Program-made: the position numbers and the translations under genes
Notes under the pieces: model-generated
The model's input: only the letters and a program-made list of their open reading frames with translations
Database searches by the model: none
Told to the model about the DNA's origin: nothing
Part shown: positions 1 to 64,000 of the stretch, piece by piece
Position numbering within the stretch: the first letter of the stretch is position 1
How the letters are laid out: each line of letters begins with the position of its first letter
DNA from: Micromonospora sp. WMMD1102
Lineage (GTDB): Bacteria > Actinomycetota > Actinomycetes > Mycobacteriales > Micromonosporaceae
Assembly: GCF_029626265.1 (NCBI RefSeq)
Contig: NZ_JARUBN010000001.1
Span: forward strand, 8,001,001 to 8,065,000
Reading direction: 5' to 3'
DNA: 64,000 nt

Positions 1-2274
1 CAGGTAGCCGGGGCCGCCGACCAGGTCCAGCACGCCGGCCAGCCCGGCGGCGTCCGACCGCCGCACCGGATGCTGCCGGGACAGCTCGGCGGCGAGCGCC
101 TCGGCCGCCTTGTTCCCCGGGTCCGAGGCGGTGATCACGAATTCGACGCTGCCGGCGGGATGGGCGGCCGCAAGTCCGCGTGCCGCGCCGGTCAGGATCG
201 CGGCCCCGGCCGGGTCCGGCCCGAGGATCGCCAGGTGCCGCCCCGGCGCCCGGTCGAGCCGCAGCGCCGCCGGGCGCGGTGACACGTCGACCAGCAGCCC
301 GACCGGCACGCCGACGGCTGGTATCGGGCTGTCGGCCGCAGGTGGACCGGAGGCTGGTGCCGGGGGTGGCGGTGGAGGCGGAAGCAGATAGCCAGTGAAG
401 ACGGCCGGGGCGGGGGTACCGGCGGGCCGGTCCGCCCAGAGCCGGTGCCGCAGGCCGCTGAGCGCGCCCGGGTCGGTGTGCGGATCAGGAAACCGGAGCG
501 TCCGCTCGTGCCCCCGGGTCGCGCCACGCGGCCCGCCCAGCCCACCGGCGGTGTTCACCACCGCCGTACCCAGCGGCAGGCCGGCGGCCGAGTCGTTCGC
601 CGGCTCCAGCACGTCGGTGCCGCCAGGCAGCGCAACCCGGACCGGGAACTGCCCTAGAAACGAGTCCCGGCGGGCGCGCAGTGGGGCCAGGGCCGGTGCC
701 GGACGCCCGCTCAGGATCAGGTGTACGCCGGCCGACCGCCCCCGCCGGGCCACCGACTCCAGCCGGGCCAGTGCCTCGGTACCGACCGCGTCCTCCTCGG
801 CCAGCAGCAGCGGATACTCGTCGAGCACGCAGACGATCCGGGGCGAGACCGTGCCGGCCGTGTCCCGGCGGTCAAGTTCGGCATCGAGTTCCCGGAGCAG
901 CGCGAGGCCGTACTCCCGGTCGGCCTGCATCCCGACGGCCCGGACGTGCGGCAACCACGGCCCACCCGGCGCGGCGCCGGCCACCCCGTCCGCCGGCACG
1001 AACTCGGTGAACGCCGTCCCGTCGGCGAAGTCGACCAGATAGAGCGCCAGCTCGTCGGGTCGGTAGCGGGTGCAGAGCCCGTAGAGGACGTTGACCAGGA
1101 AGGTGCTCTTGCCGGCACCGCCCCGGCCGCCGACCAGCCAGTGCGGGGTGCGTTCGTCGAAGCCGAGCTGCACGGTCCGGTCACCGTCGTGCCCGACCGG
1201 AGTGCTCAGCCCGTCGGCCGCCGACTCGGTCCAGAACCCGTCCGCCGGCTCCGGCAGCAGGTCGTCGAGGGTACGCCGGTAGTCGGCGTGGAACCTTGCG
1301 GCGAGGTCCCGGCAGACCCGGTCCAGCAGCGGCACCGGCGGGCAGTCGTCGAGGAAGACCGGTGCGTTCAGTCCGCTGCCCGGCAGGTGCGGCACCGGGG
1401 CACCGAACGAGGCGCCGGGCGGATCGCCGACCAGGGCGTACGGGTTGCGCATCGCGATCATGGTGGAGCGGGCCAGGGGTGCCTGGCTGGTCTCGGCGGT
1501 CAGCGGTGGCGGTGGCCAGCCGGCGACGACCAGGTGCAGCCCGGCCTCGGGACCCTCCCGGGCCAGTGCGCCGATCCGGGCCAGGTCGGCAGCCTCGGTC
1601 AGCTCCGGAAGCGAGCCGACCACCAGCAGCAGGGTCCGGTCGTGCCGGTGGTGGCGGGCGGTGCTCGGCCGGCTGGGGCGTACCCACTGCTCGGCCTCGG
1701 CCAGTAGGGCCCGCAGGCCGGTGCGGTCGGTGACCGGCGGCGGCATCAGGCCGGCGTCGGCGAGCGGGGCGAACGGCGCGAAGAGCTGTCCCGAGTCGGT
1801 GGCGTCGACGGCCCGCACCAGCAGTGAGCCGGCCGGGGCGGCGGCGAGCAGCCGCAGGAGCACGCAGCGCAGCATCCCGGCCACCCGGGGGTCCCGGCTG
1901 TCCGCGTCGACGGTGAGGTGGCCGGTGCCGAGCAGTGGCACCACCACCGGGAACCGGGCATCGTCCAGCGGTTGCGCGGTGCCGATCCGCACGAAGGCCG
2001 GCTGGGCGGGGCCGCCGAGCGGGGCGTCCTCGGACTGGGCGTCCAGCGGTGCGCCGAGCCAGCCCGGGGCGAGCTGGCTGGCCGCCGCGCGCAGCCGTTC
2101 GGCGAGCTCGTGCTGCTCCCGCTGGTCCGCCGGGGCCGGCCGGATCGCTTCCAGGGCGGTGGCCGCGGCGGCCGTGGTGGCGGCGGCCCGGCGGTGCAGT
2201 ACGGCCGCCGTGCCGGCGGCGGCCCGCCAGCGCAGCGTGGCGGCGTGCCCCGACGGTCCCCTCCAGGTGTCCAC
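1..2274 (-). CDS. FtsK/SpoIIIE-type ATPase domain protein (C-terminus outside window)
   Basis: The reading frame is open from a GTG at 2274 to the left window edge, giving at least 758 residues with no stop. The start is chosen because GAGGGAG lies about 8 bases upstream. A P-loop GGRGGAGKS sits at about residues 382-390 and a Walker B strand ending LDEY at about 483-487. The spacing and the 'ARRGRSAGVHLILSG' segment after it are typical of the FtsK/SpoIIIE motor fold. The N-terminal ~330 residues resemble a second, degenerate motor domain without an obvious P-loop. No membrane segment is seen in the visible part. It is clearly homologous to the HTH-fused ATPase at 4513-6669 (shared CTRY-PDEL, YL-DF and WLPHVR/WIPHVR segments). 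Family: ATP-driven DNA or protein translocases. The substrate is unknown; an EccC-like or conjugation role is possible but not shown. Confidence 0.8.
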   Translation of the reverse strand, partial: MDTWRGPSGHAATLRWRAAAGTAAVLHRRAAATTAAAATALEAIRPAPADQREQHELAERLRAAASQLAPGWLGAPLDAQSEDAPLGGPAQPAFVRIGTAQPLDDARFPVVVPLLGTGHLTVDADSRDPRVAGMLRCVLLRLLAAAPAGSLLVRAVDATDSGQLFAPFAPLADAGLMPPPVTDRTGLRALLAEAEQWVRPSRPSTARHHRHDRTLLLVVGSLPELTEAADLARIGALAREGPEAGLHLVVAGWPPPPLTAETSQAPLARSTMIAMRNPYALVGDPPGASFGAPVPHLPGSGLNAPVFLDDCPPVPLLDRVCRDLAARFHADYRRTLDDLLPEPADGFWTESAADGLSTPVGHDGDRTVQLGFDERTPHWLVGGRGGAGKSTFLVNVLYGLCTRYRPDELALYLVDFADGTAFTEFVPADGVAGAAPGGPWLPHVRAVGMQADREYGLALLRELDAELDRRDTAGTVSPRIVCVLDEYPLLLAEEDAVGTEALARLESVARRGRSAGVHLILSGRPAPALAPLRARRDSFLGQFPVRVALPGGTDVLEPANDSAAGLPLGTAVVNTAGGLGGPRGATRGHERTLRFPDPHTDPGALSGLRHRLWADRPAGTPAPAVFTGYLLPPPPPPPAPASGPPAADSPIPAVGVPVGLLVDVSPRPAALRLDRAPGRHLAILGPDPAGAAILTGAARGLAAAHPAGSVEFVITASDPGNKAAEALAAELSRQHPVRRSDAAGLAGVLDLVGGPGYL

Positions 2275-2375
2275 CGCACCAACTCCCTCGTCCTGGTCTG
2301 AGACGGTATCCCAGCTCGGCGGTATCTTCGCGGACCTGCGTGGACGGTCGTGGCACAGATAGTCGGCACAGCGGA

Positions 2376-2405
2376 TGGTAACCGGTTGCTCCCTTTTGGT
2401 TACCA
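2376..2405. promoter_or_regulatory. Inverted repeat in a divergent intergenic region
   Basis: TGGTAACC (2376-2383) and GGTTACCA (2398-2405) form an 8-base perfect inverted repeat separated by 14 bases. It lies in the 184-base gap between the divergent genes starting at 2274 (minus) and 2459 (plus). The centre is pyrimidine-rich and AT-richer than its surroundings. The position fits an operator controlling one or both promoters; no binding protein can be named. Confidence 0.3.
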
Positions 2406-2458
2406 ATCTGGAATTCGCGCCCGTTGGGTACGCAGACGCCAGCGGCTAGCCTCAAGGG

Positions 2459-3025
2459 GTGGAATCAGTGCACCCTCCGACCGATTCCCAGGTGTCCCGG
2501 GTACCCACCCAGCGGACCCCGCCCGAGCACGCCGAGACTCCGCCGGTCGCACCCGCACCGGCACCACGCCGCCGGCGGCTGGGCCTGGTGCTGGCGGTGG
2601 TCGGCGGCGCACTGGCGCTGGTCTGCCTGGCCGGCGCCGCCATCGCGTACGTCGCCTACGACAGGTTCACCGCACCCGACCGGAGCGCCCCGGACGTGCT
2701 TGTGGACAACTACCTGCGGGCCTTCCTGGTCGACGAGAACGACGTACTGGCCGGGGAGTTCGAGTGCGCCGACGCCGCCGGGCTCGCCCCGCTGCGGCAG
2801 CTCCGCGCCGACCTGACGGCCCGGGAGAAGCAGTTCCAGATCACCTTCGTCGTCAAGTGGGGGCCGCTGGACATGCGGGTCCAGGGCGAGCGGGCCGACG
2901 TCTCGGTCCAGCTGGTCATCTCGTACCTGGTGGACAACCTCTCCCAGACCGAACACCAGCGGTGGCGCTTCGGCGTCGTGCAGGACGACGGCTGGCGGGT
3001 CTGCACGGCCGACCCGGTGAGTTGA
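2459..3025 (+). CDS. Hypothetical single-pass membrane protein with extracytoplasmic C-terminal domain
   Basis: The 188-residue protein has a Pro/Ala-rich cytoplasmic N-terminus ending in an RRRR positive cluster, one transmembrane helix (about residues 41-66), then a ~110-residue soluble domain. That C-terminal domain (YLRAFLVDEND ... GWRVCTADPVS) resembles the NTF2-like membrane-anchored domains common in actinobacteria, but no family can be assigned with confidence. Two GTG codons, 2459 and 2468, are possible starts; neither has a clearly better ribosome binding site. It diverges from the FtsK-like gene. Function unknown. Confidence 0.65.
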   Translation: MESVHPPTDSQVSRVPTQRTPPEHAETPPVAPAPAPRRRRLGLVLAVVGGALALVCLAGAAIAYVAYDRFTAPDRSAPDVLVDNYLRAFLVDENDVLAGEFECADAAGLAPLRQLRADLTAREKQFQITFVVKWGPLDMRVQGERADVSVQLVISYLVDNLSQTEHQRWRFGVVQDDGWRVCTADPVS

Positions 3026-3070
3026 GCGCACACCGGCCGCGCACCCGGTCCTTCGGCCCGGGACGCCCGG

Positions 3071-3700
3071 TCACTCGATCCAGAGCAGGTGCACCGGCAC
3101 CTCCAGCGTGGTCGGCGGACGGCCGCTCCACGCCCAGCGGTACCAGTCGAGTTCGGCAGTGACGCGTACGCAGATGTCCCCGTCGTCGCTGGTGTAGACC
3201 TCGGTGACCGCCCGCAGGTCGCGCCGCTCGACGGAGTCGGAGACCTGCACCACCCGGCGGCCGGCGACGGCGTCCGCCTCGACCACCGGCACCGGAGCCC
3301 GGTGCGTCGGCGCGTCCAGCGACACCAGCCGGGAGATCACGTCCGGCCGGGCGGGGCGGGGGATCGGCGGGGTGGTGGCGTCCCAGACCGAGGGCTCGCC
3401 GAGGGTCTCCACCCAGACCCGGTCCGCCGGCACCAGCGGGGCGAAGACCTCGATCTGCTCCGCCTCGGCCCGGTACCACTCGTGCTCGGCCAGCACCGGC
3501 ACGTACGTCCGGCTGCCCTGTACCACCCGCTCGTCCGCGCGCAGGTCGCCCCGCCAGCCGAGCCCGGGGAGCCCGACCAGTACCCGGCGGCCCCGCAGGT
3601 CCGTCCGGCCGGCAGCGGCGGCGATCACGACCGGCCGGGGCGGCACGGGAGCCCAGTCGGGCTGGCCGGCGAACGGATCGGGAAGGGGATCGTGGCTCAC
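3071..3700 (-). CDS. Hypothetical soluble protein
   Basis: The 209-residue protein has no signal peptide or membrane helix. It is rich in Trp, Arg, Asp and Val, with repeated aromatic-acidic strands such as EHEWYRAEAEQIEVF and ELDWYRWAWSG suggesting a beta-rich fold. GTG and ATG codons offer alternative starts; the ATG at 3700 was kept because it gives the full open frame. It is convergent with the membrane protein gene ending at 3025. I do not recognise a family. Confidence 0.6.
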   Translation of the reverse strand: MSHDPLPDPFAGQPDWAPVPPRPVVIAAAAGRTDLRGRRVLVGLPGLGWRGDLRADERVVQGSRTYVPVLAEHEWYRAEAEQIEVFAPLVPADRVWVETLGEPSVWDATTPPIPRPARPDVISRLVSLDAPTHRAPVPVVEADAVAGRRVVQVSDSVERRDLRAVTEVYTSDDGDICVRVTAELDWYRWAWSGRPPTTLEVPVHLLWIE

Positions 3701-3813
3701 GGATCGCTCGACCTACCTGTGGCTGCTCGACGGAACGCGCTCGGCGCCTGACACCGCCATTCTCCAGGCTCTCGCTTCGACGGCAACACAGTGCGTGACG
3801 GTAGCCGACCGGA

Positions 3814-3987
3814 TCAGTCCAGGCCGTGCTCTCTTGGGGCGGTGTCGAGCACCCAGGCGAGCGGCATCTTCGCCGCCGCCTGGTAGTGGTTGCCATCGAG
3901 CCGGTACATGGTGACGGTCTGGCCGGGATCCTGGCCTGCGTTCCGCAGCTTCGCGTCGATATAGTCGGCTCGCGGGATTGAACCTGC
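3814..3987 (-). pseudogene. C-terminal gene remnant, possibly Uma2-like
   Basis: Reading leftwards, a frame of about 57 codons ends at a TGA at 3814. It has protein-like composition and includes ADYIDAKL, TVTMYRLDGNHY and WVLDTAPREHGLD. An in-frame TGA lies just upstream, and no start codon precedes the conserved-looking part. The TVTxYRLDGxxY segment recalls the C-terminus of Uma2/DUF820 putative nucleases common in actinobacteria, but this is recognition from memory. Nothing else is evident in the rest of 3701-4085. Confidence 0.35.
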
Positions 3988-4085
3988 AGGTCAGCGGGTT
4001 GCGGCCTGGCGGAAACCGGGAAAACCTCTAGTGACACGTTTGCCTGTGGATATCTTCGTCTAGCTGTGGATCTATCGGTCGAGCC

Positions 4086-4327
4086 CTAGTCGGTGTACGG
4101 TCTGGGCCGTGTACGTGAAGGCGTCGACGCGTAAGACCCGCAGCGGGCCGCCTGATCGTCGACCAGATCCGCGACCGCCTTCCGCGCGGCCCGCTTCGCG
4201 GCTTCCTCATCGAGTACCGGGCCGGCCAGGGGCAGCCTCGGCCCGTCAGCGGCGATCCGTTCCCGCAACCCCCCCAGCTCGTCAGACTGACGTACCGGCT
4301 ACGGACGATCTCATCGGCCACGGTCAT
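4086..4327 (-). pseudogene. Small gene split by a frameshift in a seven-base G run
   Basis: On the minus strand an ATG at 4327 begins MTVADEIVRSRYVSLTSWGG, then meets a run of seven G (C at 4269-4275 on the plus strand). As written the frame becomes low-complexity. One extra G, or two fewer, would join it to the frame LRERIAADGPRLPLAG ... DEEAAKRAARKAVADLVDD, ending at 4086 for a product of about 80 residues. No Shine-Dalgarno is visible. A TACGCT hexamer (4334-4339) lies 6 bases upstream of the ATG, the position expected for the -10 box of a leaderless mRNA. It could be a true pseudogene, a length-variable homopolymer or a sequencing error. No family recognised. The 185 bases from 4328 to 4512 show no other gene. 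Confidence 0.4.
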
Positions 4328-4512
4328 CGTGCCAGCGTAACGAGCCGTGCCCGGATCGCGCTCGTCAGGCCGAGAGCAACTGGCTGGCTGCGCGGGATTG
4401 TCGGCTTGGTAAATCGGGAGGCTCGGACGGAGACCTTATCCGTGAATCCACGAACGACTGACAGCTTCTCTGTTAATGTGGGTGTCCGTATGCAGAACGG
4501 CCGCGTCGTTCA

Positions 4513-6669
4513 TCAGACCGCGTAAGGCACGACCGTCTGGTATGGCGGGTTGTGCTCAAGGTCGATGAGCAGAACGCGGTTCCGTCGCGGAGGATCCGGC
4601 TCTATAAATACCTTATTCGGAGTCAAAGGTAGATCGGACACGGTTGCGCCGACCAGCACCGTCGCGGTGATCAATTCGGACTGGCTGGCCATGCGAAATA
4701 GCCTACGATAATGGCTTGCTCGCCGCCACCAACCGATCACGTGAATTCCCCGGAGTGGGCCTCGGTCGAGGATTTGGAGAAGGTTGTTCGACACGGCTCG
4801 CTCTTCCTCGGACGCCGGGCTTCCGCTGTCCGCAAGCGTGTCTAACGGAAATAGCACGAGGAAGTGGGGCAGCGGATCGCCGAAGGCAAGATTCAGGACG
4901 CCGCCAAGGTCACGTTGACCGTACACGTCGAAATCCCGCCGGCCGGCGTCTCGCCGGAGCCGCATGGCGTCATGGTGCGCAGCGTCGTCCAGGCCGACCA
5001 GGGTGAACCTTGCTTCTCCGGGGGCAAACTGCCGCGCCAGCGTCGTGACCGCCGCGCAGATTACTGCGTGCGCCAGGTCGTCACGGTTGCCAACGAGGGC
5101 GAGGTTGCGGCCCGCCCGCCGTTCGAAACGAACGAAGGCGGGGCGGTCTAGCACGTCGATCGCGTGGCCGACAGCGGCTACTGGGGCAACCCGCGATCCC
5201 GGCTGGAGCAGACCTAAGGTGGGGACGTTACCGAGCTTCGGCGCAACGTCTCCATCGAAGATTACTGGTGGTTCGCTTTCCGGAGACCGCATCTCCCAGA
5301 GACGGCGACGCAATTCGGCCCAGTCGTCTGGATTGTCCGCGAGCGGCACCCGGACGATCCGGTTGGCGTCGCGACTGCCAGAATCGGGATTGACCACGGC
5401 GTGGTTCAGCGGAATTTCGTCGGCTGCGCCGTTCCTCTCGGCGAGCACTCGACGTGCTCGGGGCAACGCCACCCGTAGGCCAAATTGGGCCACGAGGCCC
5501 GGCCGGCCCCAAAGTACCTCGACGCCCGTGACCTCCTGACTGGCGAGGATGAGGTGAATACCCATGGCACGTCCACGCCGGGCTAGATCCTCGAGGAGTT
5601 TGGCGCATTCCGTGGCAACGCTGTGCCGCCCAGCCAGCATCCACTGAAATTCGTCCACCACGGCGAGCGTCCGTGGCCAGTGGCCATCTCGATCCCGTCG
5701 ACGCAATTCTTCGATAGTGGTTGAGTGGTGCCGCCGCGCTGCCGCTGCTCGTCGCCGCAACTCCCACGACAGATGCTGAAGCAAGGCGAGACCGAACTCC
5801 GGGTCGGAGTTTATGTTGACGCCGACCAGCCGGACATGAGGGATCCACGGCTCACGATGCACGTCAGGCGCGAACCAGTTGAAAGAGACACCCTCCTTGA
5901 AATCTAGCAGGTAGATTTCGAGTTCGTCCGGCGAGTAACGCGTACACACCCCGGCCAGCAAGGCGAAGATGAAGTTTGTCTTCCCGGAGCCGCTCGGGCC
6001 GACGATCAGGCCGTGCGGTGGTCGATCGCCCAGTTCGATTTTGACTGACGCCCGGAGCGGATCGAGACCGACGGTTGCGACCAGCCCGGTCGCCGACGAT
6101 TCCTTCCACCACTCGCCCGCTATCAGGTCGGCAAATTCGAGCGTTTCCGGGACAGGTAACTGCCCGCTCCATGTTTGCTGCCTTGGATCAATCCGATCCA
6201 GGTTCCATTGGACCTCGGCGAGTTTAGCGCTCATCTGTGCCAGTTCCCGCCGCAAATGATCGATCAACTGGATAACCGGATGATGCTGCTCGTCAGCCGC
6301 TGCGGAAGGCCGCTCGACCGGCGGGCGCGACCGGCGGTCGAGGGCCGGTTGCGGCGAGCTGGCTCGTCGCGCGTAATAGATCGGGGCCAGCCGCGTCCAA
6401 GCTCGCTCCCATTCAAGGTACTCATCGAGCCCGACTCCGCAACATGTCAGGAACGTTGTCAAGAAGTTCTTTCGAGGAAGGACGTGACCGCCGAGGACCT
6501 GACCGATCATGGTCTTGGACAGCGACTGGCCGTTGCGCAACGCCAACGCGCTCAGAGAGCGATAAGACGGTCGATCCGCCATGATCCACAATCGGGTCAG
6601 GCACTTCGCGAAGTCTTCTTTGTCGGAAACGGCATTGAGAGCAGCACGGAGTTCATCGGTCATCTCCAC
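4513..6669 (-). CDS. XRE-like HTH fused to FtsK/SpoIIIE ATPase
   Basis: The 718-residue protein has a helix-turn-helix-like N-terminus (about residues 33-75: SYRSLSALALRNGQSLSK ... VLGGHVLPRKNF). A likely coiled coil follows (about 134-165), then an FtsK/SpoIIIE motor with P-loop GPSGSGKT at 224-231 and Walker B LAVVDEF at 335-341. A ~250-residue C-terminal region resembles a second, degenerate motor or accessory lobe. No membrane helices are evident, unlike FtsK or EccC. The core closely resembles the gene at 1-2274. Codon use is visibly less GC-biased than its neighbours (AAT, AAA, GAT, TTT frequent), suggesting acquisition. A small two-helix membrane protein is divergently encoded at 6853. 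Inference: a DNA-binding or regulated translocase of a mobile or conflict system; actual role unknown. Confidence 0.8.
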   Translation of the reverse strand: MEMTDELRAALNAVSDKEDFAKCLTRLWIMADRPSYRSLSALALRNGQSLSKTMIGQVLGGHVLPRKNFLTTFLTCCGVGLDEYLEWERAWTRLAPIYYARRASSPQPALDRRSRPPVERPSAAADEQHHPVIQLIDHLRRELAQMSAKLAEVQWNLDRIDPRQQTWSGQLPVPETLEFADLIAGEWWKESSATGLVATVGLDPLRASVKIELGDRPPHGLIVGPSGSGKTNFIFALLAGVCTRYSPDELEIYLLDFKEGVSFNWFAPDVHREPWIPHVRLVGVNINSDPEFGLALLQHLSWELRRRAAAARRHHSTTIEELRRRDRDGHWPRTLAVVDEFQWMLAGRHSVATECAKLLEDLARRGRAMGIHLILASQEVTGVEVLWGRPGLVAQFGLRVALPRARRVLAERNGAADEIPLNHAVVNPDSGSRDANRIVRVPLADNPDDWAELRRRLWEMRSPESEPPVIFDGDVAPKLGNVPTLGLLQPGSRVAPVAAVGHAIDVLDRPAFVRFERRAGRNLALVGNRDDLAHAVICAAVTTLARQFAPGEARFTLVGLDDAAHHDAMRLRRDAGRRDFDVYGQRDLGGVLNLAFGDPLPHFLVLFPLDTLADSGSPASEEERAVSNNLLQILDRGPLRGIHVIGWWRRASHYRRLFRMASQSELITATVLVGATVSDLPLTPNKVFIEPDPPRRNRVLLIDLEHNPPYQTVVPYAV

Positions 6670-6852
6670 CAGGCGAGGTTATCCAACACCCGCCGAACTC
6701 TCAACGTCGTCCTGCACTGTCCCTAGCTGTCCCGGAGCGTCCACCGACAGTTTTTTGTTGTCCCGTTCCGCACCTTTCCAGGCCTTTGCGCTGGCGCCAC
6801 CGCTGGGATCTGCGATTTGATCCTCGCAGCGACGAGCCTGGAGGAGGGCAAC

Positions 6853-7047
6853 ATGACATCGCCGTTGACGCTAATCTGGATCGCAATTTTCATCATCACT
6901 GCCGCCTTCTTGGGTACCGTAGCCGGCGCACTGGCCTGGCTAGACCAGCGCAGGTTGGCGCATGCCGTCCTGGTCGGCGGTGGCGCGGCCGGCGGTCTAC
7001 TCGCGGTCGCAATCGCTGCGGCCGCTCTTCTGGTCGGTCTCGATTGA
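6853..7047 (+). CDS. Small two-helix membrane protein
   Basis: ATG at 6853 is preceded by GGAGGAGGG at a good distance, fixing the start. The 64-residue product consists of two hydrophobic helices (about residues 5-26 and 38-60) joined by a short charged loop, WLDQRRLAHA. It is divergent from the HTH-FtsK gene with about 180 bases between starts, so shared regulation is plausible. No family recognised. The 210 bases after it (7048-7257) hold no gene I can support. Confidence 0.6.
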   Translation: MTSPLTLIWIAIFIITAAFLGTVAGALAWLDQRRLAHAVLVGGGAAGGLLAVAIAAAALLVGLD

Positions 7048-7257
7048 TGCTTCATTACTGAGGTCAATGCTGATTATGAGCAGCTACGCTGCGTGCAACG
7101 CCTCTACAGAGAATGATCATTCGCACTGTTCTCGGCACGACCGGACGTTCTCCCATTTGGGCGTACCAGCATTGAAGGCTACCGAGGGTGACGGATGCTC
7201 CGGCGCGGGCGCGCACGATCAGCGGCAGATCGGAGGTTGGCCGAGCGCTCCTCAGGG

Positions 7258-7812
7258 TTACTGCTCGGCGTCGGGAAAGGTGACCTGGAACAGCAGGTGG
7301 TCCTGCCATCGGCCGGCGATCTTGAGGTACTCCGGTGCTCGGCCGTATTGTACGAAGCCGTTCTTGATCAGAACCCGCTGGGACGCTTCGTTGTCAACCA
7401 GGGTTTCCGCCTGGAGTCGATGCAGGCCAAGTTGGTCAGAGGCGGTCCGCTTGGCGGCAGCCACCGCTGCGGAGGCAAATCCCTGACCATTGCGGTCCTG
7501 AGAGATCCAGTAGCCGATGCTCGCGGACTGGAACGCCCCTCGAATGATGCTGCTGATGTTCAGCGTGCCGACGAGATCTCCGGTCCTGTCGACTATGACC
7601 ATCGGCAGCGCGGTGCCGTTCTCCGCCGCTTGGAGGCTCGCGAGGGCGGCGTGCTCCTGTCCCTCGTCTGTGAAGTGCTCCTCCGGGCGCAGCGGACTCG
7701 CCGGCGCCAGGAATTCTCGGTTGGCCCGGGTGAGTTGGGCGAGTGCCGGAATGTCCTTGCGCTCCAAGGGACGCAGGAGCGAGCGAGCCGCTGTGAGCGC
7801 TTCCACCACCAT
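7258..7812 (-). CDS. GNAT N-acetyltransferase, RimJ/RimL type
   Basis: The 184-residue protein matches the length and pattern of ribosomal-protein-alanine acetyltransferase-like enzymes. These transfer acetyl from acetyl-CoA to an N-terminal amine or small substrate. Visible features are a start of SLLRPLERKDIPAL, a mid-domain VGTLNISSI strand, the acetyl-CoA loop NGQGFASAAV (motif A), and the C-terminal HRLQAETLVDNEASQRVLIKNGF typical of RimJ/RimL. The substrate cannot be inferred. It sits between an accessory region and the secretion-like operon, transcribed in the same direction as the latter but separated by about 160 bases from the small ORF at 7970. Confidence 0.85.
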   Translation of the reverse strand: MVVEALTAARSLLRPLERKDIPALAQLTRANREFLAPASPLRPEEHFTDEGQEHAALASLQAAENGTALPMVIVDRTGDLVGTLNISSIIRGAFQSASIGYWISQDRNGQGFASAAVAAAKRTASDQLGLHRLQAETLVDNEASQRVLIKNGFVQYGRAPEYLKIAGRWQDHLLFQVTFPDAEQ

Positions 7813-7969
7813 GCCACCTCAACCTGTTCTACACGTGCGTTCACGATGCATGATGCCAAGGGGACTTCCAGTTCCCTAATTCGGCGTGATCGGATGCACT
7901 CACTTCGGCATGAGCGGAAGCCGAAACTCCTCCTCGCCGAGGCGCCGCGGCTGTGGCGTTCAAAGCTGG

Positions 7970-8098
7970 TTAGTGCTTCTTCCGCTTGCCATCGCGTCCA
8001 GCACGGCCGCCGCCGCCAACATCTGACGCCTCGGCCGGCCCCCAAGCGTCACCGCAATCTAGGACGCTTGCAGTCGTCGCACGTTGCATCTGATGCAT
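7970..8098 (-). CDS. 42-residue basic-tailed small protein, coupled to the wall hydrolase gene
   Basis: The stop TGA of the hydrolase gene (8098-8100) overlaps an ATG at 8098 in the arrangement TGATG, the classical signature of translational coupling. The downstream frame runs 42 codons to TAA at 7970. It ends in a glycine stretch and a strongly basic tail, GRAGRDGKRKKH. The coupling and the non-random composition support a real small gene. No homologue recognised; it could alternatively be a chance frame. The interval 7813-7969 shows nothing else. Confidence 0.4.
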   Translation of the reverse strand: MHQMQRATTASVLDCGDAWGPAEASDVGGGGRAGRDGKRKKH

Positions 8099-9234
8099 CA
8101 CCGCTCATTTCCGGTGAGCGGTGCGCCCCGGTCCCGCATGAACGGTACCGGGTCGGTGGCGCCGTGCTTGCTCCGGTCACCGCGCAGGTGCACCTCGAAG
8201 TGCAGGTGCGGCCCCGACGAGTTGCCGCTCGACCCGACCCGCCCGATCACCTGCCCGGCCTCCACCATGTCGTTCTTCGAGACCAACGGTCTCTGGACCA
8301 GGTGGCAGTACCGGGTGATCACACTGCCGGCGTGCAGGATGTCGACGAACCAGCCGCAGCCGCCCTTGCCGGGAAAGCCGTCCACGTCGCAGCTCAGCCG
8401 GCCCCGCCGGTCCGGGTCGCAGCGGGACACCAGCACCCGGCCGGCCGCCGCCGCCCGGATCTTCGTGGTGTACTTCGCCGCCCCGATGTCGACCCCCTGG
8501 TGCGAGGGCCGGCTGGCGGTCCGGAAGCCGGAGCCCACGGCACCGGGGATCGGCGCGGTCCAGCCGGAGGCGGCGATGTCCGCCCCGTCGGCGCAGCCGA
8601 GCCCGAGGTCGGTGCCGGCGGCCCGGGCGGCCCCGCCGGTAAGCGCGTTCACGATCTCGGTGGCCAGCGGTTCGTGCTTGGCGTACGCGTCCGGGAAGGC
8701 GCTGATCTGCACCGCCTGGGCGGCCCGGGTCAGCGAGCGCTGCTGCCAGTTCTTGATGGTCTTCAATTTTTCGTAGAACTTCCGGGCCGCGTACTCCGGG
8801 TTGCGGATCTGCTCTGGGGTGCCCCAGCCGGTGCTGGGACGCTGCTGGAAGAGCCCGAGCGAGTCGTGGTCGTTGCGGTCGCCGAGGTGACCGTGGTTGT
8901 TCAGCGCGGACTCCTGCATCGCGGTGGCGACCGCGATCACCCAGGCCCGGGGTGGCAGTCCCATCTCCCGGCCGACCTTGATGATGATCGCCGCGTTCCG
9001 CATCTGGCTCGTCTTGTACGGCCCGACCAGCGGCAACTCGCCGTCGATCTTGATCGGTTCGGTGTCGCCGCAGCCGAAGGTGGCCGCCGCCATGTTCTCC
9101 TCCTCGGCGGCGAACATGGTCACCACGAACGCGCCGGTGCCACCGACACAGCAGAGCAGCGCGAGTACCCCGGTCAGCGCCATCGCCAGCGCCACCCGGC
9201 GTACCGGCCGTCGGACCGGACCGCCGTCGGTCAT
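8098..9234 (-). CDS. Membrane-anchored lytic transglycosylase-like plus M23 peptidase
   Basis: The 378-residue protein has an N-terminal transmembrane anchor (about residues 14-42). A lysozyme/transglycosylase-like domain follows (about 65-190), with VATAMQESAL carrying the likely catalytic Glu and DSLGLFQQRPSTGWG. The C-terminal LytM/M23 zinc peptidase domain (about 230-365) has HQGVDIG and the HLHFEVH motif. Such bifunctional proteins open peptidoglycan for secretion or conjugation machines in Gram-positive bacteria (TcpG/CwlT/VirB1-type). It is the last large gene of the T4SS-like operon and ends in a TGATG overlap with the small ORF at 7970. The context strongly suggests it clears wall for that apparatus. 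Confidence 0.87.
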   Translation of the reverse strand: MTDGGPVRRPVRRVALAMALTGVLALLCCVGGTGAFVVTMFAAEEENMAAATFGCGDTEPIKIDGELPLVGPYKTSQMRNAAIIIKVGREMGLPPRAWVIAVATAMQESALNNHGHLGDRNDHDSLGLFQQRPSTGWGTPEQIRNPEYAARKFYEKLKTIKNWQQRSLTRAAQAVQISAFPDAYAKHEPLATEIVNALTGGAARAAGTDLGLGCADGADIAASGWTAPIPGAVGSGFRTASRPSHQGVDIGAAKYTTKIRAAAAGRVLVSRCDPDRRGRLSCDVDGFPGKGGCGWFVDILHAGSVITRYCHLVQRPLVSKNDMVEAGQVIGRVGSSGNSSGPHLHFEVHLRGDRSKHGATDPVPFMRDRGAPLTGNER

Positions 9235-9259
9235 CCCGTCCCCACCTCCCCGCGCCCGC

Positions 9260-9805
9260 TCAGCGCCGTTGCCAGTCCACCGTGTCCACCCGCCAACGCC
9301 CCGACGACGCCACCAGGCCGAGCCGCAGCTCGCCGGAGTCCACCGGTACGACCACCTCGACCAGGCTGTCGTTCTGGGGTACGACGACCAGCTCGCCGGT
9401 GATCCGGTCGGCCGGCACGGTGGCCGGGTCGACGCCGGTCAACTGCTCGGTCAGGTTCTCGGTGGCGAGCGGTCGCAGCCCGGTGTGCCACTCCTCGGCG
9501 GTGGTGTCCCGGTGGTCGAGCCAGGCGGTGGCGAACGTCCGGGCCACCTGCGCCGGCTCGGGCGCCCCGGGGCTGGTCCGGGGCGACGGCTCGGTGGTCA
9601 CCGTCAGCCCGTCGTCGCCGGCCGCCGGGTCGGTGACCTCGATCGGGCCGGGGGTGCCGCCGATCAGTCCGGGACTGTCGTCGCCGGGCCCGGCGACCAG
9701 CCGGGCGGCGCCGACGATCCCGACCACCAGCACGGCGATGACGACCGCGATCCCGAGCCGGGACCGGAGGAGCCGGGTGAAGAGGAACTCGATCGCCCGC
9801 CGCAT
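9260..9805 (-). CDS. Single-pass membrane protein, VirB8/TcpC-like
   Basis: The 181-residue protein has one transmembrane helix (about residues 17-38), a Gly/Pro-rich linker, then a ~100-residue extracytoplasmic domain (VARTFATAWLDHRD ... SSGRWRVDTVDWQRR). This pattern resembles the NTF2-like fold of Gram-positive VirB8/TcpC proteins, which scaffold secretion channels. The start ATG at 9805 lies 4 bases from the stop of the TrbL-like gene and is preceded by AGGTGAT. Assignment is by architecture and operon position, not by strong sequence identity. Confidence 0.6.
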   Translation of the reverse strand: MRRAIEFLFTRLLRSRLGIAVVIAVLVVGIVGAARLVAGPGDDSPGLIGGTPGPIEVTDPAAGDDGLTVTTEPSPRTSPGAPEPAQVARTFATAWLDHRDTTAEEWHTGLRPLATENLTEQLTGVDPATVPADRITGELVVVPQNDSLVEVVVPVDSGELRLGLVASSGRWRVDTVDWQRR

Positions 9806-9809
9806 CGGA

Positions 9810-11756
9810 TCACCTGGCCTCGGAGCGGATCCGGGGGGACGGCGCGGGTGCGGGGGCGGGTGCGGAGTCGGGCCGGTAGATCACGTAGGAGGGGTTCTCC
9901 ACGGGTACGTCGGGCTCGGTCCACTCCGCCGGCCGGCGCCGGGACGGCCGACCGGTGGGCCGGGAGCCGGAGCCGCCGGCCGGGGCGTCCGCCGCCGGGG
10001 CCTCGGCCGGGTCGGTACGCCGGTCGGCGCCGCTCTCCGGGCGGCTGTCGCCCCCGCTCTGCAGCGGGTCCTCGTGCCGGGCCTCCGGGCGTACGTTCGT
10101 CTGCTGGATCACGACGCTGCGGTTCTTGATCCGGATGTCGGCGCGGTGATCCGGGTCGTCGTCGAGCCGGGAGGCGGCCCGCATGTCCCGGAAGAAGCGC
10201 CGGTGCCACGAGCCGGGCGAGGCGATCACCTGACTGCTGTCCCGGCCGCCGCCGAGCTGGGTGATCCGGCGGTACGGCCGCAGCAGCAGCCAGCCCACCA
10301 CCCCGCAGAGCCAGACCAGCACCACCTGGAGCCAGCCGGGGATCGTCGAGGTGCTCATCACCAGGTCGACGGCGAAGAGGTAGATCGCCGCGCCGGTGCC
10401 GAAGATGGCGATGTTGAACACGGCGGCGACCACGGCGTTGCCGAGCCGGCGCAGCCCGGCACTGGCCGGGCGGAGCAGCCCGATGGTGCCGAGCACCGGT
10501 GCGGCGATCACCGCCCACCGGAACAGCAGGAAGCCGAGCAGCACCAGCAGGGACGCGGTCAGGTCGAACATCGCGAAGAGGATCGCGGCCAGGATGGCGA
10601 TCAGCCCGGCGCCGATCCGGTCCGAGTCCCGGGCGCCGCGCAGATACTCGTACGCCTCCGGGTCCTCCTTCTGGACCTCCGCGGCGACCTTCATCCACTG
10701 TTCCTGCTTGGCCTCCACGGCGCTCGCCCGGGTGCCCGGGTTGGCGGCGATCCGGGCCGCCTCCTCCCAGGTGAACGCCTTGGCGTCGTAGAGCGCCCGG
10801 CCGTACTTGCGGGCCGTCTCGCTGTCCGAGGAGCCGAGCGCGCCGCGCAGCCAGTTCCGGTAGAGCATCGACTCGGTGGCGGTGTCGGCGGCCCGCAGTG
10901 CCGGCGGGCGGTTGTCCTTGCAGCCGGCCGGGTTCAGCGAGCCGCACCGGTCGGCCGGGAGGCTCCGGTCCCGGGGGCCGACCGCGTCGTGCACCACGTT
11001 CAGGGTGGTGACCAGGGTGTCGTCGGCGACGTTCGCGGAGCGTACCGGCCAGGCGGCGATCGCGGTCACCGCGACCATCACCAGCACCGCCCAGCCGGCG
11101 GTGGTCATCGCGTTGCTCATGTCGGACTGCCGGGAGCGCCAGAGCAGATAGAGGCCGACGACGCAGAGGGTGATGATGCCGAAGACGCTGAACACCCGCT
11201 CGTAGACGGCCTTGGTGGCCTGCTCGACCAGCGGGTCGGCCCAGTCCCACATGCTGCTCGGTTCCCAGGCCCGCTCGCGCAGCGCGTTCGAGGCGCCGAT
11301 GATCCCGGCGGCGATCCGGATCTCGCCGTCCGCGATCTTGTTGAAGACCTTGCTGCCGGGGTCGATCACGTCCGAGGCGCAACCGCCGGAGTCGTCGTAG
11401 GTCTCGTAGCTGTAGCCGGCGTTGCCGTACTCGGTGTACATCCCCTTCACACCCGGCTTGTTGCTCGCCTCCGGGCGGGTGGGGGAGAAGTAGCCGCCGA
11501 ACCCCTGGTCCGGGGCGCTCGGCGTGGGCGCCTTGACGCAGTCCCGGATGTTCTGGCCGACGTTTTCGAGGCGCTGGACGCAGTCCCGGAAGTTCGCCTC
11601 CCACTCGGCGGTGGTGCAGAGCGCGACCTTGGCCCGGGTCGGCACCGGTGCGGCGGAGGCGGGCGTGGCGGCGCCGAGCACCGGCCAGACCAGGGTGGCG
11701 GTCGCCAGCACGCCGATCGTGAGCAGCAGGGCGGCGACGCGGGCTCCCAGCCTCAT
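9810..11756 (-). CDS. TrbL/VirB6-like polytopic membrane protein with signal peptide
   Basis: Start chosen at ATG 11756, two bases downstream of the VirB4-like stop and preceded by GGAGG. The 648-residue protein begins with a signal peptide (about residues 1-36, cleavage near ASAAP). A Cys-containing extracytoplasmic region comes next, then about six hydrophobic helices between residues 170 and 500 (IITLCVVGLYLLW, AILFAMFDLTASLLVLLGFLLF, VVAAVFNIAIFGTG). The tail is ~150 residues, Pro/Arg-rich and probably cytoplasmic. This matches actinobacterial TrbL/VirB6-type inner channel proteins. It is tightly packed between the VirB4-like and VirB8-like genes. Confidence 0.72.
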   Translation of the reverse strand: MRLGARVAALLLTIGVLATATLVWPVLGAATPASAAPVPTRAKVALCTTAEWEANFRDCVQRLENVGQNIRDCVKAPTPSAPDQGFGGYFSPTRPEASNKPGVKGMYTEYGNAGYSYETYDDSGGCASDVIDPGSKVFNKIADGEIRIAAGIIGASNALRERAWEPSSMWDWADPLVEQATKAVYERVFSVFGIITLCVVGLYLLWRSRQSDMSNAMTTAGWAVLVMVAVTAIAAWPVRSANVADDTLVTTLNVVHDAVGPRDRSLPADRCGSLNPAGCKDNRPPALRAADTATESMLYRNWLRGALGSSDSETARKYGRALYDAKAFTWEEAARIAANPGTRASAVEAKQEQWMKVAAEVQKEDPEAYEYLRGARDSDRIGAGLIAILAAILFAMFDLTASLLVLLGFLLFRWAVIAAPVLGTIGLLRPASAGLRRLGNAVVAAVFNIAIFGTGAAIYLFAVDLVMSTSTIPGWLQVVLVWLCGVVGWLLLRPYRRITQLGGGRDSSQVIASPGSWHRRFFRDMRAASRLDDDPDHRADIRIKNRSVVIQQTNVRPEARHEDPLQSGGDSRPESGADRRTDPAEAPAADAPAGGSGSRPTGRPSRRRPAEWTEPDVPVENPSYVIYRPDSAPAPAPAPSPRIRSEAR

Positions 11757-11758
11757 GG

Positions 11759-14700
11759 TCAAGCCTCCAGGTCCGCGACGGGGGAGGGCAGGTTGGTAAC
11801 GGCGGCCTTCGCCGTGACCGGGGTGGTGTCCAGGTGGTCGAGCAGGCCGGGGACGTACGAGACGTCGACGCGTACCTTCTGCACCCGGCCGTCGACGTCG
11901 CGCATCACGAACTCCCGGAAGCCGAGCCGGTCCGCCGAGCCGGCGTCCACACTGGACAGCGAGGCGAGGGTGGCCTCGTAGCCGTCGTTGACCGGCACCC
12001 GGAGCAGCCGCAGCGCCTCGGATGCGATGTCGACGTCCTCGGCGATCCGCCCGACGAAGACGGTGGAGACGAGGTTCTGCACGTCGAGCCCGAGGATGTC
12101 CTTGGGGTTCTGCGAGGAGACCAGCGCGGCGAGGTTCCACTTTCGGGAGTCCCGGGCCAGCCGGACCAGGAACGACCGGCCGGAGCGCCAGCCCTCCATG
12201 AAGTGCGCCTCGTCCAGGCCGACCAGCTTCCGCGACGACATCGCCCCGCCGTAGCAGCGGCGTACCGCCAGCCGGTGCGCGGTGTGCAGCATTGGCAGCG
12301 CCAGCGCCTCCTCGGCCGACCAGTACTCCCGCTCGATCTTCAGGTCCGGCAGCCGCAGCCCGGCCATGGTGATCACGGTGAGCGTGGCGTCGGCGCCGAG
12401 CAGCCCCTCCGGCGGACGGCCGAAGAAGAGCAGCGCCAGCGGCATCTCGGCGGTGTCCAGCAGCAGGTTGGCCAGCTCCCGGCCCTCGTCCTCCAGCCCG
12501 GCCAGGCAGGCCACCACGTCGTCCAGGGTGGACGTCTCCTCGGCCGGCACCTGCCGGACCGCGTGCCGGAACAGGGTCGCGGTGGACGCCTCCCGGGCCA
12601 CCTGCGGCGGCACCAGCATCATGCAGATGTCCTGCACCAGCATCCGCCGCTCGGCGCGGGCGTTCGAGACCGCGATCTGGAACTCCCGGTCACCCGCGCT
12701 GCCGGCCGGGAACTCGGTGCGCAGCGGCGTCGGGATCAGCGCGTACGGCGCCAGCGTGCCGTGCTCGGAACCGGTCAGGTTCAGCACGCGTGAGTACGGT
12801 CGCAGCTCCGGCATCGCGCAGAGCCGGGCCAGCGGGCCGGACGGGTCGAGCAGGGTCACCTGCACCCCGCGCCGGGCGGCCAGATAGCCGAGCGCGCCGA
12901 GCAGGGTCGACTTGCCACCGCCCGGCTCGGCGACGAAGACGGCCAGGCCGGAACGCTCCCGTACCTCCATCGGGAAGTGCAGGTCGAGGAAGACCGGCCG
13001 GCGGCAGGTGCCGGCGGTCCGCCCGATCAGGTCGCCGCGCCGGTCGCCGACCGTGGAGGCGGCCTGCGGCAACGCGGCGGCGAGCAGGTTCACCGGCATC
13101 CGGCGCAGGTAGCCGGTGTTCGCGATCGGCTCGCCGGGGATGAACTCCCGGGCCAGCCAGTCCTGGTTCTTCGGGTGTTGCAGCGAGACCCGCAGCTCGC
13201 GGCTGTAGAGCTGGATAAGCCGCCGGGCCCGCTCCAGGCACTCCTCCCTGGTCCGCCCGCCGACCGCGATCCGGTGCCAGCCGTGTGCCCGGGCCGACTC
13301 CACCGGCAGCCCGGTGGTCATCTCGTCGCCGATCACCAGCGCCCGCTTGGCCAGCCGCTCCAGCTCCGGCGGTGCGTCGATGCCGTGCTCGGCGTAGTCG
13401 AGCTGCTGGGAGCGGATCATCCGCAGCCGGTGTTCGAGGTTGCGGAACGAGTCGCCGGGACCCAGGATGTCGACCCGGGTGGAAAGTTCCATCGGCCAGG
13501 GCAGCCGCTCGTGGAAGTGCAGCCACGGCTCGTGCCGCTCCGGAATCTCCAGCGGCTCCATCCGGCCCACGGCCAGCACGGCGACGTGCCGCTCCTCGCC
13601 GGTCATCCGGTTGACCAGCTTCACCGTCGACCCGTACGGGGTGCGGTAGCGCTCCACCTGCTCGGTCAGCGCGAGCAGGTCGCCGCGTTCCCACCGGCCG
13701 TTGGTGACCGGCGAGAGCTGGCCGGGCGGGGCCATGCAGAGCGCCACCGAGCGGAACATCAACCATTCCAGCTCGTCCGAGCTGACTTGCCGGCCGCGCA
13801 TCCCGAACGCGCCCAGCACCTCGTCGAACTGCTCGACGGTCCGGCCCAGCTTGCGGCGTTCCCCGTCGGCGGTGCCCCGGCCGAAGCTGCGGAGGATCCG
13901 CTCGGCGAACGAGTTGCCGAGCGACCGGCGGGCGAAGGTGACGCCGAGATAGGTCTGCCCCTCGGCGTGGTTGACCGAGAGCAGGTGCCGCTGGGCGGCG
14001 ACCAGGTGGTCCGACCAGCTCGGCGCGCCGGCCACCGGGGCCAGCGGGTGCGGGGTGTGCGTGTCGATCGTCCGGGCCCACTCGTCGGCCGGGAACGGCC
14101 GGGTGGTCCGGCGCAGGTGCAGCCGGAAGCCGGCGAGTCCGGCGTACTGCTCGGAGATGGCCGCCAGCAGCGCCTCCCGCTCGGCGTCCGGGCGGAACGC
14201 CCAGCGCACCTCCGGCAGCCAGTACCAGGCGGTGACGGTGTTCGGGGTGAAGGTGAGGTGACCGGCGATCTCGGTGATGGCCAGCTCGACGGCGGGATCC
14301 CGGTCGCCGAAGCGGAGCTTGGGTGCGCGTACCCGCTGGGGCTTGGTCAGCGGCTGCGGACGGGTCGGCTTCGGCGTCTTGCCGCGCTGCTTCGGTGCCA
14401 CCGGTCCGGGCTCCCGCTCGGGCCGCTTGCCGGCACGCCGGGCCGGGGGCTCGGCGGGGTCGCGGACGATCGGCAACGCATCGGAGTGCTCGCCGCCGCG
14501 CTGCTGCGGGGCCGGGCCCGGCCGTCCGGCGTACGCCTCGGCGGGGTCGGTGCCGGCCGGTGCGTCCGGCAGGGGCGCCGGCCCGGCTCCGGCGGTCGTC
14601 GCTTCGCCCGGCCAGCCGGTGCTGCTGCCGACCGGCGCGGGTTCGGGGTGCCCGGGTTCGATCCGGCGTGCGTCGGTGGCGCCGCGGGGGTCGACGGTGC

Positions 14701-15280
14701 CGCCCTGCCCCGGCCGGCCGGCTGGGCCGGCCGGAGTCACCGGGGTCGGCGGGGCGGTCGGCGGGGCTGGCGGGGCGTATCGGGCGGCCGGCTGGCCGGG
14801 CACGGCCTCGTGCTGGCCGGCGTTGCCCGCCGGGAGCTGGTCCGGCTCCCAGGCCGGCAGGCCGACGGCGGCGTCCGGGTCCTCGCCCCAGCGTCCGCGC
14901 GGATGCGGCGAGGGTGGCCGCCCGGTGGGCCGGGTCGCGGGGCTGGCCGGCTGGGTCGGGCCGGGGTTGGCCGGCTGGACCGGACCGGCGCCGAAGAGGT
15001 CGAGGAAGGGGGAGTCGATGTCCGGGTGCTCGGCCGGGGCCGGCGGTGCGGCGGGTGCGGGGGGCGTGGCGGGGCGGGGCGGACGGTTCCGGGCCGGTGG
15101 CTGCGGCGCCTGGAAGACCGCGACCGCTCCGTGTCCGGTGTTGCTGAGCAGCGCGGCGTCGTACTCGCTCTCCTCTGTGGACTCGGACGGGTGGTAGCCG
15201 GAGGACTGCGTACCGTTACCGGCGTTGTCGACCGGGCGGCCTGCCGGGTGCGCGGAGCCCGGCCGGGAGGGGCGGGTCAT
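11759..15280 (-). CDS. VirB4/TraC-like secretion ATPase with long disordered N-terminus
   Basis: The 1173-residue protein has a ~320-residue Pro/Ala/Gly-rich disordered N-terminus. An N-terminal VirB4-type domain follows, then a motor with P-loop AEPGGGKS at about 784-791 and Walker B LVGLDEAHFM around D1023-E1024. SSQNPKDILG follows, as in VirB4/TraC ATPases. These hexameric ATPases power type IV pilus-like assembly and substrate export at the membrane. The ATG at 15280 overlaps the stop of a 23-codon ORF as ATGA. The disordered extension is unusual, since typical VirB4 proteins are about 800 residues. The annotation as VirB4-like is secure; the transported substrate is unknown. Confidence 0.85.
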   Translation of the reverse strand: MTRPSRPGSAHPAGRPVDNAGNGTQSSGYHPSESTEESEYDAALLSNTGHGAVAVFQAPQPPARNRPPRPATPPAPAAPPAPAEHPDIDSPFLDLFGAGPVQPANPGPTQPASPATRPTGRPPSPHPRGRWGEDPDAAVGLPAWEPDQLPAGNAGQHEAVPGQPAARYAPPAPPTAPPTPVTPAGPAGRPGQGGTVDPRGATDARRIEPGHPEPAPVGSSTGWPGEATTAGAGPAPLPDAPAGTDPAEAYAGRPGPAPQQRGGEHSDALPIVRDPAEPPARRAGKRPEREPGPVAPKQRGKTPKPTRPQPLTKPQRVRAPKLRFGDRDPAVELAITEIAGHLTFTPNTVTAWYWLPEVRWAFRPDAEREALLAAISEQYAGLAGFRLHLRRTTRPFPADEWARTIDTHTPHPLAPVAGAPSWSDHLVAAQRHLLSVNHAEGQTYLGVTFARRSLGNSFAERILRSFGRGTADGERRKLGRTVEQFDEVLGAFGMRGRQVSSDELEWLMFRSVALCMAPPGQLSPVTNGRWERGDLLALTEQVERYRTPYGSTVKLVNRMTGEERHVAVLAVGRMEPLEIPERHEPWLHFHERLPWPMELSTRVDILGPGDSFRNLEHRLRMIRSQQLDYAEHGIDAPPELERLAKRALVIGDEMTTGLPVESARAHGWHRIAVGGRTREECLERARRLIQLYSRELRVSLQHPKNQDWLAREFIPGEPIANTGYLRRMPVNLLAAALPQAASTVGDRRGDLIGRTAGTCRRPVFLDLHFPMEVRERSGLAVFVAEPGGGKSTLLGALGYLAARRGVQVTLLDPSGPLARLCAMPELRPYSRVLNLTGSEHGTLAPYALIPTPLRTEFPAGSAGDREFQIAVSNARAERRMLVQDICMMLVPPQVAREASTATLFRHAVRQVPAEETSTLDDVVACLAGLEDEGRELANLLLDTAEMPLALLFFGRPPEGLLGADATLTVITMAGLRLPDLKIEREYWSAEEALALPMLHTAHRLAVRRCYGGAMSSRKLVGLDEAHFMEGWRSGRSFLVRLARDSRKWNLAALVSSQNPKDILGLDVQNLVSTVFVGRIAEDVDIASEALRLLRVPVNDGYEATLASLSSVDAGSADRLGFREFVMRDVDGRVQKVRVDVSYVPGLLDHLDTTPVTAKAAVTNLPSPVADLEA

Positions 15281-15374
15281 GCCGCCGCCTCGTCCAGCCC
15301 GACGGGCTCCAGAATGGAGCGACGGAGGAATCTGCCTCGCTCGGTCACGCCGTCACCTCGCTGCGGTCGGTCAT
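15277..15374 (-). other. Two chained mini-ORFs coupling the PrgI-like and VirB4-like genes
   Basis: The PrgI-like stop TGA at 15371 overlaps an ATG at 15374, opening the 9-codon frame MTDRSEVTA that stops at 15345. That stop overlaps a GTG at 15348, opening a 23-codon frame (starts VTERGRFLRRSILEP) that stops at 15277. That in turn overlaps the VirB4 ATG at 15280. All three junctions are ATGA or GTGA. The chain is visible in the sequence. Whether the peptides act, or only carry ribosomes between the large genes, is inference. Confidence 0.5.
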
Positions 15375-15733
15375 GTCAGCTGCTCCCGGATCCGGATACG
15401 GGTCGCGACCAGTCGTGGGTCGCGCTGCTCTGTCGCCGGTTCGCGGGTGCGCCGCCAGTCGGTGAGTGCCGTCCGGATGACCATCCGGGCGGGCCGATCG
15501 GGGTCGACGTACCGGAAGACGAAGGAGGTGGTGACGATCGCGAGCGCGATCTCCCAGGCGGGGATCAGCTCGACGGTGAAGGTGAAGAGCCAGTGAATGA
15601 ACATGAACAGCGGCACCAGCAACATGAACAGCCCGTACTGCGTGTAAGGCAGGTGGATGGGCAGTGTGTAGCCGGGCGGCCCCAGGTAGACCAGGCGGGC
15701 CCGATAGATGTCGTCGTCGGTGCGCAGCCGCAT
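15371..15733 (-). CDS. PrgI/VirB3-like two-helix membrane protein
   Basis: The 120-residue protein has two adjacent hydrophobic helices (about residues 33-50 and 54-74) flanked by soluble ends. The C-terminus is charged (RMVIRTALTDWRR). PrgI/VirB3-type proteins sit immediately before the VirB4 ATPase in Gram-positive T4SS operons and anchor it to the membrane. Size, topology and position agree. It lies 15 bases downstream of the VirB2-like gene and is coupled to the mini-ORFs before virB4. Confidence 0.65.
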   Translation of the reverse strand: MRLRTDDDIYRARLVYLGPPGYTLPIHLPYTQYGLFMLLVPLFMFIHWLFTFTVELIPAWEIALAIVTTSFVFRYVDPDRPARMVIRTALTDWRRTREPATEQRDPRLVATRIRIREQLT

Positions 15734-15748
15734 CTCGTGCTCCGCGGT

Positions 15749-16060
15749 CTATTCGAAGATCAGGTTGATCAGGTTCTCGCCGACGAAGAACAGCGTCGCC
15801 GCCCCGGCGATGAAGGCCAGGCCGAGCAGCGCGATCGCCGAGCTGGTCAGCACCTTGGAGACCTCGCCCTTGCTGGCCCGGCCGATGAAGATCACGCCGA
15901 GTACGGCGAGCAGGATCGGCGCGATGTTCGTGGCGAAGAAGCCGACGATTCCATCGGTGTCTATGTTGCCCTCGGGCTCGGCCGCCGAGACGGACGCGAG
16001 GGTGTGGAGCGCGTGCGTGGCAGCCGGCCATGCCGTCTCCACCAGCTCCATGGCGAACAT
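15749..16060 (-). CDS. VirB2/TrbC-like small membrane protein
   Basis: The 103-residue protein has a short amphipathic N-terminus (residues ~1-25), then helix 1 (about 40-60: NIAPILLAVLGVIFIG), a charged turn RASKGEVSK, and helix 2 (about 72-98). Two-helix proteins of this size at the head of such operons are VirB2/TrbC pilin-like subunits in conjugative systems, though actinobacterial versions are often just called hypothetical membrane proteins. It is the first gene of the operon. ATG at 16060 is preceded by GGGAGGATTCCG, which contains GGAGG. Confidence 0.6.
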   Translation of the reverse strand: MFAMELVETAWPAATHALHTLASVSAAEPEGNIDTDGIVGFFATNIAPILLAVLGVIFIGRASKGEVSKVLTSSAIALLGLAFIAGAATLFFVGENLINLIFE

Positions 16061-16379
16061 CGGAATCCTCCCCGGGTGCGGCGACGCCCCGCCTCCGCAC
16101 TGCTGTCAAGCCCGGTAAACCAGGTCGGTCGTGGGGTGTTGATCGACCCTGCGTCTCGCAATCACCGCGAAGGGTGATGGTTTGTGGGCATCTTTGTCCT
16201 AATTCGGCCCATCTCTTAAGTTCTGGTATCTGGCTGATGCGAGCGTACGGCGCGTGCCTGTTTGGAACAAGCCGCGACGAGTGCAGCGGATCCTTCCCCA
16301 GCGGGCACTTTTCACGTCCCCACCGGGCGGCCGACAGCCCGGCGCCACCGGGCGGCCCGCCGGCCGGTAGCGTCGGGTC
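16061..16379. promoter_or_regulatory. Divergent promoter region with an inverted repeat
   Basis: This 319-base gap separates the secretion-like operon (minus) from folP (plus). It is AT-richer than its surroundings. It contains ATCACC (16161-16166) and GGTGAT (16173-16178), a 6-base perfect inverted repeat around a 6-base centre that could be an operator. No gene is visible. The exact promoter boxes cannot be fixed by eye. Confidence 0.3.
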
Positions 16380-17267
16380 GTGAGCGAGTCGGTGCGGGAG
16401 GGCGGCGGCGCCCCGGAGCTGCTGCGCTCGCCGGAGCCGGTGGTGATCGGGGTCCTCAACGTCACCCCCGACTCCTTCTCCGACGGCGGCCGGTACGCCG
16501 ACCTCGACGCCGCGGTCCGGCACGGGGTGCGGATGCACGCCGAGGGCGCCCGGCTGATCGACGTCGGTGGCGAGTCCACCCGGCCCGGCGCGGACCGGGT
16601 CGACGCGGAGACCGAGGCGGCCCGGGTGCTGCCGGTGATCCGGGAACTCGCCGCCCGGGGCGTGCCGATGAGCGTGGACACCTACCGGGCCGGCGTGGCC
16701 GCCGCCGCGCTGGCCGCCGGGGCGACGGTGGTCAACGACGTCTCCGGCGGGCTCGCCGACCCGGACATGGCCAGGGTGGTCGCCGAGGCGGGCTGCCCGT
16801 GGATCCTGATGCACTGGCGGGCGCACGCCAAGCGGATGCAGGAACTCGCCCACTACACCGACGTGGTCGCCGACGTGCGGGCCGAGCTGGCCCAGCGGAT
16901 CGCCGCCGCCCTCGCCGCCGGGGTCGCCGCCGACCGCCTCGTGCTCGACCCCGGGCTCGGCTTCGCCAAGCGGCCGGCCGACAACTGGCAGCTCACCGCC
17001 CGGCTGCCCGAACTGCTCTCGCTCGGCTATCCACTGCTCTTCGCGGCCAGCCGCAAGTCGTACCTGGGCAGCCTGCTGGCCGGCCCGGACGGTACGCCCC
17101 GGCCGACCGGGGAGCGTGCCGCCGCCACGATCGCCACCAGCGTGCTCGCGGTCGCGGCCGGCGCCTGGGGGGTACGGGTGCACGACGTACGGGGGACAGT
17201 GGACGCGCTCGCCGTCTGGGCCGCCAGCGGCCGCCCCCGACTGGCGACCGGGGAGCCGACCCGATGA
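16380..17267 (+). CDS. folP: Dihydropteroate synthase
   Basis: FolP condenses 7,8-dihydropterin pyrophosphate with p-aminobenzoate to give dihydropteroate in folate synthesis, and is the sulfonamide target. The 295-residue protein shows the family hallmarks: IGVLNVTPDSFSDGG at about residues 23-37, DVGGESTRPGA, VNDVSGG, a DPGLGFAK substrate loop, and ASRKSYLG near the C-terminus. The GTG at 16380 gives a short N-terminal extension before the TIM barrel. The stop overlaps the folB ATG (ATGA). It is the first gene of folP-folB-folK, with the T4SS-like operon on the other side. Confidence 0.97.
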   Translation: MSESVREGGGAPELLRSPEPVVIGVLNVTPDSFSDGGRYADLDAAVRHGVRMHAEGARLIDVGGESTRPGADRVDAETEAARVLPVIRELAARGVPMSVDTYRAGVAAAALAAGATVVNDVSGGLADPDMARVVAEAGCPWILMHWRAHAKRMQELAHYTDVVADVRAELAQRIAAALAAGVAADRLVLDPGLGFAKRPADNWQLTARLPELLSLGYPLLFAASRKSYLGSLLAGPDGTPRPTGERAAATIATSVLAVAAGAWGVRVHDVRGTVDALAVWAASGRPRLATGEPTR

Positions 17268-17398
17268 CCAGGGCGGCGGGCGGCGGAGCCGACGACAGGG
17301 CCGACCCGATGACCAGGGCGGCGGGCGGCGGAGCCGACGACAGGGCCGACCGGATGACCAGGGCGGCGGGCGGCGGAGCCGACGACAGGGCCGGACCG
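17264..17398. repeat. 3 x 45-base tandem repeat carrying folB start codons
   Basis: Three head-to-tail units begin at 17264, 17309 and 17354. Each starts ATGACCAGGGCGGCGGGCGG and contains a purine-rich segment, ACAGGGCCG, ahead of the next ATG. The period is exactly 45, so the folB frame is kept. Unit 1 contains the folP stop (17265-17267). The units are nearly identical, implying recent expansion. Confidence 0.9.
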
Positions 17399-17782
17399 AC
17401 CACCGACCGGATCGTGCTGACCGGGCTGCGGGCGCGCGGCCGGCACGGCGTCTATGACTTCGAGCGGGAGCGGGGGCAGGACTTCGTCGTCGACGTGGTG
17501 CTGGAACTCGACCTCTCCGTCGCCGGCCGCTCCGACGACGTGGCCGACACCGTGCACTACGGCGAACTCGCCGGGCGGCTGGTCGCGATCGTGACCGGCG
17601 AGCCGGTGAACCTGATCGAGACGCTGGCCGAGCGGCTCGCCGCCGCCTGCCTGGCGGATCCACGGGTACTCGTCGGCACCGTCACCGTGCACAAGCCGCA
17701 GGCGCCGATCCCGCACGACTTCGCCGACGTGGCGGTGACCGTCACCCGGCGGCGCGCCGTCCGGGAAGGCGGCACCGGATGA
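17264..17782 (+). CDS. folB: Dihydroneopterin aldolase with repeated N-terminal extension
   Basis: FolB converts 7,8-dihydroneopterin to 6-hydroxymethyl-dihydropterin plus glycolaldehyde. The conserved core starts at about residue 47 (DRIVLTGLRARGRHGVYDFE), continues with VHYGELAGRLVAIV and NLIETLAERLA, and ends with VHKPQAPIPHDFADV, including the catalytic Lys. The first ATG (17264) overlaps the folP stop. It begins three exact-length copies of a 15-residue unit, MTRAAGGGADDRADP, so ATGs at 17264, 17309 and 17354 are all in frame. FolB is usually about 120 residues, so the last ATG gives a more normal size. Which one is used is unknown. Confidence 0.95.
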   Translation: MTRAAGGGADDRADPMTRAAGGGADDRADRMTRAAGGGADDRAGPTTDRIVLTGLRARGRHGVYDFERERGQDFVVDVVLELDLSVAGRSDDVADTVHYGELAGRLVAIVTGEPVNLIETLAERLAAACLADPRVLVGTVTVHKPQAPIPHDFADVAVTVTRRRAVREGGTG

Positions 17783-18303
17783 GCCGGGCGGTGCTCTCGC
17801 TCGGCAGCAACCTCGGCGACCGGCTTGGACACCTGCGCACGGCGGTGACCGGGCTGCGGGACGTACTCCTGGTCGCCTCCGGGGTCTACGAGACGCCGCC
17901 GTGGGGTGACCCGGACCAGCCGGCGTACCTGAACGCCGTGCTGTTGGTGCGGGACGACGCCGCCGGAGCGCGGGACTGGCTCGACCGGGCCCGGGCCGCC
18001 GAGGCGGCGGCCGGCCGGGTCCGCGATCCGGGGCGCCGGTTCGGGCCGCGCAGCCTCGACGTCGACGTGATCGCGGTCTGGTCGGCGGACGGCGAGCCGG
18101 TGGTCGGCGACGACCCGGAACTGACCCTGCCGCATCCCCGGGCCCACCTGCGGGCGTTCGTGCTCCGGCCGTGGATCGACGTCGACCCGTACGGGCGGCT
18201 GCCGGGCCACGGCTGGCTGACCGACCTGATGGCGCGCGAGCCGGTCGCCACCGACGTGCTGGACCTGCGCCCTCGTCCGGATCTGCGGTTAGAGTCGGAT
18301 TGA
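17779..18303 (+). CDS. folK: 2-amino-4-hydroxy-6-hydroxymethyldihydropteridine pyrophosphokinase
   Basis: FolK transfers pyrophosphate from ATP to 6-hydroxymethyl-dihydropterin, supplying the FolP substrate. The 174-residue protein has the N-terminal VLSLGSNLGDRLGHL strand-loop, YETPPWGDPDQPAYLNAVL, the RRFGPRSLDVDVI metal/ATP motif and LPHPRAHLRAFVL. The ATG at 17779 overlaps the folB stop (ATGA). The downstream gap 18304-18469 contains a 16-base palindrome of G/C and a doubled 14-base unit (around 18423-18450) but no gene. Confidence 0.97.
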   Translation: MSRAVLSLGSNLGDRLGHLRTAVTGLRDVLLVASGVYETPPWGDPDQPAYLNAVLLVRDDAAGARDWLDRARAAEAAAGRVRDPGRRFGPRSLDVDVIAVWSADGEPVVGDDPELTLPHPRAHLRAFVLRPWIDVDPYGRLPGHGWLTDLMAREPVATDVLDLRPRPDLRLESD

Positions 18304-18469
18304 CGGCGGGCCGCGGCCCGCGGCGGCATCCCCGTCGGCCCAGGCGCGGAGCGGACGCCGTGCCGCCCCGCCGGGCGGTGCCCGACCCGGAGCTGCCGGT
18401 GACCCGGCGGCGGCGGTCGTCGAGGCAGTGACGACGAGGTAGTGACGACGAGCGGAGTGAGGAAGAGTT

Positions 18470-19000
18470 GTGACCGAGCGCAGATCCCCGACGCGCGGCC
18501 CGGCCCCCGAGCGCGGCCGGATGGGTCCGACCAGACCCGCCACCCTGGTGGTCGCCGGACTCGCATCGGCGGCCCTGGCCTGGTTGCTGGTCAGCAGCTT
18601 CTACAGCCACATCCCGCCACTGCCCTGGCTGCCGATCGTCACCCTGCTCGGGCTCGCCGCCCTGGAGGGGTACGCGGCGGCGAACACCAAGGCCCGGATC
18701 GAGCGCCGGCCCGGCCGGGATCCGGTGGAGCCGCTGGCGGTGGCCCGGTTCGTCGTACTGGCCAAGGCGTCCGCACTGGTCGGGGCGATCTTCGCCGGCT
18801 TCTACGCCGGACTGGACGTCTGGCTGCTCATCGAGCGGACCCGGGCGGCCGCGAACGACGTACCGGCAGCCACGGCGGGACTGGGCGCGTCGCTCGCCCT
18901 GATGGGTGCGGCGCTCTGGCTGGAGCGCTCCTGCCGGGTGCCAGATCGTGATGACCGCGATTCGGAGAGTGACGATCCGGAGTGGCGCGACCAGCGCTGA
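18470..19000 (+). CDS. DUF3180 membrane protein
   Basis: The 176-residue protein has four likely transmembrane helices (about residues 25-45, 52-70, 92-115, 125-148) and charged ends. DUF3180 proteins follow folK in actinobacteria (the Rv3604c position in M. tuberculosis), and the hydropathy pattern agrees. The function is not established. The GTG start at 18470 lies 8 bases after GAGGAAG. Confidence 0.85.
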   Translation: MTERRSPTRGPAPERGRMGPTRPATLVVAGLASAALAWLLVSSFYSHIPPLPWLPIVTLLGLAALEGYAAANTKARIERRPGRDPVEPLAVARFVVLAKASALVGAIFAGFYAGLDVWLLIERTRAAANDVPAATAGLGASLALMGAALWLERSCRVPDRDDRDSESDDPEWRDQR

Positions 19001-19184
19001 GCAGGCAGCGGGCCGAACCGGCGCGTACCGGGGGTGACGGCCGGGCGTGCACGCGGGTACGGTGCCTCCGACCGGGCCAGATCCGTCCACCCCGATGGAT
19101 CACCGCCCACGTCCGACCGCTCCGGTCCCGGATGGCGCCCCGGGCCGGGGCCTGCTCGGCGGGACGAAACAGGAGGCGCGCGAG

Positions 19185-20528
19185 ATGGCGTACGACGACT
19201 CGATCTATCGGCGACGGGACTCCGGGACGGATCCGGTCGGCACCAGCGACCGCTACGATCCCCGGTACGACGACGACTCGGGTTACGACGCCGGCCGTAC
19301 CTCGACCGGTGGCGTCACCGGCCGGTTCATGGGCGGCGAACCGGCCGGCACCGGAGACCCGGAGCCGGCCGAACCGACCCGGCGGCGCAACGTCTCGGCG
19401 GCCTCGCTGGAGAACGTCTTCGACGACCCGGCGCACGGCGAGCCCGGCCGGGACCGGATCGCCGTGCACCTGCTCTGGGAACTGGTGCTGCTGGTCGTGG
19501 TCGGGGTGTTGCTCTTCCTGACCAACCGGGACTTCCCCGAGCTGCTCCGCGGCGACCAGCGGGAGAGCCTGCTGGTCCTCGGCACCGCGATCGGCCTGCT
19601 GACCCTCGGCGCCGGGCTGACCCTGCGGACCGCCGCGCCGAACCTCGCGCTGGGCCCGGTCGCGGTCGCCACCGCGCTGCACTTCGCCGAGAACTCCGAC
19701 CGGGGAGTGGTCACGGCGATGCTGCCGGCGCTGGTCGCCGGGGTGGCGGTCGGCCTGGTGATCGCCGTACTCGTGGTGGGCTTCCAGGTGCCGAGCTGGG
19801 CGGCCAGCCTCGCCGCCGGGCTCGGGGTGGTCGTCTTCATCGAGCAGCGGAGTGCGCCGGTCGAGGTGCAGGGCGACTACGACCCGACCCGGCACGCGCT
19901 CTACCTCTTCGCCGGCTTCGCCGCCGTGGCCGTACTGGCCGGGCTGCTCGGCACCGTCAAGACCGTACGCCGGGCCGTCGGCCGGTTCCGGCCGGTGGCT
20001 GACCCGGCGCTGCGCCGGGGCGGGGCCGCCGGAGTCCTGGTCACGCTCGGCCTGGTGCTGTCGACGGTCTTCGCGGTCGGCGCCGGGATGCTGCTGGCGG
20101 CCGGCGGGACCGGCCCGGTGGCGCCGACCACCGGCATCGAGTGGACCGGTCTGGCCATGGGTGCCGCGCTGCTCGGCGGCGCCAGCGCCTTCGGCCGGCG
20201 GGGCGGGATCGCCGGCGGGCTGCTCGCGACCGTCGCACTCACCGTGTTCATCTGGTACGCCGACGAGCGCGACCTGGACATCGCGCCGACCGCCCTGGCC
20301 GCCGTACTGGTGGCCGCCGGGCTGCTGGTGACCCGCCTGGTCGAGGCGAACGGCCGCCCCCGGGGGTACGCCGAGCGGGGCCGGGACTGGGCGGTGGAGG
20401 AGGAGCCGGCGGCGGCGCCGAGCTGGGAGACCGCCCAGGCGCAGCGGCCGGAGCCGTGGACCTCGTCGCTGCCCGGCCAGCCGACCGACCGCTGGGGTGG
20501 CGACCGCTGGGACGCGACCGACCGGTGA
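19185..20528 (+). CDS. Hypothetical polytopic membrane protein
   Basis: Start chosen at ATG 19185 because AGGAGG lies upstream; a longer frame from 19047 lacks such a site. The 447-residue product has a ~90-residue acidic, Tyr/Asp/Arg-rich cytoplasmic N-terminus. About nine hydrophobic helices follow (from WELVLLVVVGVLLFL to the LAAVLVAAGLLVTRLV segment), then a Pro/Trp-rich tail ending in DRWGGDRWD. No family recognised. Topology and length suggest an integral membrane protein of unknown function, related to actinobacterial ABC-transporter-associated permeases only by general character. Confidence 0.7.
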   Translation: MAYDDSIYRRRDSGTDPVGTSDRYDPRYDDDSGYDAGRTSTGGVTGRFMGGEPAGTGDPEPAEPTRRRNVSAASLENVFDDPAHGEPGRDRIAVHLLWELVLLVVVGVLLFLTNRDFPELLRGDQRESLLVLGTAIGLLTLGAGLTLRTAAPNLALGPVAVATALHFAENSDRGVVTAMLPALVAGVAVGLVIAVLVVGFQVPSWAASLAAGLGVVVFIEQRSAPVEVQGDYDPTRHALYLFAGFAAVAVLAGLLGTVKTVRRAVGRFRPVADPALRRGGAAGVLVTLGLVLSTVFAVGAGMLLAAGGTGPVAPTTGIEWTGLAMGAALLGGASAFGRRGGIAGGLLATVALTVFIWYADERDLDIAPTALAAVLVAAGLLVTRLVEANGRPRGYAERGRDWAVEEEPAAAPSWETAQAQRPEPWTSSLPGQPTDRWGGDRWDATDR

Positions 20529-20610
20529 CCCGGCCGGCGACCTCGGCGCCGAGCAGCTGCTCGGCGCGGGCGGTGCGGCTTGCGGTGGTTCGGGCGGATA
20601 GGCTCGGCGC

Positions 20611-20919
20611 ATGACGGAATCGGGTTCCGAGTCGCGTACCACGCCGAGCTTTGCCGAGCTGGACGCGCTGTCCACCGAGGAGTTGCGGGAACGGGCCTTC
20701 GCGCTGGCCCGGGAACGGCGGGACATCGGCTTCTTCTGGTCGGTGATCCGGCACCTGCCGAACGCGGACGAGGCGGCGGCGCTGGACGGCTCGCCGAACT
20801 CGGCCGGTCCGACCGTCGACGAGGCGGTCGCGCTCTGGCGGGAGTTCACCGGCCACGGCTACGAGGAGACCGCGCCGCTGCTCCGGGCCGCCTTCATCGA
20901 CTATCTGCAGAAGCACTGA
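20611..20919 (+). CDS. Conserved small acidic protein
   Basis: The 102-residue soluble protein is rich in Glu and Leu and predicted helical (LSTEELRERAFALARERRD, FFWSVIRHLPNADEAAALDG). A central Trp and a C-terminal DYLQKH follow. I believe similar short proteins occur widely in Micromonosporaceae, but no domain name can be given. It follows the membrane protein by about 80 bases and may share its transcript. Confidence 0.6.
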   Translation: MTESGSESRTTPSFAELDALSTEELRERAFALARERRDIGFFWSVIRHLPNADEAAALDGSPNSAGPTVDEAVALWREFTGHGYEETAPLLRAAFIDYLQKH

Positions 20920-21072
20920 GGCGTACCTCCGGAAGCAGCCGAGGATCGGTCCGGCAATTCCGGCAATCCACGACTGTCATCGCGTCAATGGTGCGAATCG
21001 GTTGAAGCCAAGCGCATTCCAAGAATCCGGCATCGGGTTTCGCGATCGGATTCGGCTGGGAATTAGCTGTGT

Positions 21073-21564
21073 ATGGCTCTCACCAACAGATACAAGACGG
21101 CCACGGGTGCGGGTACCCTCGCCGCACTCGTACTGGTCCTGGTCTTCGGCAGCCCCTGGTATGCCGACTGGGCCCGGGACGAAACCGACCCGGACACCGC
21201 GGGCGGCTGGTTCCTCCGGCTGCTCGCCTGGCCGGCCTGGCGGTTCGACTCGGACGACACGATCCAGAACGTCATCGCCGCCGACCTCAAGGCGATCCTC
21301 GTGGTGGTGCTCACCTGGGTCTTCCTCTACCTGCTGCCCGGCTCGCAACTGGCCCGCGCCCGGGGAACCCTCAGCCAGCTCTTCGCCGGCTGGTCGGCGT
21401 ACGTCTTCGCCGGTGCGTTCGCGGCGTTGCTGGCCACGCTGATCGGCAGCAACCCGTCGCTGCTGGGCGCCTTCCAGGCCGCCGGCAGCGGCGCCGGGTA
21501 CGGCTTCTTCGTCGGCTGGATCATCGGCCTGGCCACCCTCGGCGGATGGCGGGGCCGGCGCTGA
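21073..21564 (+). CDS. Hypothetical membrane protein
   Basis: The 163-residue protein has an N-terminal hydrophobic segment (about residues 12-29). A loop with Trp and Asp clusters follows (WYADWARDETDPD). Three further helices come after it, the last ending GYGFFVGWIIGLATLGGWRGRR. No recognisable family. The start ATG at 21073 has a weak GGGAATTAG upstream. It converges on the OpuC ATPase gene. Confidence 0.6.
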   Translation: MALTNRYKTATGAGTLAALVLVLVFGSPWYADWARDETDPDTAGGWFLRLLAWPAWRFDSDDTIQNVIAADLKAILVVVLTWVFLYLLPGSQLARARGTLSQLFAGWSAYVFAGAFAALLATLIGSNPSLLGAFQAAGSGAGYGFFVGWIIGLATLGGWRGRR

Positions 21565-21626
21565 GGTCGACGCCCTCCCCCCGGGCACGACCTCGGCACA
21601 CGCGGGTGGACAAGCCCGCTCGACGG

Positions 21627-21678
21627 CGCCCGGAGTGACCGACCGCCCTTCCCTCCCGCGATCGGCGCACTCCGGGCG
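21627..21678. terminator. Candidate bidirectional terminator
   Basis: CGCCCGGAGTG (21627-21637) and CACTCCGGGCG (21668-21678) form a perfect 11-base stem with a 30-base loop between convergent genes ending at 21564 (plus) and 21833 (minus). There is no U tract, as is common in high-GC actinobacteria. The rest of the gap to 21832 is a run of GC-only slipped repeats without a gene. Confidence 0.4.
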
Positions 21679-21832
21679 TCGTGACGTCTGCCGCCGGACC
21701 GGGCCGCGGTTGCCGGGCCGGGCTGCCGGGCCGGGCTGCCGTTGCCCGGTCCGGGCCACGGCCCGGTCCGGTCCGGGTCCGGGCTATGGCCGCCCGGTCC
21801 GTGCTGCGGTTGCCGGGCCAGGCTGCGGGTGG

Positions 21833-22861
21833 CTATCCGACCGGGTCGGCCGGGTAGTCGATGCTGAGGATCTCGTACCGGCGCAGCGTGCCGACCGGCT
21901 CGCCGTCGTCGCCCGTCACCCGGGCGTCGTCCGAGTTCGTCCGCAGCAGCACCGCCAGCGCGTCGTAGAGCGACGACCCGAGCGGCACGGTCGGCAGCCC
22001 GGCGACCGCCTCCGGGTCGGCCGGCAGCGGGCGCAGCAGGTCCCGGGTCACCGGGGTGACCGCCAGTCGCCGGATCGCCCGGTCGGTCCCGACGAACTCC
22101 CGGACGAACGCCGAGGCCGGCTCGCCGAGCAGGGTCGCCGGGTTGGCGTACTGCTCCAGCCGGCCGCCCTGGGAGAGCACCACGATCCGGTCGCCGAGCC
22201 GGACCGCCTCGTCCAGGTCGTGCGTGACCAGCACGACCGTCTTGCGCACCTCGGCCTGAAGCCGCAGGAACTCCTCCTGGAGCCGGGCCCGGGCGATCGG
22301 GTCGACCGCCGAGAACGGCTCGTCCATCAGCAGCACCACCGGGTCGGCGGCCAGCGCCCGGGCGACCCCGACCCGCTGCCGCTGGCCGCCGGAGAGTTCG
22401 TGCGGATAGCGCGGGCCGAAGATGCCCGGGTCGAGGCCGACCAGCTCCAGCAGCTCGGCGACGCGCTGCGCGGTCCGGGCCTTCGGCCAGCCGAGCAGCC
22501 TCGGCACGGTGCCGACGTTCGTGGCGATGGTCTGGTGCGGGAAGAGCCCGACGTTCTGGATCACGTAGCCGATCCGCCGCCGCAGCCGTACCGGGTCGAC
22601 CCGGGTGACGTCCTCGTCGCCGAGCAGGATCCGCCCGGAGGTCGGCTCGATCAGCCGGTTGATCATGCGCAGCACGGTGGACTTGCCGCAGCCGGACGGC
22701 CCGATCAGCACCACCAGCTCGCCGGCCTTGACCTCCAGACTCAGCTCATCGACTGCCACCGTGCCGTCGGGATACTGCTTGCGTACCTGGTCGAGGGTTA
22801 TCGCGGCGGCACCCGTGGTGCCGGCGGACCCGGCGGAGCCGGCCTCCGGGGTAACGTCCAC
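21833..22861 (-). CDS. opuCA: Osmoprotectant ABC transporter ATP-binding protein
   Basis: The 342-residue ATPase would power glycine betaine/choline-type uptake with the permeases and binding protein encoded divergently. Features are Walker A GPSGCGKST (about residues 55-63), a Q-loop in VIQNVGLFPHQT, signature LSGGQRQRVGVARAL, Walker B VVLLMDEPFSAVDP and switch HDLDEA. A C-terminal CBS-like extension (about 280-342) is the usual osmosensing tail of OpuCA. The GTG at 22861 is preceded by GGAAGGA, which lies inside the first codons of the divergent permease gene. Confidence 0.92.
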   Translation of the reverse strand: MDVTPEAGSAGSAGTTGAAAITLDQVRKQYPDGTVAVDELSLEVKAGELVVLIGPSGCGKSTVLRMINRLIEPTSGRILLGDEDVTRVDPVRLRRRIGYVIQNVGLFPHQTIATNVGTVPRLLGWPKARTAQRVAELLELVGLDPGIFGPRYPHELSGGQRQRVGVARALAADPVVLLMDEPFSAVDPIARARLQEEFLRLQAEVRKTVVLVTHDLDEAVRLGDRIVVLSQGGRLEQYANPATLLGEPASAFVREFVGTDRAIRRLAVTPVTRDLLRPLPADPEAVAGLPTVPLGSSLYDALAVLLRTNSDDARVTGDDGEPVGTLRRYEILSIDYPADPVG

Positions 22862-22863
22862 GT
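22852..22863 (+). promoter_or_regulatory. Candidate -10 box for a leaderless opuCB transcript
   Basis: TAACGT (22852-22857) fits the actinobacterial TANNNT -10 pattern and ends 6 bases before the opuCB ATG at 22864. No Shine-Dalgarno is visible there, so a leaderless message starting at or next to the ATG is plausible. No clear -35 is seen. The box lies within the opuCA coding sequence. Confidence 0.3.
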
Positions 22864-23556
22864 ATGTCCTTCCGGGTGATGGACCGGGCTGACCCGGGTA
22901 ATCCGTGGTTCTCCTGGGATTATGTGCAGGGCAACTCCGAGACGATCGTCGCCGCCCTGCGCGAACACGCCGCCCTCACCGCGCAGGCCGTGCTGATCGC
23001 CGCGCTCGTCGCGATCCCGCTGGCCGTGCTGGCGTACTGGTTCCGGCCGCTCACCGGGCCGATTCTCGCACTCTCCGGCGTGCTCTACACGATCCCCTCG
23101 CTGGCGCTCTTCGCCTTCGTCGCACCGTACCTGGGCACGGGGACCGCGACGGTACTGCTCGGCCTGGTCCTCTACGCGCTGCTGCTGATCGTCCGCAACG
23201 CGCTCGCCGGGTTCAACCAGGTGCCGGAGGAGGTCCGGGACGCGGCACAGGGCATGGGGTACGGCCGGTTCGCCCGGCTGCTCCGGATCGACCTGCCGCT
23301 GGCGTTGCCGGGCATCTTCATCGGCCTGCGCCTGGCGACCGTCTCCACGGTGGCCCTGGTCACCGTCGGGGTACTCGTCGGACACGGCGGGCTCGGGCAG
23401 CTCATCCTCGGCGGGTTCCGGAACAACTTCTTCAAGGCCGAGATCATGACCGGGACGCTGCTCTGCGTACTCCTGGCTCTGGTCCTGGATCTGGCCCTGG
23501 CCGGCCTGGCCCGGCTGCTCACCCCGTGGGCCCGGCGCCGGGCGGCGGCCGGATGA
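22864..23556 (+). CDS. opuCB: Osmoprotectant ABC transporter permease
   Basis: The 230-residue permease has about six transmembrane helices and the EAA-type loop EEVRDAAQGMGYGRFARLLRIDLPLALPGI, which docks the ATPase. A short periplasmic start (NPWFSWDYVQGN) is typical of OpuCB/YehY proteins. ATG at 22864 lies only 2 bases from the divergent opuCA start; an internal ATG at 22879 is an alternative. It is followed after 43 bases by the second permease. Confidence 0.92.
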   Translation: MSFRVMDRADPGNPWFSWDYVQGNSETIVAALREHAALTAQAVLIAALVAIPLAVLAYWFRPLTGPILALSGVLYTIPSLALFAFVAPYLGTGTATVLLGLVLYALLLIVRNALAGFNQVPEEVRDAAQGMGYGRFARLLRIDLPLALPGIFIGLRLATVSTVALVTVGVLVGHGGLGQLILGGFRNNFFKAEIMTGTLLCVLLALVLDLALAGLARLLTPWARRRAAAG

Positions 23557-23599
23557 GGCCGGTGCGGCAGCGGCGGACGATCCCGGGGAGGGTGGCCGG

Positions 23600-24334
23600 A
23601 TGAACCCGATCGAGCAGGCGGTCGTCTGGCTCAACGACCCGTTGAACTGGACCAATCCCGGCGGGGTCTTCGACCGGCTGGTGGAGCACCTGGGCATCTC
23701 GGCCGTCGCCGTGGCGCTCGGCTGCCTGGTCGCCTGGCCGCTCGGGCTCTGGCTCGGTCACATCGGCCGGGGCGGCGGGGCGGTGGTGCTGGTCTGCAAT
23801 GTCACGCTCGCCATCCCCACCATCGCGTTGCTGACCATCCTGCCGCTTACCGCGCTCAACTTCGGCAAGCCGCCGGTGATCATCGCGCTGGCGGTCTTCG
23901 CGGTGCCGCCGCTGCTGGCGAACGCGTACACCGGGGTCCGGCAGGTGGACCCGGAGGTGCGTGACGCCGCACGCGGGATGGGGCTCTCCGGTGGGCAGTT
24001 GCTGCGCCGGGTGGAGCTGCCGCTCGCGGTGCCGTACCTGGCGGCCGGGTTCCGGACCGCCGCCGTGCAGGTGGTGGCGACCGCCGCGCTCGCCTCGTTC
24101 GTCAACGGCGGCGGGCTGGGGCAGATCATCAGCGCCGGGTTCGGGCTGGGCATATCGGTCGGCGGCGGGCAGATCCTGGCCGGCGGCCTGCTGGTCGCGG
24201 TACTCGCGCTGCTGGTCGAGCTGGCCTTCGGGCTGGTGGAACGCGTGGTCACGCCCCGGCCGCTGCGCCGCGCCCGGCGCCGGCTCGTCCGGCGGGCCGA
24301 CCAGCGGGCAGCGGCGGCGATCACCGGCTCCTAG
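23600..24334 (+). CDS. opuCD: Osmoprotectant ABC transporter permease
   Basis: The 244-residue permease is paralogous to the upstream one. It has about six helices, a 'DPEVRDAARGMGLSGGQLL' EAA loop, and SFVNGGGLGQIISAGFGLG near the C-terminus, as in OpuCB/OpuCD/YehW proteins. It begins with NPIEQAVVWLNDPLNW. GGGAGGGTGGCC precedes the ATG. It would heterodimerise with the upstream permease to form the channel. The stop codon lies inside a 20-base tandem duplication. Confidence 0.92.
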   Translation: MNPIEQAVVWLNDPLNWTNPGGVFDRLVEHLGISAVAVALGCLVAWPLGLWLGHIGRGGGAVVLVCNVTLAIPTIALLTILPLTALNFGKPPVIIALAVFAVPPLLANAYTGVRQVDPEVRDAARGMGLSGGQLLRRVELPLAVPYLAAGFRTAAVQVVATAALASFVNGGGLGQIISAGFGLGISVGGGQILAGGLLVAVLALLVELAFGLVERVVTPRPLRRARRRLVRRADQRAAAAITGS

Positions 24335-24375
24335 CCGTTCGCCGCGGCTTCTGGCCGTTCGTCGCGGCTCCTGCC
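24327..24375. repeat. 20-base tandem repeat across the opuCD stop codon
   Basis: Units at 24327-24346 and 24347-24366 (pattern GCTCCTAGCCGTTCGCCGCG with three differences), plus a partial third, span the opuCD TAG at 24332-24334. The remainder of the 325-base gap up to 24659 has no gene; it ends with the AGGAGG ribosome site for the binding-protein gene. Confidence 0.7.
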
Positions 24376-24659
24376 GTGCCTCGGAGTGGCCGGCGGGTGT
24401 GGGGCTGGTCACGGGCCACGGCGGGTGACGGCCCGGCTGGGCAGGGGCCCGCCCGCGTGGGTTTCACCCCGCGTAGCCGACGCTGCGCTCTGTGTGCCTC
24501 TTTGCGTGACGATCCGGGAACGAAGCCGGCCACGAATTGTCGTACCAGACGGGAGGATGTTTCGTGGAAGGTCGCGGGCGGCCGTCCTGACATGTCGCCC
24601 GTCGGACACGCGGCCGGCCCACGGGGGGCCGCGCCGGGACACAGGAGGCGGGCGTTTTC

Positions 24660-25673
24660 ATGCGTACGCGTACACGTCTGGCAGTGGGCGCGGCCGGCGC
24701 CATCGTCGCGGCCGGCTTTCTCGCCGGCTGCGGTGGGGCCGGCTCGTCCGGCACCCAGGCCCCGGCCACCGGGGCCCAGGGCGCCGGATGCGCGCCGGTG
24801 GCGGGGTCGGGCCTGGTCGTGCTCGACGACGACAAGAAGCTCCAGAACACCGACAACATCATTCCGGCGATCAACAGCAAGGTCGCCCAGCCGCAGCTGG
24901 TCGCGGCCCTGGACAAGGTTTCGGACAGCCTCGACACGACCAAGCTGATCAACCTGAACAAGGCGGTCGACGTGGACCGCAAGACCCCGAAGGCGGCCGC
25001 CGAGGAGTTCGCCGCGGCCAGCAACCTCACGGCGGGCATCCCGACCGGCGGCAGCGGCAACATCACCGTCGGCGCGGCCAACTTCAGCGAGAACCAGACC
25101 CTCGGCGAGCTGTACCGGATCGCCCTCACCGCCGCCGGCTACCAGGTCAAGGTGCAGCAGATCGGCAACCGCGAGCTGTACGAGCCGGCGCTGGAGAAGG
25201 GCGACATCCAGGTCGTCCCGGAGTACGCCGCCACGATGGCGGACTTCCTGAACAACAAGGTGAACGCCAACGCCGGCGCCACCCCGCCGCCGATCTCCTC
25301 GCCCGACCTCGACCAGACGGTGAACGGGCTCAAGGCGGCCGGCGAGAAGGTGGGGATCACCTTCGGCAAGCCCTCGGCCGCACAGGACCAGAACGCGTTC
25401 GCGGTCACCAAGGCGTTCGCCGACAAGTACGGCGTACGCACGCTCAGCGAACTGGCCGCGAAGTGCTCCGGCTCGGCGACCGTACTCGGCGGCCCGCCGG
25501 AGTGCCCGCAGCGGCCGAAGTGCCAGGCCGGGCTGGTCCAGGTCTACAACTTCAACGCGGGCCGGTTCGACTCGCTCGACGCCGGTGGCCCGCAGACCAA
25601 GTCGGCGCTGACCACCGGCACGATCAGCGTCGGACTGGTCTTCTCCTCCGACGGCGCGCTCGCCGCGAGCTGA
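24660..25673 (+). CDS. opuCC: Osmoprotectant-binding lipoprotein with circularly permuted domain
   Basis: This 337-residue lipoprotein has a signal peptide and lipobox LAGC with Cys24. It should capture betaine-type solutes for the OpuC permeases encoded upstream. In ProX/OsmF/OpuCC proteins the mature chain normally begins with IxVGSxNFxE and ends with a segment beginning LVVLEDxxxxFxxxNxxP. Here that C-terminal segment (GLVVLDDDKKLQNTDNIIP ... AAAEEFAAASNL) is at residues 51-123. It is followed by a short Gly/Thr linker and then the usual N-terminal lobe from residue 135 (ITVGAANFSENQTLGELY). The chain stops at VGLVFSSDGALAAS, exactly where the moved segment would normally follow. The order is read directly from the sequence. 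A functional fold is expected if the termini are close, but this is not proven. Confidence 0.88.
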   Translation: MRTRTRLAVGAAGAIVAAGFLAGCGGAGSSGTQAPATGAQGAGCAPVAGSGLVVLDDDKKLQNTDNIIPAINSKVAQPQLVAALDKVSDSLDTTKLINLNKAVDVDRKTPKAAAEEFAAASNLTAGIPTGGSGNITVGAANFSENQTLGELYRIALTAAGYQVKVQQIGNRELYEPALEKGDIQVVPEYAATMADFLNNKVNANAGATPPPISSPDLDQTVNGLKAAGEKVGITFGKPSAAQDQNAFAVTKAFADKYGVRTLSELAAKCSGSATVLGGPPECPQRPKCQAGLVQVYNFNAGRFDSLDAGGPQTKSALTTGTISVGLVFSSDGALAAS

Positions 25674-25697
25674 CCGCCCGCCGGCGCGACTGACACA

Positions 25698-25738
25698 GGG
25701 GCCGGCCGGCACCACCGTGGGTGGGGTCGGCCGGCCCC
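25698..25738 (+). terminator. Intrinsic-type hairpin after the binding-protein gene
   Basis: GGGGCCGGCCG (25698-25708) pairs perfectly with CGGCCGGCCCC (25728-25738), with a 19-base loop that can itself fold (CCACC/GGTGG). TTCCTT follows. It lies 25 bases after the opuCC stop. Confidence 0.75.
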
Positions 25739-25807
25739 TTCCTTCACGTCTTCCTTTACCGGCGTCGCCATTTCGGTCCACGGCAACTGTGGGTAGGCTC
25801 GACTGCC

Positions 25808-28495
25808 ATGTCAGCCCGCGAGGCGCCCGAGGAAACCCGCCGTAGGCCGCTGCTGACCGTACTCTTCTGGGTCGGGGTGGGGCTGGCTCCGCTGGCCGCC
25901 CTGTTACTCCTGCTCGGGCAGGGTAACGGCCCGCTGCGGATCGCGGCGGTGCTGGCCGTACTCGCGGTTGTCCTGATCGGACTGTCGATCACGTTGCGCG
26001 GCGACTCGGAGGGTGTCCGGCTCGACCTGGAGGAAACCCTCGTCGAGGAACTCGACGACCTGCGGGGCGAACTGCGCAACGACATCGCCACCGCCGCCCG
26101 GGCCACACACAAGGCGTTCGGCGAGAAGCTGGAGGTCGTACAGGGCAACGTCGAGGCGCTGCGCGGCGAGATCGAGTCGGTCCGGGCCGGTACGGCCGGG
26201 CCGGTCGCACCGATGGTCGCCAGAGTGCCCGGTGCCGCCACTGTGCCGGGTGTTACGAGTGTGGCGGGTGCCGGAAATGTGGCGGGTGCCGCGAGTGTGC
26301 CGGGTGCCGCGAGCGGGTCGGCCGGTGATGCGGGGGTGGTCGCCGGTGCGCCGGTCCCGGCAGCTACGCCCGCCGGCCGGGCGGCGGCGAGGTCGCCCCG
26401 GAGCGGTCGCGAGCACGGCGATCCGGCGCGCGCCGGCCGGGTATCGGACGGGCCGGCCCCGCCGAGCTGGGCGCCCGGCGGACCGGTAGCCGGCTCCCGC
26501 CCCGACGGACCCCGCCGGGCGGTCGGCGACTCGGCTCCGCCGCCGCTGGAGGACCCGGACGAGACCGGCGAGTTCCACGGCCGGTCGGTCGGCGGGCAGC
26601 ATGGCGGCGGGCAGCATGGCGGCGGGCAGCACTCCGCCGGCCAGCACTCCGCCGGCTACCGGGCCGGCGGCCAGCACAGCGGTGGTGACCGGGGCGGATC
26701 GGCCCGGGGGCGGTACGGCCGGGACGACACCCCGACGGGCGGGTCCGGGCGGCACGGCCAGTCGTGGGCCCCGCCGGGACCCCGGCAGGGCGGCTCCGGC
26801 GGCCTGCCGGGCAACCCTGGCCCGACGCCCGGCCCGATGTCCGGGCCGCCGCTGGGCCGGGGGGTGGTCCGGCACACCGAGACGGTTCAGGTGACCACCC
26901 GGCAGACCATCGTCGGTGCGCACGAGGACGACGACCACTTCGGTTACGGCGCCGGTGCGGGGACGTACGGCGGCGGCGGTTACGGCGGCGGCGCAGCCCA
27001 GCCGGGCGGTTACGGCACAAGCGGTCACGGCACCGGTTACGGCGGAGCACCGACCGGCAGCCACGGCGGCGGGACCTACGGCGCCGGAACGTACGGGGGC
27101 GGAACGTACGGGGGCGGGAACCATGGCGCCGGGACCTACGGCGGCGGGAACTACGGCGGTCACGGCGGCGGTGGTGAACGGGGCGGGAGCGCCGGCCGGG
27201 GCGGAGACGAGCGTCGAGGTGGCGGCGGTTACGGCGGCGACACCTACGGCGGTCGCGGAGAACGCGGCGGCGGGACCGGCGGCCGGGGCGGTGACGAGCC
27301 CCGCCACGGCGGCGGTTACGACGACGGACCCGGTGTTCACGGCGGTGCTGGCGACCGTGCGAGCGGTCCCGGCCGTGACGACCGTGTGAGCGGTGCCGGC
27401 CGTGACGACCGTGCGGGCGATGGCGGTGGCGGCTACGGCCGTGCCGGTGGATGGGGCGGCGGGGAGCCGAACGGATACCGGCCCGGCGACCAGGACGAGG
27501 TCCAGGATGCCGGCAACACCTACGGCGGCGGCGGCCACGGCGGTGCCACCCACGGCGGTGCCACCCACGGCGGCGGTTACGGAGGCGGCGGCAGCCAGCC
27601 GGACGGCCGGGACGAGCCGCCGGACGACCGGCGGTCGGCACAGGGTCGCCAGCCGGGTGAGTCCACCGGACAGGGGCGGGACGGGTGGCGGTTCGGCGAG
27701 GGTGTCTGGCGCGGCCGTTCGGCCGAGCCGGATCCGGACCTGGAGACCGGCGACCCGGCCGACGACTCGTACTGGGCCGAGCTGCGGGCCGGTGACAACT
27801 GGACCTCGGTACGCACCGACGACCGTGGCCGGGAGGTCCGGATGGGCGAGCGCCAGGCGTCGATGCGCTCCGACGAGTCGGGTACGGAGTTGCGCGTCGA
27901 GGGCCGCTGGGCGGAGATGCGCCGCGAAGAGCCGAGGCCGGAGCAGGACCGGCGGGCCGGGCGCGAGTGGTCGGAGTCGCGCGACGACGACCGGTCTACC
28001 GGCGGCCGGCACGGTCCGGCCGGCTGGTCCGGCGGCGCTGGCGACGACGGGAACCGGCGTGGCGGCGGTGGCGGCGACGGGAACCGGCGTGGCGGCGGTG
28101 GCGGCGACGGGAACCGGCGTGGCGGCGGTGGCGGCGACGGGAACCGGCGTGGCGGCGGTGGCGGCGACGGGGACTGGCGTGGCGGCGGTGGCGGCGACGG
28201 GGACTGGCGTGGCGGCGGTGGCGGCGACGGGGACTGGCGTGGCGGCGGCGACCTCGGCACCGGGGGTCAGGGGTGGCAGTGCTCCGTTGCTGCTCCGGCG
28301 CTGCCGGCCGGCGGCGTGGACCCGGCCGCCGCCTGGGGTCCGCCCCGCCAGGAGCCCGAACCGGAGCCGGCCCGCCGAGGACGGCGGCACCGGGACGACG
28401 AGGAGTACGGCTACCCGCCGCTGGACGAGTCACCCCGGGCCGGCGGCACCCGACGGTCGGAGTACGGCTACGCCACCGACGGCGACTGGCGCTGA
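25808..28495 (+). CDS. Large glycine-rich disordered membrane protein
   Basis: Start chosen at ATG 25808, giving 895 residues. The N-terminus has two hydrophobic helices (about residues 17-38 and 43-60). A charged segment with coiled-coil character follows (LEETLVEELDDLRGEL ... GEKLEVVQGNVEALRGEIESVR, about 74-125). The rest is low complexity: Val/Ala/Gly VPGA-type repeats, a long Gly/Tyr/Thr region of GTYGGG-like units, and seven 10-residue repeats DGNRRGGGGG or DGDWRGGGGG. The C-terminus is acidic, ending GYATDGDW-R. No enzyme domain is seen. A surface-scaffold or phase-separating role is pure speculation. Very GC-rich simple repeats make assembly errors possible. Confidence 0.65.
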   Translation: MSAREAPEETRRRPLLTVLFWVGVGLAPLAALLLLLGQGNGPLRIAAVLAVLAVVLIGLSITLRGDSEGVRLDLEETLVEELDDLRGELRNDIATAARATHKAFGEKLEVVQGNVEALRGEIESVRAGTAGPVAPMVARVPGAATVPGVTSVAGAGNVAGAASVPGAASGSAGDAGVVAGAPVPAATPAGRAAARSPRSGREHGDPARAGRVSDGPAPPSWAPGGPVAGSRPDGPRRAVGDSAPPPLEDPDETGEFHGRSVGGQHGGGQHGGGQHSAGQHSAGYRAGGQHSGGDRGGSARGRYGRDDTPTGGSGRHGQSWAPPGPRQGGSGGLPGNPGPTPGPMSGPPLGRGVVRHTETVQVTTRQTIVGAHEDDDHFGYGAGAGTYGGGGYGGGAAQPGGYGTSGHGTGYGGAPTGSHGGGTYGAGTYGGGTYGGGNHGAGTYGGGNYGGHGGGGERGGSAGRGGDERRGGGGYGGDTYGGRGERGGGTGGRGGDEPRHGGGYDDGPGVHGGAGDRASGPGRDDRVSGAGRDDRAGDGGGGYGRAGGWGGGEPNGYRPGDQDEVQDAGNTYGGGGHGGATHGGATHGGGYGGGGSQPDGRDEPPDDRRSAQGRQPGESTGQGRDGWRFGEGVWRGRSAEPDPDLETGDPADDSYWAELRAGDNWTSVRTDDRGREVRMGERQASMRSDESGTELRVEGRWAEMRREEPRPEQDRRAGREWSESRDDDRSTGGRHGPAGWSGGAGDDGNRRGGGGGDGNRRGGGGGDGNRRGGGGGDGNRRGGGGGDGDWRGGGGGDGDWRGGGGGDGDWRGGGDLGTGGQGWQCSVAAPALPAGGVDPAAAWGPPRQEPEPEPARRGRRHRDDEEYGYPPLDESPRAGGTRRSEYGYATDGDWR
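28046..28255. repeat. 7 x 30-base in-frame tandem repeat
   Basis: Seven contiguous 30-base units begin at 28046, every 30 bases. Four encode DGNRRGGGGG and three encode DGDWRGGGGG (the last diverging at its end). Units within each class are identical, a sign of recent expansion. Confidence 0.9.
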
Positions 28496-28567
28496 CTTCC
28501 CCGCTGGCGAACACGCACTCCCGCACACTCAGCCCGGTACCGGGGTGTCGGGCCCGTCGGCGGCCGA

Positions 28568-29731
<1,164 letters not shown>

Positions 29732-29844
29732 CGTGCCACGACCGGCCCGGCTGCATAGCCGGCCGACCCGACCGCGCGGCGCTCGTTCGACAGCACACTG
29801 ATGCGTTTCTTGCAGGATGTGTCTGTCCTTTGCGTCATAGGCAT

Positions 29845-30111
29845 ATGGCGCGCAGCATGGTTGACATCGACGAGGATCTGCTGTCCGAAGCGGCCCGGCT
29901 GCTGGGCACCACCACGAAGAAGGACACCGTGAACGCGGCCCTCCGGGAGGTGGGCGACCGGATGCGCCGGCTTGAGGCACTCCTGGAGTCGCAGGAGATG
30001 GCCGAGCGCGGGGAGGTCGCCTGGGATCTCTGGGAGGAGGAGCAGGCGGCCGAGAAGGGCGTCGCGGCCCGCTCGACCGCACAGCAGGCCGGGCCGGGCC
30101 GGCCCGCGTGA
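29845..30111 (+). CDS. vapB: Antitoxin, VapB family
   Basis: The 88-residue protein starts [20 protein letters not shown] and continues [19 protein letters not shown]. This is the ribbon-helix-helix-type DNA-binding N-terminus of actinobacterial VapB antitoxins. The C-terminal half is acidic and would wrap the toxin (EEEQAAEKG). ATG at 29845 is preferred over 29830 because the family usually starts there. The stop overlaps the vapC GTG (GTGA). Such antitoxins repress their own promoter. Confidence 0.85.
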
Positions 30112-30510
30112 GCCTCCGCTATCTCGCTGACACCAGCGCGATCGCCCGGCTCCAGCAACGGAAGGCGGACCGGCGCTGGCAGCGCGCGGTATCGGTGGGC
30201 ATCGTCGGAATCTGCGATCCGGTCGAGTCGGAGGTGCTGCGCCGGGTTGCCGGCGGGGCGCCCAGGCGGGCCATGCAGGAACTTCTGAAAGCCAGTTATC
30301 CGTGGGTGCCAGTACCGGACGACGCATGGCAGCTCGCCCGCGAGTTGCAGAACAAGCTCGGTGACCTCAGCCAGCACAACCGCGCATCGGTGGGGGACCT
30401 GGTCGTGTCGGTGACGGCGGTCCGCAACCGGCTGACGTGCTGCACGACGACCGGGCTACGACGTCATCTCCCGCCTCGCCCGGGTGCCGGTGCAACGGGT
30501 TCTGCACTGA
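30108..30510 (+). pseudogene. vapC: VapC PIN-domain toxin with two frameshifts near its end
   Basis: GTG at 30108 opens a PIN-domain RNase: [12 protein letters not shown] (first acidic residue), DPVESEVLRR (second) and ASVGDLVVSVTA (third). After RNRLT the written frame turns into unrelated sequence and runs on to 30629. Restoring one base near 30437 and one near 30455 recovers VLHDDR-YDVISRLARVPVQ-RVLH with a TGA at 30508-30510, giving a normal ~134-residue VapC with its fourth acidic site. The two apparent deletions would abolish or weaken activity. Sequencing error in a GC-rich stretch is the main alternative. The end overlaps the convergent methyltransferase gene by 47 bases. Confidence 0.72.
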
Positions 30511-31483
30511 ACCATCCGGCCGGGTCCGGCTCGACGCCGACCGGTTGGAGCAGCCACCAGTGCCCGCCGAGGCCGGCCGGATCGGTCAGCTCGGCCGCCG
30601 TGGACGCACCGGCGAGCGCCCGCAGATAGCCGGCCGGGTCGGTCGAGGCAAGCGCCAGGGCCGGTCGTCGTCCGTCGACACCGAGCGCACGTAGCGCGGT
30701 GTGCTGCTCGACCAGGGTGTACGGCTGGCCAGCCACCGCCGTACCGGCCGCCGCCACAGAGTCGATCGCGACGTGCGCGGTCAGGTCTCGGCTGCCGTCC
30801 GGTACTGGACCGACCTGCCGGCCGGCCCGGAACCCGGTAAGCGTGCCGTGACGCGGACGGGCCTTCCGCAGGTGCCCGTAGTCGACGGCCAGGGCCAGCC
30901 CTCGATGCAGGCTGCCGACCGCCTCGGCCCAGGCGAGGTCCCGGGGCAGCCCGATCTCGACCCGATCCGGCGGGCACTGGTCGGCCGGGAGCGGCCACCA
31001 CCGGTCCAGCCACGCCGCCTCGGCCGGGTCGAGTGGGCCGCCCGGCGACTCGGTCCCGTCGGCCGGGTCGACGAGGACTCGTCGCCAGGCGCCCGGACCG
31101 GGTTCCGCCACGTCCAGCGGTACGTTGTCCAGCCACTCGGTCGCGAGCAGCAGCCCGACGATCCGCTCCGGCGGCTCCGGGCGCCAGTCAACCCACTCCG
31201 GCAGTCCGTCCGGGCGTGGCGCCAGCTCGACGGCGGTGAGCCGAAGCCGGGCGGCGAGAGCCGGCGGGGCGAGCCTGGCCAGCGTGCCGAGCAGTTCACC
31301 CCGGCCGGCACCGACATCGACCAGCTGCAGCGGGTCCGGCCGGCCCAGCGCCGCGTCGAGCCGGTCCAGCAGGCGCAGCAGTGCCGCGCCGAGCAGCGGC
31401 ATGTGCGCGCTGGTCCGGAAGTGCGCGGTCGGCCCGGCGCCGGTGACGAAGAACCCCTGGTCACCGTAGAGCGCGGTGGTCAT
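30464..31483 (-). CDS. SAM-dependent methyltransferase, MidA/NDUFAF7 family
   Basis: The 339-residue protein (start ATG 31483) belongs to the COG1565-type family: YGDQGFFVTGAGPTAHFRTSAHMP, SAM loop LVDVGAGRGELL, LLATEWLDNVPLDV and ALAVDYGHL. In eukaryotes NDUFAF7 (MidA) symmetrically dimethylates an Arg of NDUFS2, the NuoD orthologue, during complex I assembly. Its position close to the solitary nuoD is therefore suggestive; the target here is inference. It is convergent with the vapC remnant. Confidence 0.85.
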   Translation of the reverse strand: MTTALYGDQGFFVTGAGPTAHFRTSAHMPLLGAALLRLLDRLDAALGRPDPLQLVDVGAGRGELLGTLARLAPPALAARLRLTAVELAPRPDGLPEWVDWRPEPPERIVGLLLATEWLDNVPLDVAEPGPGAWRRVLVDPADGTESPGGPLDPAEAAWLDRWWPLPADQCPPDRVEIGLPRDLAWAEAVGSLHRGLALAVDYGHLRKARPRHGTLTGFRAGRQVGPVPDGSRDLTAHVAIDSVAAAGTAVAGQPYTLVEQHTALRALGVDGRRPALALASTDPAGYLRALAGASTAAELTDPAGLGGHWWLLQPVGVEPDPAGWFSAEPVAPAPGRGGR

Positions 31484-31577
31484 CGCGGCTCGCCATCCGA
31501 TCGGCACCGGCCCAGGATATGCGGCGCCGAAGCTCGGCCTTGCCGGGCTGTCGCAACACAACGATAGGTTCCTCCCC

Positions 31578-32861
31578 GTGACCCCGATCGACATGACGCT
31601 GACGTTCCCGGACCCCGCACGGCCGAAGTTCTACCGCATCAGGCTCGACGGCAGGCGGTTGATCCGCACGGCATGGACCGAAGGCAGAAAACCCCGCGAG
31701 ACCGTCAAGTATTTGGATGTCAGCTATGACCACGAAGCCGAGTGGGCCTGCTGGAAAGTTCGCGACAAGATGATGCGCGAAGGATTCTGCCGTGTCGCGG
31801 ATGTCGCTGGCGCGGCGCGCGGTGACACGGTGCTGGAGTTTCTGGTGCCGAATCGCTCTTCAGGCGACGTGTTCGACCTCTCACCGGACGGCCGAACCCT
31901 GGTCGTCGGAACGATGCTCAAGGAGGCGTACGGCGCGGAGATCCATCTGGTGGACATCGCCACCGGCCACCGCCGGCTGTTGCACACCGAGCCACCGGAG
32001 ACCCGACCGGAACCGTTAGGCAAAGCTCAGACGTTTATCCACACGGTGTTTTTCGACGCCGACGGTGAGCGGATCATCTACGCGCTCAACGAGGAGACCC
32101 GTCTGTTGGACCCGGCAAGCGGGCAGCAGCGGACCCTTGCCGCCTACCGACAATACCAGGATGCCCAGTTCAACCCCTTCTGCGTGCAACCTGTATGGGA
32201 CGCCGCCCGGCGCAGGCTGCTCGTGTTCGACGCCGGGGATATGGTACGGGTGATTGATACAGATGGTTCTGTGCTCTTCGAGGTGTGCACCAAGGCTGGC
32301 ACGACGGAATGCCGCGCAGGTGCGCTGTCGCCGTCGGGGCGATTGCTCGCGCTGTACCGGCCAAGTCGCGGCGTCGTCTACCGGCACGAAGACGCGCTGC
32401 ACGACCCGACCAACGAGATCGAGGTATGGGATATCGCAGCGGGGCGCCTTACCGCGCGCATCCCGGCGCCGGTCCCACCGGCGGGCGCACGGCAGTTGCA
32501 CAAGATCGGATTCGATCCCACCGAGAGTCTGGTCGTGACCAACCCCGACCCCGTCCAGGGGCCCTGTGCCTTGTCGATCGAGACCGGCGAGCTGGTCTGG
32601 CACTTTCCGGACGCCTATCGCACCGACCGCTGGGACACCTGCTACGGCTGGGACTACTCGCCCGATGGTGCGACGCTGGCCATCGGCCGCAGAGGGGACA
32701 CGGAGGTCGTTGACGCGGCCACCCGCGTTGCCGACTCGGCGTTCGAGCGCTGCCCTGCGACAGGCCCGACCGGTCGTACCTATCGGGTCAAACTCGCCGC
32801 CGACGGCACGTTGCTCGCCTCGGGCGGCGACTCGGGCCGGATCCTCGTCCGCAAGCTGTGA
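31578..32861 (+). CDS. WGR-like domain plus beta-propeller protein
   Basis: GTG at 31578, just after CCTCCCC, starts a 427-residue protein. Residues ~8-75 match a WGR-type domain (KFYRIRLDGRRLIRTAWTE, GRKP, then helix WACWKVRDKMMREGFCRV). The remainder has repeated beta-strand blades such as FDLSPDGRTLVVGTML, GALSPSGRLLALYR, YGWDYSPDGATLAIGR and KLAADGTLLASGGDSGRI, as in WD40/YVTN propellers. WGR domains occur in PARPs and in bacterial MolR-like proteins, often in DNA-related or conflict contexts. The function here is unknown. Codon usage is less GC-biased than its neighbours. The 143-base gap to 33004 has no gene. Confidence 0.72.
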   Translation: MTPIDMTLTFPDPARPKFYRIRLDGRRLIRTAWTEGRKPRETVKYLDVSYDHEAEWACWKVRDKMMREGFCRVADVAGAARGDTVLEFLVPNRSSGDVFDLSPDGRTLVVGTMLKEAYGAEIHLVDIATGHRRLLHTEPPETRPEPLGKAQTFIHTVFFDADGERIIYALNEETRLLDPASGQQRTLAAYRQYQDAQFNPFCVQPVWDAARRRLLVFDAGDMVRVIDTDGSVLFEVCTKAGTTECRAGALSPSGRLLALYRPSRGVVYRHEDALHDPTNEIEVWDIAAGRLTARIPAPVPPAGARQLHKIGFDPTESLVVTNPDPVQGPCALSIETGELVWHFPDAYRTDRWDTCYGWDYSPDGATLAIGRRGDTEVVDAATRVADSAFERCPATGPTGRTYRVKLAADGTLLASGGDSGRILVRKL

Positions 32862-33004
32862 ACGGGGGGAGGGTCGACAAGACGACACACTCCGTCAACC
32901 CCGATGCGGCGGTGAAGGTTTTCACAACCTCTTGGTCCTGAGCTGGCCGGACGGCGCATACTTGCGATCGACCGGTACCACTTATCGAGGACTGGATCAC
33001 TGTT

Positions 33005-33928
33005 ATGACGGCTTCCGCGCGCCCGCATGTCATGATCCCCCGCCAGCTCACCGTCGGGGTGCTCGGCGCCGGCCGGGTCGGTGCCGTGCTCGCTGCCGCG
33101 CTGGGCCGGGCCGGGCACCGGGTGGTCGCCGCCGCCGGGGTCTCGACCGCCGCCCGGGACCGGATCGACCGGCTGCTGCCGGGGACCGCCGTACTCCCCG
33201 CCGACGAGGTGGCGCGGGCCGCGACAGACCTGCTGCTGGTCGCTGTACCGGACGACGCGCTGGCCGAGGTGGTAACCGGACTGGCCCGGACCGGCGTACT
33301 CCGGCCGGGGCAGGTGGTGGCGCACACCTCCGGCGCGCACGGGTTGGACGTACTCGCCCCGGCCGAGGCGGTCGGCGCGTACCCGCTGGCGCTGCACCCG
33401 GCGATGACCTTCACCGGTACCGCCGAGGACCTGCACCGGCTGCCCGGCATCTCGTACGGGGTGACCGTCCCGGAGCCGCTGCGGCCGTTCGCGGTCCGGC
33501 TGGTCGCCGACCTCGGCGGAGTACCCGAGTGGGTGGCCGGACCGGACCGCCCGCTCTACCACGCGGCGCTCGCGCACGGCGCGAACCATCTGGTCACGCT
33601 CGTCAACGAGGCGGCGGACCTGCTCCGGGCCGCCGGGGTGGCCGAGCCGGCGAAGGTGCTCGGGCCGCTGCTGCGGGCCGCCCTGGACAACTCGCTGCGG
33701 CTCGGTGACGCCGCGCTGACCGGCCCGGTCTCCCGGGGCGACGCCGGTACGATCGCCCGGCACCTGGACCGGCTCGCCGCCACCGCCCCCGAGTCGGTGC
33801 CCGGCTACCTGGCGCTGGCCCGCCGCACCGCCGATCGGGCGATCGCCGCCGGTCGGCTGCGCCCGGCCGACGCCGACTTCCTGCTCGGCGTCCTCGCCGA
33901 CCGGGACCGGAAGGTCGCCGCCGCGTGA
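33005..33928 (+). CDS. Rossmann/DUF2520 oxidoreductase, probable ketopantoate reductase role
   Basis: The 307-residue protein has an N-terminal NAD(P)-binding fold ([18 protein letters not shown], about residues 17-34) and a DUF2520 helical domain ([28 protein letters not shown]). DUF2520 proteins sit before panC in many actinobacteria. A DUF2520 enzyme from Francisella (PanG) has ketopantoate reductase activity. With panC immediately downstream and no panE seen, this gene probably makes pantoate. The enzymatic role is inferred from context. Confidence 0.85.
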
Positions 33929-33983
33929 CCGGCCGGAGCCAGCCGGCGGTACGCCCGTGGTCCGGCGGCGGAGAGGAGTGGCG

Positions 33984-34847
33984 ATGACCGAGGTACTGCG
34001 TACCCGGGCGGAGCTGGCGGCGACCCTGGCGTCCCTGCCGGGCGACCTGGCGGTGGTGATGACCATGGGCGCCCTGCACTCCGGGCACGAGGCGCTGCTG
34101 CGGGCGGCCCGGGAGCGGGCCGGGACGGTGCTGGCGACGATCTTCGTCAACCCGCTCCAGTTCGGCCCGAACGAGGACTTCGACAGGTACCCCCGGACCT
34201 TCGAGGCCGACCTGGCGGTCTGCCGGGCGGCCGGGGTCAGGTACGTCTTCGCCCCGTCCCGAGAGGAGCTGTACCCGGACGGCGAGCCGATGGTCCGGGT
34301 CGACCCGGGCAGCCTCGGCGAGGAGCTGGAGGGCGCCAGCCGCCCCGGCTTCTTCACCGGCGTGTTGACCGTGGTGGCGAAGCTGCTCAACCTGCTCCGC
34401 CCGGACGTCGCGATCTTCGGCGAGAAGGACTACCAGCAGCTCACCCTGGTCCGCCGGATGGTCCGGGACCTGGAGTTGGACGTGGAGATCGTCGGGGTGC
34501 CGACGGTCCGTGAGCCGGACGGGCTGGCGCTGTCCAGCCGCAACCGCTACCTCTCGGCCCAGGAGCGGACCGCCGCGCTGCGGCTGTCGGCGGCGCTGCG
34601 GGCGGGCGCGGACGCCGCCGGGGCCGGCCGGGGTGCCGACGCCGCGCTGGCCGCCGCCTACCGGGCCTTCGGCGAGGGTACGACCGGCGCCGCCAAGCTG
34701 GATTACCTGGTGCTGACCGCCCCGGACCTCGGCCCGGCTCCGGTGACCGGCCCGGCCCGGATGCTGGTGGCCGCCTGGGTCGGTTCGACCCGGCTGATCG
34801 ACAACATGGCTGTCGAACTGGCTCCGGCCACCGCACCGGGCGGCTGA
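33984..34847 (+). CDS. panC: Pantothenate synthetase
   Basis: PanC ligates pantoate and beta-alanine with ATP to form pantothenate. ATG at 33984 follows GAGAGGAG. The 287-residue product has [16 protein letters not shown] (the HxGH-like ATP motif), [30 protein letters not shown] and [13 protein letters not shown], which contains the KMSKS-equivalent loop. The length is usual. Downstream, 34848-34939 contains a 15-base tandem repeat before the panD ribosome site. Confidence 0.97.
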
Positions 34848-34939
34848 GGCGTCGACCGCCGGACGACCGCCCGAGAACCGACCGCCCGAGAACCGACCGC
34901 CCGTCCCAGAACCACCCCGCATCACGGAGGACGTACCCG

Positions 34940-35365
34940 ATGTTCCGCACCATGCTCAAGTCGAAGATCCACCGGGCCACGGTGACCCAGGCGGACCTGC
35001 ACTACGTCGGCTCGGTGACCGTCGACTCCGACCTGCTGGACGCCGCCGACCTGCTCCCCGGCGAGCAGGTGGCGATCGTGGACATCACCAACGGTGCCCG
35101 GCTGGAGACGTACGTGATCCCCGGTGAGCGGGGCAGTGGCGTGATCGGTATCAACGGTGCCGCCGCACACCTGGTGCATCCCGGTGACCTGGTCATCCTG
35201 ATCTCGTACGGCCAGATGGACGACGCCGAGGCGCGGACGTACCAGCCGAGGATCGTGCACGTCGACGCCGAGAACCGGATCCTCTCGCTCGGCGCCGACC
35301 CGGCCGGGGCCGTACCCGGAATGGCCGGCGACCCGGTCCGGGGCGACCTGGTGGCCACCGGCTGA
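34940..35365 (+). CDS. panD: Aspartate 1-decarboxylase proenzyme
   Basis: PanD decarboxylates aspartate to beta-alanine, the second PanC substrate. The 141-residue chain starts [20 protein letters not shown] and has the self-cleavage pair Gly24-Ser25 in YVGSVTVD, which yields the pyruvoyl group. [17 protein letters not shown] and [14 protein letters not shown] complete the family pattern. GGAGG sits before the ATG. Together with panC and the DUF2520 gene it forms the pantothenate block. Confidence 0.97.
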
Positions 35366-35532
35366 CCTCGGGCGGTGCGCCGGGAACGCCCCGACCCGGC
35401 TGCGTGGGACGCTGGTGACCCGGCTGCCGTCAAGGCCGACCCGCCGGGAAGATGATCTCTCCTTCCGGGAGCCGCTGGCGGTTAACGTAGGGTGCAGGCA
35501 TCCGGACCGTAGGTCGCCCTGGGGAGGACGCG

Positions 35533-36438
35533 ATGCGCCGATGGACGAGCGCCCTGGCGCTGGCCGGGGCCGTGCTGCTCGGCGCCACCGGCTGCGCCCC
35601 GCCGGGCGGCACCGACGGCGACCTCACCGACGACTGGGCGCTGGTCGGCGAGCCGACGGTATTCACCCCGGCCGCCGAGACCTGCCATTCCGCGGACTTC
35701 TCCGAGACGGTCTACCTGTCGTCGTACGCGCCGGTGGAGTGTGCCGGCAGTCATCGGCTGGAGACGGTGCACGTCGGCACGTTCGCCGGGGCGGCGGCCG
35801 GGGCGGACAAGCCGCCGGCAGCGGGCTCGGCCGAATTCGGCACCGCGTACGCGGAGTGCGACAGCCGGGCGCGCGGCTTCCTCGGTGCGGACTGGCGTAC
35901 CGGCCGGCTGTGGTTGGGCGTGGCGGTGCCGTCGACGAGGGGCTGGGCGGCCGGCGCGCGGTGGTTCCGCTGCGACGTGACGGAACTGTCCAATGTCGAG
36001 GAGAACGGCGAGCCGGTCACCCGGACGGCGAGCCTGAAGGGTGCGCTGGGCGAGGCCGGGCCGCTGCGGCTGGGCTGCTACGGCGCCACCCTGGACCGGA
36101 ACAGGACCATCGACCGGATGTCCCGGCTGGAGTGTTCGGCCCGGCACAACACCGAGTTCGCCGGGGTGTGGCGGGCTCCGGCGACCCTGAAGTACCCGAC
36201 GGTGGACCGCGACTGGCAGCCGTTCTACGACGGCTGCTACACGGTGGCCGCCCGGTTCGTCGGGGTGTCGCAGAGTACGGTCCGGTTCCGTACCGGTGTG
36301 GTGACGTTGCCGGGTGGCCGGAACGACTGGACGGCGGGCAACCGGGGGGTCCGCTGCTACCTGTGGGTCTCCGACGGCGCGTTCACCCGCTCGCTCAAGG
36401 GTGCCGGCTCCACCGGCCTGCCCGTCCGGACCGGCTGA
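35533..36438 (+). CDS. Septum-formation-family lipoprotein with two tandem domains
   Basis: The 301-residue lipoprotein has a lipobox (LLGATGC, Cys about 21). Two similar Cys-containing domains follow: CHSADF ... VECAGSHRLETVHVG ... AYAECDSRARGFLG, and LGCYGATLDR ... LECSARHNTEFAGVW ... FYDGCYTVAARFVG. The paired Cys and SHxxE/TVxVG pattern matches the septum-formation domain (PF13845), named after a mycobacterial membrane protein. The actual role is unclear. It lies between panD and nadB. The stop is within a 35-base tandem repeat. Confidence 0.72.
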   Translation: MRRWTSALALAGAVLLGATGCAPPGGTDGDLTDDWALVGEPTVFTPAAETCHSADFSETVYLSSYAPVECAGSHRLETVHVGTFAGAAAGADKPPAAGSAEFGTAYAECDSRARGFLGADWRTGRLWLGVAVPSTRGWAAGARWFRCDVTELSNVEENGEPVTRTASLKGALGEAGPLRLGCYGATLDRNRTIDRMSRLECSARHNTEFAGVWRAPATLKYPTVDRDWQPFYDGCYTVAARFVGVSQSTVRFRTGVVTLPGGRNDWTAGNRGVRCYLWVSDGAFTRSLKGAGSTGLPVRTG

Positions 36439-36537
36439 CCCCGGCCGAGCCCGCCGCCGAGGCGCCCGGCTGACCCCGGTCGATTCCGCCGCCGAGCCGA
36501 CCGGGTGACCCCGGTCGATTTCGACGCTGACCTGCCC
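36433..36537. repeat. 3 x 35-base tandem repeat starting at a stop codon
   Basis: Units begin at 36433, 36468 and 36503, each starting GGCTGACCCCGG or GGGTGACCCCGG. The first unit contains the TGA that ends the septum-formation lipoprotein. Divergence rises along the array. The rest of the gap to nadB (to 36653) has no gene. Confidence 0.8.
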
Positions 36538-36653
36538 GGTTGTCCCGGCGGGGCGGAGCGGGCGGCCGCGGTGTCCGGATCGGCGGAGCGTCGTGGGCCA
36601 CTTATCCCGGCCCCGGGCCCACCGATCCGGCCGGTACACGGTTGACTTGGAAG

Positions 36654-38354
36654 ATGCAGTTTCCGACCGTCGACCTGCCGGTGGCGCCCCGGCTGCTGGC
36701 CGCGCCGGCACCGGGCTGGGTGGAGACGACCGACGTGATCGTGATCGGGTCGGGCATCGCCGGGCTCACCGCCGCACTGCACCTGCGCGAGGCAGGACTG
36801 CACGTGACAGTGGTGACCAAGGTCAACATCGACGACGGCTCGACCCGGTGGGCACAGGGCGGCATCGCCGCCGTACTCGATCCGCTGGACACCCCGGCGG
36901 CGCACGCTTCGGACACCGAGCTGGCCGGGGTCGGGCTCTGTGACCCGGCGGCGGTCCGGGTGCTGGTGGCGGAGGGACCGACCCGGCTGCGCGAGCTGAT
37001 CCGGACCGGTGCCGAGTTCGACCGCAACCCGGACGGGTCGCTGATGCTGGGCCGGGAGGGCGGGCACCGGGCGGACCGGATCGTGCACGCCGGTGGCGAC
37101 GCGACCGGGGCCGAGGTGCAGCGGGCACTGCACGCCGCCGTCGGCCGGGACCCCTGGATCCGGCTGGTCGAGCACGCCCTCGTCCTCGACCTGCTCCGGG
37201 CGCCGGACGGCGGCTGGGCCGGTCCCGGCCGGGCCTGCGGGATCACCCTGCACGTGCTCGGCGAGGGCAGCGAGGACGGGGTCGGCGCGATCCTGGCCCG
37301 CGCGGTGGTGCTGGCCACCGGCGGGATGGGGCAGGTCTTCGCCGCCACCACCAACCCGACGGTCTCCACCGGTGACGGTGTCGCGCTGGCGATGCGGGCC
37401 GGTGCCGCCGTCACCGACCTCGAGTTCGTCCAGTTCCATCCGACCGCGTTGCTGACCCCGGTCGCCCCGGCGGTCGACGGCGTCGTGCCGGAGCGGGCCG
37501 CACAGCGGCCGCTGGTCACCGAGGCGTTGCGCGGCGAGGGCGCGCACCTGGTGGACGCGGACGGCAAGCGGTTCATGGTCGGCCAGCACGAACTGGCCGA
37601 GCTGGCACCCCGGGACGTGGTGGCCAAGGGCATCCACCGGGTACTCCTGGCCACCGGCGCCGACCACGTCTTCCTGGACGCCCGGCACCTCGGCGCCGAG
37701 TTCCTGGGCCGGCGCTTCCCCACCATCGTCGCCTCCTGCCTGGCGGCCGGCATCGATCCGGCCGAGCAGCCGATCCCGGTCGCCCCGGCCGCGCACTACG
37801 CCTCCGGCGGGGTACGCACCGACCTGTCCGGCCGCACCTCCATCCCCGGCCTGTACGCCTGCGGCGAGGTCGCCTGCACCGGCGTGCACGGCGCCAACCG
37901 ACTGGCCAGCAACTCGCTGCTGGAAGGGCTCGTCTTCGCCCGCCGGATCGCCCAGGACATCACCCGGGACCTGCCGGCCCAGGCCGAGCCGGCGCCCACC
38001 GGGGCGTGGCGCGGCGGCGAGGGCGCTGCGGTCGACCCGGCGGTGCGGGAGCGGCTGGCAAGAGCGATGACCCGGGGAGCCGGTGTGCTCCGTTCGGCCG
38101 ACTCGCTCCGGGCAACCGCCGCCGAGCTGGTCACCCTGGGCGGCACCCGGGGTGCGCCGCGCACCGCGAGCTGGGAGGCGACGAACCTGCTGACGGTGGC
38201 GGCGGCGCTGGTCGGCGCGGCGTACGCCCGGCAGGAGACCCGGGGTTGCCATTGGCGCGAGGATTACTCGGAATCGCGCGACGATTGGCTCGGGCACCTG
38301 GTCGGGTCGATCGGTCCGGCGGGCAACCTGCGACAGGACTGGGAAGCACTGTGA
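36654..38354 (+). CDS. nadB: L-aspartate oxidase
   Basis: NadB oxidises L-aspartate to iminoaspartate with FAD, starting de novo NAD synthesis. The 566-residue flavoprotein has a dinucleotide site, VIVIGSGIAGLTAALHL (Gly-rich loop about 32-37). Further features are STRWAQGGIAAV, the HPTAL substrate segment and HYASGGVRTDLSGRTSIPGLYACGE, then the conserved C-terminal helical domain. ATG at 36654 has only a weak GGAAG. The stop overlaps the first of several nadC GTGs. nadA is not in this window. Confidence 0.95.
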   Translation: MQFPTVDLPVAPRLLAAPAPGWVETTDVIVIGSGIAGLTAALHLREAGLHVTVVTKVNIDDGSTRWAQGGIAAVLDPLDTPAAHASDTELAGVGLCDPAAVRVLVAEGPTRLRELIRTGAEFDRNPDGSLMLGREGGHRADRIVHAGGDATGAEVQRALHAAVGRDPWIRLVEHALVLDLLRAPDGGWAGPGRACGITLHVLGEGSEDGVGAILARAVVLATGGMGQVFAATTNPTVSTGDGVALAMRAGAAVTDLEFVQFHPTALLTPVAPAVDGVVPERAAQRPLVTEALRGEGAHLVDADGKRFMVGQHELAELAPRDVVAKGIHRVLLATGADHVFLDARHLGAEFLGRRFPTIVASCLAAGIDPAEQPIPVAPAAHYASGGVRTDLSGRTSIPGLYACGEVACTGVHGANRLASNSLLEGLVFARRIAQDITRDLPAQAEPAPTGAWRGGEGAAVDPAVRERLARAMTRGAGVLRSADSLRATAAELVTLGGTRGAPRTASWEATNLLTVAAALVGAAYARQETRGCHWREDYSESRDDWLGHLVGSIGPAGNLRQDWEAL

Positions 38355-38434
38355 CGGGACCGGCAGGCACCGTGACGGAACCGGCAGGCACTGTGACGGG
38401 ACCGGGAGGCACCGTGACGGGATGGGGAGGCACC
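38351..38434. repeat. 4 x 21-base tandem repeat, each with a ribosome site and GTG
   Basis: Units begin at 38351, 38372, 38393 and 38414, pattern GTGACGGGACCGGCAGGCAC. Each ends with GGCAGG or GGGAGG about 5 bases before the next GTG. Translation yields the heptads VTGPAGT, VTEPAGT, VTGPGGT and VTGWGGT. The first unit includes the nadB stop. The period keeps the nadC frame. Confidence 0.9.
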
Positions 38435-39325
38435 GTGCTGACGGATTCGACGATCGGGGCGCTGCGGGCCGGCGGGCTCGACCCGGCGGAGGTGGAACGC
38501 ATCGTCCGGGCGGCACTCGAGGAGGATCTGGGGCCGGAGCGGCTGGATGTGACGAGTGTGGCCACCATCCCGGCCGAGCAGGTCGACAGCGCCGACGTGG
38601 TGGCCCGGGCCGACGGGGTGCTGGCCGGGCTGGCGGTGGCGGCGGCCGTCTTCGAGCTGGCCGGCGGCCCGGACGTACGGGTGCTGCCGGTGGCCGGCGA
38701 CGGTGCCGAGGTCGCCGAGGGGGAGGTGCTGGCCACGGTCACCGGGCCGACCCGGGGACTGCTCACCGCCGAGCGGACCGCCCTGAACCTGCTCTGCCGG
38801 CTCTCCGGGGTGGCCACCCACACCCGGGCCTGGGTGGCGGCGCTGGGCGACAGCAAGGCGACGGTACTGGACACCCGGAAGACCACCCCGGGGCTGCGCC
38901 CGCTGGAGAAGTACGCGGTACGGGCCGGCGGCGGCGCGAACAAGCGCCTCGGCCTGTACGACGTGGCGATGATCAAGGACAACCACAAGTTGGCGGCCGG
39001 CGGCATCGGGCCGGCGTACCGGCGGGTCCGGCAGGCGTTCCCGGAGGTGCCGGTGCAGGTCGAGGTGACCACGGTGGCCGAGGCGCTGGAGGCGGTGGAG
39101 GCCGGCGCCGACTTCCTGCTCTGCGACAACATGTCCCCGGCGCTGCTGGCCGAGGTGGTCGCGGCGGTCGGCGACCGGGCCGAGCTGGAGGCGACCGGCG
39201 GGCTGACCCTGGAAACCGCCGCCGAGTACGCGGCGACCGGCGTGGACTACCTCTCGGTTGGGGCGTTGACCCACTCCTCGCCTATCTTGGACATCGCACT
39301 GGACCTCCGCTCGCGCGCCGCGTAG
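38351..39325 (+). CDS. nadC: Nicotinate-nucleotide pyrophosphorylase with repeated start modules
   Basis: NadC converts quinolinate and PRPP to nicotinate mononucleotide. The conserved chain begins around DSTIGALRAGGL and includes EEDLGPERLDVTS, ERTALNLLCRLSGVAT, LDTRKTTPGLRPLEKYAVRAGGG, MIKDNH and EATGGL, which are the PRPP and quinolinate sites. The frame is open from a GTG at 38351 that overlaps the nadB stop. Four 21-base repeats place GTG codons at 38351, 38372, 38393 and 38414, with the non-repeat GTG at 38435. The last two have the best GGGAGG ribosome sites. The true start is probably 38414 or 38435. Confidence 0.95.
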   Translation: MTGPAGTVTEPAGTVTGPGGTVTGWGGTVLTDSTIGALRAGGLDPAEVERIVRAALEEDLGPERLDVTSVATIPAEQVDSADVVARADGVLAGLAVAAAVFELAGGPDVRVLPVAGDGAEVAEGEVLATVTGPTRGLLTAERTALNLLCRLSGVATHTRAWVAALGDSKATVLDTRKTTPGLRPLEKYAVRAGGGANKRLGLYDVAMIKDNHKLAAGGIGPAYRRVRQAFPEVPVQVEVTTVAEALEAVEAGADFLLCDNMSPALLAEVVAAVGDRAELEATGGLTLETAAEYAATGVDYLSVGALTHSSPILDIALDLRSRAA

Positions 39326-39365
39326 CGGCGGGACGCGCCACGACTCGGGGCCCGGGACTGACGAC

Positions 39366-40124
39366 ATGCTGCTCTGTATCGACATCGGTAACACCAACAC
39401 CGTGCTGGCGACCTTCGAGGGCGAGAAGCTGGTGCACTCCTGGCGGATCAAGACCGACGCCCGGTCCACCGCCGACGAGCTGGGCCTCAAGTTCCGCGGC
39501 CTGCTGGCCGGGGACGCCGTCGAGATCACCGGGGTGGCCGCCTGCTCCACGGTGCCGGCCGCGCTGCGCTCGCTGCGGACGATGCTGGCCCGCTACTACG
39601 GCGAGTTGCCGAACGTGGTCGTCGAGCCGGGGGTGAAGACCGGGGTGCAGTTGGCGATCGACAACCCGAAGGAGGTCGGCGCCGACCGGGTGGTGAACAC
39701 CCTGGCGGCGTACACCCTCTACGGGGGGCCGTCCATCGTGGTCGACTTCGGCACCACCACCAACTTCGACGTGATCAGCGGCCGGGGCGAGTTCCTCGGC
39801 GGGGCGTTCGCACCCGGCATCGAGATCTCCTTCGACGCGCTCGCCGCCCGGGCGGCGCAGTTGCGCAAGGTCGAGCCGGCCGTGCCCCGTTCGGTGATCG
39901 GCAAGAACACCGTGGAGTGTCTCCAGGCCGGGATGTACTTCGGCTTCGCCGGCCAGGTGGACCGGATCGTCGAGCGGATGGTCGGCGAGCTGGGCGAGGT
40001 GCGGGCGGTGATCGCCACCGGCGGGTTGGCACCGCTGGTGATCGGGGAGTGCCGGACGATCACCCACCACGAGCCGATGATCACGCTGATCGGGCTGCGC
40101 ATGGTCTACGACCGCAACCGCTGA
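39366..40124 (+). CDS. coaX: Type III pantothenate kinase
   Basis: CoaX phosphorylates pantothenate with ATP, the first step of CoA synthesis, downstream of PanC/PanD. The 252-residue protein has the ASKHA-fold phosphate loop [50 protein letters not shown] and GLAPLVIGE follow. The short spacing from nadC suggests one transcript. Confidence 0.96.
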
Positions 40125-40155
40125 CCCCTCCGCCGCCGCCCTGCGGCGGGCCGGT

Positions 40156-40902
40156 TCAGCGCCGTACACCCCGGTAGACGACCGTCCGGTACGGCAGCGC
40201 GAAGCTCTCCCGCCCGGCCAGGTCCGGATGGCCGGCGGTCAGCTCCCGGATCCGCGCCGCCACCTCCCGCTGCCGCTCGGGACCGGCGGTCAGGTAGTAC
40301 GAGCGGGTGCTGATCATCCCGACCAGCTCCTCCGGGGTGAGCGTCAGGCCGTGCCGGAACTCGTTCCGCTCGACCGGCCCGAACTCCGGGCCGAAGCCGT
40401 CGATCCCGGGCCCGTCGTCGGAGGCGCCGCGCCCGCCGAGCACCTCGACGGTGATCGCGGTCAGCGCCGCCACCCAGGGCACCGACTCGTCGCGCTGGTT
40501 GAAGACCGCGGCGTACGTCCCGCCGGGGCGGAGCACCCGGGCACCCTCGGCGTGCGCGACCGGCTGGTCGAACCAGTGGTACGCCTGCCCGGCGACGACC
40601 GCGTCCACCGAGTCGTCCGGCAGCGGTACCCGCTCGGCCGAACCGGCCAGGGCCACGGTTTCCGGGGTGGCGGCGTCGAGCCTGGCCCGCATCCCCGGGT
40701 CCGGCTCGACAGGTGTCACCCGGTGGCCGAGCCGCAGCAGTACCCGGGTCAGGATGCCGGTGCCGGCGCCCAGGTCGACCACCTCGGCCGGGGCGGGACG
40801 GCCGACCGCCCAGCCGACCGCCGGCTCCGGATAGTCCGGCCGGTACCGGTCGTAGCGTTCCGCCGCGGCGCCGAAGGAGAGGGCGTGCACCTGGTCGACC
40901 AT
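40156..40902 (-). CDS. Class I SAM-dependent methyltransferase
   Basis: The 248-residue protein begins with [23 protein letters not shown], has the SAM loop [16 protein letters not shown] and [32 protein letters not shown] is the signature of the YcgJ/Methyltransf_11-type group related to trans-aconitate methyltransferases. The substrate cannot be inferred. It is convergent with coaX and divergent from lysS (90-base gap). Confidence 0.85.
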
Positions 40903-40992
40903 GACAGGAGGTTATCCAGTGCTCCGCCGCCCGCGCACTTGAGTACGCTCGGGGCCGAACTCCGCCGACCACAATTCCCGAGGAAGCATGCC

Positions 40993-42501
40993 GTGAGCCA
41001 GCAGATCCCGAACCCCGCCGACCCGGTTGACGACCTTCCCGAGCAGATGCGGGTCCGCCGGGAGAAGCGGGACCGCATGCTCGCCGAGGGCATCGAGCCG
41101 TACCCGAGGGGGTATCCGCGTACCGCGACGCTGGCCGAGATCCGCGGTCGTTACGCGGAGCTGCCCACCGACACCGCGAGCGGGGACGGCGCCGCCGTCA
41201 CCGGCCGGGTGATCTTCGTACGGAACACCGGCAAGCTCTGTTTCGCCACCCTGCGGGACGGCGACGGGACGGAACTCCAGGCGATGCTCTCGCTGGACCG
41301 GGTGGGTCCGGAGCGGTTGGAGGCGTGGAAGCGGCTGGTCGACCTCGGCGACCACGTCGGGGTGACCGGTGAGGTGATCACCAGTCGGCGCGGGGAGCTT
41401 TCGGTGCTCGCCGATTCCTGGGAGCTGACCGCGAAGGCACTCCGGCCGCTGCCGGTGGCGCACAAGCCGCTTAGCGAGGAGGCCCGGGTCCGGCAGCGTT
41501 ATGTGGATCTGATCGTCCGCCCCCGGGCCCGCGAGATGGTACGCACCAGGGCGGCGACGCTGCGTAGTCTGCGCGATTCGTTGCACGCCCGGAGTTTCGT
41601 CGAAGTCGAAACCCCCATGCTGCAACCGCTGCCGGGCGGGGCGACGGCCAGGCCATTCGTGACGCACAGCAATGCGCTAGACACGGATCTGTATCTGCGA
41701 ATCGCCCCCGAGCTTTTTCTCAAGCGGGCGGCGGTCGGCGGCATCGACCGGGTCTTCGAGATCAACCGTAACTTCCGTAATGAGGGGGTCGACTCTTCGC
41801 ACTCGCCCGAGTTCGCCATGCTCGAGGCGTACGAAGCGTACGGGGACTATGACACTATGGCGACGCTCACCCGTGACCTGGTGCAGGCGGCCGCGCTCGC
41901 CGCGACCGGCTCGCATGTGGTGACGCACGCCGACGGCACCGAGTTCGACCTCGGTGGGCAGTGGCGTTCGGTGACCCTCTTCGGCACCCTTTCCGAGGCG
42001 TTGGGCGAGGAGGTGACCGTCCGCACCGGCATGGCCGACCTGCTCGGGTACGCGGAAAAGGTCGGCCTGGCCGTCGACCCCAAGTGGGGACCGGGCAAGC
42101 TCGCCGAGGAGCTTTTCGAGGAACTGGTCGTGCCGGCGCTGCGCCAGCCCACCTTCGTCCGGGACTACCCGGAAGAGACCAGCCCGCTGGTCCGGGCGCA
42201 CCCGGACGAGCCGGGACTCACCTCGAAATGGGACCTCTACGTGCTCGGTTTCGAACTGGCCACCGGCTACACCGAGCTGGTCGACCCGGTCGTGCAGCGG
42301 GAGCGACTGGTCGCCCAGTCCCGGCGCGGCGCCTCCGGGGACGACGAGGCGATGCGGCTCGACGAGGACTTCCTGCGGGCCATGGAGTACGGAATGCCGC
42401 CGCTCGGGGGCATGGGAATGGGAATCGACCGGCTGCTGATGGCCCTGACCGGCCTCGGAATTCGGGAAACCATCCTCTTCCCGATGGTCCGCCCGGAGTA
42501 G
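40993..42501 (+). CDS. lysS: Lysyl-tRNA synthetase, class II
   Basis: LysS charges tRNA-Lys. GTG at 40993 follows AGGAAG and gives 502 residues, the usual length. The N-terminal OB-fold anticodon domain (about 60-150: [16 protein letters not shown]) is followed by class II motif 1 ([21 protein letters not shown]). Motif 2 is [15 protein letters not shown] and motif 3 is [15 protein letters not shown]. The C-terminus is LFPMVRPE. It precedes lsr2 and clpC as in other actinobacteria. Confidence 0.97.
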
Positions 42502-42612
42502 TTGCCGCCGACGCGGCTGTCGCGTAGTTTCGCCATCCTATTGACGGAGCAAGCATCTAACGGGCTATTGTGCTCTTGTTTGCGGCGAACCTGCTCGAAA
42601 GGATAGCGACAC

Positions 42613-42963
42613 GTGGCCAAGCAGATCATTCACAAGCTGGTCGATGACCTGGACGGCGGAGACGCGGACGAGACCGTCAAGTTCTCGCTCGACGGCGTGC
42701 AGTACGAGATCGACCTGTCGGACAAGAACGCCGGCAAATTGCGGGACCTATTCGCCCCGTACGTCGCGGCCGGCTCGAAGGTGGGCCGGGGTGGTGTGGT
42801 CGTCGGTGGTCGTGCCGCACGGGGGCGGGGTGGCGCCACCGCCGACCGTGAGCAGAACAAGGCGATCCGGGCCTGGGCCAAGAAGGAAGGCAAGGACATC
42901 TCCGACCGCGGGCGTATCCCGCAGGAGATCGTGGACGAGTACCACGCCAAGGCGGGTCGCTGA
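42613..42963 (+). CDS. lsr2: Lsr2 nucleoid-associated protein
   Basis: Lsr2 bridges DNA and silences AT-rich, often acquired genes. The GTG-started 116-residue protein has an N-terminal dimerisation domain (MAKQIIHKLVDDLDGGDADETVKF, SLDGVQYEIDLS, LRDLFAPYVAAG). A Gly/Arg linker leads to a C-terminal DNA-binding domain, REQNKAIRAWAKKEG, with the minor-groove RGR in SDRGRIPQEIVDEYH. The upstream 110 bases are AT-rich, compatible with autoregulation. A strong hairpin follows. Confidence 0.97.
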   Translation: MAKQIIHKLVDDLDGGDADETVKFSLDGVQYEIDLSDKNAGKLRDLFAPYVAAGSKVGRGGVVVGGRAARGRGGATADREQNKAIRAWAKKEGKDISDRGRIPQEIVDEYHAKAGR

Positions 42964-42988
42964 GGCCGTCGGTTCTTCCTTGACCTTC

Positions 42989-43029
42989 GCGCGGGGTGGT
43001 CGGACGTTCGTCCGACCACCCCGCGCGTT
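42989..43029 (+). terminator. Terminator after lsr2
   Basis: A perfect 17-base stem (42989-43005 with 43010-43026, 5' arm GCGCGGGGTGGTCGGAC) closes a GTTC loop and is followed by GTTT. It is 26 bases after the lsr2 stop. Confidence 0.9.
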
Positions 43030-43154
43030 TCTGTCCCGGTCTCGATGATCCCGGGGTCGTGACCGGTATAGGTTGATATCTCCCGAGTGCCCGGTTTGCC
43101 AGCGTCCGGCCCAGCCGAACCTGCCGGCCGGGGAACATCCTGGCGCCGCAGACG

Positions 43155-43196
43155 TTGTCCACAGCCGGTGGACGAAGTTGTCCACAGCCTGTGGAC
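43155..43196. promoter_or_regulatory. Twin palindromes containing two DnaA boxes, upstream of clpC
   Basis: TTGTCCACA, the actinobacterial DnaA-box consensus, occurs at 43155-43163 and 43178-43186. Each lies in a 17-base palindrome: GTCCACAGCCGGTGGAC (43157-43173, one mismatched pair) and GTCCACAGCCTGTGGAC (43180-43196, perfect arms). The palindromes repeat every 23 bases, about two helical turns. They sit in the 430-base gap between the lsr2 terminator and clpC. They could be a DnaA titration or regulatory cluster, or the operator of another dimeric regulator. No gene is otherwise visible in 43030-43461. Confidence 0.6.
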
Positions 43197-43461
43197 GGCG
43201 CGGGGTCGCGCCGGCCGCACGAGATGCAAATTTCGCTCTGCGCGTACAGCGGAGGGTCCGGGAAGCATCGCTGAGCGTGGGCGGTTGGGAAAAACGTCGC
43301 GTACCGACCTCTTCTGCGGAACACACGACCTCGGGAGAGTCGGCTGGCGGCGATAGAGTAAGGGAGCACGGACGTCCGCCCCGGACGTCCGGGTGGTGGC
43401 CCCGCCACGATGCTTGGACCATCAAGATCGAGTGCGCACGGCACGTGAGGAGCACGAGGGC

Positions 43462-45993
<2,532 letters not shown>

Positions 45994-46016
45994 CCGAGCG
46001 GCAGCTCAGCTAAGTA

Positions 46017-46054
46017 GGGTTCGGCCCGGTGGCAGTCGCCACCGGGCCGAACCC
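46017..46054. terminator. Bidirectional terminator between clpC and mutY
   Basis: GGGTTCGGCCCGGTGGC (46017-46033) pairs perfectly with 46038-46054 around an AGTC loop, a 17-base stem. It lies between convergent genes ending at 45993 and 46085. Confidence 0.9.
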
Positions 46055-46084
46055 GTTCTCGGCTCTGCGGCGGGGGCGCCGGGA

Positions 46085-46978
46085 CTACCCGTCGGTGCGG
46101 CCCTCGCCGGCCAGTACGCAGGTGTCGCCGAGCATCTCCACCAGGCCGTCGGAGATCAGCCCGGCCAGGGCACGGGAGCGTTGCAGGTCGTCGGCCCAGA
46201 CCAGGTCCAGTCGGGACCGGGGCACCGGGCCGGTCGCCTCCCGGAGTACGGCCAGCAGCCTGCCCCGGACCTGCCGGTCGGTGCCGGCGTACCGCTGTGG
46301 ACGGCGGGACGGCCCGGCCGGCGCGGTACGCCCCGACGCCCGCCAGGCGCACCGGGCGGCCAGTGGACAGTCGACGCACCGGGGCGACCGGGCGGTGCAG
46401 ACCAGCGCCCCCAGCTCCATGAACGCGGCACTGGCCCGGGCGGCCCGCTCCGGCACCGCCGGCAGCAGCGCCTCGGTGGCGACCAGGTCGGCCGGCCGGG
46501 TCGCCGGTCCGGCGTCCGGCTCACCGGCGACGGCCCGAGCCACCAGCCGACGGACGTTCGTGTCCACCACCGGGTGCCGCTGCCCGTACGCGAACGTCGC
46601 CACCGCCCGTGCCGTGTAGCTGCCGATGCCGGGCAGGGCCAGCAACTCGTCCAACCCGGTCGGCACCTCGCCGCCGTGCCGTTCCCGCAGGGCCACCGCA
46701 CACTCGTGCAGCCGCAGCGCCCGGCGCGGATAGCCGAGCCGCCCCCACATCCGGATCGCCTCGGCCGGGGTGTCGGCGGCCAGGTCGGCGGGGCGGGGCC
46801 ACCGGGTCAGCCAGGCCCGCCAGGCGGGGAGGACCCGCACCACCGGGGTCTGCTGCAACATGACCTCGCTGACCAGGATCGGCCACGCCCCGATGCCGGG
46901 CTCCCGCCACGGCAGGTCACGGGCGTTCTCGTCGTACCACCGGATGGCGTCGGCGGCGAGCGCGGTTGTCGTCGGCAT
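46085..46978 (-). CDS. mutY: A/G-specific adenine DNA glycosylase
   Basis: MutY removes adenine mispaired with 8-oxoguanine. The 297-residue protein has PWREPGIGAWPILVSEVMLQQT with the catalytic Glu, the helix-hairpin-helix LPGIGSYTARAVATFAYG, VVDTNVRR with the Asp, and a 4Fe-4S Cys set C-x6-C-x2-C-x5-C (CTARSPRCVDCPLAARC). The C-terminal domain is short relative to the E. coli NUDIX-like recognition domain, as in many actinobacteria. It is convergent with clpC. Confidence 0.95.
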   Translation of the reverse strand: MPTTTALAADAIRWYDENARDLPWREPGIGAWPILVSEVMLQQTPVVRVLPAWRAWLTRWPRPADLAADTPAEAIRMWGRLGYPRRALRLHECAVALRERHGGEVPTGLDELLALPGIGSYTARAVATFAYGQRHPVVDTNVRRLVARAVAGEPDAGPATRPADLVATEALLPAVPERAARASAAFMELGALVCTARSPRCVDCPLAARCAWRASGRTAPAGPSRRPQRYAGTDRQVRGRLLAVLREATGPVPRSRLDLVWADDLQRSRALAGLISDGLVEMLGDTCVLAGEGRTDG

Positions 46979-47073
46979 GGCGCCGTCGATCCTGTCATGC
47001 CGGCCGTCCCGGAGCGTGGGCCGGGCGCCGGGTCGGGGCCCGGGAGGGGTGCCGCGTCGGGCAGACTGCCCGG

Positions 47074-47586
47074 ATGAACGAGCTCGCGATCACCGTCATC
47101 GGCCCGGACCGGCCCGGCATCGTGGCCGACGTGACCGAGGCGCTCGCCCAGCTCGGGGCGAACCTGACCGACTCGACGATGACCCGGCTGCGCGGGCACT
47201 TCGCGATGACGCTGATCTGCGTCGGCCCGGCCGGTGCCGAGGCGGAGGCGGCACTCGCCCCGGTCGTCGCCGACGGCCCGCTGGTGGCGACGGTCCGCCA
47301 GGTCGGCCCCGAGGCGACGAGTACACCCTTCGGCGAGCCGTACCTGATGGCGGTGCACGGCGCCGACCGGCTCGGCATCGTCGCCGCGCTGACCCGGGTA
47401 CTGGCCGAGGCCGGCGGCAACGTCACCGACCTGACCACCCGGCTGACCGGGCCGCTCTACGTGCTGCTGGCCGAGGTGGAGCTGCCCCCGGAGGCCGCCG
47501 AGACGGTTGCCGCCCGGCTGGCCGAGGTCGCCGCCGGGCTGGACGTGGAGGTCACCCTCCGGCGAGCCGACTCGGACCTGCTGTGA
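47074..47586 (+). CDS. Tandem ACT-domain protein, GcvR-like
   Basis: The 170-residue protein is two ACT domains: MNELAITVIGPDRPGIVADVTEAL (residues ~1-75) and YLMAVHGADRLGIVAALTRVLAEAGGNVTDLTT (about 90-168). Each starts with the ligand-binding DRPGI/DRLGI turn. This matches the glycine-cleavage repressor (GcvR)-like group, which bind amino acids, but no partner is evident. The stop overlaps the def GTG (GTGA), so the two genes are probably co-translated. Confidence 0.85.
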   Translation: MNELAITVIGPDRPGIVADVTEALAQLGANLTDSTMTRLRGHFAMTLICVGPAGAEAEAALAPVVADGPLVATVRQVGPEATSTPFGEPYLMAVHGADRLGIVAALTRVLAEAGGNVTDLTTRLTGPLYVLLAEVELPPEAAETVAARLAEVAAGLDVEVTLRRADSDLL

Positions 47587-48164
47587 CCGCCGAGCACGGT
47601 TCCCCGATGGTCGAGGTGTGCGGCCTGGGCGACTGGACCCCCGAGCTGCTCGGCCACCCGGGCCGGGTACGCGCGGTGCTGACCGCGCCGGCCGGGGTGC
47701 TGAGCCGGGTCGGCGCGACCGTCGACCCGTGCGACGACGAGGTGGTCCGGCTCGCCGCCGACCTGGTCGCCACCATGCGGGTCTCGCCCGGCTGCGTCGG
47801 CCTGGCCGCCCCGCAGGTCGGGGTCGGGGCCCGGGTCTTCGCGGTGGACGTGACCGGGCATCCGAAGACCGTCACCTCGCACGGCACCTTCGTGCTCTGC
47901 AACGCCGACGTCGTCGAGGCGAGCCGCTGGCGGCCGGGCCGGGAGGGCTGCATGTCGGTCCCCGACCTGACCGGCGACGTGAAGCGGGCCAGCCGGGTGG
48001 TGGTGCGCGGGGTGCTGCCCGGCACCGGGACGGCGGTCCGGCTGGTCACCGACGGCTTCGAGGCCCGGGCGCTACAGCACGAGATCGACCACTGCGCGGG
48101 CCGGCTGTTCCTGGACCGGGTGGCCGGCGCGCACGCGGTCTACCAGCGCAAGGTCTATCTGTGA
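47583..48164 (+). CDS. def: Peptide deformylase
   Basis: Def removes the N-formyl group from nascent proteins. The GTG at 47583 overlaps the ACT gene stop; 193 residues. Motif 1 is GLAAPQVGVG, motif 2 is EGCMSVP with the metal-binding Cys, and motif 3 is HEIDH with two His ligands and the catalytic Glu. Met replaces the more common Leu in EGCLS. The N-terminal 40 residues are longer than in E. coli Def. The gap 48165-48300 holds a doubled ~33-base GC-rich unit and no gene. Confidence 0.95.
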   Translation: MTAEHGSPMVEVCGLGDWTPELLGHPGRVRAVLTAPAGVLSRVGATVDPCDDEVVRLAADLVATMRVSPGCVGLAAPQVGVGARVFAVDVTGHPKTVTSHGTFVLCNADVVEASRWRPGREGCMSVPDLTGDVKRASRVVVRGVLPGTGTAVRLVTDGFEARALQHEIDHCAGRLFLDRVAGAHAVYQRKVYL

Positions 48165-48300
48165 CCGGTGGCTGCCCAGGCGGGCCGGCGCCGGCACCGG
48201 GATGATCCCCAGGGCTCCGGCGCGTCGCCGGGGGTGATCCCCGGGGGCTCCGGCGCGTCGCCGGGGTCCGCGCCACCCGTGCCGATACGGTGAAACCATT

Positions 48301-49053
48301 ATGCGTCTGACGGTTGGCCCCCTTCCGCCCACCGTGTATTGGCGGCGTCGAGCCGTCGTGCTCGGTGCCGTGCTGCTCTTCCTTGTCGTGGTCCTCTACT
48401 CCTGCCTGAACACGGGCGGGCCGGACAACGGCAAGGGCAAGGGCGCCGACCCCGGGCCGTCGCCGACGCTGACCCCGCACATCGACCCGTCCGCCTCCGG
48501 CCCGGCCCAGTCCGGCGGTCCCGATCCCGGTGGTCCGGGCGGCGGTGCCGAGCCGGGCGGCGGTGAGCCGTCCGACGGGCCGCCGGACGACGGCGGCGGG
48601 GACACGGTGGAGCCGGTGGGCGGCGGGCAGGTGCCGCCGGCACCGCCGCCGGTCGACAACGAGTGCACCGACCAGGAGATGTCGGTGGTCCCGGTGCCCT
48701 CGCGGGCCTCGGCGCAGCGGGGCCAGCCGATCGAGTTGCGACTCAGGATCAAGAATGTGTCAGGCCGGACCTGCAACCGGGACGTCGGCGCCGACCTCCA
48801 GGAGCTCTACATCAAGTCCGGGGCCCGCAAGGTCTGGTCGTCGGACGCGTGCAGCCTGGTCCGGTCCAACGACGTACGGCCGTTCCCGCCCAGCCACGAG
48901 AACGAGTACACGATCTCCTGGAACGGGCGCGAGAGTTCCAAGTGCGCCAACCAGCTCGCCGCCGGGCCATATCCGGCGGCCGGCACCTACCAGCTCTTCG
49001 GCCGGCTCGGCGACAAGCACAGCGAGCCGGTCCGGATCAACATCACCGGCTGA
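48301..49053 (+). CDS. Hypothetical membrane-anchored extracytoplasmic protein
   Basis: The 250-residue protein has one transmembrane helix (about residues 17-35), a long Gly/Pro/Asp-rich linker (about 38-118), and a C-terminal beta domain with Cys pairs (DNECTDQEMSVVPVP, ELRLRIKNVSGRTCNRDVGADLQELY, YTISWNGRESSKCANQLAAGPYPAGT-like end). The domain resembles Ig-like/DUF4232-type ligand domains of secreted actinobacterial proteins, but I cannot assign it. ATG at 48301. Confidence 0.65.
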   Translation: MRLTVGPLPPTVYWRRRAVVLGAVLLFLVVVLYSCLNTGGPDNGKGKGADPGPSPTLTPHIDPSASGPAQSGGPDPGGPGGGAEPGGGEPSDGPPDDGGGDTVEPVGGGQVPPAPPPVDNECTDQEMSVVPVPSRASAQRGQPIELRLRIKNVSGRTCNRDVGADLQELYIKSGARKVWSSDACSLVRSNDVRPFPPSHENEYTISWNGRESSKCANQLAAGPYPAAGTYQLFGRLGDKHSEPVRINITG

Positions 49054-49110
49054 CCGACCGCGGCCCTGGGCAGCCGGCCGGCGGCCAGGAGCGCACCGCC
49101 GGGGATCGGC

Positions 49111-50199
49111 TCAGACGTAGCGTTCCAGGATGGACGCCTCGGCCAGCCGGGACAACCCTTCGCGTACGCCCCGGGCGCGGGCGTCGCCGACCCCGTCGAC
49201 GGCCTGTAGGTCCTCCACGGTGGCGCCGAGCAGCCGTTGCAGGCTGCCGAAATGGCCGACGAGCCGGTCGACGACCAGACCGGGCAGCCGGGGCACCTTG
49301 GCGAGCAGCCGGAAACCGCGCGGACTGACCGCCGCGTCCAGCGCGTCGGAGGCGCCCGGATAGCCGATCGCCTTGGCGACCGCGACCAGGTCGATCAGCT
49401 CGGTGGCGGTGAGCAGGTCCAGCTCGACAAGCGCCTCGTCCAGGGTCCGCGCCTTGCGGCCGGTCGGCAGGTAGTCCCGGATCACCAGGGTCCGGTCGGC
49501 GTCCACCCCGGCCATCAGCTCGTCGAGCTGGAGGGCGAGCAGCCGGCCGTCGGTGCCCAGCTCCACCACGTAACCTGCGATCTCGTCGGCGATCCGGCGG
49601 ACCATCTCCAGCCGCTGCACGACGGCAACCGCGTCGCGGACCGTGACCAGATCCTCGATCTCCAGCGCGGAGAGGGTGCCGGAGACCTCGTCGAGCCGGA
49701 GCTTATAGCGCTCCAGGGTGGCCAGTGCCTGGTTGGCCCGGGACAGGATCGCGGCCGAGTCGTCGAGTACGTGCCGCTGGCCGTTGACGTAGAGGCTGAT
49801 TATCCGCATCGACTGGCTGACCGAGATGACCGGGAACCCGGTCTGCCGGGCGACCCGCTCGGCGGTGCGGTGCCGGGTGCCGGACTCCTCGGTCGGGATC
49901 GACGGGTCGGGCATCAGGTGCACGGCGGCCCGGACGATCCGGGTGCCGTCGCTGGAGAGCACCACCGCGCCGTCCATCTTGCACAGTTCGCGGACCCGGG
50001 TGGCGGAGAACTCGACGTCGAGCGGGAAGCCGCCGGTGCAGAGCGTCTCGACGACCCGGTCGTAGCCGAGCACGATAAGAGCGCCCGTACGGCCACGCAG
50101 GATGCGTTCCAACCCGTCCCGCAGCGCGGTGCCGGGCGCCATCAGTGCCAGGTTGGCCCGCAACGGATCACCGGTCGGACCCGTCCCGTTCATGGTCAT
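49111..50199 (-). CDS. disA: Diadenylate cyclase / DNA integrity scanning protein
   Basis: DisA makes c-di-AMP from ATP and pauses on branched DNA. The catalytic domain shows MDGAVVLS (DGA motif) and [16 protein letters not shown] (RHR motif). A helical linker follows and then a C-terminal HhH domain, [30 protein letters not shown] at 50199 (or 50193) gives about 360 residues, the family norm. A GTG at 50292 would add 31 unconserved residues. It lies downstream of radA on the same strand, the usual actinobacterial pair, separated by 230-330 bases with no other gene. Confidence 0.95.
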
Positions 50200-50527
50200 G
50201 CCGACGCCGACCGGGCGGGCCGGGGTGCCGGCACCGGTGCGGACAGCAGCAGCCGCGCTGGCGGTTCGGTTCGCGTCGCGGTCGATCGGCACTCGGACAT
50301 TCTACGGACCGCCCTGCGTTGGGTGCTGTCGCGGTTACTGTGACGTGCCACTGTGCCTGCTTCCTCCCATCGGCGTGCCGTCGGTACCGTCCGGGACCCG
50401 GCTGCGAAGTGTCCAGTTTGTAGCTGATTGGCGATGTGTCGGGCGAAGTCGTCCCGCCCGTGCGCAGGTGGCAACGGCCGTAAGCATGCCACGCCGGAAC
50501 CAGCCACAGCCTGGTGTGATCGTATGG

Positions 50528-51973
50528 TTACTCAGCCGACACCCGCGCCACGGACTGCAGCGCCGATCGTACGTCGGTGACTTCCATCACCCGCATGTTC
50601 TCCGGGGTGACGCCGCTGGCGCCCGGCCCACAACCGGTCGGGACCAGCGCATACCGGAAGCCGAGCCGGGCCGCCTCGGCCAGCCGGCGGGGCACGGCGG
50701 CGACCCGGCGCACCTCGCCGGTCAGCCCCACCTCGCCGATCGCCACCAGGTTCGGCGCGATGGCCAGGTTGAGTCCGCCGGAGGCGACCGCCAGGGCGAC
50801 CGCGAGGTCGGCGGCCGGCTCGACCACCCGGATCCCGCCGACGGTGGCCGCGAAGACCTCCCGGTCGTGCAGGGTCAGCCGCTCGGTGCGGCGTTGCAGC
50901 ACCGCCAGCACCATCGCCAGCCGGGCGCTGTCCAGCCCGGAGACCGTCCGCCGGGGCGAACCGGCCACCGTGGCCCCGATCAGCGCCTGGACCTCGGTGA
51001 CCAGCGCCCGCCGGCCCTCCATCGCCACCGTCACGCAGGTGCCGGGGACCGGGTCGGCGGACCGGGTCAGGAAGAGCCCGGACGGGTCGGCCAGGCTGCT
51101 GATGCCACCCTCGTGCATCTCGAAGCAGCCGACCTCGTCGGCGGTGCCGAACCGGTTCTTCACGCCGCGCACCATCCGCAGCGAGGAGTGCTTGTCCCCC
51201 TCGAAGTGCAGCACCACGTCGACCAGGTGCTCCAGCACCCGGGGGCCGGCGACCTGGCCGTCCTTGGTGACGTGCCCGACGAGCACGGTCGCGATGCCCC
51301 GTTCCTTGGCGACCGCGACCAGGGCGGCGGTGACCGCCCGGACCTGGGTGACGCCACCCGGCACCCCCTCGGTGCCCGGGGTGGAGACCGTCTGCACCGA
51401 ATCCAGCACCAGCAGCCCCGGCTGCACCGCGTCGAGGTGGCCGAGCACGGCCGAGAGGTCGTTCTCGGCCGCCAGGTAGAGCTGGTCGTGCAGGGTGCCC
51501 ATCCGCTCGGCCCGCAGCCGGACCTGGCTCACCGACTCCTCGCCGCTGACCACCAGCGAGGGGCTGCCGGCGCCGGCAGCCCACTGTTGGGCGACGTCGA
51601 GCAGCAGGGTGGACTTGCCGACCCCGGGCTCACCGGCGAGCAGCACCACCGCGCCGGGGACCAGGCCGCCGCCGAGCACCCGGTCCAGCTCCGGCACGCC
51701 GGTGGGGCGGGCCCGGGCCGGAGCGGCGCTGATCGTGGCGATCGGCCGGGCCGGCTCGGCGGGCGCCCGGGAACTGACCACCCGGCCGGAGACGGTGGGA
51801 CCGGTGAGCGTCGACTCGACGACCGCGCCCCACTCGCCGCACTCCGGGCACCGGCCGACCCACTTGGGCGGCTGGTGCCCGCAGGCGTCGCACTCGTAGG
51901 CGGGTCGGGGCTCACGGCTCGCGGCGCGACCGCGCCCGGCGGCGGGGCGGGACGTGGCTCGGCTGGTCGTCAC
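50528..51973 (-). CDS. radA: DNA repair protein RadA
   Basis: RadA is a RecA-like ATPase that processes recombination intermediates. The 481-residue protein has an N-terminal zinc finger (YECDACGHQPPKWVGRCPECGEWG) and a P-loop, LAGEPGVGKSTLLLD. The RadA-specific KNRFG motif is in MVRGVKNRFGTADEVG. A C-terminal Lon-like domain follows (IRVVEPAADLAVALAVASGGLN). The GTG at 51973 gives the usual length. disA follows in the same direction and the LpqE-like gene precedes it. Confidence 0.96.
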   Translation of the reverse strand: MTTSRATSRPAAGRGRAASREPRPAYECDACGHQPPKWVGRCPECGEWGAVVESTLTGPTVSGRVVSSRAPAEPARPIATISAAPARARPTGVPELDRVLGGGLVPGAVVLLAGEPGVGKSTLLLDVAQQWAAGAGSPSLVVSGEESVSQVRLRAERMGTLHDQLYLAAENDLSAVLGHLDAVQPGLLVLDSVQTVSTPGTEGVPGGVTQVRAVTAALVAVAKERGIATVLVGHVTKDGQVAGPRVLEHLVDVVLHFEGDKHSSLRMVRGVKNRFGTADEVGCFEMHEGGISSLADPSGLFLTRSADPVPGTCVTVAMEGRRALVTEVQALIGATVAGSPRRTVSGLDSARLAMVLAVLQRRTERLTLHDREVFAATVGGIRVVEPAADLAVALAVASGGLNLAIAPNLVAIGEVGLTGEVRRVAAVPRRLAEAARLGFRYALVPTGCGPGASGVTPENMRVMEVTDVRSALQSVARVSAE

Positions 51974-52051
51974 CCCAGCACGCTAACCAATCCGTACGAC
52001 GGAACCGGCGCGACCCGGCCGTCCGCCGTCCACTCCGACCGGGCGGATGTC

Positions 52052-52807
52052 CTACTCGTGTCCCTCGTCCTCGCCGACCACCGGGGTGCTGACCGGGGCC
52101 GGGGACTGCGGCACCGCCACCGGGGCGTTCACCGGTACCTGGGTGCCGCCGAAGTCGAAGATCAGCTCGATGTTGCCGCCCGGCGGCAGCGGCTCGGTCA
52201 GCCCGGAGAGCTGGAGCCAGTTGCCGACGGCCTTGTTCAGGATCACGAACCCGCCGGCCGGGATCGGGATCTCGGCCGGCAGCGCCGGTGCGGCCGGGGC
52301 CGACGGGGCCGACGGGGTCGCCCCGGCACCCTCGGTCGGGGCCGCCGACGGCGAACCGCCCGGCGACGGGCTGCCCGCGGTGGCCTCCGGGCTCGGGCTG
52401 CCTGCGGTGGCCTCCGGCGAGGGGCTGCCCGCGGTGGCCTCCGGGCTGGGCGAGACGGTGCCGGCCGGGGTCGGTGTGGCCGAGGCGCCGGCCAGGACCA
52501 CCGCGCGGGCACCGGCGGAGCTGATCCGCACCGTGACGGCCTGACCGGAGTCGTTGTAGAGGCCGACGTTCATCGGCGCGTCGGCGCCGGCCGGGTAACC
52601 CTGGGTGCTCAGGTAGTCGATCGACAGGTTGCGGACCTTGAAGTTGTTGTCGGCCGACTGCGCGTTGGTGCCGACGCTGGTGGGCACCTTGGCGGCGGTC
52701 TCGGCGATCTGGCCCGCGCCGCACCCGGACAGCAGCAGGGTGGCGGCGGCTGCCGTACCGGCCAGCACCGCAGCGGCTCGCCGAGCCCCCCTGATCGAGC
52801 GCGTCAC
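52052..52807 (-). CDS. LpqE-like lipoprotein with repeat linker
   Basis: Start chosen at GTG 52807 because AAGGAGG lies 5 bases upstream; an ATG at 52822 contains that site within its codons. The 251-residue protein has a signal peptide with lipobox LLSGC. A copper-chaperone-like (PCuAC/LpqE) beta domain follows, FKVRNLSIDYLSTQGYPAG and DAPMNVGLYNDSGQAVTVR. It is interrupted by a Pro/Ser/Ala-rich stretch with SPSPEATAG three times, then continues PAGGFVILNKAVGNWLQLSGL. M. tuberculosis lpqE is likewise next to radA. Metal binding is not demonstrated. Confidence 0.78.
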   Translation of the reverse strand: MTRSIRGARRAAAVLAGTAAAATLLLSGCGAGQIAETAAKVPTSVGTNAQSADNNFKVRNLSIDYLSTQGYPAGADAPMNVGLYNDSGQAVTVRISSAGARAVVLAGASATPTPAGTVSPSPEATAGSPSPEATAGSPSPEATAGSPSPGGSPSAAPTEGAGATPSAPSAPAAPALPAEIPIPAGGFVILNKAVGNWLQLSGLTEPLPPGGNIELIFDFGGTQVPVNAPVAVPQSPAPVSTPVVGEDEGHE

Positions 52808-53011
52808 CTGGTCCTCCTTCATGCGAATCCGGTCGCCGTGTCGATTCGGCGGGCCGGCGTAACGGGCACGGTGGCCGTACCCGGGCCCGGCGGGCTCCAG
52901 GGTAGTGGGCGGTGATCGGCTCCCGTGCGCCGACCCGGTAACCCGGCCGGCCGGGCTTGGCGGTACCGGCCGCTGGGCGGGAGCGGGCGCCGGCCGGTGG
53001 GTGGGAGCGGG

Positions 53012-53851
53012 TCAGACCACCCGGCCGCTGGACACCAGCAGCACCACGTCGATCAGCGCGACGAGCATGACGGCCCGGAAGACGGCCACCGGGCGGTCGC
53101 CCCGGGCGGCGGCGGCCCGGCCCGCGTACCAGCCGAGCAGCGGGACCACGGCGGCGACCGCGACCGCCGCCAGGCCGGCCCCGGACGGCGGGCCGGGCGG
53201 CCCGACCACCAGGGTGGCGGTGGCGGCCAGCAGCAGCCCGGCGGCGGCCAGCCGGGAGCCGGCCGGGCCGAGCCGGTGCGGCAGGCCGCGGACCCCGGTC
53301 CGCTCGTCGTCGGCCAGGTCCGGCAGCACGTTCGCGAAGTGCGCCCCGGCGCCGAGCAGCGCACCGGCCGCGACCAGCCAGGCCGGCGGAGCCGGTGCGC
53401 CGGGCAGCCCGAGTACGACGACCGCCGGCAACGTCCCGAACGACACCGCGTACGGCAGCACCGAGAACGGGGTGGACTTGAGTGGCCAGTTGTAGAGCAG
53501 TGCGGAGACCAGGGCGAGGGTGGCCGCCGCGGCGGCGGCCGGTTCGAGGACGAACGCGGGCAGCGGGGTGAGTACGGCGGCGACCGTCCCGGCGGTGCCG
53601 ACCAGCCGCCGACCGACCATTCCGCTGGCCACCGGCTTGTCCCGGCGCCCGACCGCGGCGTCCCGGTCGGCGTCGAGCCGGTCGTTGACCCAGCCGACGG
53701 CGAGCTGGCTGGCCAGCACGGTGAGGGTGATCGCGGCGATGCCGCCGGGCGAATGGCCCACACCCCAGGCGAGCAGGGCCGAGACGGTGGTCACCGCGAC
53801 CGCCGGCTCGGGGTGGCTTGCCCGGACCAGCCCTAACACCACATGCGACAT
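53012..53851 (-). CDS. UbiA-family prenyltransferase
   Basis: The 279-residue integral membrane protein has about seven helices and the aspartate-rich motif NDRLDADRDAAVGRRDKP (prenyl diphosphate/Mg site). A second Asp-rich loop is NVLPDLADDERTGVRGLPHRLG. UbiA enzymes attach prenyl chains to aromatic acceptors. The adjacent divergent genes encode an O- or C-methyltransferase, a flavoprotein and a type III PKS, so the acceptor is probably a polyketide-derived phenol. It resembles AgqD-type enzymes by context rather than proven identity. Confidence 0.87.
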   Translation of the reverse strand: MSHVVLGLVRASHPEPAVAVTTVSALLAWGVGHSPGGIAAITLTVLASQLAVGWVNDRLDADRDAAVGRRDKPVASGMVGRRLVGTAGTVAAVLTPLPAFVLEPAAAAAATLALVSALLYNWPLKSTPFSVLPYAVSFGTLPAVVVLGLPGAPAPPAWLVAAGALLGAGAHFANVLPDLADDERTGVRGLPHRLGPAGSRLAAAGLLLAATATLVVGPPGPPSGAGLAAVAVAAVVPLLGWYAGRAAAARGDRPVAVFRAVMLVALIDVVLLVSSGRVV

Positions 53852-53897
53852 ATGGGAAGTCTGGTTGTTACCGCTGGGTCGTGCCAGGCTCGGTCAC

Positions 53898-54884
53898 ATG
53901 CGGACGGCGCGGACCAGGGCGACGAGCGGCACCACCGCGCCCTGCGCCACGGCGCCCGGAGTCTCCGCGTCCGGGGCCACGGCCGGCGGCACCCGGTCGC
54001 GCCGGCTGCCCCGCAACGACCCCCGGCAGTACGACGACCTCGCCGACCAGTGGTGGCAGCCGGACGGCGCCTTCGCGATGCTGCACTGGCTGGCCGAGGC
54101 GCGGGCCGCGCTGGTGCCGCCGGCAGCCCGTCCCGGTGCGATCCTGGTCGACCTCGGCTGCGGCGCCGGGCTGCTCGCCCCCCGGGTGGCCGGGCGCGGT
54201 TACCGGCACGTCGGGGTGGACCTGGTCCGCTCCGCGCTCGTCCAGGCCGGTGCGCACGGGGTCGTCCCGGTCAACGGGGACGTCGCCGCGGTGCCGCTGG
54301 CCGACGGGTGCGCGGACGTGGTGGCCGCCGGTGAGGTGCTGGAGCACGTACCGGACTGGCGGCGGGTGGTGGCCGAGGCGGGCCGGCTGCTCCGCCCCGG
54401 CGGCACGCTGGTGCTGGACACCCTCAACGCCACCGTGCTGAGCCGGCTGCTCGCGGTCCGGGTCGCCGAACTCTTCCCCGGGGTGCCTCGGGGGATCCAC
54501 GACCCCCGGCTCTTCGTCGACGCCGGGGAGCTGGTCCGGGAGTGTGCCCGGCACGGCATCGCGCTGCGGGTCCGGGGCATCCGGCCGGCGGTCTGGGGCA
54601 CCGCCCGCTGGCTGCTCCGCCGCGCCGTCCGGCCGGCCGGGCCGGGTGTGGCAGCAGACGGCCAGGCAGGGCCGGGTGCGGCAAGAGACCGGCAGTCCGG
54701 GCCGGGTGCGGCCGGGAACGGGCAGGCCGGGGCGGGTGCGGTCGGGAACGAGCGGGCCGGGGCGGGTGCGGTCGGGCGGGCCGGTGTGGGTGCAGTCGGG
54801 CGGGCCGGTGTGGGCGCGCCACGGATCGTGCCGACCTGGTCGGCGGCGGTGCTCTATCAGGGGTGGGGCACCAGACAGGGATAG
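53898..54884 (+). CDS. UbiG-like methyltransferase with repeat insertion
   Basis: The 328-residue protein (ATG 53898) has the UbiG-type start RLPRNDPRQYDDLADQWW, SAM loop LVDLGCGAGLLAPRVAG, AGEVLEHVPDWRRVV and LLRPGGTLVLDTLN, so it probably methylates a phenolic oxygen. Between the core and the last strand (IVPTWSAAVLYQGW) lies a ~55-residue Gly/Ala/Arg repeat of GPGAARD/AGAGAVG type, encoded by tandem DNA repeats (about 54640-54820). It is a domain interruption absent from UbiG. It is divergent from the UbiA gene by 46 bases. Confidence 0.82.
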   Translation: MRTARTRATSGTTAPCATAPGVSASGATAGGTRSRRLPRNDPRQYDDLADQWWQPDGAFAMLHWLAEARAALVPPAARPGAILVDLGCGAGLLAPRVAGRGYRHVGVDLVRSALVQAGAHGVVPVNGDVAAVPLADGCADVVAAGEVLEHVPDWRRVVAEAGRLLRPGGTLVLDTLNATVLSRLLAVRVAELFPGVPRGIHDPRLFVDAGELVRECARHGIALRVRGIRPAVWGTARWLLRRAVRPAGPGVAADGQAGPGAARDRQSGPGAAGNGQAGAGAVGNERAGAGAVGRAGVGAVGRAGVGAPRIVPTWSAAVLYQGWGTRQG

Positions 54885-54932
54885 CTACGGTCGGCAGCGC
54901 CGGCCGCCGGGCCGGGTGCGGAAGGGAGACGG

Positions 54933-56102
54933 ATGACGGCGGAGGCGCTCGCAGCGGCGCGCCGGGTGGCGCCACGCTTCGCCGCCCGGGCGGCCGAACA
55001 CGACCGGGACGGCAGCTTTCCGGTGCACGACTTCGCCGACCTGCGCTCGGCCGGACTGCTCGGCCTGATGGTCCCGCCGAAGCTCGGCGGGCTGGGCGCC
55101 AGCTTCGCCGGATACGCCGCGGTCGCCACCGAGCTGGCCCGGGGCAACGGTGCGACCGCGCTGGTGTTCAACATGCACGCCTCGGTCACCGGTGCGCTCG
55201 GCGCGCTGACCGAGGAGCTGGCCGAGGCACTCGGCGTACCCGACGAGGCGCTGGCGGCCCGGGACCGGCTGCTCGCCGAGGCGGCGGCCGGGGCGTGGTA
55301 CGCGGTGGCGATGTCCGAACGCGGGGCCGGCTCCCGGCTGTCGAAGCTGACCACGACGTACGAGCCGGTCGACGGCGGCTACCACATCAAGGGGGCCAAG
55401 ACTTTCTGCTCCGGCGCCGGACACGCCGACGCCTACCTGGTGGCCGCCCGCAGTGTCGCCGACCAGTCGGTGGTGTCGCAGTTCCTGGTCCCGGCCGGTC
55501 CTGACGGGCTGGACGTCGAGCCGACCTGGGACTCGCTCGGGATGCGGGCCACCGCCTCGCACGACCTGCACCTGGACGTGACGGTGCCGGCCGACCGGCT
55601 GCTCGGCGGGGTGGAGGGGCTGGCCCTGGTGGTCGCCCAGCTGATGCCGCACTGGCTGGTGGCCAGCTACGCGGCCGTCTACGTCGGGGTGGCCCGGGCG
55701 GCGGTCGACGCCGCCGTGGAGCACCTGACCGCACGCGGGCTGGACGGCCTGCCGGCGGTACGCGCCCGGGTCGGCCGGGCGGACGCGGCCACCGCCGCCG
55801 CCCAGCTCGCGGTCGGCGAGGCGGCCCGCCGGGTCGACGAGGCGCCGGGCGACGTCGAGACGAACCGCTGGGTGTGGCGGGCGAAGCTGCTGGCCGGGAC
55901 GACCGCGGCCGAGGTGGCGGCCTCGATGGTGGAGGCGGCCGGCACCTCGGTGACCCGGCGGGGCCATCCGCTGGAACGCCTCTACCGGGACGCCCGGTGC
56001 GGCTCGCTGCACCCGGCCACTTCGGACGTCTGCGCGGACTGGCTCGGCATCGCGGCGCTCGGCGGCGACCCGGACCAGGACGCCACGACCCCCCGGTGGT
56101 GA
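54933..56102 (+). CDS. Acyl-CoA dehydrogenase-fold flavoprotein lacking the usual catalytic Glu
   Basis: The 389-residue protein has the three-part acyl-CoA dehydrogenase fold: helical N-domain, beta domain with WYAVAMSERGAGSRLSKL and WDSLGMRATASHDLHLDVTVP, and helical C-domain. In true dehydrogenases the C-domain carries Y-E-G before T-S. Here the segment reads RCGSLHPATSDVCADW, so the catalytic Glu is replaced. LGMRATASHD is shared with flavin monooxygenases of this fold. It is therefore more likely an oxygenase or other flavoenzyme acting on the polyketide product. GGAAGGGAG precedes the ATG. Confidence 0.8.
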   Translation: MTAEALAAARRVAPRFAARAAEHDRDGSFPVHDFADLRSAGLLGLMVPPKLGGLGASFAGYAAVATELARGNGATALVFNMHASVTGALGALTEELAEALGVPDEALAARDRLLAEAAAGAWYAVAMSERGAGSRLSKLTTTYEPVDGGYHIKGAKTFCSGAGHADAYLVAARSVADQSVVSQFLVPAGPDGLDVEPTWDSLGMRATASHDLHLDVTVPADRLLGGVEGLALVVAQLMPHWLVASYAAVYVGVARAAVDAAVEHLTARGLDGLPAVRARVGRADAATAAAQLAVGEAARRVDEAPGDVETNRWVWRAKLLAGTTAAEVAASMVEAAGTSVTRRGHPLERLYRDARCGSLHPATSDVCADWLGIAALGGDPDQDATTPRW

Positions 56103-56388
56103 GGCGCGGTGACCGGAGCCGTCGGTCTGCCCGGCCGGAGGGCGGAACGTGGCCGCCGTCCGGTCCGGAGCGCCGAACGCTGCCGTCCGATCCGGATTGA
56201 AGGAGGTTCACTGGGTACCAGGGTGGTACGCGAGCCGGCTGCCCGACCGCCACCGGCCGGGCCGGGCCGGGCCGTACCGCGATCGGACGTGTCCGCTCCG
56301 GCGCGAGTCCCGAGGTCACGCTCGGGGGTTGGGCTCGGTGGGCGGGTAGGGCGCGCAGGGGTGTGCGGTGTCGCGATCGGAGGACGGC
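56103..56388. other. Intergenic region upstream of the type III PKS gene
   Basis: A 286-base stretch with short slipped GC repeats (around 56140-56200), one AT-richer patch containing AAGGAGG (56200-56206), and the GGAGG ribosome site used by the PKS gene. No coding frame with protein-like composition is seen. Confidence 0.5.
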
Positions 56389-57519
56389 ATGGGCAGCGGT
56401 AGCGGGCAGGACGGCTCCGGGGTGATCGTCGGGATGGGCATGGCGCTGCCGCCGACGGCAAGCCAGCAGGAACTGTGGGCGGGCTTCTTCGCCGGGCACT
56501 TCTCCGGGACCACCCGGGCGCTCGCCGAGCGGATCTTCGCCAACTCCGGGGTACGGCACCGGCAGGCGGCGGTGAACCCGTTGTTGGAGGACGTCTCGGA
56601 CTGGCCGACCGAGCGCCGGATGCGCCGCTACCAGATCGAGGCGCTGCCGCTGGGCAAGGAGGCGGTCGGCCGGGCGCTCACCGACGCCGGCCTCTCGGCC
56701 AGCGAGATCGGCCTCTTCGTGGTCTGCTCCTGCACCGGCTACGCCACCCCGGGGCTGGACATCCTGCTGGCCCGGGACCTGGGGATGGCCGCCGACACCC
56801 AGCGGATGTTCGTCGGGCACATGGGCTGCTACGCGGCGCTGCCGGGGCTGGCCGCCGCGAACGACTTCGTCACCGCCCGGGGCCGTCCGGCGCTGCTGCT
56901 CTGCGCCGAGCTGACCAGCCTGCACATCCAGCCGTCGACGGCCCGGATGGACACCCAGCAGATCATCTCGCACGCGCTCTTCTCGGACGCCGCCGTCGCC
57001 GTGGTGGTCGCCCCGGGCGACCGTTCCGGGTACGCCGTCCGTGAGGTCACCGCCGTCACCGACACCTCCACGGCCGACCACATGACCTGGGAGCTGACCG
57101 ACACCGGCTTCCGGATGGGACTGTCCCCGAAGGTGCCGCAGGTGCTCGCGGCACACGTGCGTGACCTGGTCACCGACCTGCTGGCCCGGCACGGCCGGCG
57201 GATCGGCGACGTGGACGGCTGGGCGGTGCACCCCGGCGGGCCGCGCATCCTCAACGTGGTGGAGGCGGAGCTGGGCCTGTCGCCCGAGGCGATGGCGGCG
57301 TCCCGGACGGTACTCGACGAGTACGGCAACTGTTCGTCGCCCACTTCTTTGCTCATCCTGGAACGACTCAGGCGGTCCGCCCCGGCACCCCGTACCGTGG
57401 TGATGCTCGCGTTCGGACCCGGATTGACCCTCTACGCCGCACTGCTGGACCGGCAGCCCGGGGCGGCACGGGCGGACCGCACGCGGCTGGCCCAGCAGGC
57501 CGGCCGGGATGGCTCCTAG
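56389..57519 (+). CDS. Type III polyketide synthase
   Basis: The 376-residue chalcone-synthase-family enzyme extends an acyl-CoA starter with malonyl-CoA units and cyclises it. It has the full triad: Cys147 in GHMGCYAALPG, His281 in AVHPGGPRIL and Asn314 in EYGNCSSPTSLL. It also has FGPGLTLYAALL near the C-terminus. ATG 56389 is preferred over GTG 56368 because GGAGG lies 5 bases upstream. Neighbouring UbiA, methyltransferase and flavoprotein genes fit an alkylresorcinol/alkylquinol pathway such as agq of Actinoplanes missouriensis. Confidence 0.93.
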   Translation: MGSGSGQDGSGVIVGMGMALPPTASQQELWAGFFAGHFSGTTRALAERIFANSGVRHRQAAVNPLLEDVSDWPTERRMRRYQIEALPLGKEAVGRALTDAGLSASEIGLFVVCSCTGYATPGLDILLARDLGMAADTQRMFVGHMGCYAALPGLAAANDFVTARGRPALLLCAELTSLHIQPSTARMDTQQIISHALFSDAAVAVVVAPGDRSGYAVREVTAVTDTSTADHMTWELTDTGFRMGLSPKVPQVLAAHVRDLVTDLLARHGRRIGDVDGWAVHPGGPRILNVVEAELGLSPEAMAASRTVLDEYGNCSSPTSLLILERLRRSAPAPRTVVMLAFGPGLTLYAALLDRQPGAARADRTRLAQQAGRDGS

Positions 57520-57554
57520 GAGATCTCCGCCGGACCGGCGGGAGGAGGCGACCG

Positions 57555-58046
57555 GTGCGCAGGTTGGCGTTGACGATGGCGGCGGTGCTGCTGGTCGGGA
57601 TCGGTGGTTGGTGGTCGGTACGGTCGGCGCCGGAGCCGGCCCGCCCCGGGCAGACCGGGGTGGGTGTGCCGGAGCGGGCGCCGGGGGCCGGCGGGGCGGA
57701 CCTGGCCGGCGAGCGGAGCGGGAGTGTGGCCGGGCAGAGCCTGCCGCGCTTTCCGGACACCATCTGGCGGGAGACGGCGACGCTCAACCAGCGCCGCTTC
57801 GTCACCTGGTCGATCGACACCCGTCCGGGTGGCCGCTACCTGCTCCAGTACGTCTGTCTCAGCCCCGGTGAGCTGCACATCAGGGTGTTGCGCGGGGTGA
57901 CCCGGAGCTGGTCGAACTCGGTGAGCTGCCCGGGGCCGTTCGGCAGTGTGCAACTCGTCGCGGCCGGGGACGAACTCTCGATCGGGGCCCGGCGGCTCAA
58001 CCACCGGCACGTGGAGGTCGCCCTCCAGATGGTTGCCCTGCCCTGA
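57555..58046 (+). CDS. Hypothetical secreted protein
   Basis: The 163-residue protein has an N-terminal signal or anchor (RRLALTMAAVLLVGIGGWW), a Gly/Ala-rich linker, then a ~100-residue beta-rich domain with two Cys (LLQYVCLSPGELHIRVLRG, NSVSCPGPFGSVQLVAAGDEL). No family recognised. It follows the PKS gene in the same direction and may or may not belong to that operon. Confidence 0.6.
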   Translation: MRRLALTMAAVLLVGIGGWWSVRSAPEPARPGQTGVGVPERAPGAGGADLAGERSGSVAGQSLPRFPDTIWRETATLNQRRFVTWSIDTRPGGRYLLQYVCLSPGELHIRVLRGVTRSWSNSVSCPGPFGSVQLVAAGDELSIGARRLNHRHVEVALQMVALP

Positions 58047-58058
58047 CCCGGTGGCCTG

Positions 58059-58085
58059 CCCTGACCTTCCGCGTCCTGGTCAGGG
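58059..58085. terminator. Hairpin between convergent genes
   Basis: CCCTGACC (58059-58066) and GGTCAGGG (58078-58085) form an 8-base stem with an 11-base loop. The right arm overlaps the stop of the minus-strand gene ending at 58080. Confidence 0.5.
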
Positions 58086-58958
58086 GGTGGTGACCAGGCG
58101 GCGCAGGTCGGCCTGGTAGTCGCCTGCCGAGCCGAGTTCCGGTACGGCCCGGAGGACCTGCCCGGACCGGTCGGCGAGTACGGCGGAGGGCCTGCCGTTC
58201 GGGGCGGGCAGCCGCAGTGCGGTCCGCAGCTCGGCGGTGGGGTCGGTGAGGAAGCGCGGTGTCCCGCCGCCGGGCGCCGGCACGGTACGCACCCCCGGCA
58301 CGGTACGGCGGGTGCTGACCGCCAGCACGCCCACGCCGGGCGGTACGGCCCGGACGGCGGCGTCGAGGTGCTCCTCGCAGGTGCAGCCGTCGATCAGGAT
58401 GATCACGGCGGGGAGCAGTCCGCGCAGCGGCACGAGCCGGCCGTCCTCGCCCATCAGATCGAGCGCGGGCAGGGACCGCCCGGCCGGCGCGGTCGGGCCG
58501 CCCAGGCTCGTCGGGCCGGTCGAGCCGCCGGGGCTACCCGGGTTGCCGGGGTTGCCCGTGTCGCCGTTACCGGCGTTGCCAGGGGTGCCGGAGCTGTCGG
58601 CGTTGCCGGAGCTGCCGGGGGTGCCCGGGGTGCTGCGGCCGGTGCCGACCGGGCGCTGCGGGTTGGGCCAGGTGATGGCGAAGAGGCTGGCCAGGGTGGT
58701 CAGCACGGCCACCGTCATGATCATCAGACAGAGCCGGAGCGGGGCGGGGCCGGTGGTGTCGGTGCGCAGGCCGAGGCGTCGGCGCCAGCCGTCGCGGCGG
58801 CCCCGGAGCCGCAGCTCGCGGCGGACCTGCGCGGATTCGGCGGCCAACTCGGCGGGGTCGTCGGGGATGACGATCCGCCCCCACTCCGCGGGCAGGTCGG
58901 GCACGCCGTCGAACGGGCCGTTGTCCGGTCGGCCGTCGCCGTCCGCCGACGTGCTCAT
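58080..58958 (-). CDS. Membrane-anchored thioredoxin-like protein
   Basis: The 292-residue protein has a charged cytoplasmic N-terminus, one transmembrane helix (about residues 77-97), and a Gly/Asn/Pro-rich linker (about 105-155). An extracytoplasmic thioredoxin-like domain follows: LPALDLMGEDGRLVPLRGLLPAVIILIDGCTCEEHL. The CTC at the active-site position is spaced differently from CxxC. RFLTDPTAELRTALRLPAPNGRPSAVL follows, as in peroxiredoxin/TlpA-like folds. A redox or sensor role is possible but unproven. Confidence 0.65.
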   Translation of the reverse strand: MSTSADGDGRPDNGPFDGVPDLPAEWGRIVIPDDPAELAAESAQVRRELRLRGRRDGWRRRLGLRTDTTGPAPLRLCLMIMTVAVLTTLASLFAITWPNPQRPVGTGRSTPGTPGSSGNADSSGTPGNAGNGDTGNPGNPGSPGGSTGPTSLGGPTAPAGRSLPALDLMGEDGRLVPLRGLLPAVIILIDGCTCEEHLDAAVRAVPPGVGVLAVSTRRTVPGVRTVPAPGGGTPRFLTDPTAELRTALRLPAPNGRPSAVLADRSGQVLRAVPELGSAGDYQADLRRLVTTP

Positions 58959-59122
58959 GGCGCACCCCCTGGCCGGCTCACCGCAGGTGTGAATCGGGCT
59001 CCGTCCAGCCTCCCCCACCGGAGGTCGTACCGCTAGTGGGCGGCGGTGCCATGCGTCGAAGAAGTATGCTGGGAGGGCCGCAACGCCCTACATCCGATTT
59101 TTCCGATCCGCCTTGTCGGCCG

Positions 59123-59164
59123 GTGATCCGTTTGTCACGCAGCGTGCCGAAATCCACGGATCAC
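59123..59164. promoter_or_regulatory. Inverted repeat upstream of carD
   Basis: GTGATCCGT (59123-59131) and ACGGATCAC (59156-59164) are perfect 9-base inverted repeats with a 24-base centre. They lie in the 330-base divergent gap between the thioredoxin-like gene and carD. A possible -10 box TACCCT for carD is at 59256-59261. Roles are inferred from position only; no gene is seen in 58959-59288. Confidence 0.35.
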
Positions 59165-59288
59165 TGCCTTGTCAAGCTGAAGAAAGACCTCTCACAGGGC
59201 CTCTGAGCTGCGCTAACGGTCAGGACTGCGGTGGGACATCGGTGCCTGAGCGTGTTACCCTAGACACAGCGAAAGGGGTTTCGAACCT

Positions 59289-59774
59289 ATGGTTTTCAGT
59301 GTCGGCGAGACCGTTGTTTACCCCCACCACGGGGCCGCACTCATCGAGGCAATCGAGACTCGGGTCATCAAGGGCGAGCCCAAGCAGTACCTCGTCCTCA
59401 GGGTCGCTCAGGGTGATCTGACGGTCCGGGTGCCCGCGGAGAATGCCGAGATCGTGGGTGTGCGCGAAGTGGTCGGCGAAGAGGGCCTGGGCAAGGTCTT
59501 CGACGTCCTCCGTGCCCCGCACACCGAGGAGCCGACCAACTGGTCGCGGCGTTACAAGGCAAATCTGGAGAAGCTGGCCTCCGGTAACCCCCTCAAGGTG
59601 GCTGAGGTCGTCCGCGACCTCTGGCGCCGTGAGCGGGAGCGGGGCCTGTCGGCGGGCGAGAAGCGGATGCTCGCCAAGGCCCGCGACATCCTCGTCGGTG
59701 AGGTCGCACTCGCCGAAAAGAGCACCAAGGACGAAGCGGAAACTCTGCTCGACAAGGTGCTCACCGAGGCATAG
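59289..59774 (+). CDS. carD: RNA polymerase-binding transcription factor CarD
   Basis: CarD binds the RNA polymerase beta subunit and stabilises open complexes at rRNA and other promoters. The 161-residue protein has the N-terminal Tudor-like RID domain ([22 protein letters not shown]). The helical DNA-binding domain follows, with the promoter-wedging Trp in [14 protein letters not shown], then [18 protein letters not shown]. The length equals that of the mycobacterial protein. It precedes ispD as usual. Confidence 0.97.
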
Positions 59775-59840
59775 CCCCGCACGCCGGCACGTTTCGTCAG
59801 TGCCTGCGACGTACCCCGAAGAAAGACCGAGGACCGCGAC

Positions 59841-60575
59841 GTGACCGCGCAGCTCAATCCGCGCGGTGACGTCGCGGTCCTCGTTCCTGCGGCGGGTGCC
59901 GGGGTCCGGCTCGGGCCGGGCGGCCCCAAGGCGCTCCGCCGGATCGGCGGCGAACCGCTGCTGGTGCACGCCGTGCGGCGGATCGCCGCCGCGCCCTCGG
60001 TGCACACCGTCGTGGTGGCCGCGCCGCCCGGCGACGCCGACGCGGTCCGCGACCTGCTCGCCCCGGTCGCCGAGTTGACCGTGGTGGCCGTGGTGGCCGG
60101 CGGCGCCACCCGGCAGGAGTCGGTCGCCGCCGCGCTGGCCGCGGTGCCGGCCGGCCCGGAGATCGTCCTGGTGCACGACGCGGCCCGCGCGCTCACCCCG
60201 ACCGCCCTGGTCGAGTCGGTCGCCGAGGCGGTCCGCGGTGGCGCGGAGGCGGTCGTCCCGGTGCTGCCGGTGGTCGACACTGTCAAGGAGGTCTCGGCCG
60301 CCGGGCTGGTGCTCGGCACCGTGGACCGGTCCGCGCTGCGGGCCGTGCAGACCCCGCAGGGCTTCCGGCGGTCGGTGCTGGCCGCCGCGCACGCCGCCGC
60401 CGTCGACCCGCTGACCGACGACGCGGGCCTGGTCGAGAAGCAGGGGGTACCCGTCACCTGCGTCCCCGGCTCGGAGTACGCGCTGAAGATCACCCGCCCG
60501 TTCGACCTGGCCCTGGCCGAATACCTGCTCACCTCGACCCGATACGACGGAGAGGCGGACGACGGGCCCAGGTGA
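59841..60575 (+). CDS. ispD: 2-C-methyl-D-erythritol 4-phosphate cytidylyltransferase
   Basis: IspD adds CMP to MEP in the non-mevalonate isoprenoid pathway. The 244-residue protein shows VLVPAAGAGVRLGPGGPKAL (CTP-binding loop), GGATRQESVAAALAAV, VLVHDAARAL and TPQGFRRSVL. The GTG at 59841 starts it, 66 bases after carD. Its last 47 bases overlap the convergent DUF418 gene. Confidence 0.95.
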   Translation: MTAQLNPRGDVAVLVPAAGAGVRLGPGGPKALRRIGGEPLLVHAVRRIAAAPSVHTVVVAAPPGDADAVRDLLAPVAELTVVAVVAGGATRQESVAAALAAVPAGPEIVLVHDAARALTPTALVESVAEAVRGGAEAVVPVLPVVDTVKEVSAAGLVLGTVDRSALRAVQTPQGFRRSVLAAAHAAAVDPLTDDAGLVEKQGVPVTCVPGSEYALKITRPFDLALAEYLLTSTRYDGEADDGPR

Positions 60576-61569
60576 CCCAGCGCCAGAGCCATTCCAGGGG
60601 GCCTTGACGACAACGCCGCAGCCAGAGCGTCGACCACAGCCATTGCAGGGCGAGCACGCCGGCCGCCACCAGGAGCACCGTCGTCGAGGACCAGCGGTGC
60701 GGAGGCCCGTCGATGCCTGACGCGGCGACCCGGACGAGCAGCGAGGCGGTCAGGTAGTTCGTCAACGCCATCCGCCCGAGGGGCTGGAAGACCGCCCGGA
60801 GCACCGGGTACAGCGGTGTCCTGAGCAGGACCAGTAGAGCGCAGACGTAGGCGCCGGCGAGCAGCAGCCCGGCCGTCGTGTGCAGCGGATCCCCGACGCC
60901 GTCCTGCGCGACGAGCAGTGGCACCGCCCCCGCGCCGAAAAGTACCGTGAGGCCGGCCGGGCCCAGGCTGGACGTCCCCATCCGCCGGACCAGGCCGTAG
61001 CGCGTCAGCGTCGCGCCCAGCAGGAAGAGTCCGGGGACCAGCACGAGATGCATGCCGCCGAGGGCCAACGGCGTCAGCAGGAGGAGGTTGGCGAGGACGG
61101 CCGTCGCCCACCGGGGCAGCCAGCTCGCCGGCAACAACACGACCAGGCCGACCACGGCGTACGCCATCAGGATGTCACCCGGCCACAGCAGGAGGAAGTG
61201 AGCCAGACCAATTCCGAGCAGGGCGAGAAGGCGCCGGAGCAGGACGACACGCGGCCGGGCCACCCGGTCGGCGGCGGATTCGAACAGCAGCGCGAAGCCG
61301 ATGCCGAACAGCAGCGAGAAGATCACGAAGAATCGTTCGTTGACGAAGAGCCCGATCAGGTCCACACCGAGGTCGGACGGGCCCGGGTCCGCCGCCCCGG
61401 CGACGACGGGGGCGCCGGCTGCGGCGATTGGTGGGACGTTCGCCACCAGGATGCCGCAGAGCGCGAACCCGCGGACTATGTCGAGCGCCGGCAGACGGGA
61501 TTGGCCGGCATTCGAGGCTGGGGTGTGACGATCCGGCAGCCGGTCGGTGGCCGGCGTGGTTTGTGACAT
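60529..61569 (-). CDS. DUF418 membrane protein
   Basis: The 346-residue protein (ATG 61569) begins with [22 protein letters not shown]. This is the hallmark first helix of DUF418/YeiB and related acyltransferase-3-like membrane proteins. About nine further helices follow, plus the C-terminal [18 protein letters not shown] block typical of DUF418. Function unknown in general. It is inserted on the opposite strand between ispD and ispF, which are normally adjacent, and has a somewhat lower GC content than they do. Confidence 0.87.
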
Positions 61570-61713
61570 GCACCCAGACCCTGCCCGCGTTCTGTCGGCA
61601 CAACGCCGGGCGAAAGCACGGTTCCGGCTGGCGGCGTTCGTACTTGCGGCTGGTTGACTACGGAGATCCGCACCCGCGAGCGGGGAAGGGATGTCGGCGC
61701 CTACGCTTCGCAG

Positions 61714-62190
61714 GTGATCCTTCCGCTGGTCGGTGTCGGTACCGACGTGCACGGGTTCGAGCCGGGCCGGGCCTGCTGGGTCGCCGGGCTGCACTGGCCC
61801 GGCGTGGACGGGCTGGCCGGGCACTCCGACGGCGACGTTGCCGCGCACGCCGCCTCTGACGCGCTGCTCTCCGCCGCCGGCCTCGGCGACCTGGGCAGCA
61901 ACTTCGGGGTCGCCGAGCCGGAGTGGGCCGGCGCCGCCGGGGTCACCCTGCTGGCCGAGACCGCCCGCCGGGTCCGGGCCGCCGGCTTCGAGATCGGCAA
62001 CGTCTCGATCCAGGTCATCGGGGTACGCCCGAAGATCGGTCCCCGCCGCGACGAGGCCCAGCAGGCGCTGACGGCGGCGGTCGGCGCCCCGGTCACCGTC
62101 TCCGGCACCACCACCGACGGCCTCGGGCTCACCGGCCGGGGCGAGGGACTGGCCGGAATCGCCGTCGCACTGGTACACCGCCAGCCCTGA
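61714..62190 (+). CDS. ispF: 2-C-methyl-D-erythritol 2,4-cyclodiphosphate synthase
   Basis: IspF cyclises CDP-ME 2-phosphate in the MEP pathway. GTG at 61714 gives 158 residues. Metal ligands appear in VGTDVHGF (Asp, His) and the second His in [18 protein letters not shown]. Later motifs are [28 protein letters not shown] and [14 protein letters not shown]. Separation from ispD by a DUF418 gene on the other strand means it needs its own promoter, likely in 61570-61713. Confidence 0.95.
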
Positions 62191-62224
62191 TCCACCCCCA
62201 CCCCCCGCTCCCGCTCCTGCAAGC

Positions 62225-62274
62225 AGATCTTGACGAACTGTTGTCGCTGTGGGTGCAAGAAATCGTCAAGATCT
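62225..62274. other. Long inverted repeat after ispF
   Basis: AGATCTTGACGA (62225-62236) and TCGTCAAGATCT (62263-62274) are perfect 12-base inverted repeats with a 26-base centre. The composition is far richer in A/T than the surrounding DNA. It lies 35 bases after ispF and could be a terminator, a REP-like mobile palindrome or an operator for the XRE gene 160 bases downstream. The remainder of 62191-62436 has no gene. Confidence 0.55.
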
Positions 62275-62436
62275 GACGCACGCCCCCTGCGCGGCATTAG
62301 GCGGGGCTGGTTTATGCGGAAGTAGTGCGATCTCTTGGCCCGGTCCAGGGTGGACCGTTCGGCGGTGGCGGCCGAGGATGGCCGCAAAGGCACCGCGGGC
62401 GGGTGACCTGTGCCGATGCGCGGGACAGGGGTGGTA

Positions 62437-63075
62437 GTGAGTGACATCCAGGCACTACTGAAGCGGCTGCGGGCCGACCGGAGAATGACCCAGCGACAGG
62501 TGGCCGAGGACGCGCAGGCGCTCTGGATGCGGCCCTGGCGGGAGAACGAGAAGCGCGCCGTGCTGCTGCGCACGTTCGAACCGAACCTGATCCCCGGGCT
62601 GCTCCAGACCGAGGCTTACACGCGGGCGGTGCTGCGCGGCGGCCGGCTGCCCGACGAGGCGGTCGAGTGGACCGTCCAGGACCGCCGGGCCCGGCAGGCG
62701 GCCACGGTGGACCGGCCGGACCCGCCGATGCTGACCGCGATCCTCGGTGAGTTCGCGCTGCGCTGCGGCCCGCCGGACGTGCTGAAGGAGCAGCTCGAAC
62801 ACCTGCTCGGCGCCACCGCGCGCAGCCGGGTGCAGGTGCGGGTGGTGCCGCTCGCCGCCGGTCTGCACATCGGACTCTCCGGCCCGTTCGTGCTGGCGAC
62901 GCTCGCCGGTGGCGGCCGGGTCGGCTACCTGGACAGCCAGTTGCGCGGCGAGGTCGCGACCGACCCGGAGGATCTGACGAAGTTAGAGTTGGCCTGGGAC
63001 ATCGTGACCGGGCTCGCACTTCCGGTCGACCAGTCGAGGGACCTGATCGGGAAGGCGGTCGAGGAGTATGGCTGA
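62437..63075 (+). CDS. XRE/DUF5753 regulator with deleted HTH
   Basis: GTG at 62437 (62431 also possible) starts a ~212-residue protein. Relatives are about 270-290 residues: an N-terminal XRE helix-turn-helix followed by DUF5753. Here helix 1-2 is present (LLKRLRADRRMTQRQVAED), but the chain jumps directly to MRPWRENEKRAVLLRTFEPNLIPGLLQTEAYTRAVL, the beginning of DUF5753. The recognition helix and the rest of the HTH (about 50-60 residues) are missing without loss of frame. The DUF5753 part looks intact to the end. It overlaps the downstream DUF397 gene by 8 bases. Confidence 0.82.
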   Translation: MSDIQALLKRLRADRRMTQRQVAEDAQALWMRPWRENEKRAVLLRTFEPNLIPGLLQTEAYTRAVLRGGRLPDEAVEWTVQDRRARQAATVDRPDPPMLTAILGEFALRCGPPDVLKEQLEHLLGATARSRVQVRVVPLAAGLHIGLSGPFVLATLAGGGRVGYLDSQLRGEVATDPEDLTKLELAWDIVTGLALPVDQSRDLIGKAVEEYG

Positions 63076-63256
63076 GCAGCCGAACTGGCGCACGAGCAGC
63101 CGCAGCAGTGCCAACCAGGGCAACTGCGTGGAGGTGGCGGACAACCTTCCGGGCCGGGTCCTGGTGCGGGACAGCAAGGACCGGTCCGGGCCGGTGCTGG
63201 CATTCGCCCCGGCGACCTGGCGCGGCTTCGTCCGGGACCTTCGCGCCGCCCGCTGA
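63068..63256 (+). CDS. DUF397 protein
   Basis: The 62-residue protein matches DUF397: NWRTSSRSSANQGNCVEVADN, VLVRDSKDRSGPVLAFAPATWRGFVRDL. DUF397 genes nearly always follow an XRE/DUF5753 gene in actinobacteria. The pairs act in developmental regulation (WhiJ-like systems) and are suspected to be toxin-antitoxin-like. ATG at 63068 lies within the end of the regulator gene, next to GAGGAG. Confidence 0.93.
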   Translation: MAEQPNWRTSSRSSANQGNCVEVADNLPGRVLVRDSKDRSGPVLAFAPATWRGFVRDLRAAR

Positions 63257-63485
63257 GGAAGTCAGGGAGCGCGCCGAGGAAAGTTAGGGACCAAGCCTGA
63301 CACCACGGGGGGAGCGCCAGGCTTGGTCCCGTCTACGGTACCGCGCATCCGCCGGCATGGGGAGTGGGCATTCGGCGGGTCGCCCGATAACTGGCCGGTT
63401 GCCGCCCGCCACCTGCCCGGGGAGTGGGTGTTCGGCGGGTCGGGCGCGACGATCCGCCGAGACAGCGCCCGATACGCTCGGACCC

Positions 63486-64000
63486 GTGTCCAGCGACGCC
63501 GACTCCGACCACTCCTCCTCCGCCGAAGGGTACGTCCAGCGCGCCGAACTGCTCGCCGAACTCGGCCGGTACGACGAAGCCGCCGCCGAAGTCGGGTTCG
63601 CGATCGCGCTCGACCCGTCGAACGCGCCTGCGCTGGTCATGCTCGCGATGGTCAAACTGGCCGGTGACAAGCCGGAGGAGGCGCTGACCGCCGCCGACTC
63701 GGCGATGGCCGTCGCCCCGGAGTCGATCCACCCGCTGGTGATCCGGGGACACGCCCTGGCCGACCTGCGCCGGTTCAAGGAGGCGGCGGCGGCCGCCGAC
63801 CGGATCCTCGCACTCGGCCCGGACGACGCGTACGCCCAGCGCAGCGCGGCGGCGATCCTGGGCGAGTCGCGCAACGGGCAGCAGGCCCTCAACGCGGCCT
63901 GGCGCGGGGTCGAGTTGGCGCCGGAGGAGCCGCAGGCACACCTGGTACTCGGCCTGGTGGCGGCCAGGATGCAGAAGTTCGAGCTGGCCGAGCGGGCGTA
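63486..64000 (+). CDS. TPR-repeat protein (C-terminus outside window)
   Basis: A GTG at 63486 opens a frame that runs to the right edge (171 full codons). It encodes tetratricopeptide-like helix pairs: YVQRAELLAELGRYDEAAAEVGFAIALDPSN, ALVMLAMVKLAGDKPEEALTAADSAMAVAPES, HPLVIRGHALADLRRFKEAAAAADRILALGPDD. TPRs mediate protein interactions; no further domain is visible. Upstream, 63257-63485 includes a doubled unit GGGGAGTGGG-TTCGGCGGG (near 63359 and 63420). Confidence 0.75.
   Translation, partial: MSSDADSDHSSSAEGYVQRAELLAELGRYDEAAAEVGFAIALDPSNAPALVMLAMVKLAGDKPEEALTAADSAMAVAPESIHPLVIRGHALADLRRFKEAAAAADRILALGPDDAYAQRSAAAILGESRNGQQALNAAWRGVELAPEEPQAHLVLGLVAARMQKFELAERA

Follow-up and report, generated by a model that had tools for sequence, protein, structure and literature searches.

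Does the substrate-binding lipoprotein gene at 24660..25673 carry the parts of its family in a genuinely rearranged order, or has a canonical gene been mis-joined? The gene lies in the window (the whole stretch of 64,000 nucleotides from Micromonospora sp. WMMD1102 that was analysed), and the initial annotation read its product as circularly permuted. We call the order of this protein type 1. The features of the locus are as follows.

21833..22861, - strand: OpuCA-like ATPase, divergent (ABC_tran match; the CBS match is under its cut-off)
22864..23556, + strand: permease 1 (BPD_transp_1; profile match)
23600..24334, + strand: permease 2 (BPD_transp_1; profile match), directly upstream of the binding-protein gene
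24660..25673, + strand: type 1 circularly permuted substrate-binding lipoprotein of 337 aa, the stop codon being included in the coordinates (ORF and homology)
24660..24731, + strand: signal peptide and lipobox, residues 1-24 (LAGC, with C24 as the expected lipidated Cys; pattern in the sequence)
24780..24812, + strand: new N-terminal arm, residues 41-51, with C44 at 24789-24791 (alignment with the canonical protein L068, and pLDDT)
24813..25028, + strand: C segment (LVVLDDD...NxxP onwards), residues 52-123, the canonical C-terminal part, comprising the second hinge strand and the remainder of domain I
25029..25058, + strand: linker from the old C-terminus to the old N-terminus, residues 124-133 (TAGIPTGGSG)
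25059..25460, + strand: N1 segment (NITVGAANF...), residues 134-267, the canonical mature N-terminal part, comprising domain I, the first hinge and the beginning of domain II
25464..25466, + strand: C269, proposed disulfide partner of C44 (co-occurrence in type 1 sequences)
25473..25670, + strand: N2 segment, residues 272-337, the remainder of domain II
25697..25739, + strand: GC-rich hairpin, a possible terminator without a T-tract (fold z-score)

Segment order and gene neighbourhood

The window lipoprotein is circularly permuted. Its segments run C-N1-N2 where the canonical order is N1-N2-C, and sequence alignments, a confident structure model and the same order in relatives all bear this out. 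It belongs to the PF04069 superfamily (138.5 bits against a cut-off of 21.2), and the match is split into two stretches. A phmmer search of the PDB placed residues 132-300 on residues 5-164 of A. fulgidus ProX (1sw1) and residues 52-118 on 201-268, so the order is swapped; in 5teu the two matching stretches shown are swapped in the same way. A profile of 49 type 1 sequences was likewise swapped against EgtUC (142-331 on 16-197, and 51-123 on 200-274). The NCBIfam OsmF profile aligned with the window protein in two separate pieces, the better of which joins residues 134-336 to profile positions 4-205, and with the canonical actinomycete control, L068, in a single one (55-328 on 5-282). Against the OsmF equivalog NF049931 the window protein scored 66.6 bits, under the curated cut-off of 400.

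A single alignment of the window protein with L068 scored 523 and covered residues 10-210 of the 285 in L068, that is, N1-N2 only. When the window protein was doubled, the score rose to 690 and residues 10-284 were covered (275 residues, 54% identity), with one insertion of about 10 residues at the new N-terminus that has no counterpart in L068. Proteins of the OpuCC/ProX/EgtU type, which we take to be cluster F-III (OpuAC presumably being cluster F-I), have the collinear N1-N2-C order that the window protein lacks. Neither a full-length collinear alignment of the window protein with canonical members nor a normal order in its close relatives was found, the latter also being C-N1-N2. Once de-permuted, it is homologous to OpuCC, OpuBC, ProX (Archaeoglobus), OsmF and EgtUC over nearly the whole mature length. 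The details of the initial annotation hold as well. The former C-terminal block occupies residues 51-123, the Gly/Thr linker is residues 124-133 and is followed by the old N-terminal strand with I135, and the protein ends in VFSSDGALAAS. It stops at SSDGALAAS, where canonical proteins continue into LVVLxDD.

The gene is intact, as first described, being a 337-aa ORF without an internal stop. It sits in its own opuC-type locus, with two permeases upstream and the divergent OpuCA-like ATPase, and is in this respect like the OpuCC group (PF04069, cluster F-III), which is encoded beside OpuC-type permeases and an ATPase. By sequence pattern, MRTRTRLAVGAAGAIVAAGFLAGC carries a predicted bacterial lipobox, and C24 is invariant in alignment A2. 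The terminator claimed after the gene stands in part: there is a strong hairpin at 25697-25739 on the + strand (fold z -4.89 for 25674-25760), but no T-tract, and a consensus promoter/terminator scan, which requires a T-tract, returned no such terminator. The listed ORF starts of the ATPase and permease 1 lie about 3 bases apart (window 22861-22864), which makes it probable that one or both of the true starts lie further in. Downstream, a 924-aa ORF (window 25721-28495, + strand) has a high content of Gly, His and Asp and contains short repeats that are nearly identical (GDGNRRGGGG...).

Spread and origin of the type 1 order

We classified segment order with N1, N2 and C profiles over the ORFs of 250 loci and 240 proteins. 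This gave 290 type 1 (C-N1-N2), 138 type 2 (N2-C-N1), 63 canonical (N1-N2-C) and 2 incomplete rows, counts that include duplicates (the window protein and L001 are identical) and leave out both L220, which was reassigned to type 3, and the second of the two ORFs of L235. The 290 type 1 sequences represent 272 distinct ones, spread over many actinomycete genera. Most type 1 and type 2 rows came from type 1 or type 2 queries, and their ratio is therefore uninformative on abundance.

In the family sample, 135 of 150 genomes had a match, and in at least 113 it began no later than query residue 18 and ended no earlier than residue 335. These 113 include G024, which has an in-frame TGA, and exclude G063 (a contig-end partial) and G029, whose span with an internal stop turned out to be canonical (L116). 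In the order sample (249 genomes) and the class sample (296 genomes), the listed full-span matches fall in families f5, f7, f10, f13, f16, f23, f43 and f54. The matches listed in other families are canonical or type 2 spans, with two exceptions: f14 has a piece at a contig end (G162, query 1-123), and in f15 one span (G266) contains an internal stop and turned out to be canonical (L115). The phylum sample had matches in 145 of 296 genomes; among the matches listed, those of full span belong to two genomes of the window's own family, and one span in f8 (G181) has an internal stop. A scan of named genomes gave 282 relatives, of which the best 80 were all type 1, with titles naming Micromonospora, Dactylosporangium, Virgisporangium, Planosporangium, Geodermatophilus, Blastococcus, Promicromonospora, Cellulomonas, Actinotalea, Oerskovia, Isoptericola, Georgenia, Demequina and Motilibacter. 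Two type 1 genes come from records titled Spirochaetaceae MAG (L132) and Bacillus sp. AZ43 (L186); they are 75% and 62% identical, respectively, to the actinomycete query, and the records are perhaps mis-binned or misnamed. When one type 1 relative was used as query against viral_contigs, the scan gave 5 pattern matches and 0 true relatives.

These data bear directly on whether a canonical gene was mis-joined in assembly, annotation or cloning, a reading with nothing in its favour beyond the oddity itself. The window's own genome holds one match to the window protein, and the C-N1-N2 order recurs in 120/120 listed proteins (window included, 74-100% identical) as well as in the best 80 of the 282 loci, both lists having been picked by likeness to type 1. 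The organisms that carry these relatives were sequenced separately, several of the relatives lie on multi-megabase contigs, and dN/dS is low (0.114, 0.191, 0.188, 0.228 and 0.118 in five pairs). Since independent genomes share the order, an assembly artefact was rejected and its probability is negligible, in agreement with the initial annotation, which had argued against an assembly break. Because profile annotation sees permuted proteins as two partial matches, domains that seem to have changed places are not necessarily a sign of misassembly. Coincidental similarity was likewise rejected.

The dN/dS values show that the type 1 order is conserved under purifying selection. Its place in the operon is that of the canonical genes: a permease lies upstream of 165/170 type 1, 51/63 canonical and 15/18 type 2 ORFs of the loci, where the type 1 count was taken from the ten commonest patterns (169 ORFs) and several loci end too near to tell.

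Trees were built from the 71 and 95 de-permuted rows that remained once near-duplicates (identity thresholds set for each type) and rows shorter than 230 residues had been discarded; type 3 is absent from both. In the midpoint-rooted 95-row tree (61 canonical, 21 type 1 and 13 type 2 rows), type 1 forms one clade (21/21 rows, support 100/99) nested among canonical sequences. Type 1 thus has one origin within canonical sequences, and the branch joining it to the nearest canonical group is weak (86/76). The likely route is duplication, fusion and trimming. A canonical gene would have been duplicated in tandem, the end of copy 1 would have been fused in frame to the start of copy 2, and trimming to new termini would then yield C-N1-N2. 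The collected loci include no duplicated intermediate of type 1. Tandem copies do occur, as type 1 pairs in L094, L095 and L096 (one genus, g79 of family f16) and as two canonical-like ORFs in L235, and are circumstantial. The best overall explanation, and very probably the right one, is that the window gene encodes an intact, selected lipoprotein of an opuC-type importer, descended from a canonical gene that underwent a single permutation in an ancestor belonging to the window's class.

Cut site, ligand pocket and cysteine pair

Structure prediction, which the initial annotation had proposed as a check, gave a confident model (mean pLDDT 89.2, pTM 0.82, 276 residues at 90 or above). The type 1 model matches canonical chains of the OpuCC/ProX/EgtU type over about residues 131-337. 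It shows the type II two-lobed fold of canonical cluster F-III, and the two lobes would still build a type II binding protein. The arm is well ordered, with a mean pLDDT of 95 for residues 41-50 and a beta bridge at residue 42. No whole-length structural match to the type 1 model was present among the 50 entries shown when the Foldseek ranking was re-examined.

The permutation could be real and simply be the known one of B. subtilis OpuAC (cluster F-I). Type 1 resembles OpuAC (2b4l) in being a circular permutation among glycine-betaine-binding proteins with a cut in domain II. The cut is at another loop, however, OpuAC having the type 2 order, and the type 1 model meets 2b4l only with residues 39-267 on 41-272, short of a full-length collinear match. 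The OpuAC order was rejected for type 1 on this ground and is very improbable.

Domain D1 of EgtU comprises residues 233-331 and 445-506 and D2 residues 341-432, according to PMC9732360. In EgtU numbering, the last residues of the window protein fall near 426-428 and the C segment begins near 429. Mapping on this solved relative, with the domain limits as given there, shows that the type 1 cut lies on the domain II side, immediately before the second hinge strand. Both crossings between the lobes are therefore kept, one of them without a peptide bond to the body of domain II. The peptide bond that feeds the second hinge strand out of domain II would have been lost, and the new N-terminal arm would pack against domain II. 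The lipid anchor would now sit on domain II instead of domain I, and the protein would presumably bind its solute like a venus flytrap and deliver it to the permease, as canonical members do.

The aromatic cage of A. fulgidus ProX is formed by Y63, Y111, Y190 and Y214 (PMC10087775). The aligned residues are Y189, N245, F328 and D65 (F328 via EgtUC), so that two of four positions are aromatic (Y189, F328) and the cage for quaternary amines is incomplete. R285 and D243 align with ProX R149 and D109. The canonical sister L068 has the same letters at the pocket positions, and the change in the pocket is thus not due to the permutation. The label "osmoprotectant-binding" is accordingly uncertain: membership of the PF04069 family stands, but the betaine cage is kept only by half. 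The ligand is probably a small solute.

C44 and C269 occur together in 285/290 type 1 sequences and are both missing from 5/290, with 0/290 having one alone (exact columns); among distinct stretches, 267/272 have both and 5/272 neither. Cys is found at the equivalent sites in 0/63 canonical and 0/138 type 2 sequences. The other two mature Cys, C282 and C288, are present in 290/290, so neither is a partner whose presence varies. We infer that a C44-C269 disulfide pins the arm to domain II, save in a sister branch. The first split within type 1 separates five Cys-less rows of family f10 (100/96) from 16 Cys-bearing rows (100/97), which implies that the cut preceded the pair, barring a single loss of the pair.

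The cysteines might also pair otherwise, stay reduced or matter for folding only, so that the permutation is right and the staple is not. Five type 1 sequences manage without the pair, which changes on one branch only, so that its co-occurrence counts as one evolutionary event and not as repeated covariation. Against this stand the all-or-none pattern (285/5/0), the absence of Cys from these sites in all 63 canonical and 138 type 2 sequences, the order of the arm in the model and the invariance of C282/C288, and we consider it unlikely that C44 and C269 form no staple. A different extra Cys pair is seen in the canonical L072-L075, with one Cys before the first strand and the other about 30 residues on.

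Other cut points and the wider family

The ligand residues of OpuAC suggest, on our assumption, a chain start in domain II, which prompted a comparison of a type 2 model with OpuAC. The type 2 order, N2-C-N1, is that of B. subtilis OpuAC, and the type 2 model matches OpuAC over nearly its full length. The type 2 rows (L112-L114, L117-L121, L211-L219, L241, P0122-P0241) come from several families of the phylum, with names that include Streptacidiphilus, Streptomyces and Jatrophihabitantaceae.

Type 2 represents two or three separate changes. On the starred branches alone, the 95-row tree requires three, giving groups a (L112, L118-L121), b (L211-L213, L241) and c (L215, L217-L219). In AU tests, for which the groups were picked after viewing the tree, a single type 2 clade was rejected (p 2e-47 with 71 rows, p 1.3e-9 with 95 rows) and a clade of b and c weakly so (p 0.034). 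One de-permuted member of each group is 61, 70 and 64% identical to its own canonical sister. It could still be that type 2 arose once and that the tree splits it wrongly, through recombination with canonical paralogues or a return to canonical order. An IASxLxLGG-like motif at the N-termini of all three groups points that way, as does the weakness of the rejection of b with c, and parsimony does not distinguish gain from loss. Set against the rejection of the single clade in both trees and the 61-70% identity of each group to its own sister, a single origin is improbable.

The type 3 order, N2b-C-N1-N2a, was found in two genomes (L220/L251 and L252). Identity to canonical relatives reaches 82% in the N1-N2a part, and type 3 is a recent event. 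The cuts of types 1, 2 and 3 all map to domain II.

CPSARST links the betaine-binding entries 2b4l, 1r9l and 1sw1 by circular permutation (PMC2395249). Another tethered binding protein with a natural circular permutation is TpMglB-2 of Treponema pallidum, which belongs to the Type I/cluster B lipoproteins; its authors, too, consider anchoring as one possible cause (PMC4990184, in the part available). Unlike type 1, TpMglB-2 is of another SBP class, has the first three N-lobe strands near the C-terminus and has gained a fourth cross-over, and the same part of PMC4990184 mentions no disulfide staple of the kind proposed for type 1. The window protein differs from the OpuCC group in its C-N1-N2 order, the extra C44/C269 and the new N-terminal arm, in an anchor that probably sits on domain II, and in having lost half of the betaine cage. 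Permutation among betaine-binding proteins is already published; what is unusual here is the density of events. Among the titles and abstract openings listed from the CC-licensed PMC literature, only CPSARST and TpMglB-2 were relevant, and type 1, type 3, the staple and repeated permutation in the OpuCC/ProX group were not found there.

Tentatively, and with somewhat less than an even chance of being right as a whole, we propose that this Actinomycetota lipoprotein family has undergone repeated permutation, with a single event each for type 1 and type 3 and two or three for type 2, and with OpuAC as a distant further case. All cuts would lie in domain II and each would shift the anchor from domain I; in type 1 a disulfide would later have replaced the lost hinge bond. 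Relocation of the anchor would have been selected and would not be neutral drift.

Three cut points, close canonical sisters, a readable order of events and living Cys-less members make this family a natural experiment in protein rewiring. Type 3 is suited to a study of the permutation mechanism at the DNA level. How a two-lobed binding protein survives the loss of a hinge bond, and whether a disulfide substitutes for it, can be tested here, as can whether it matters for the hand-over of solute to the permease which lobe bears the anchor.
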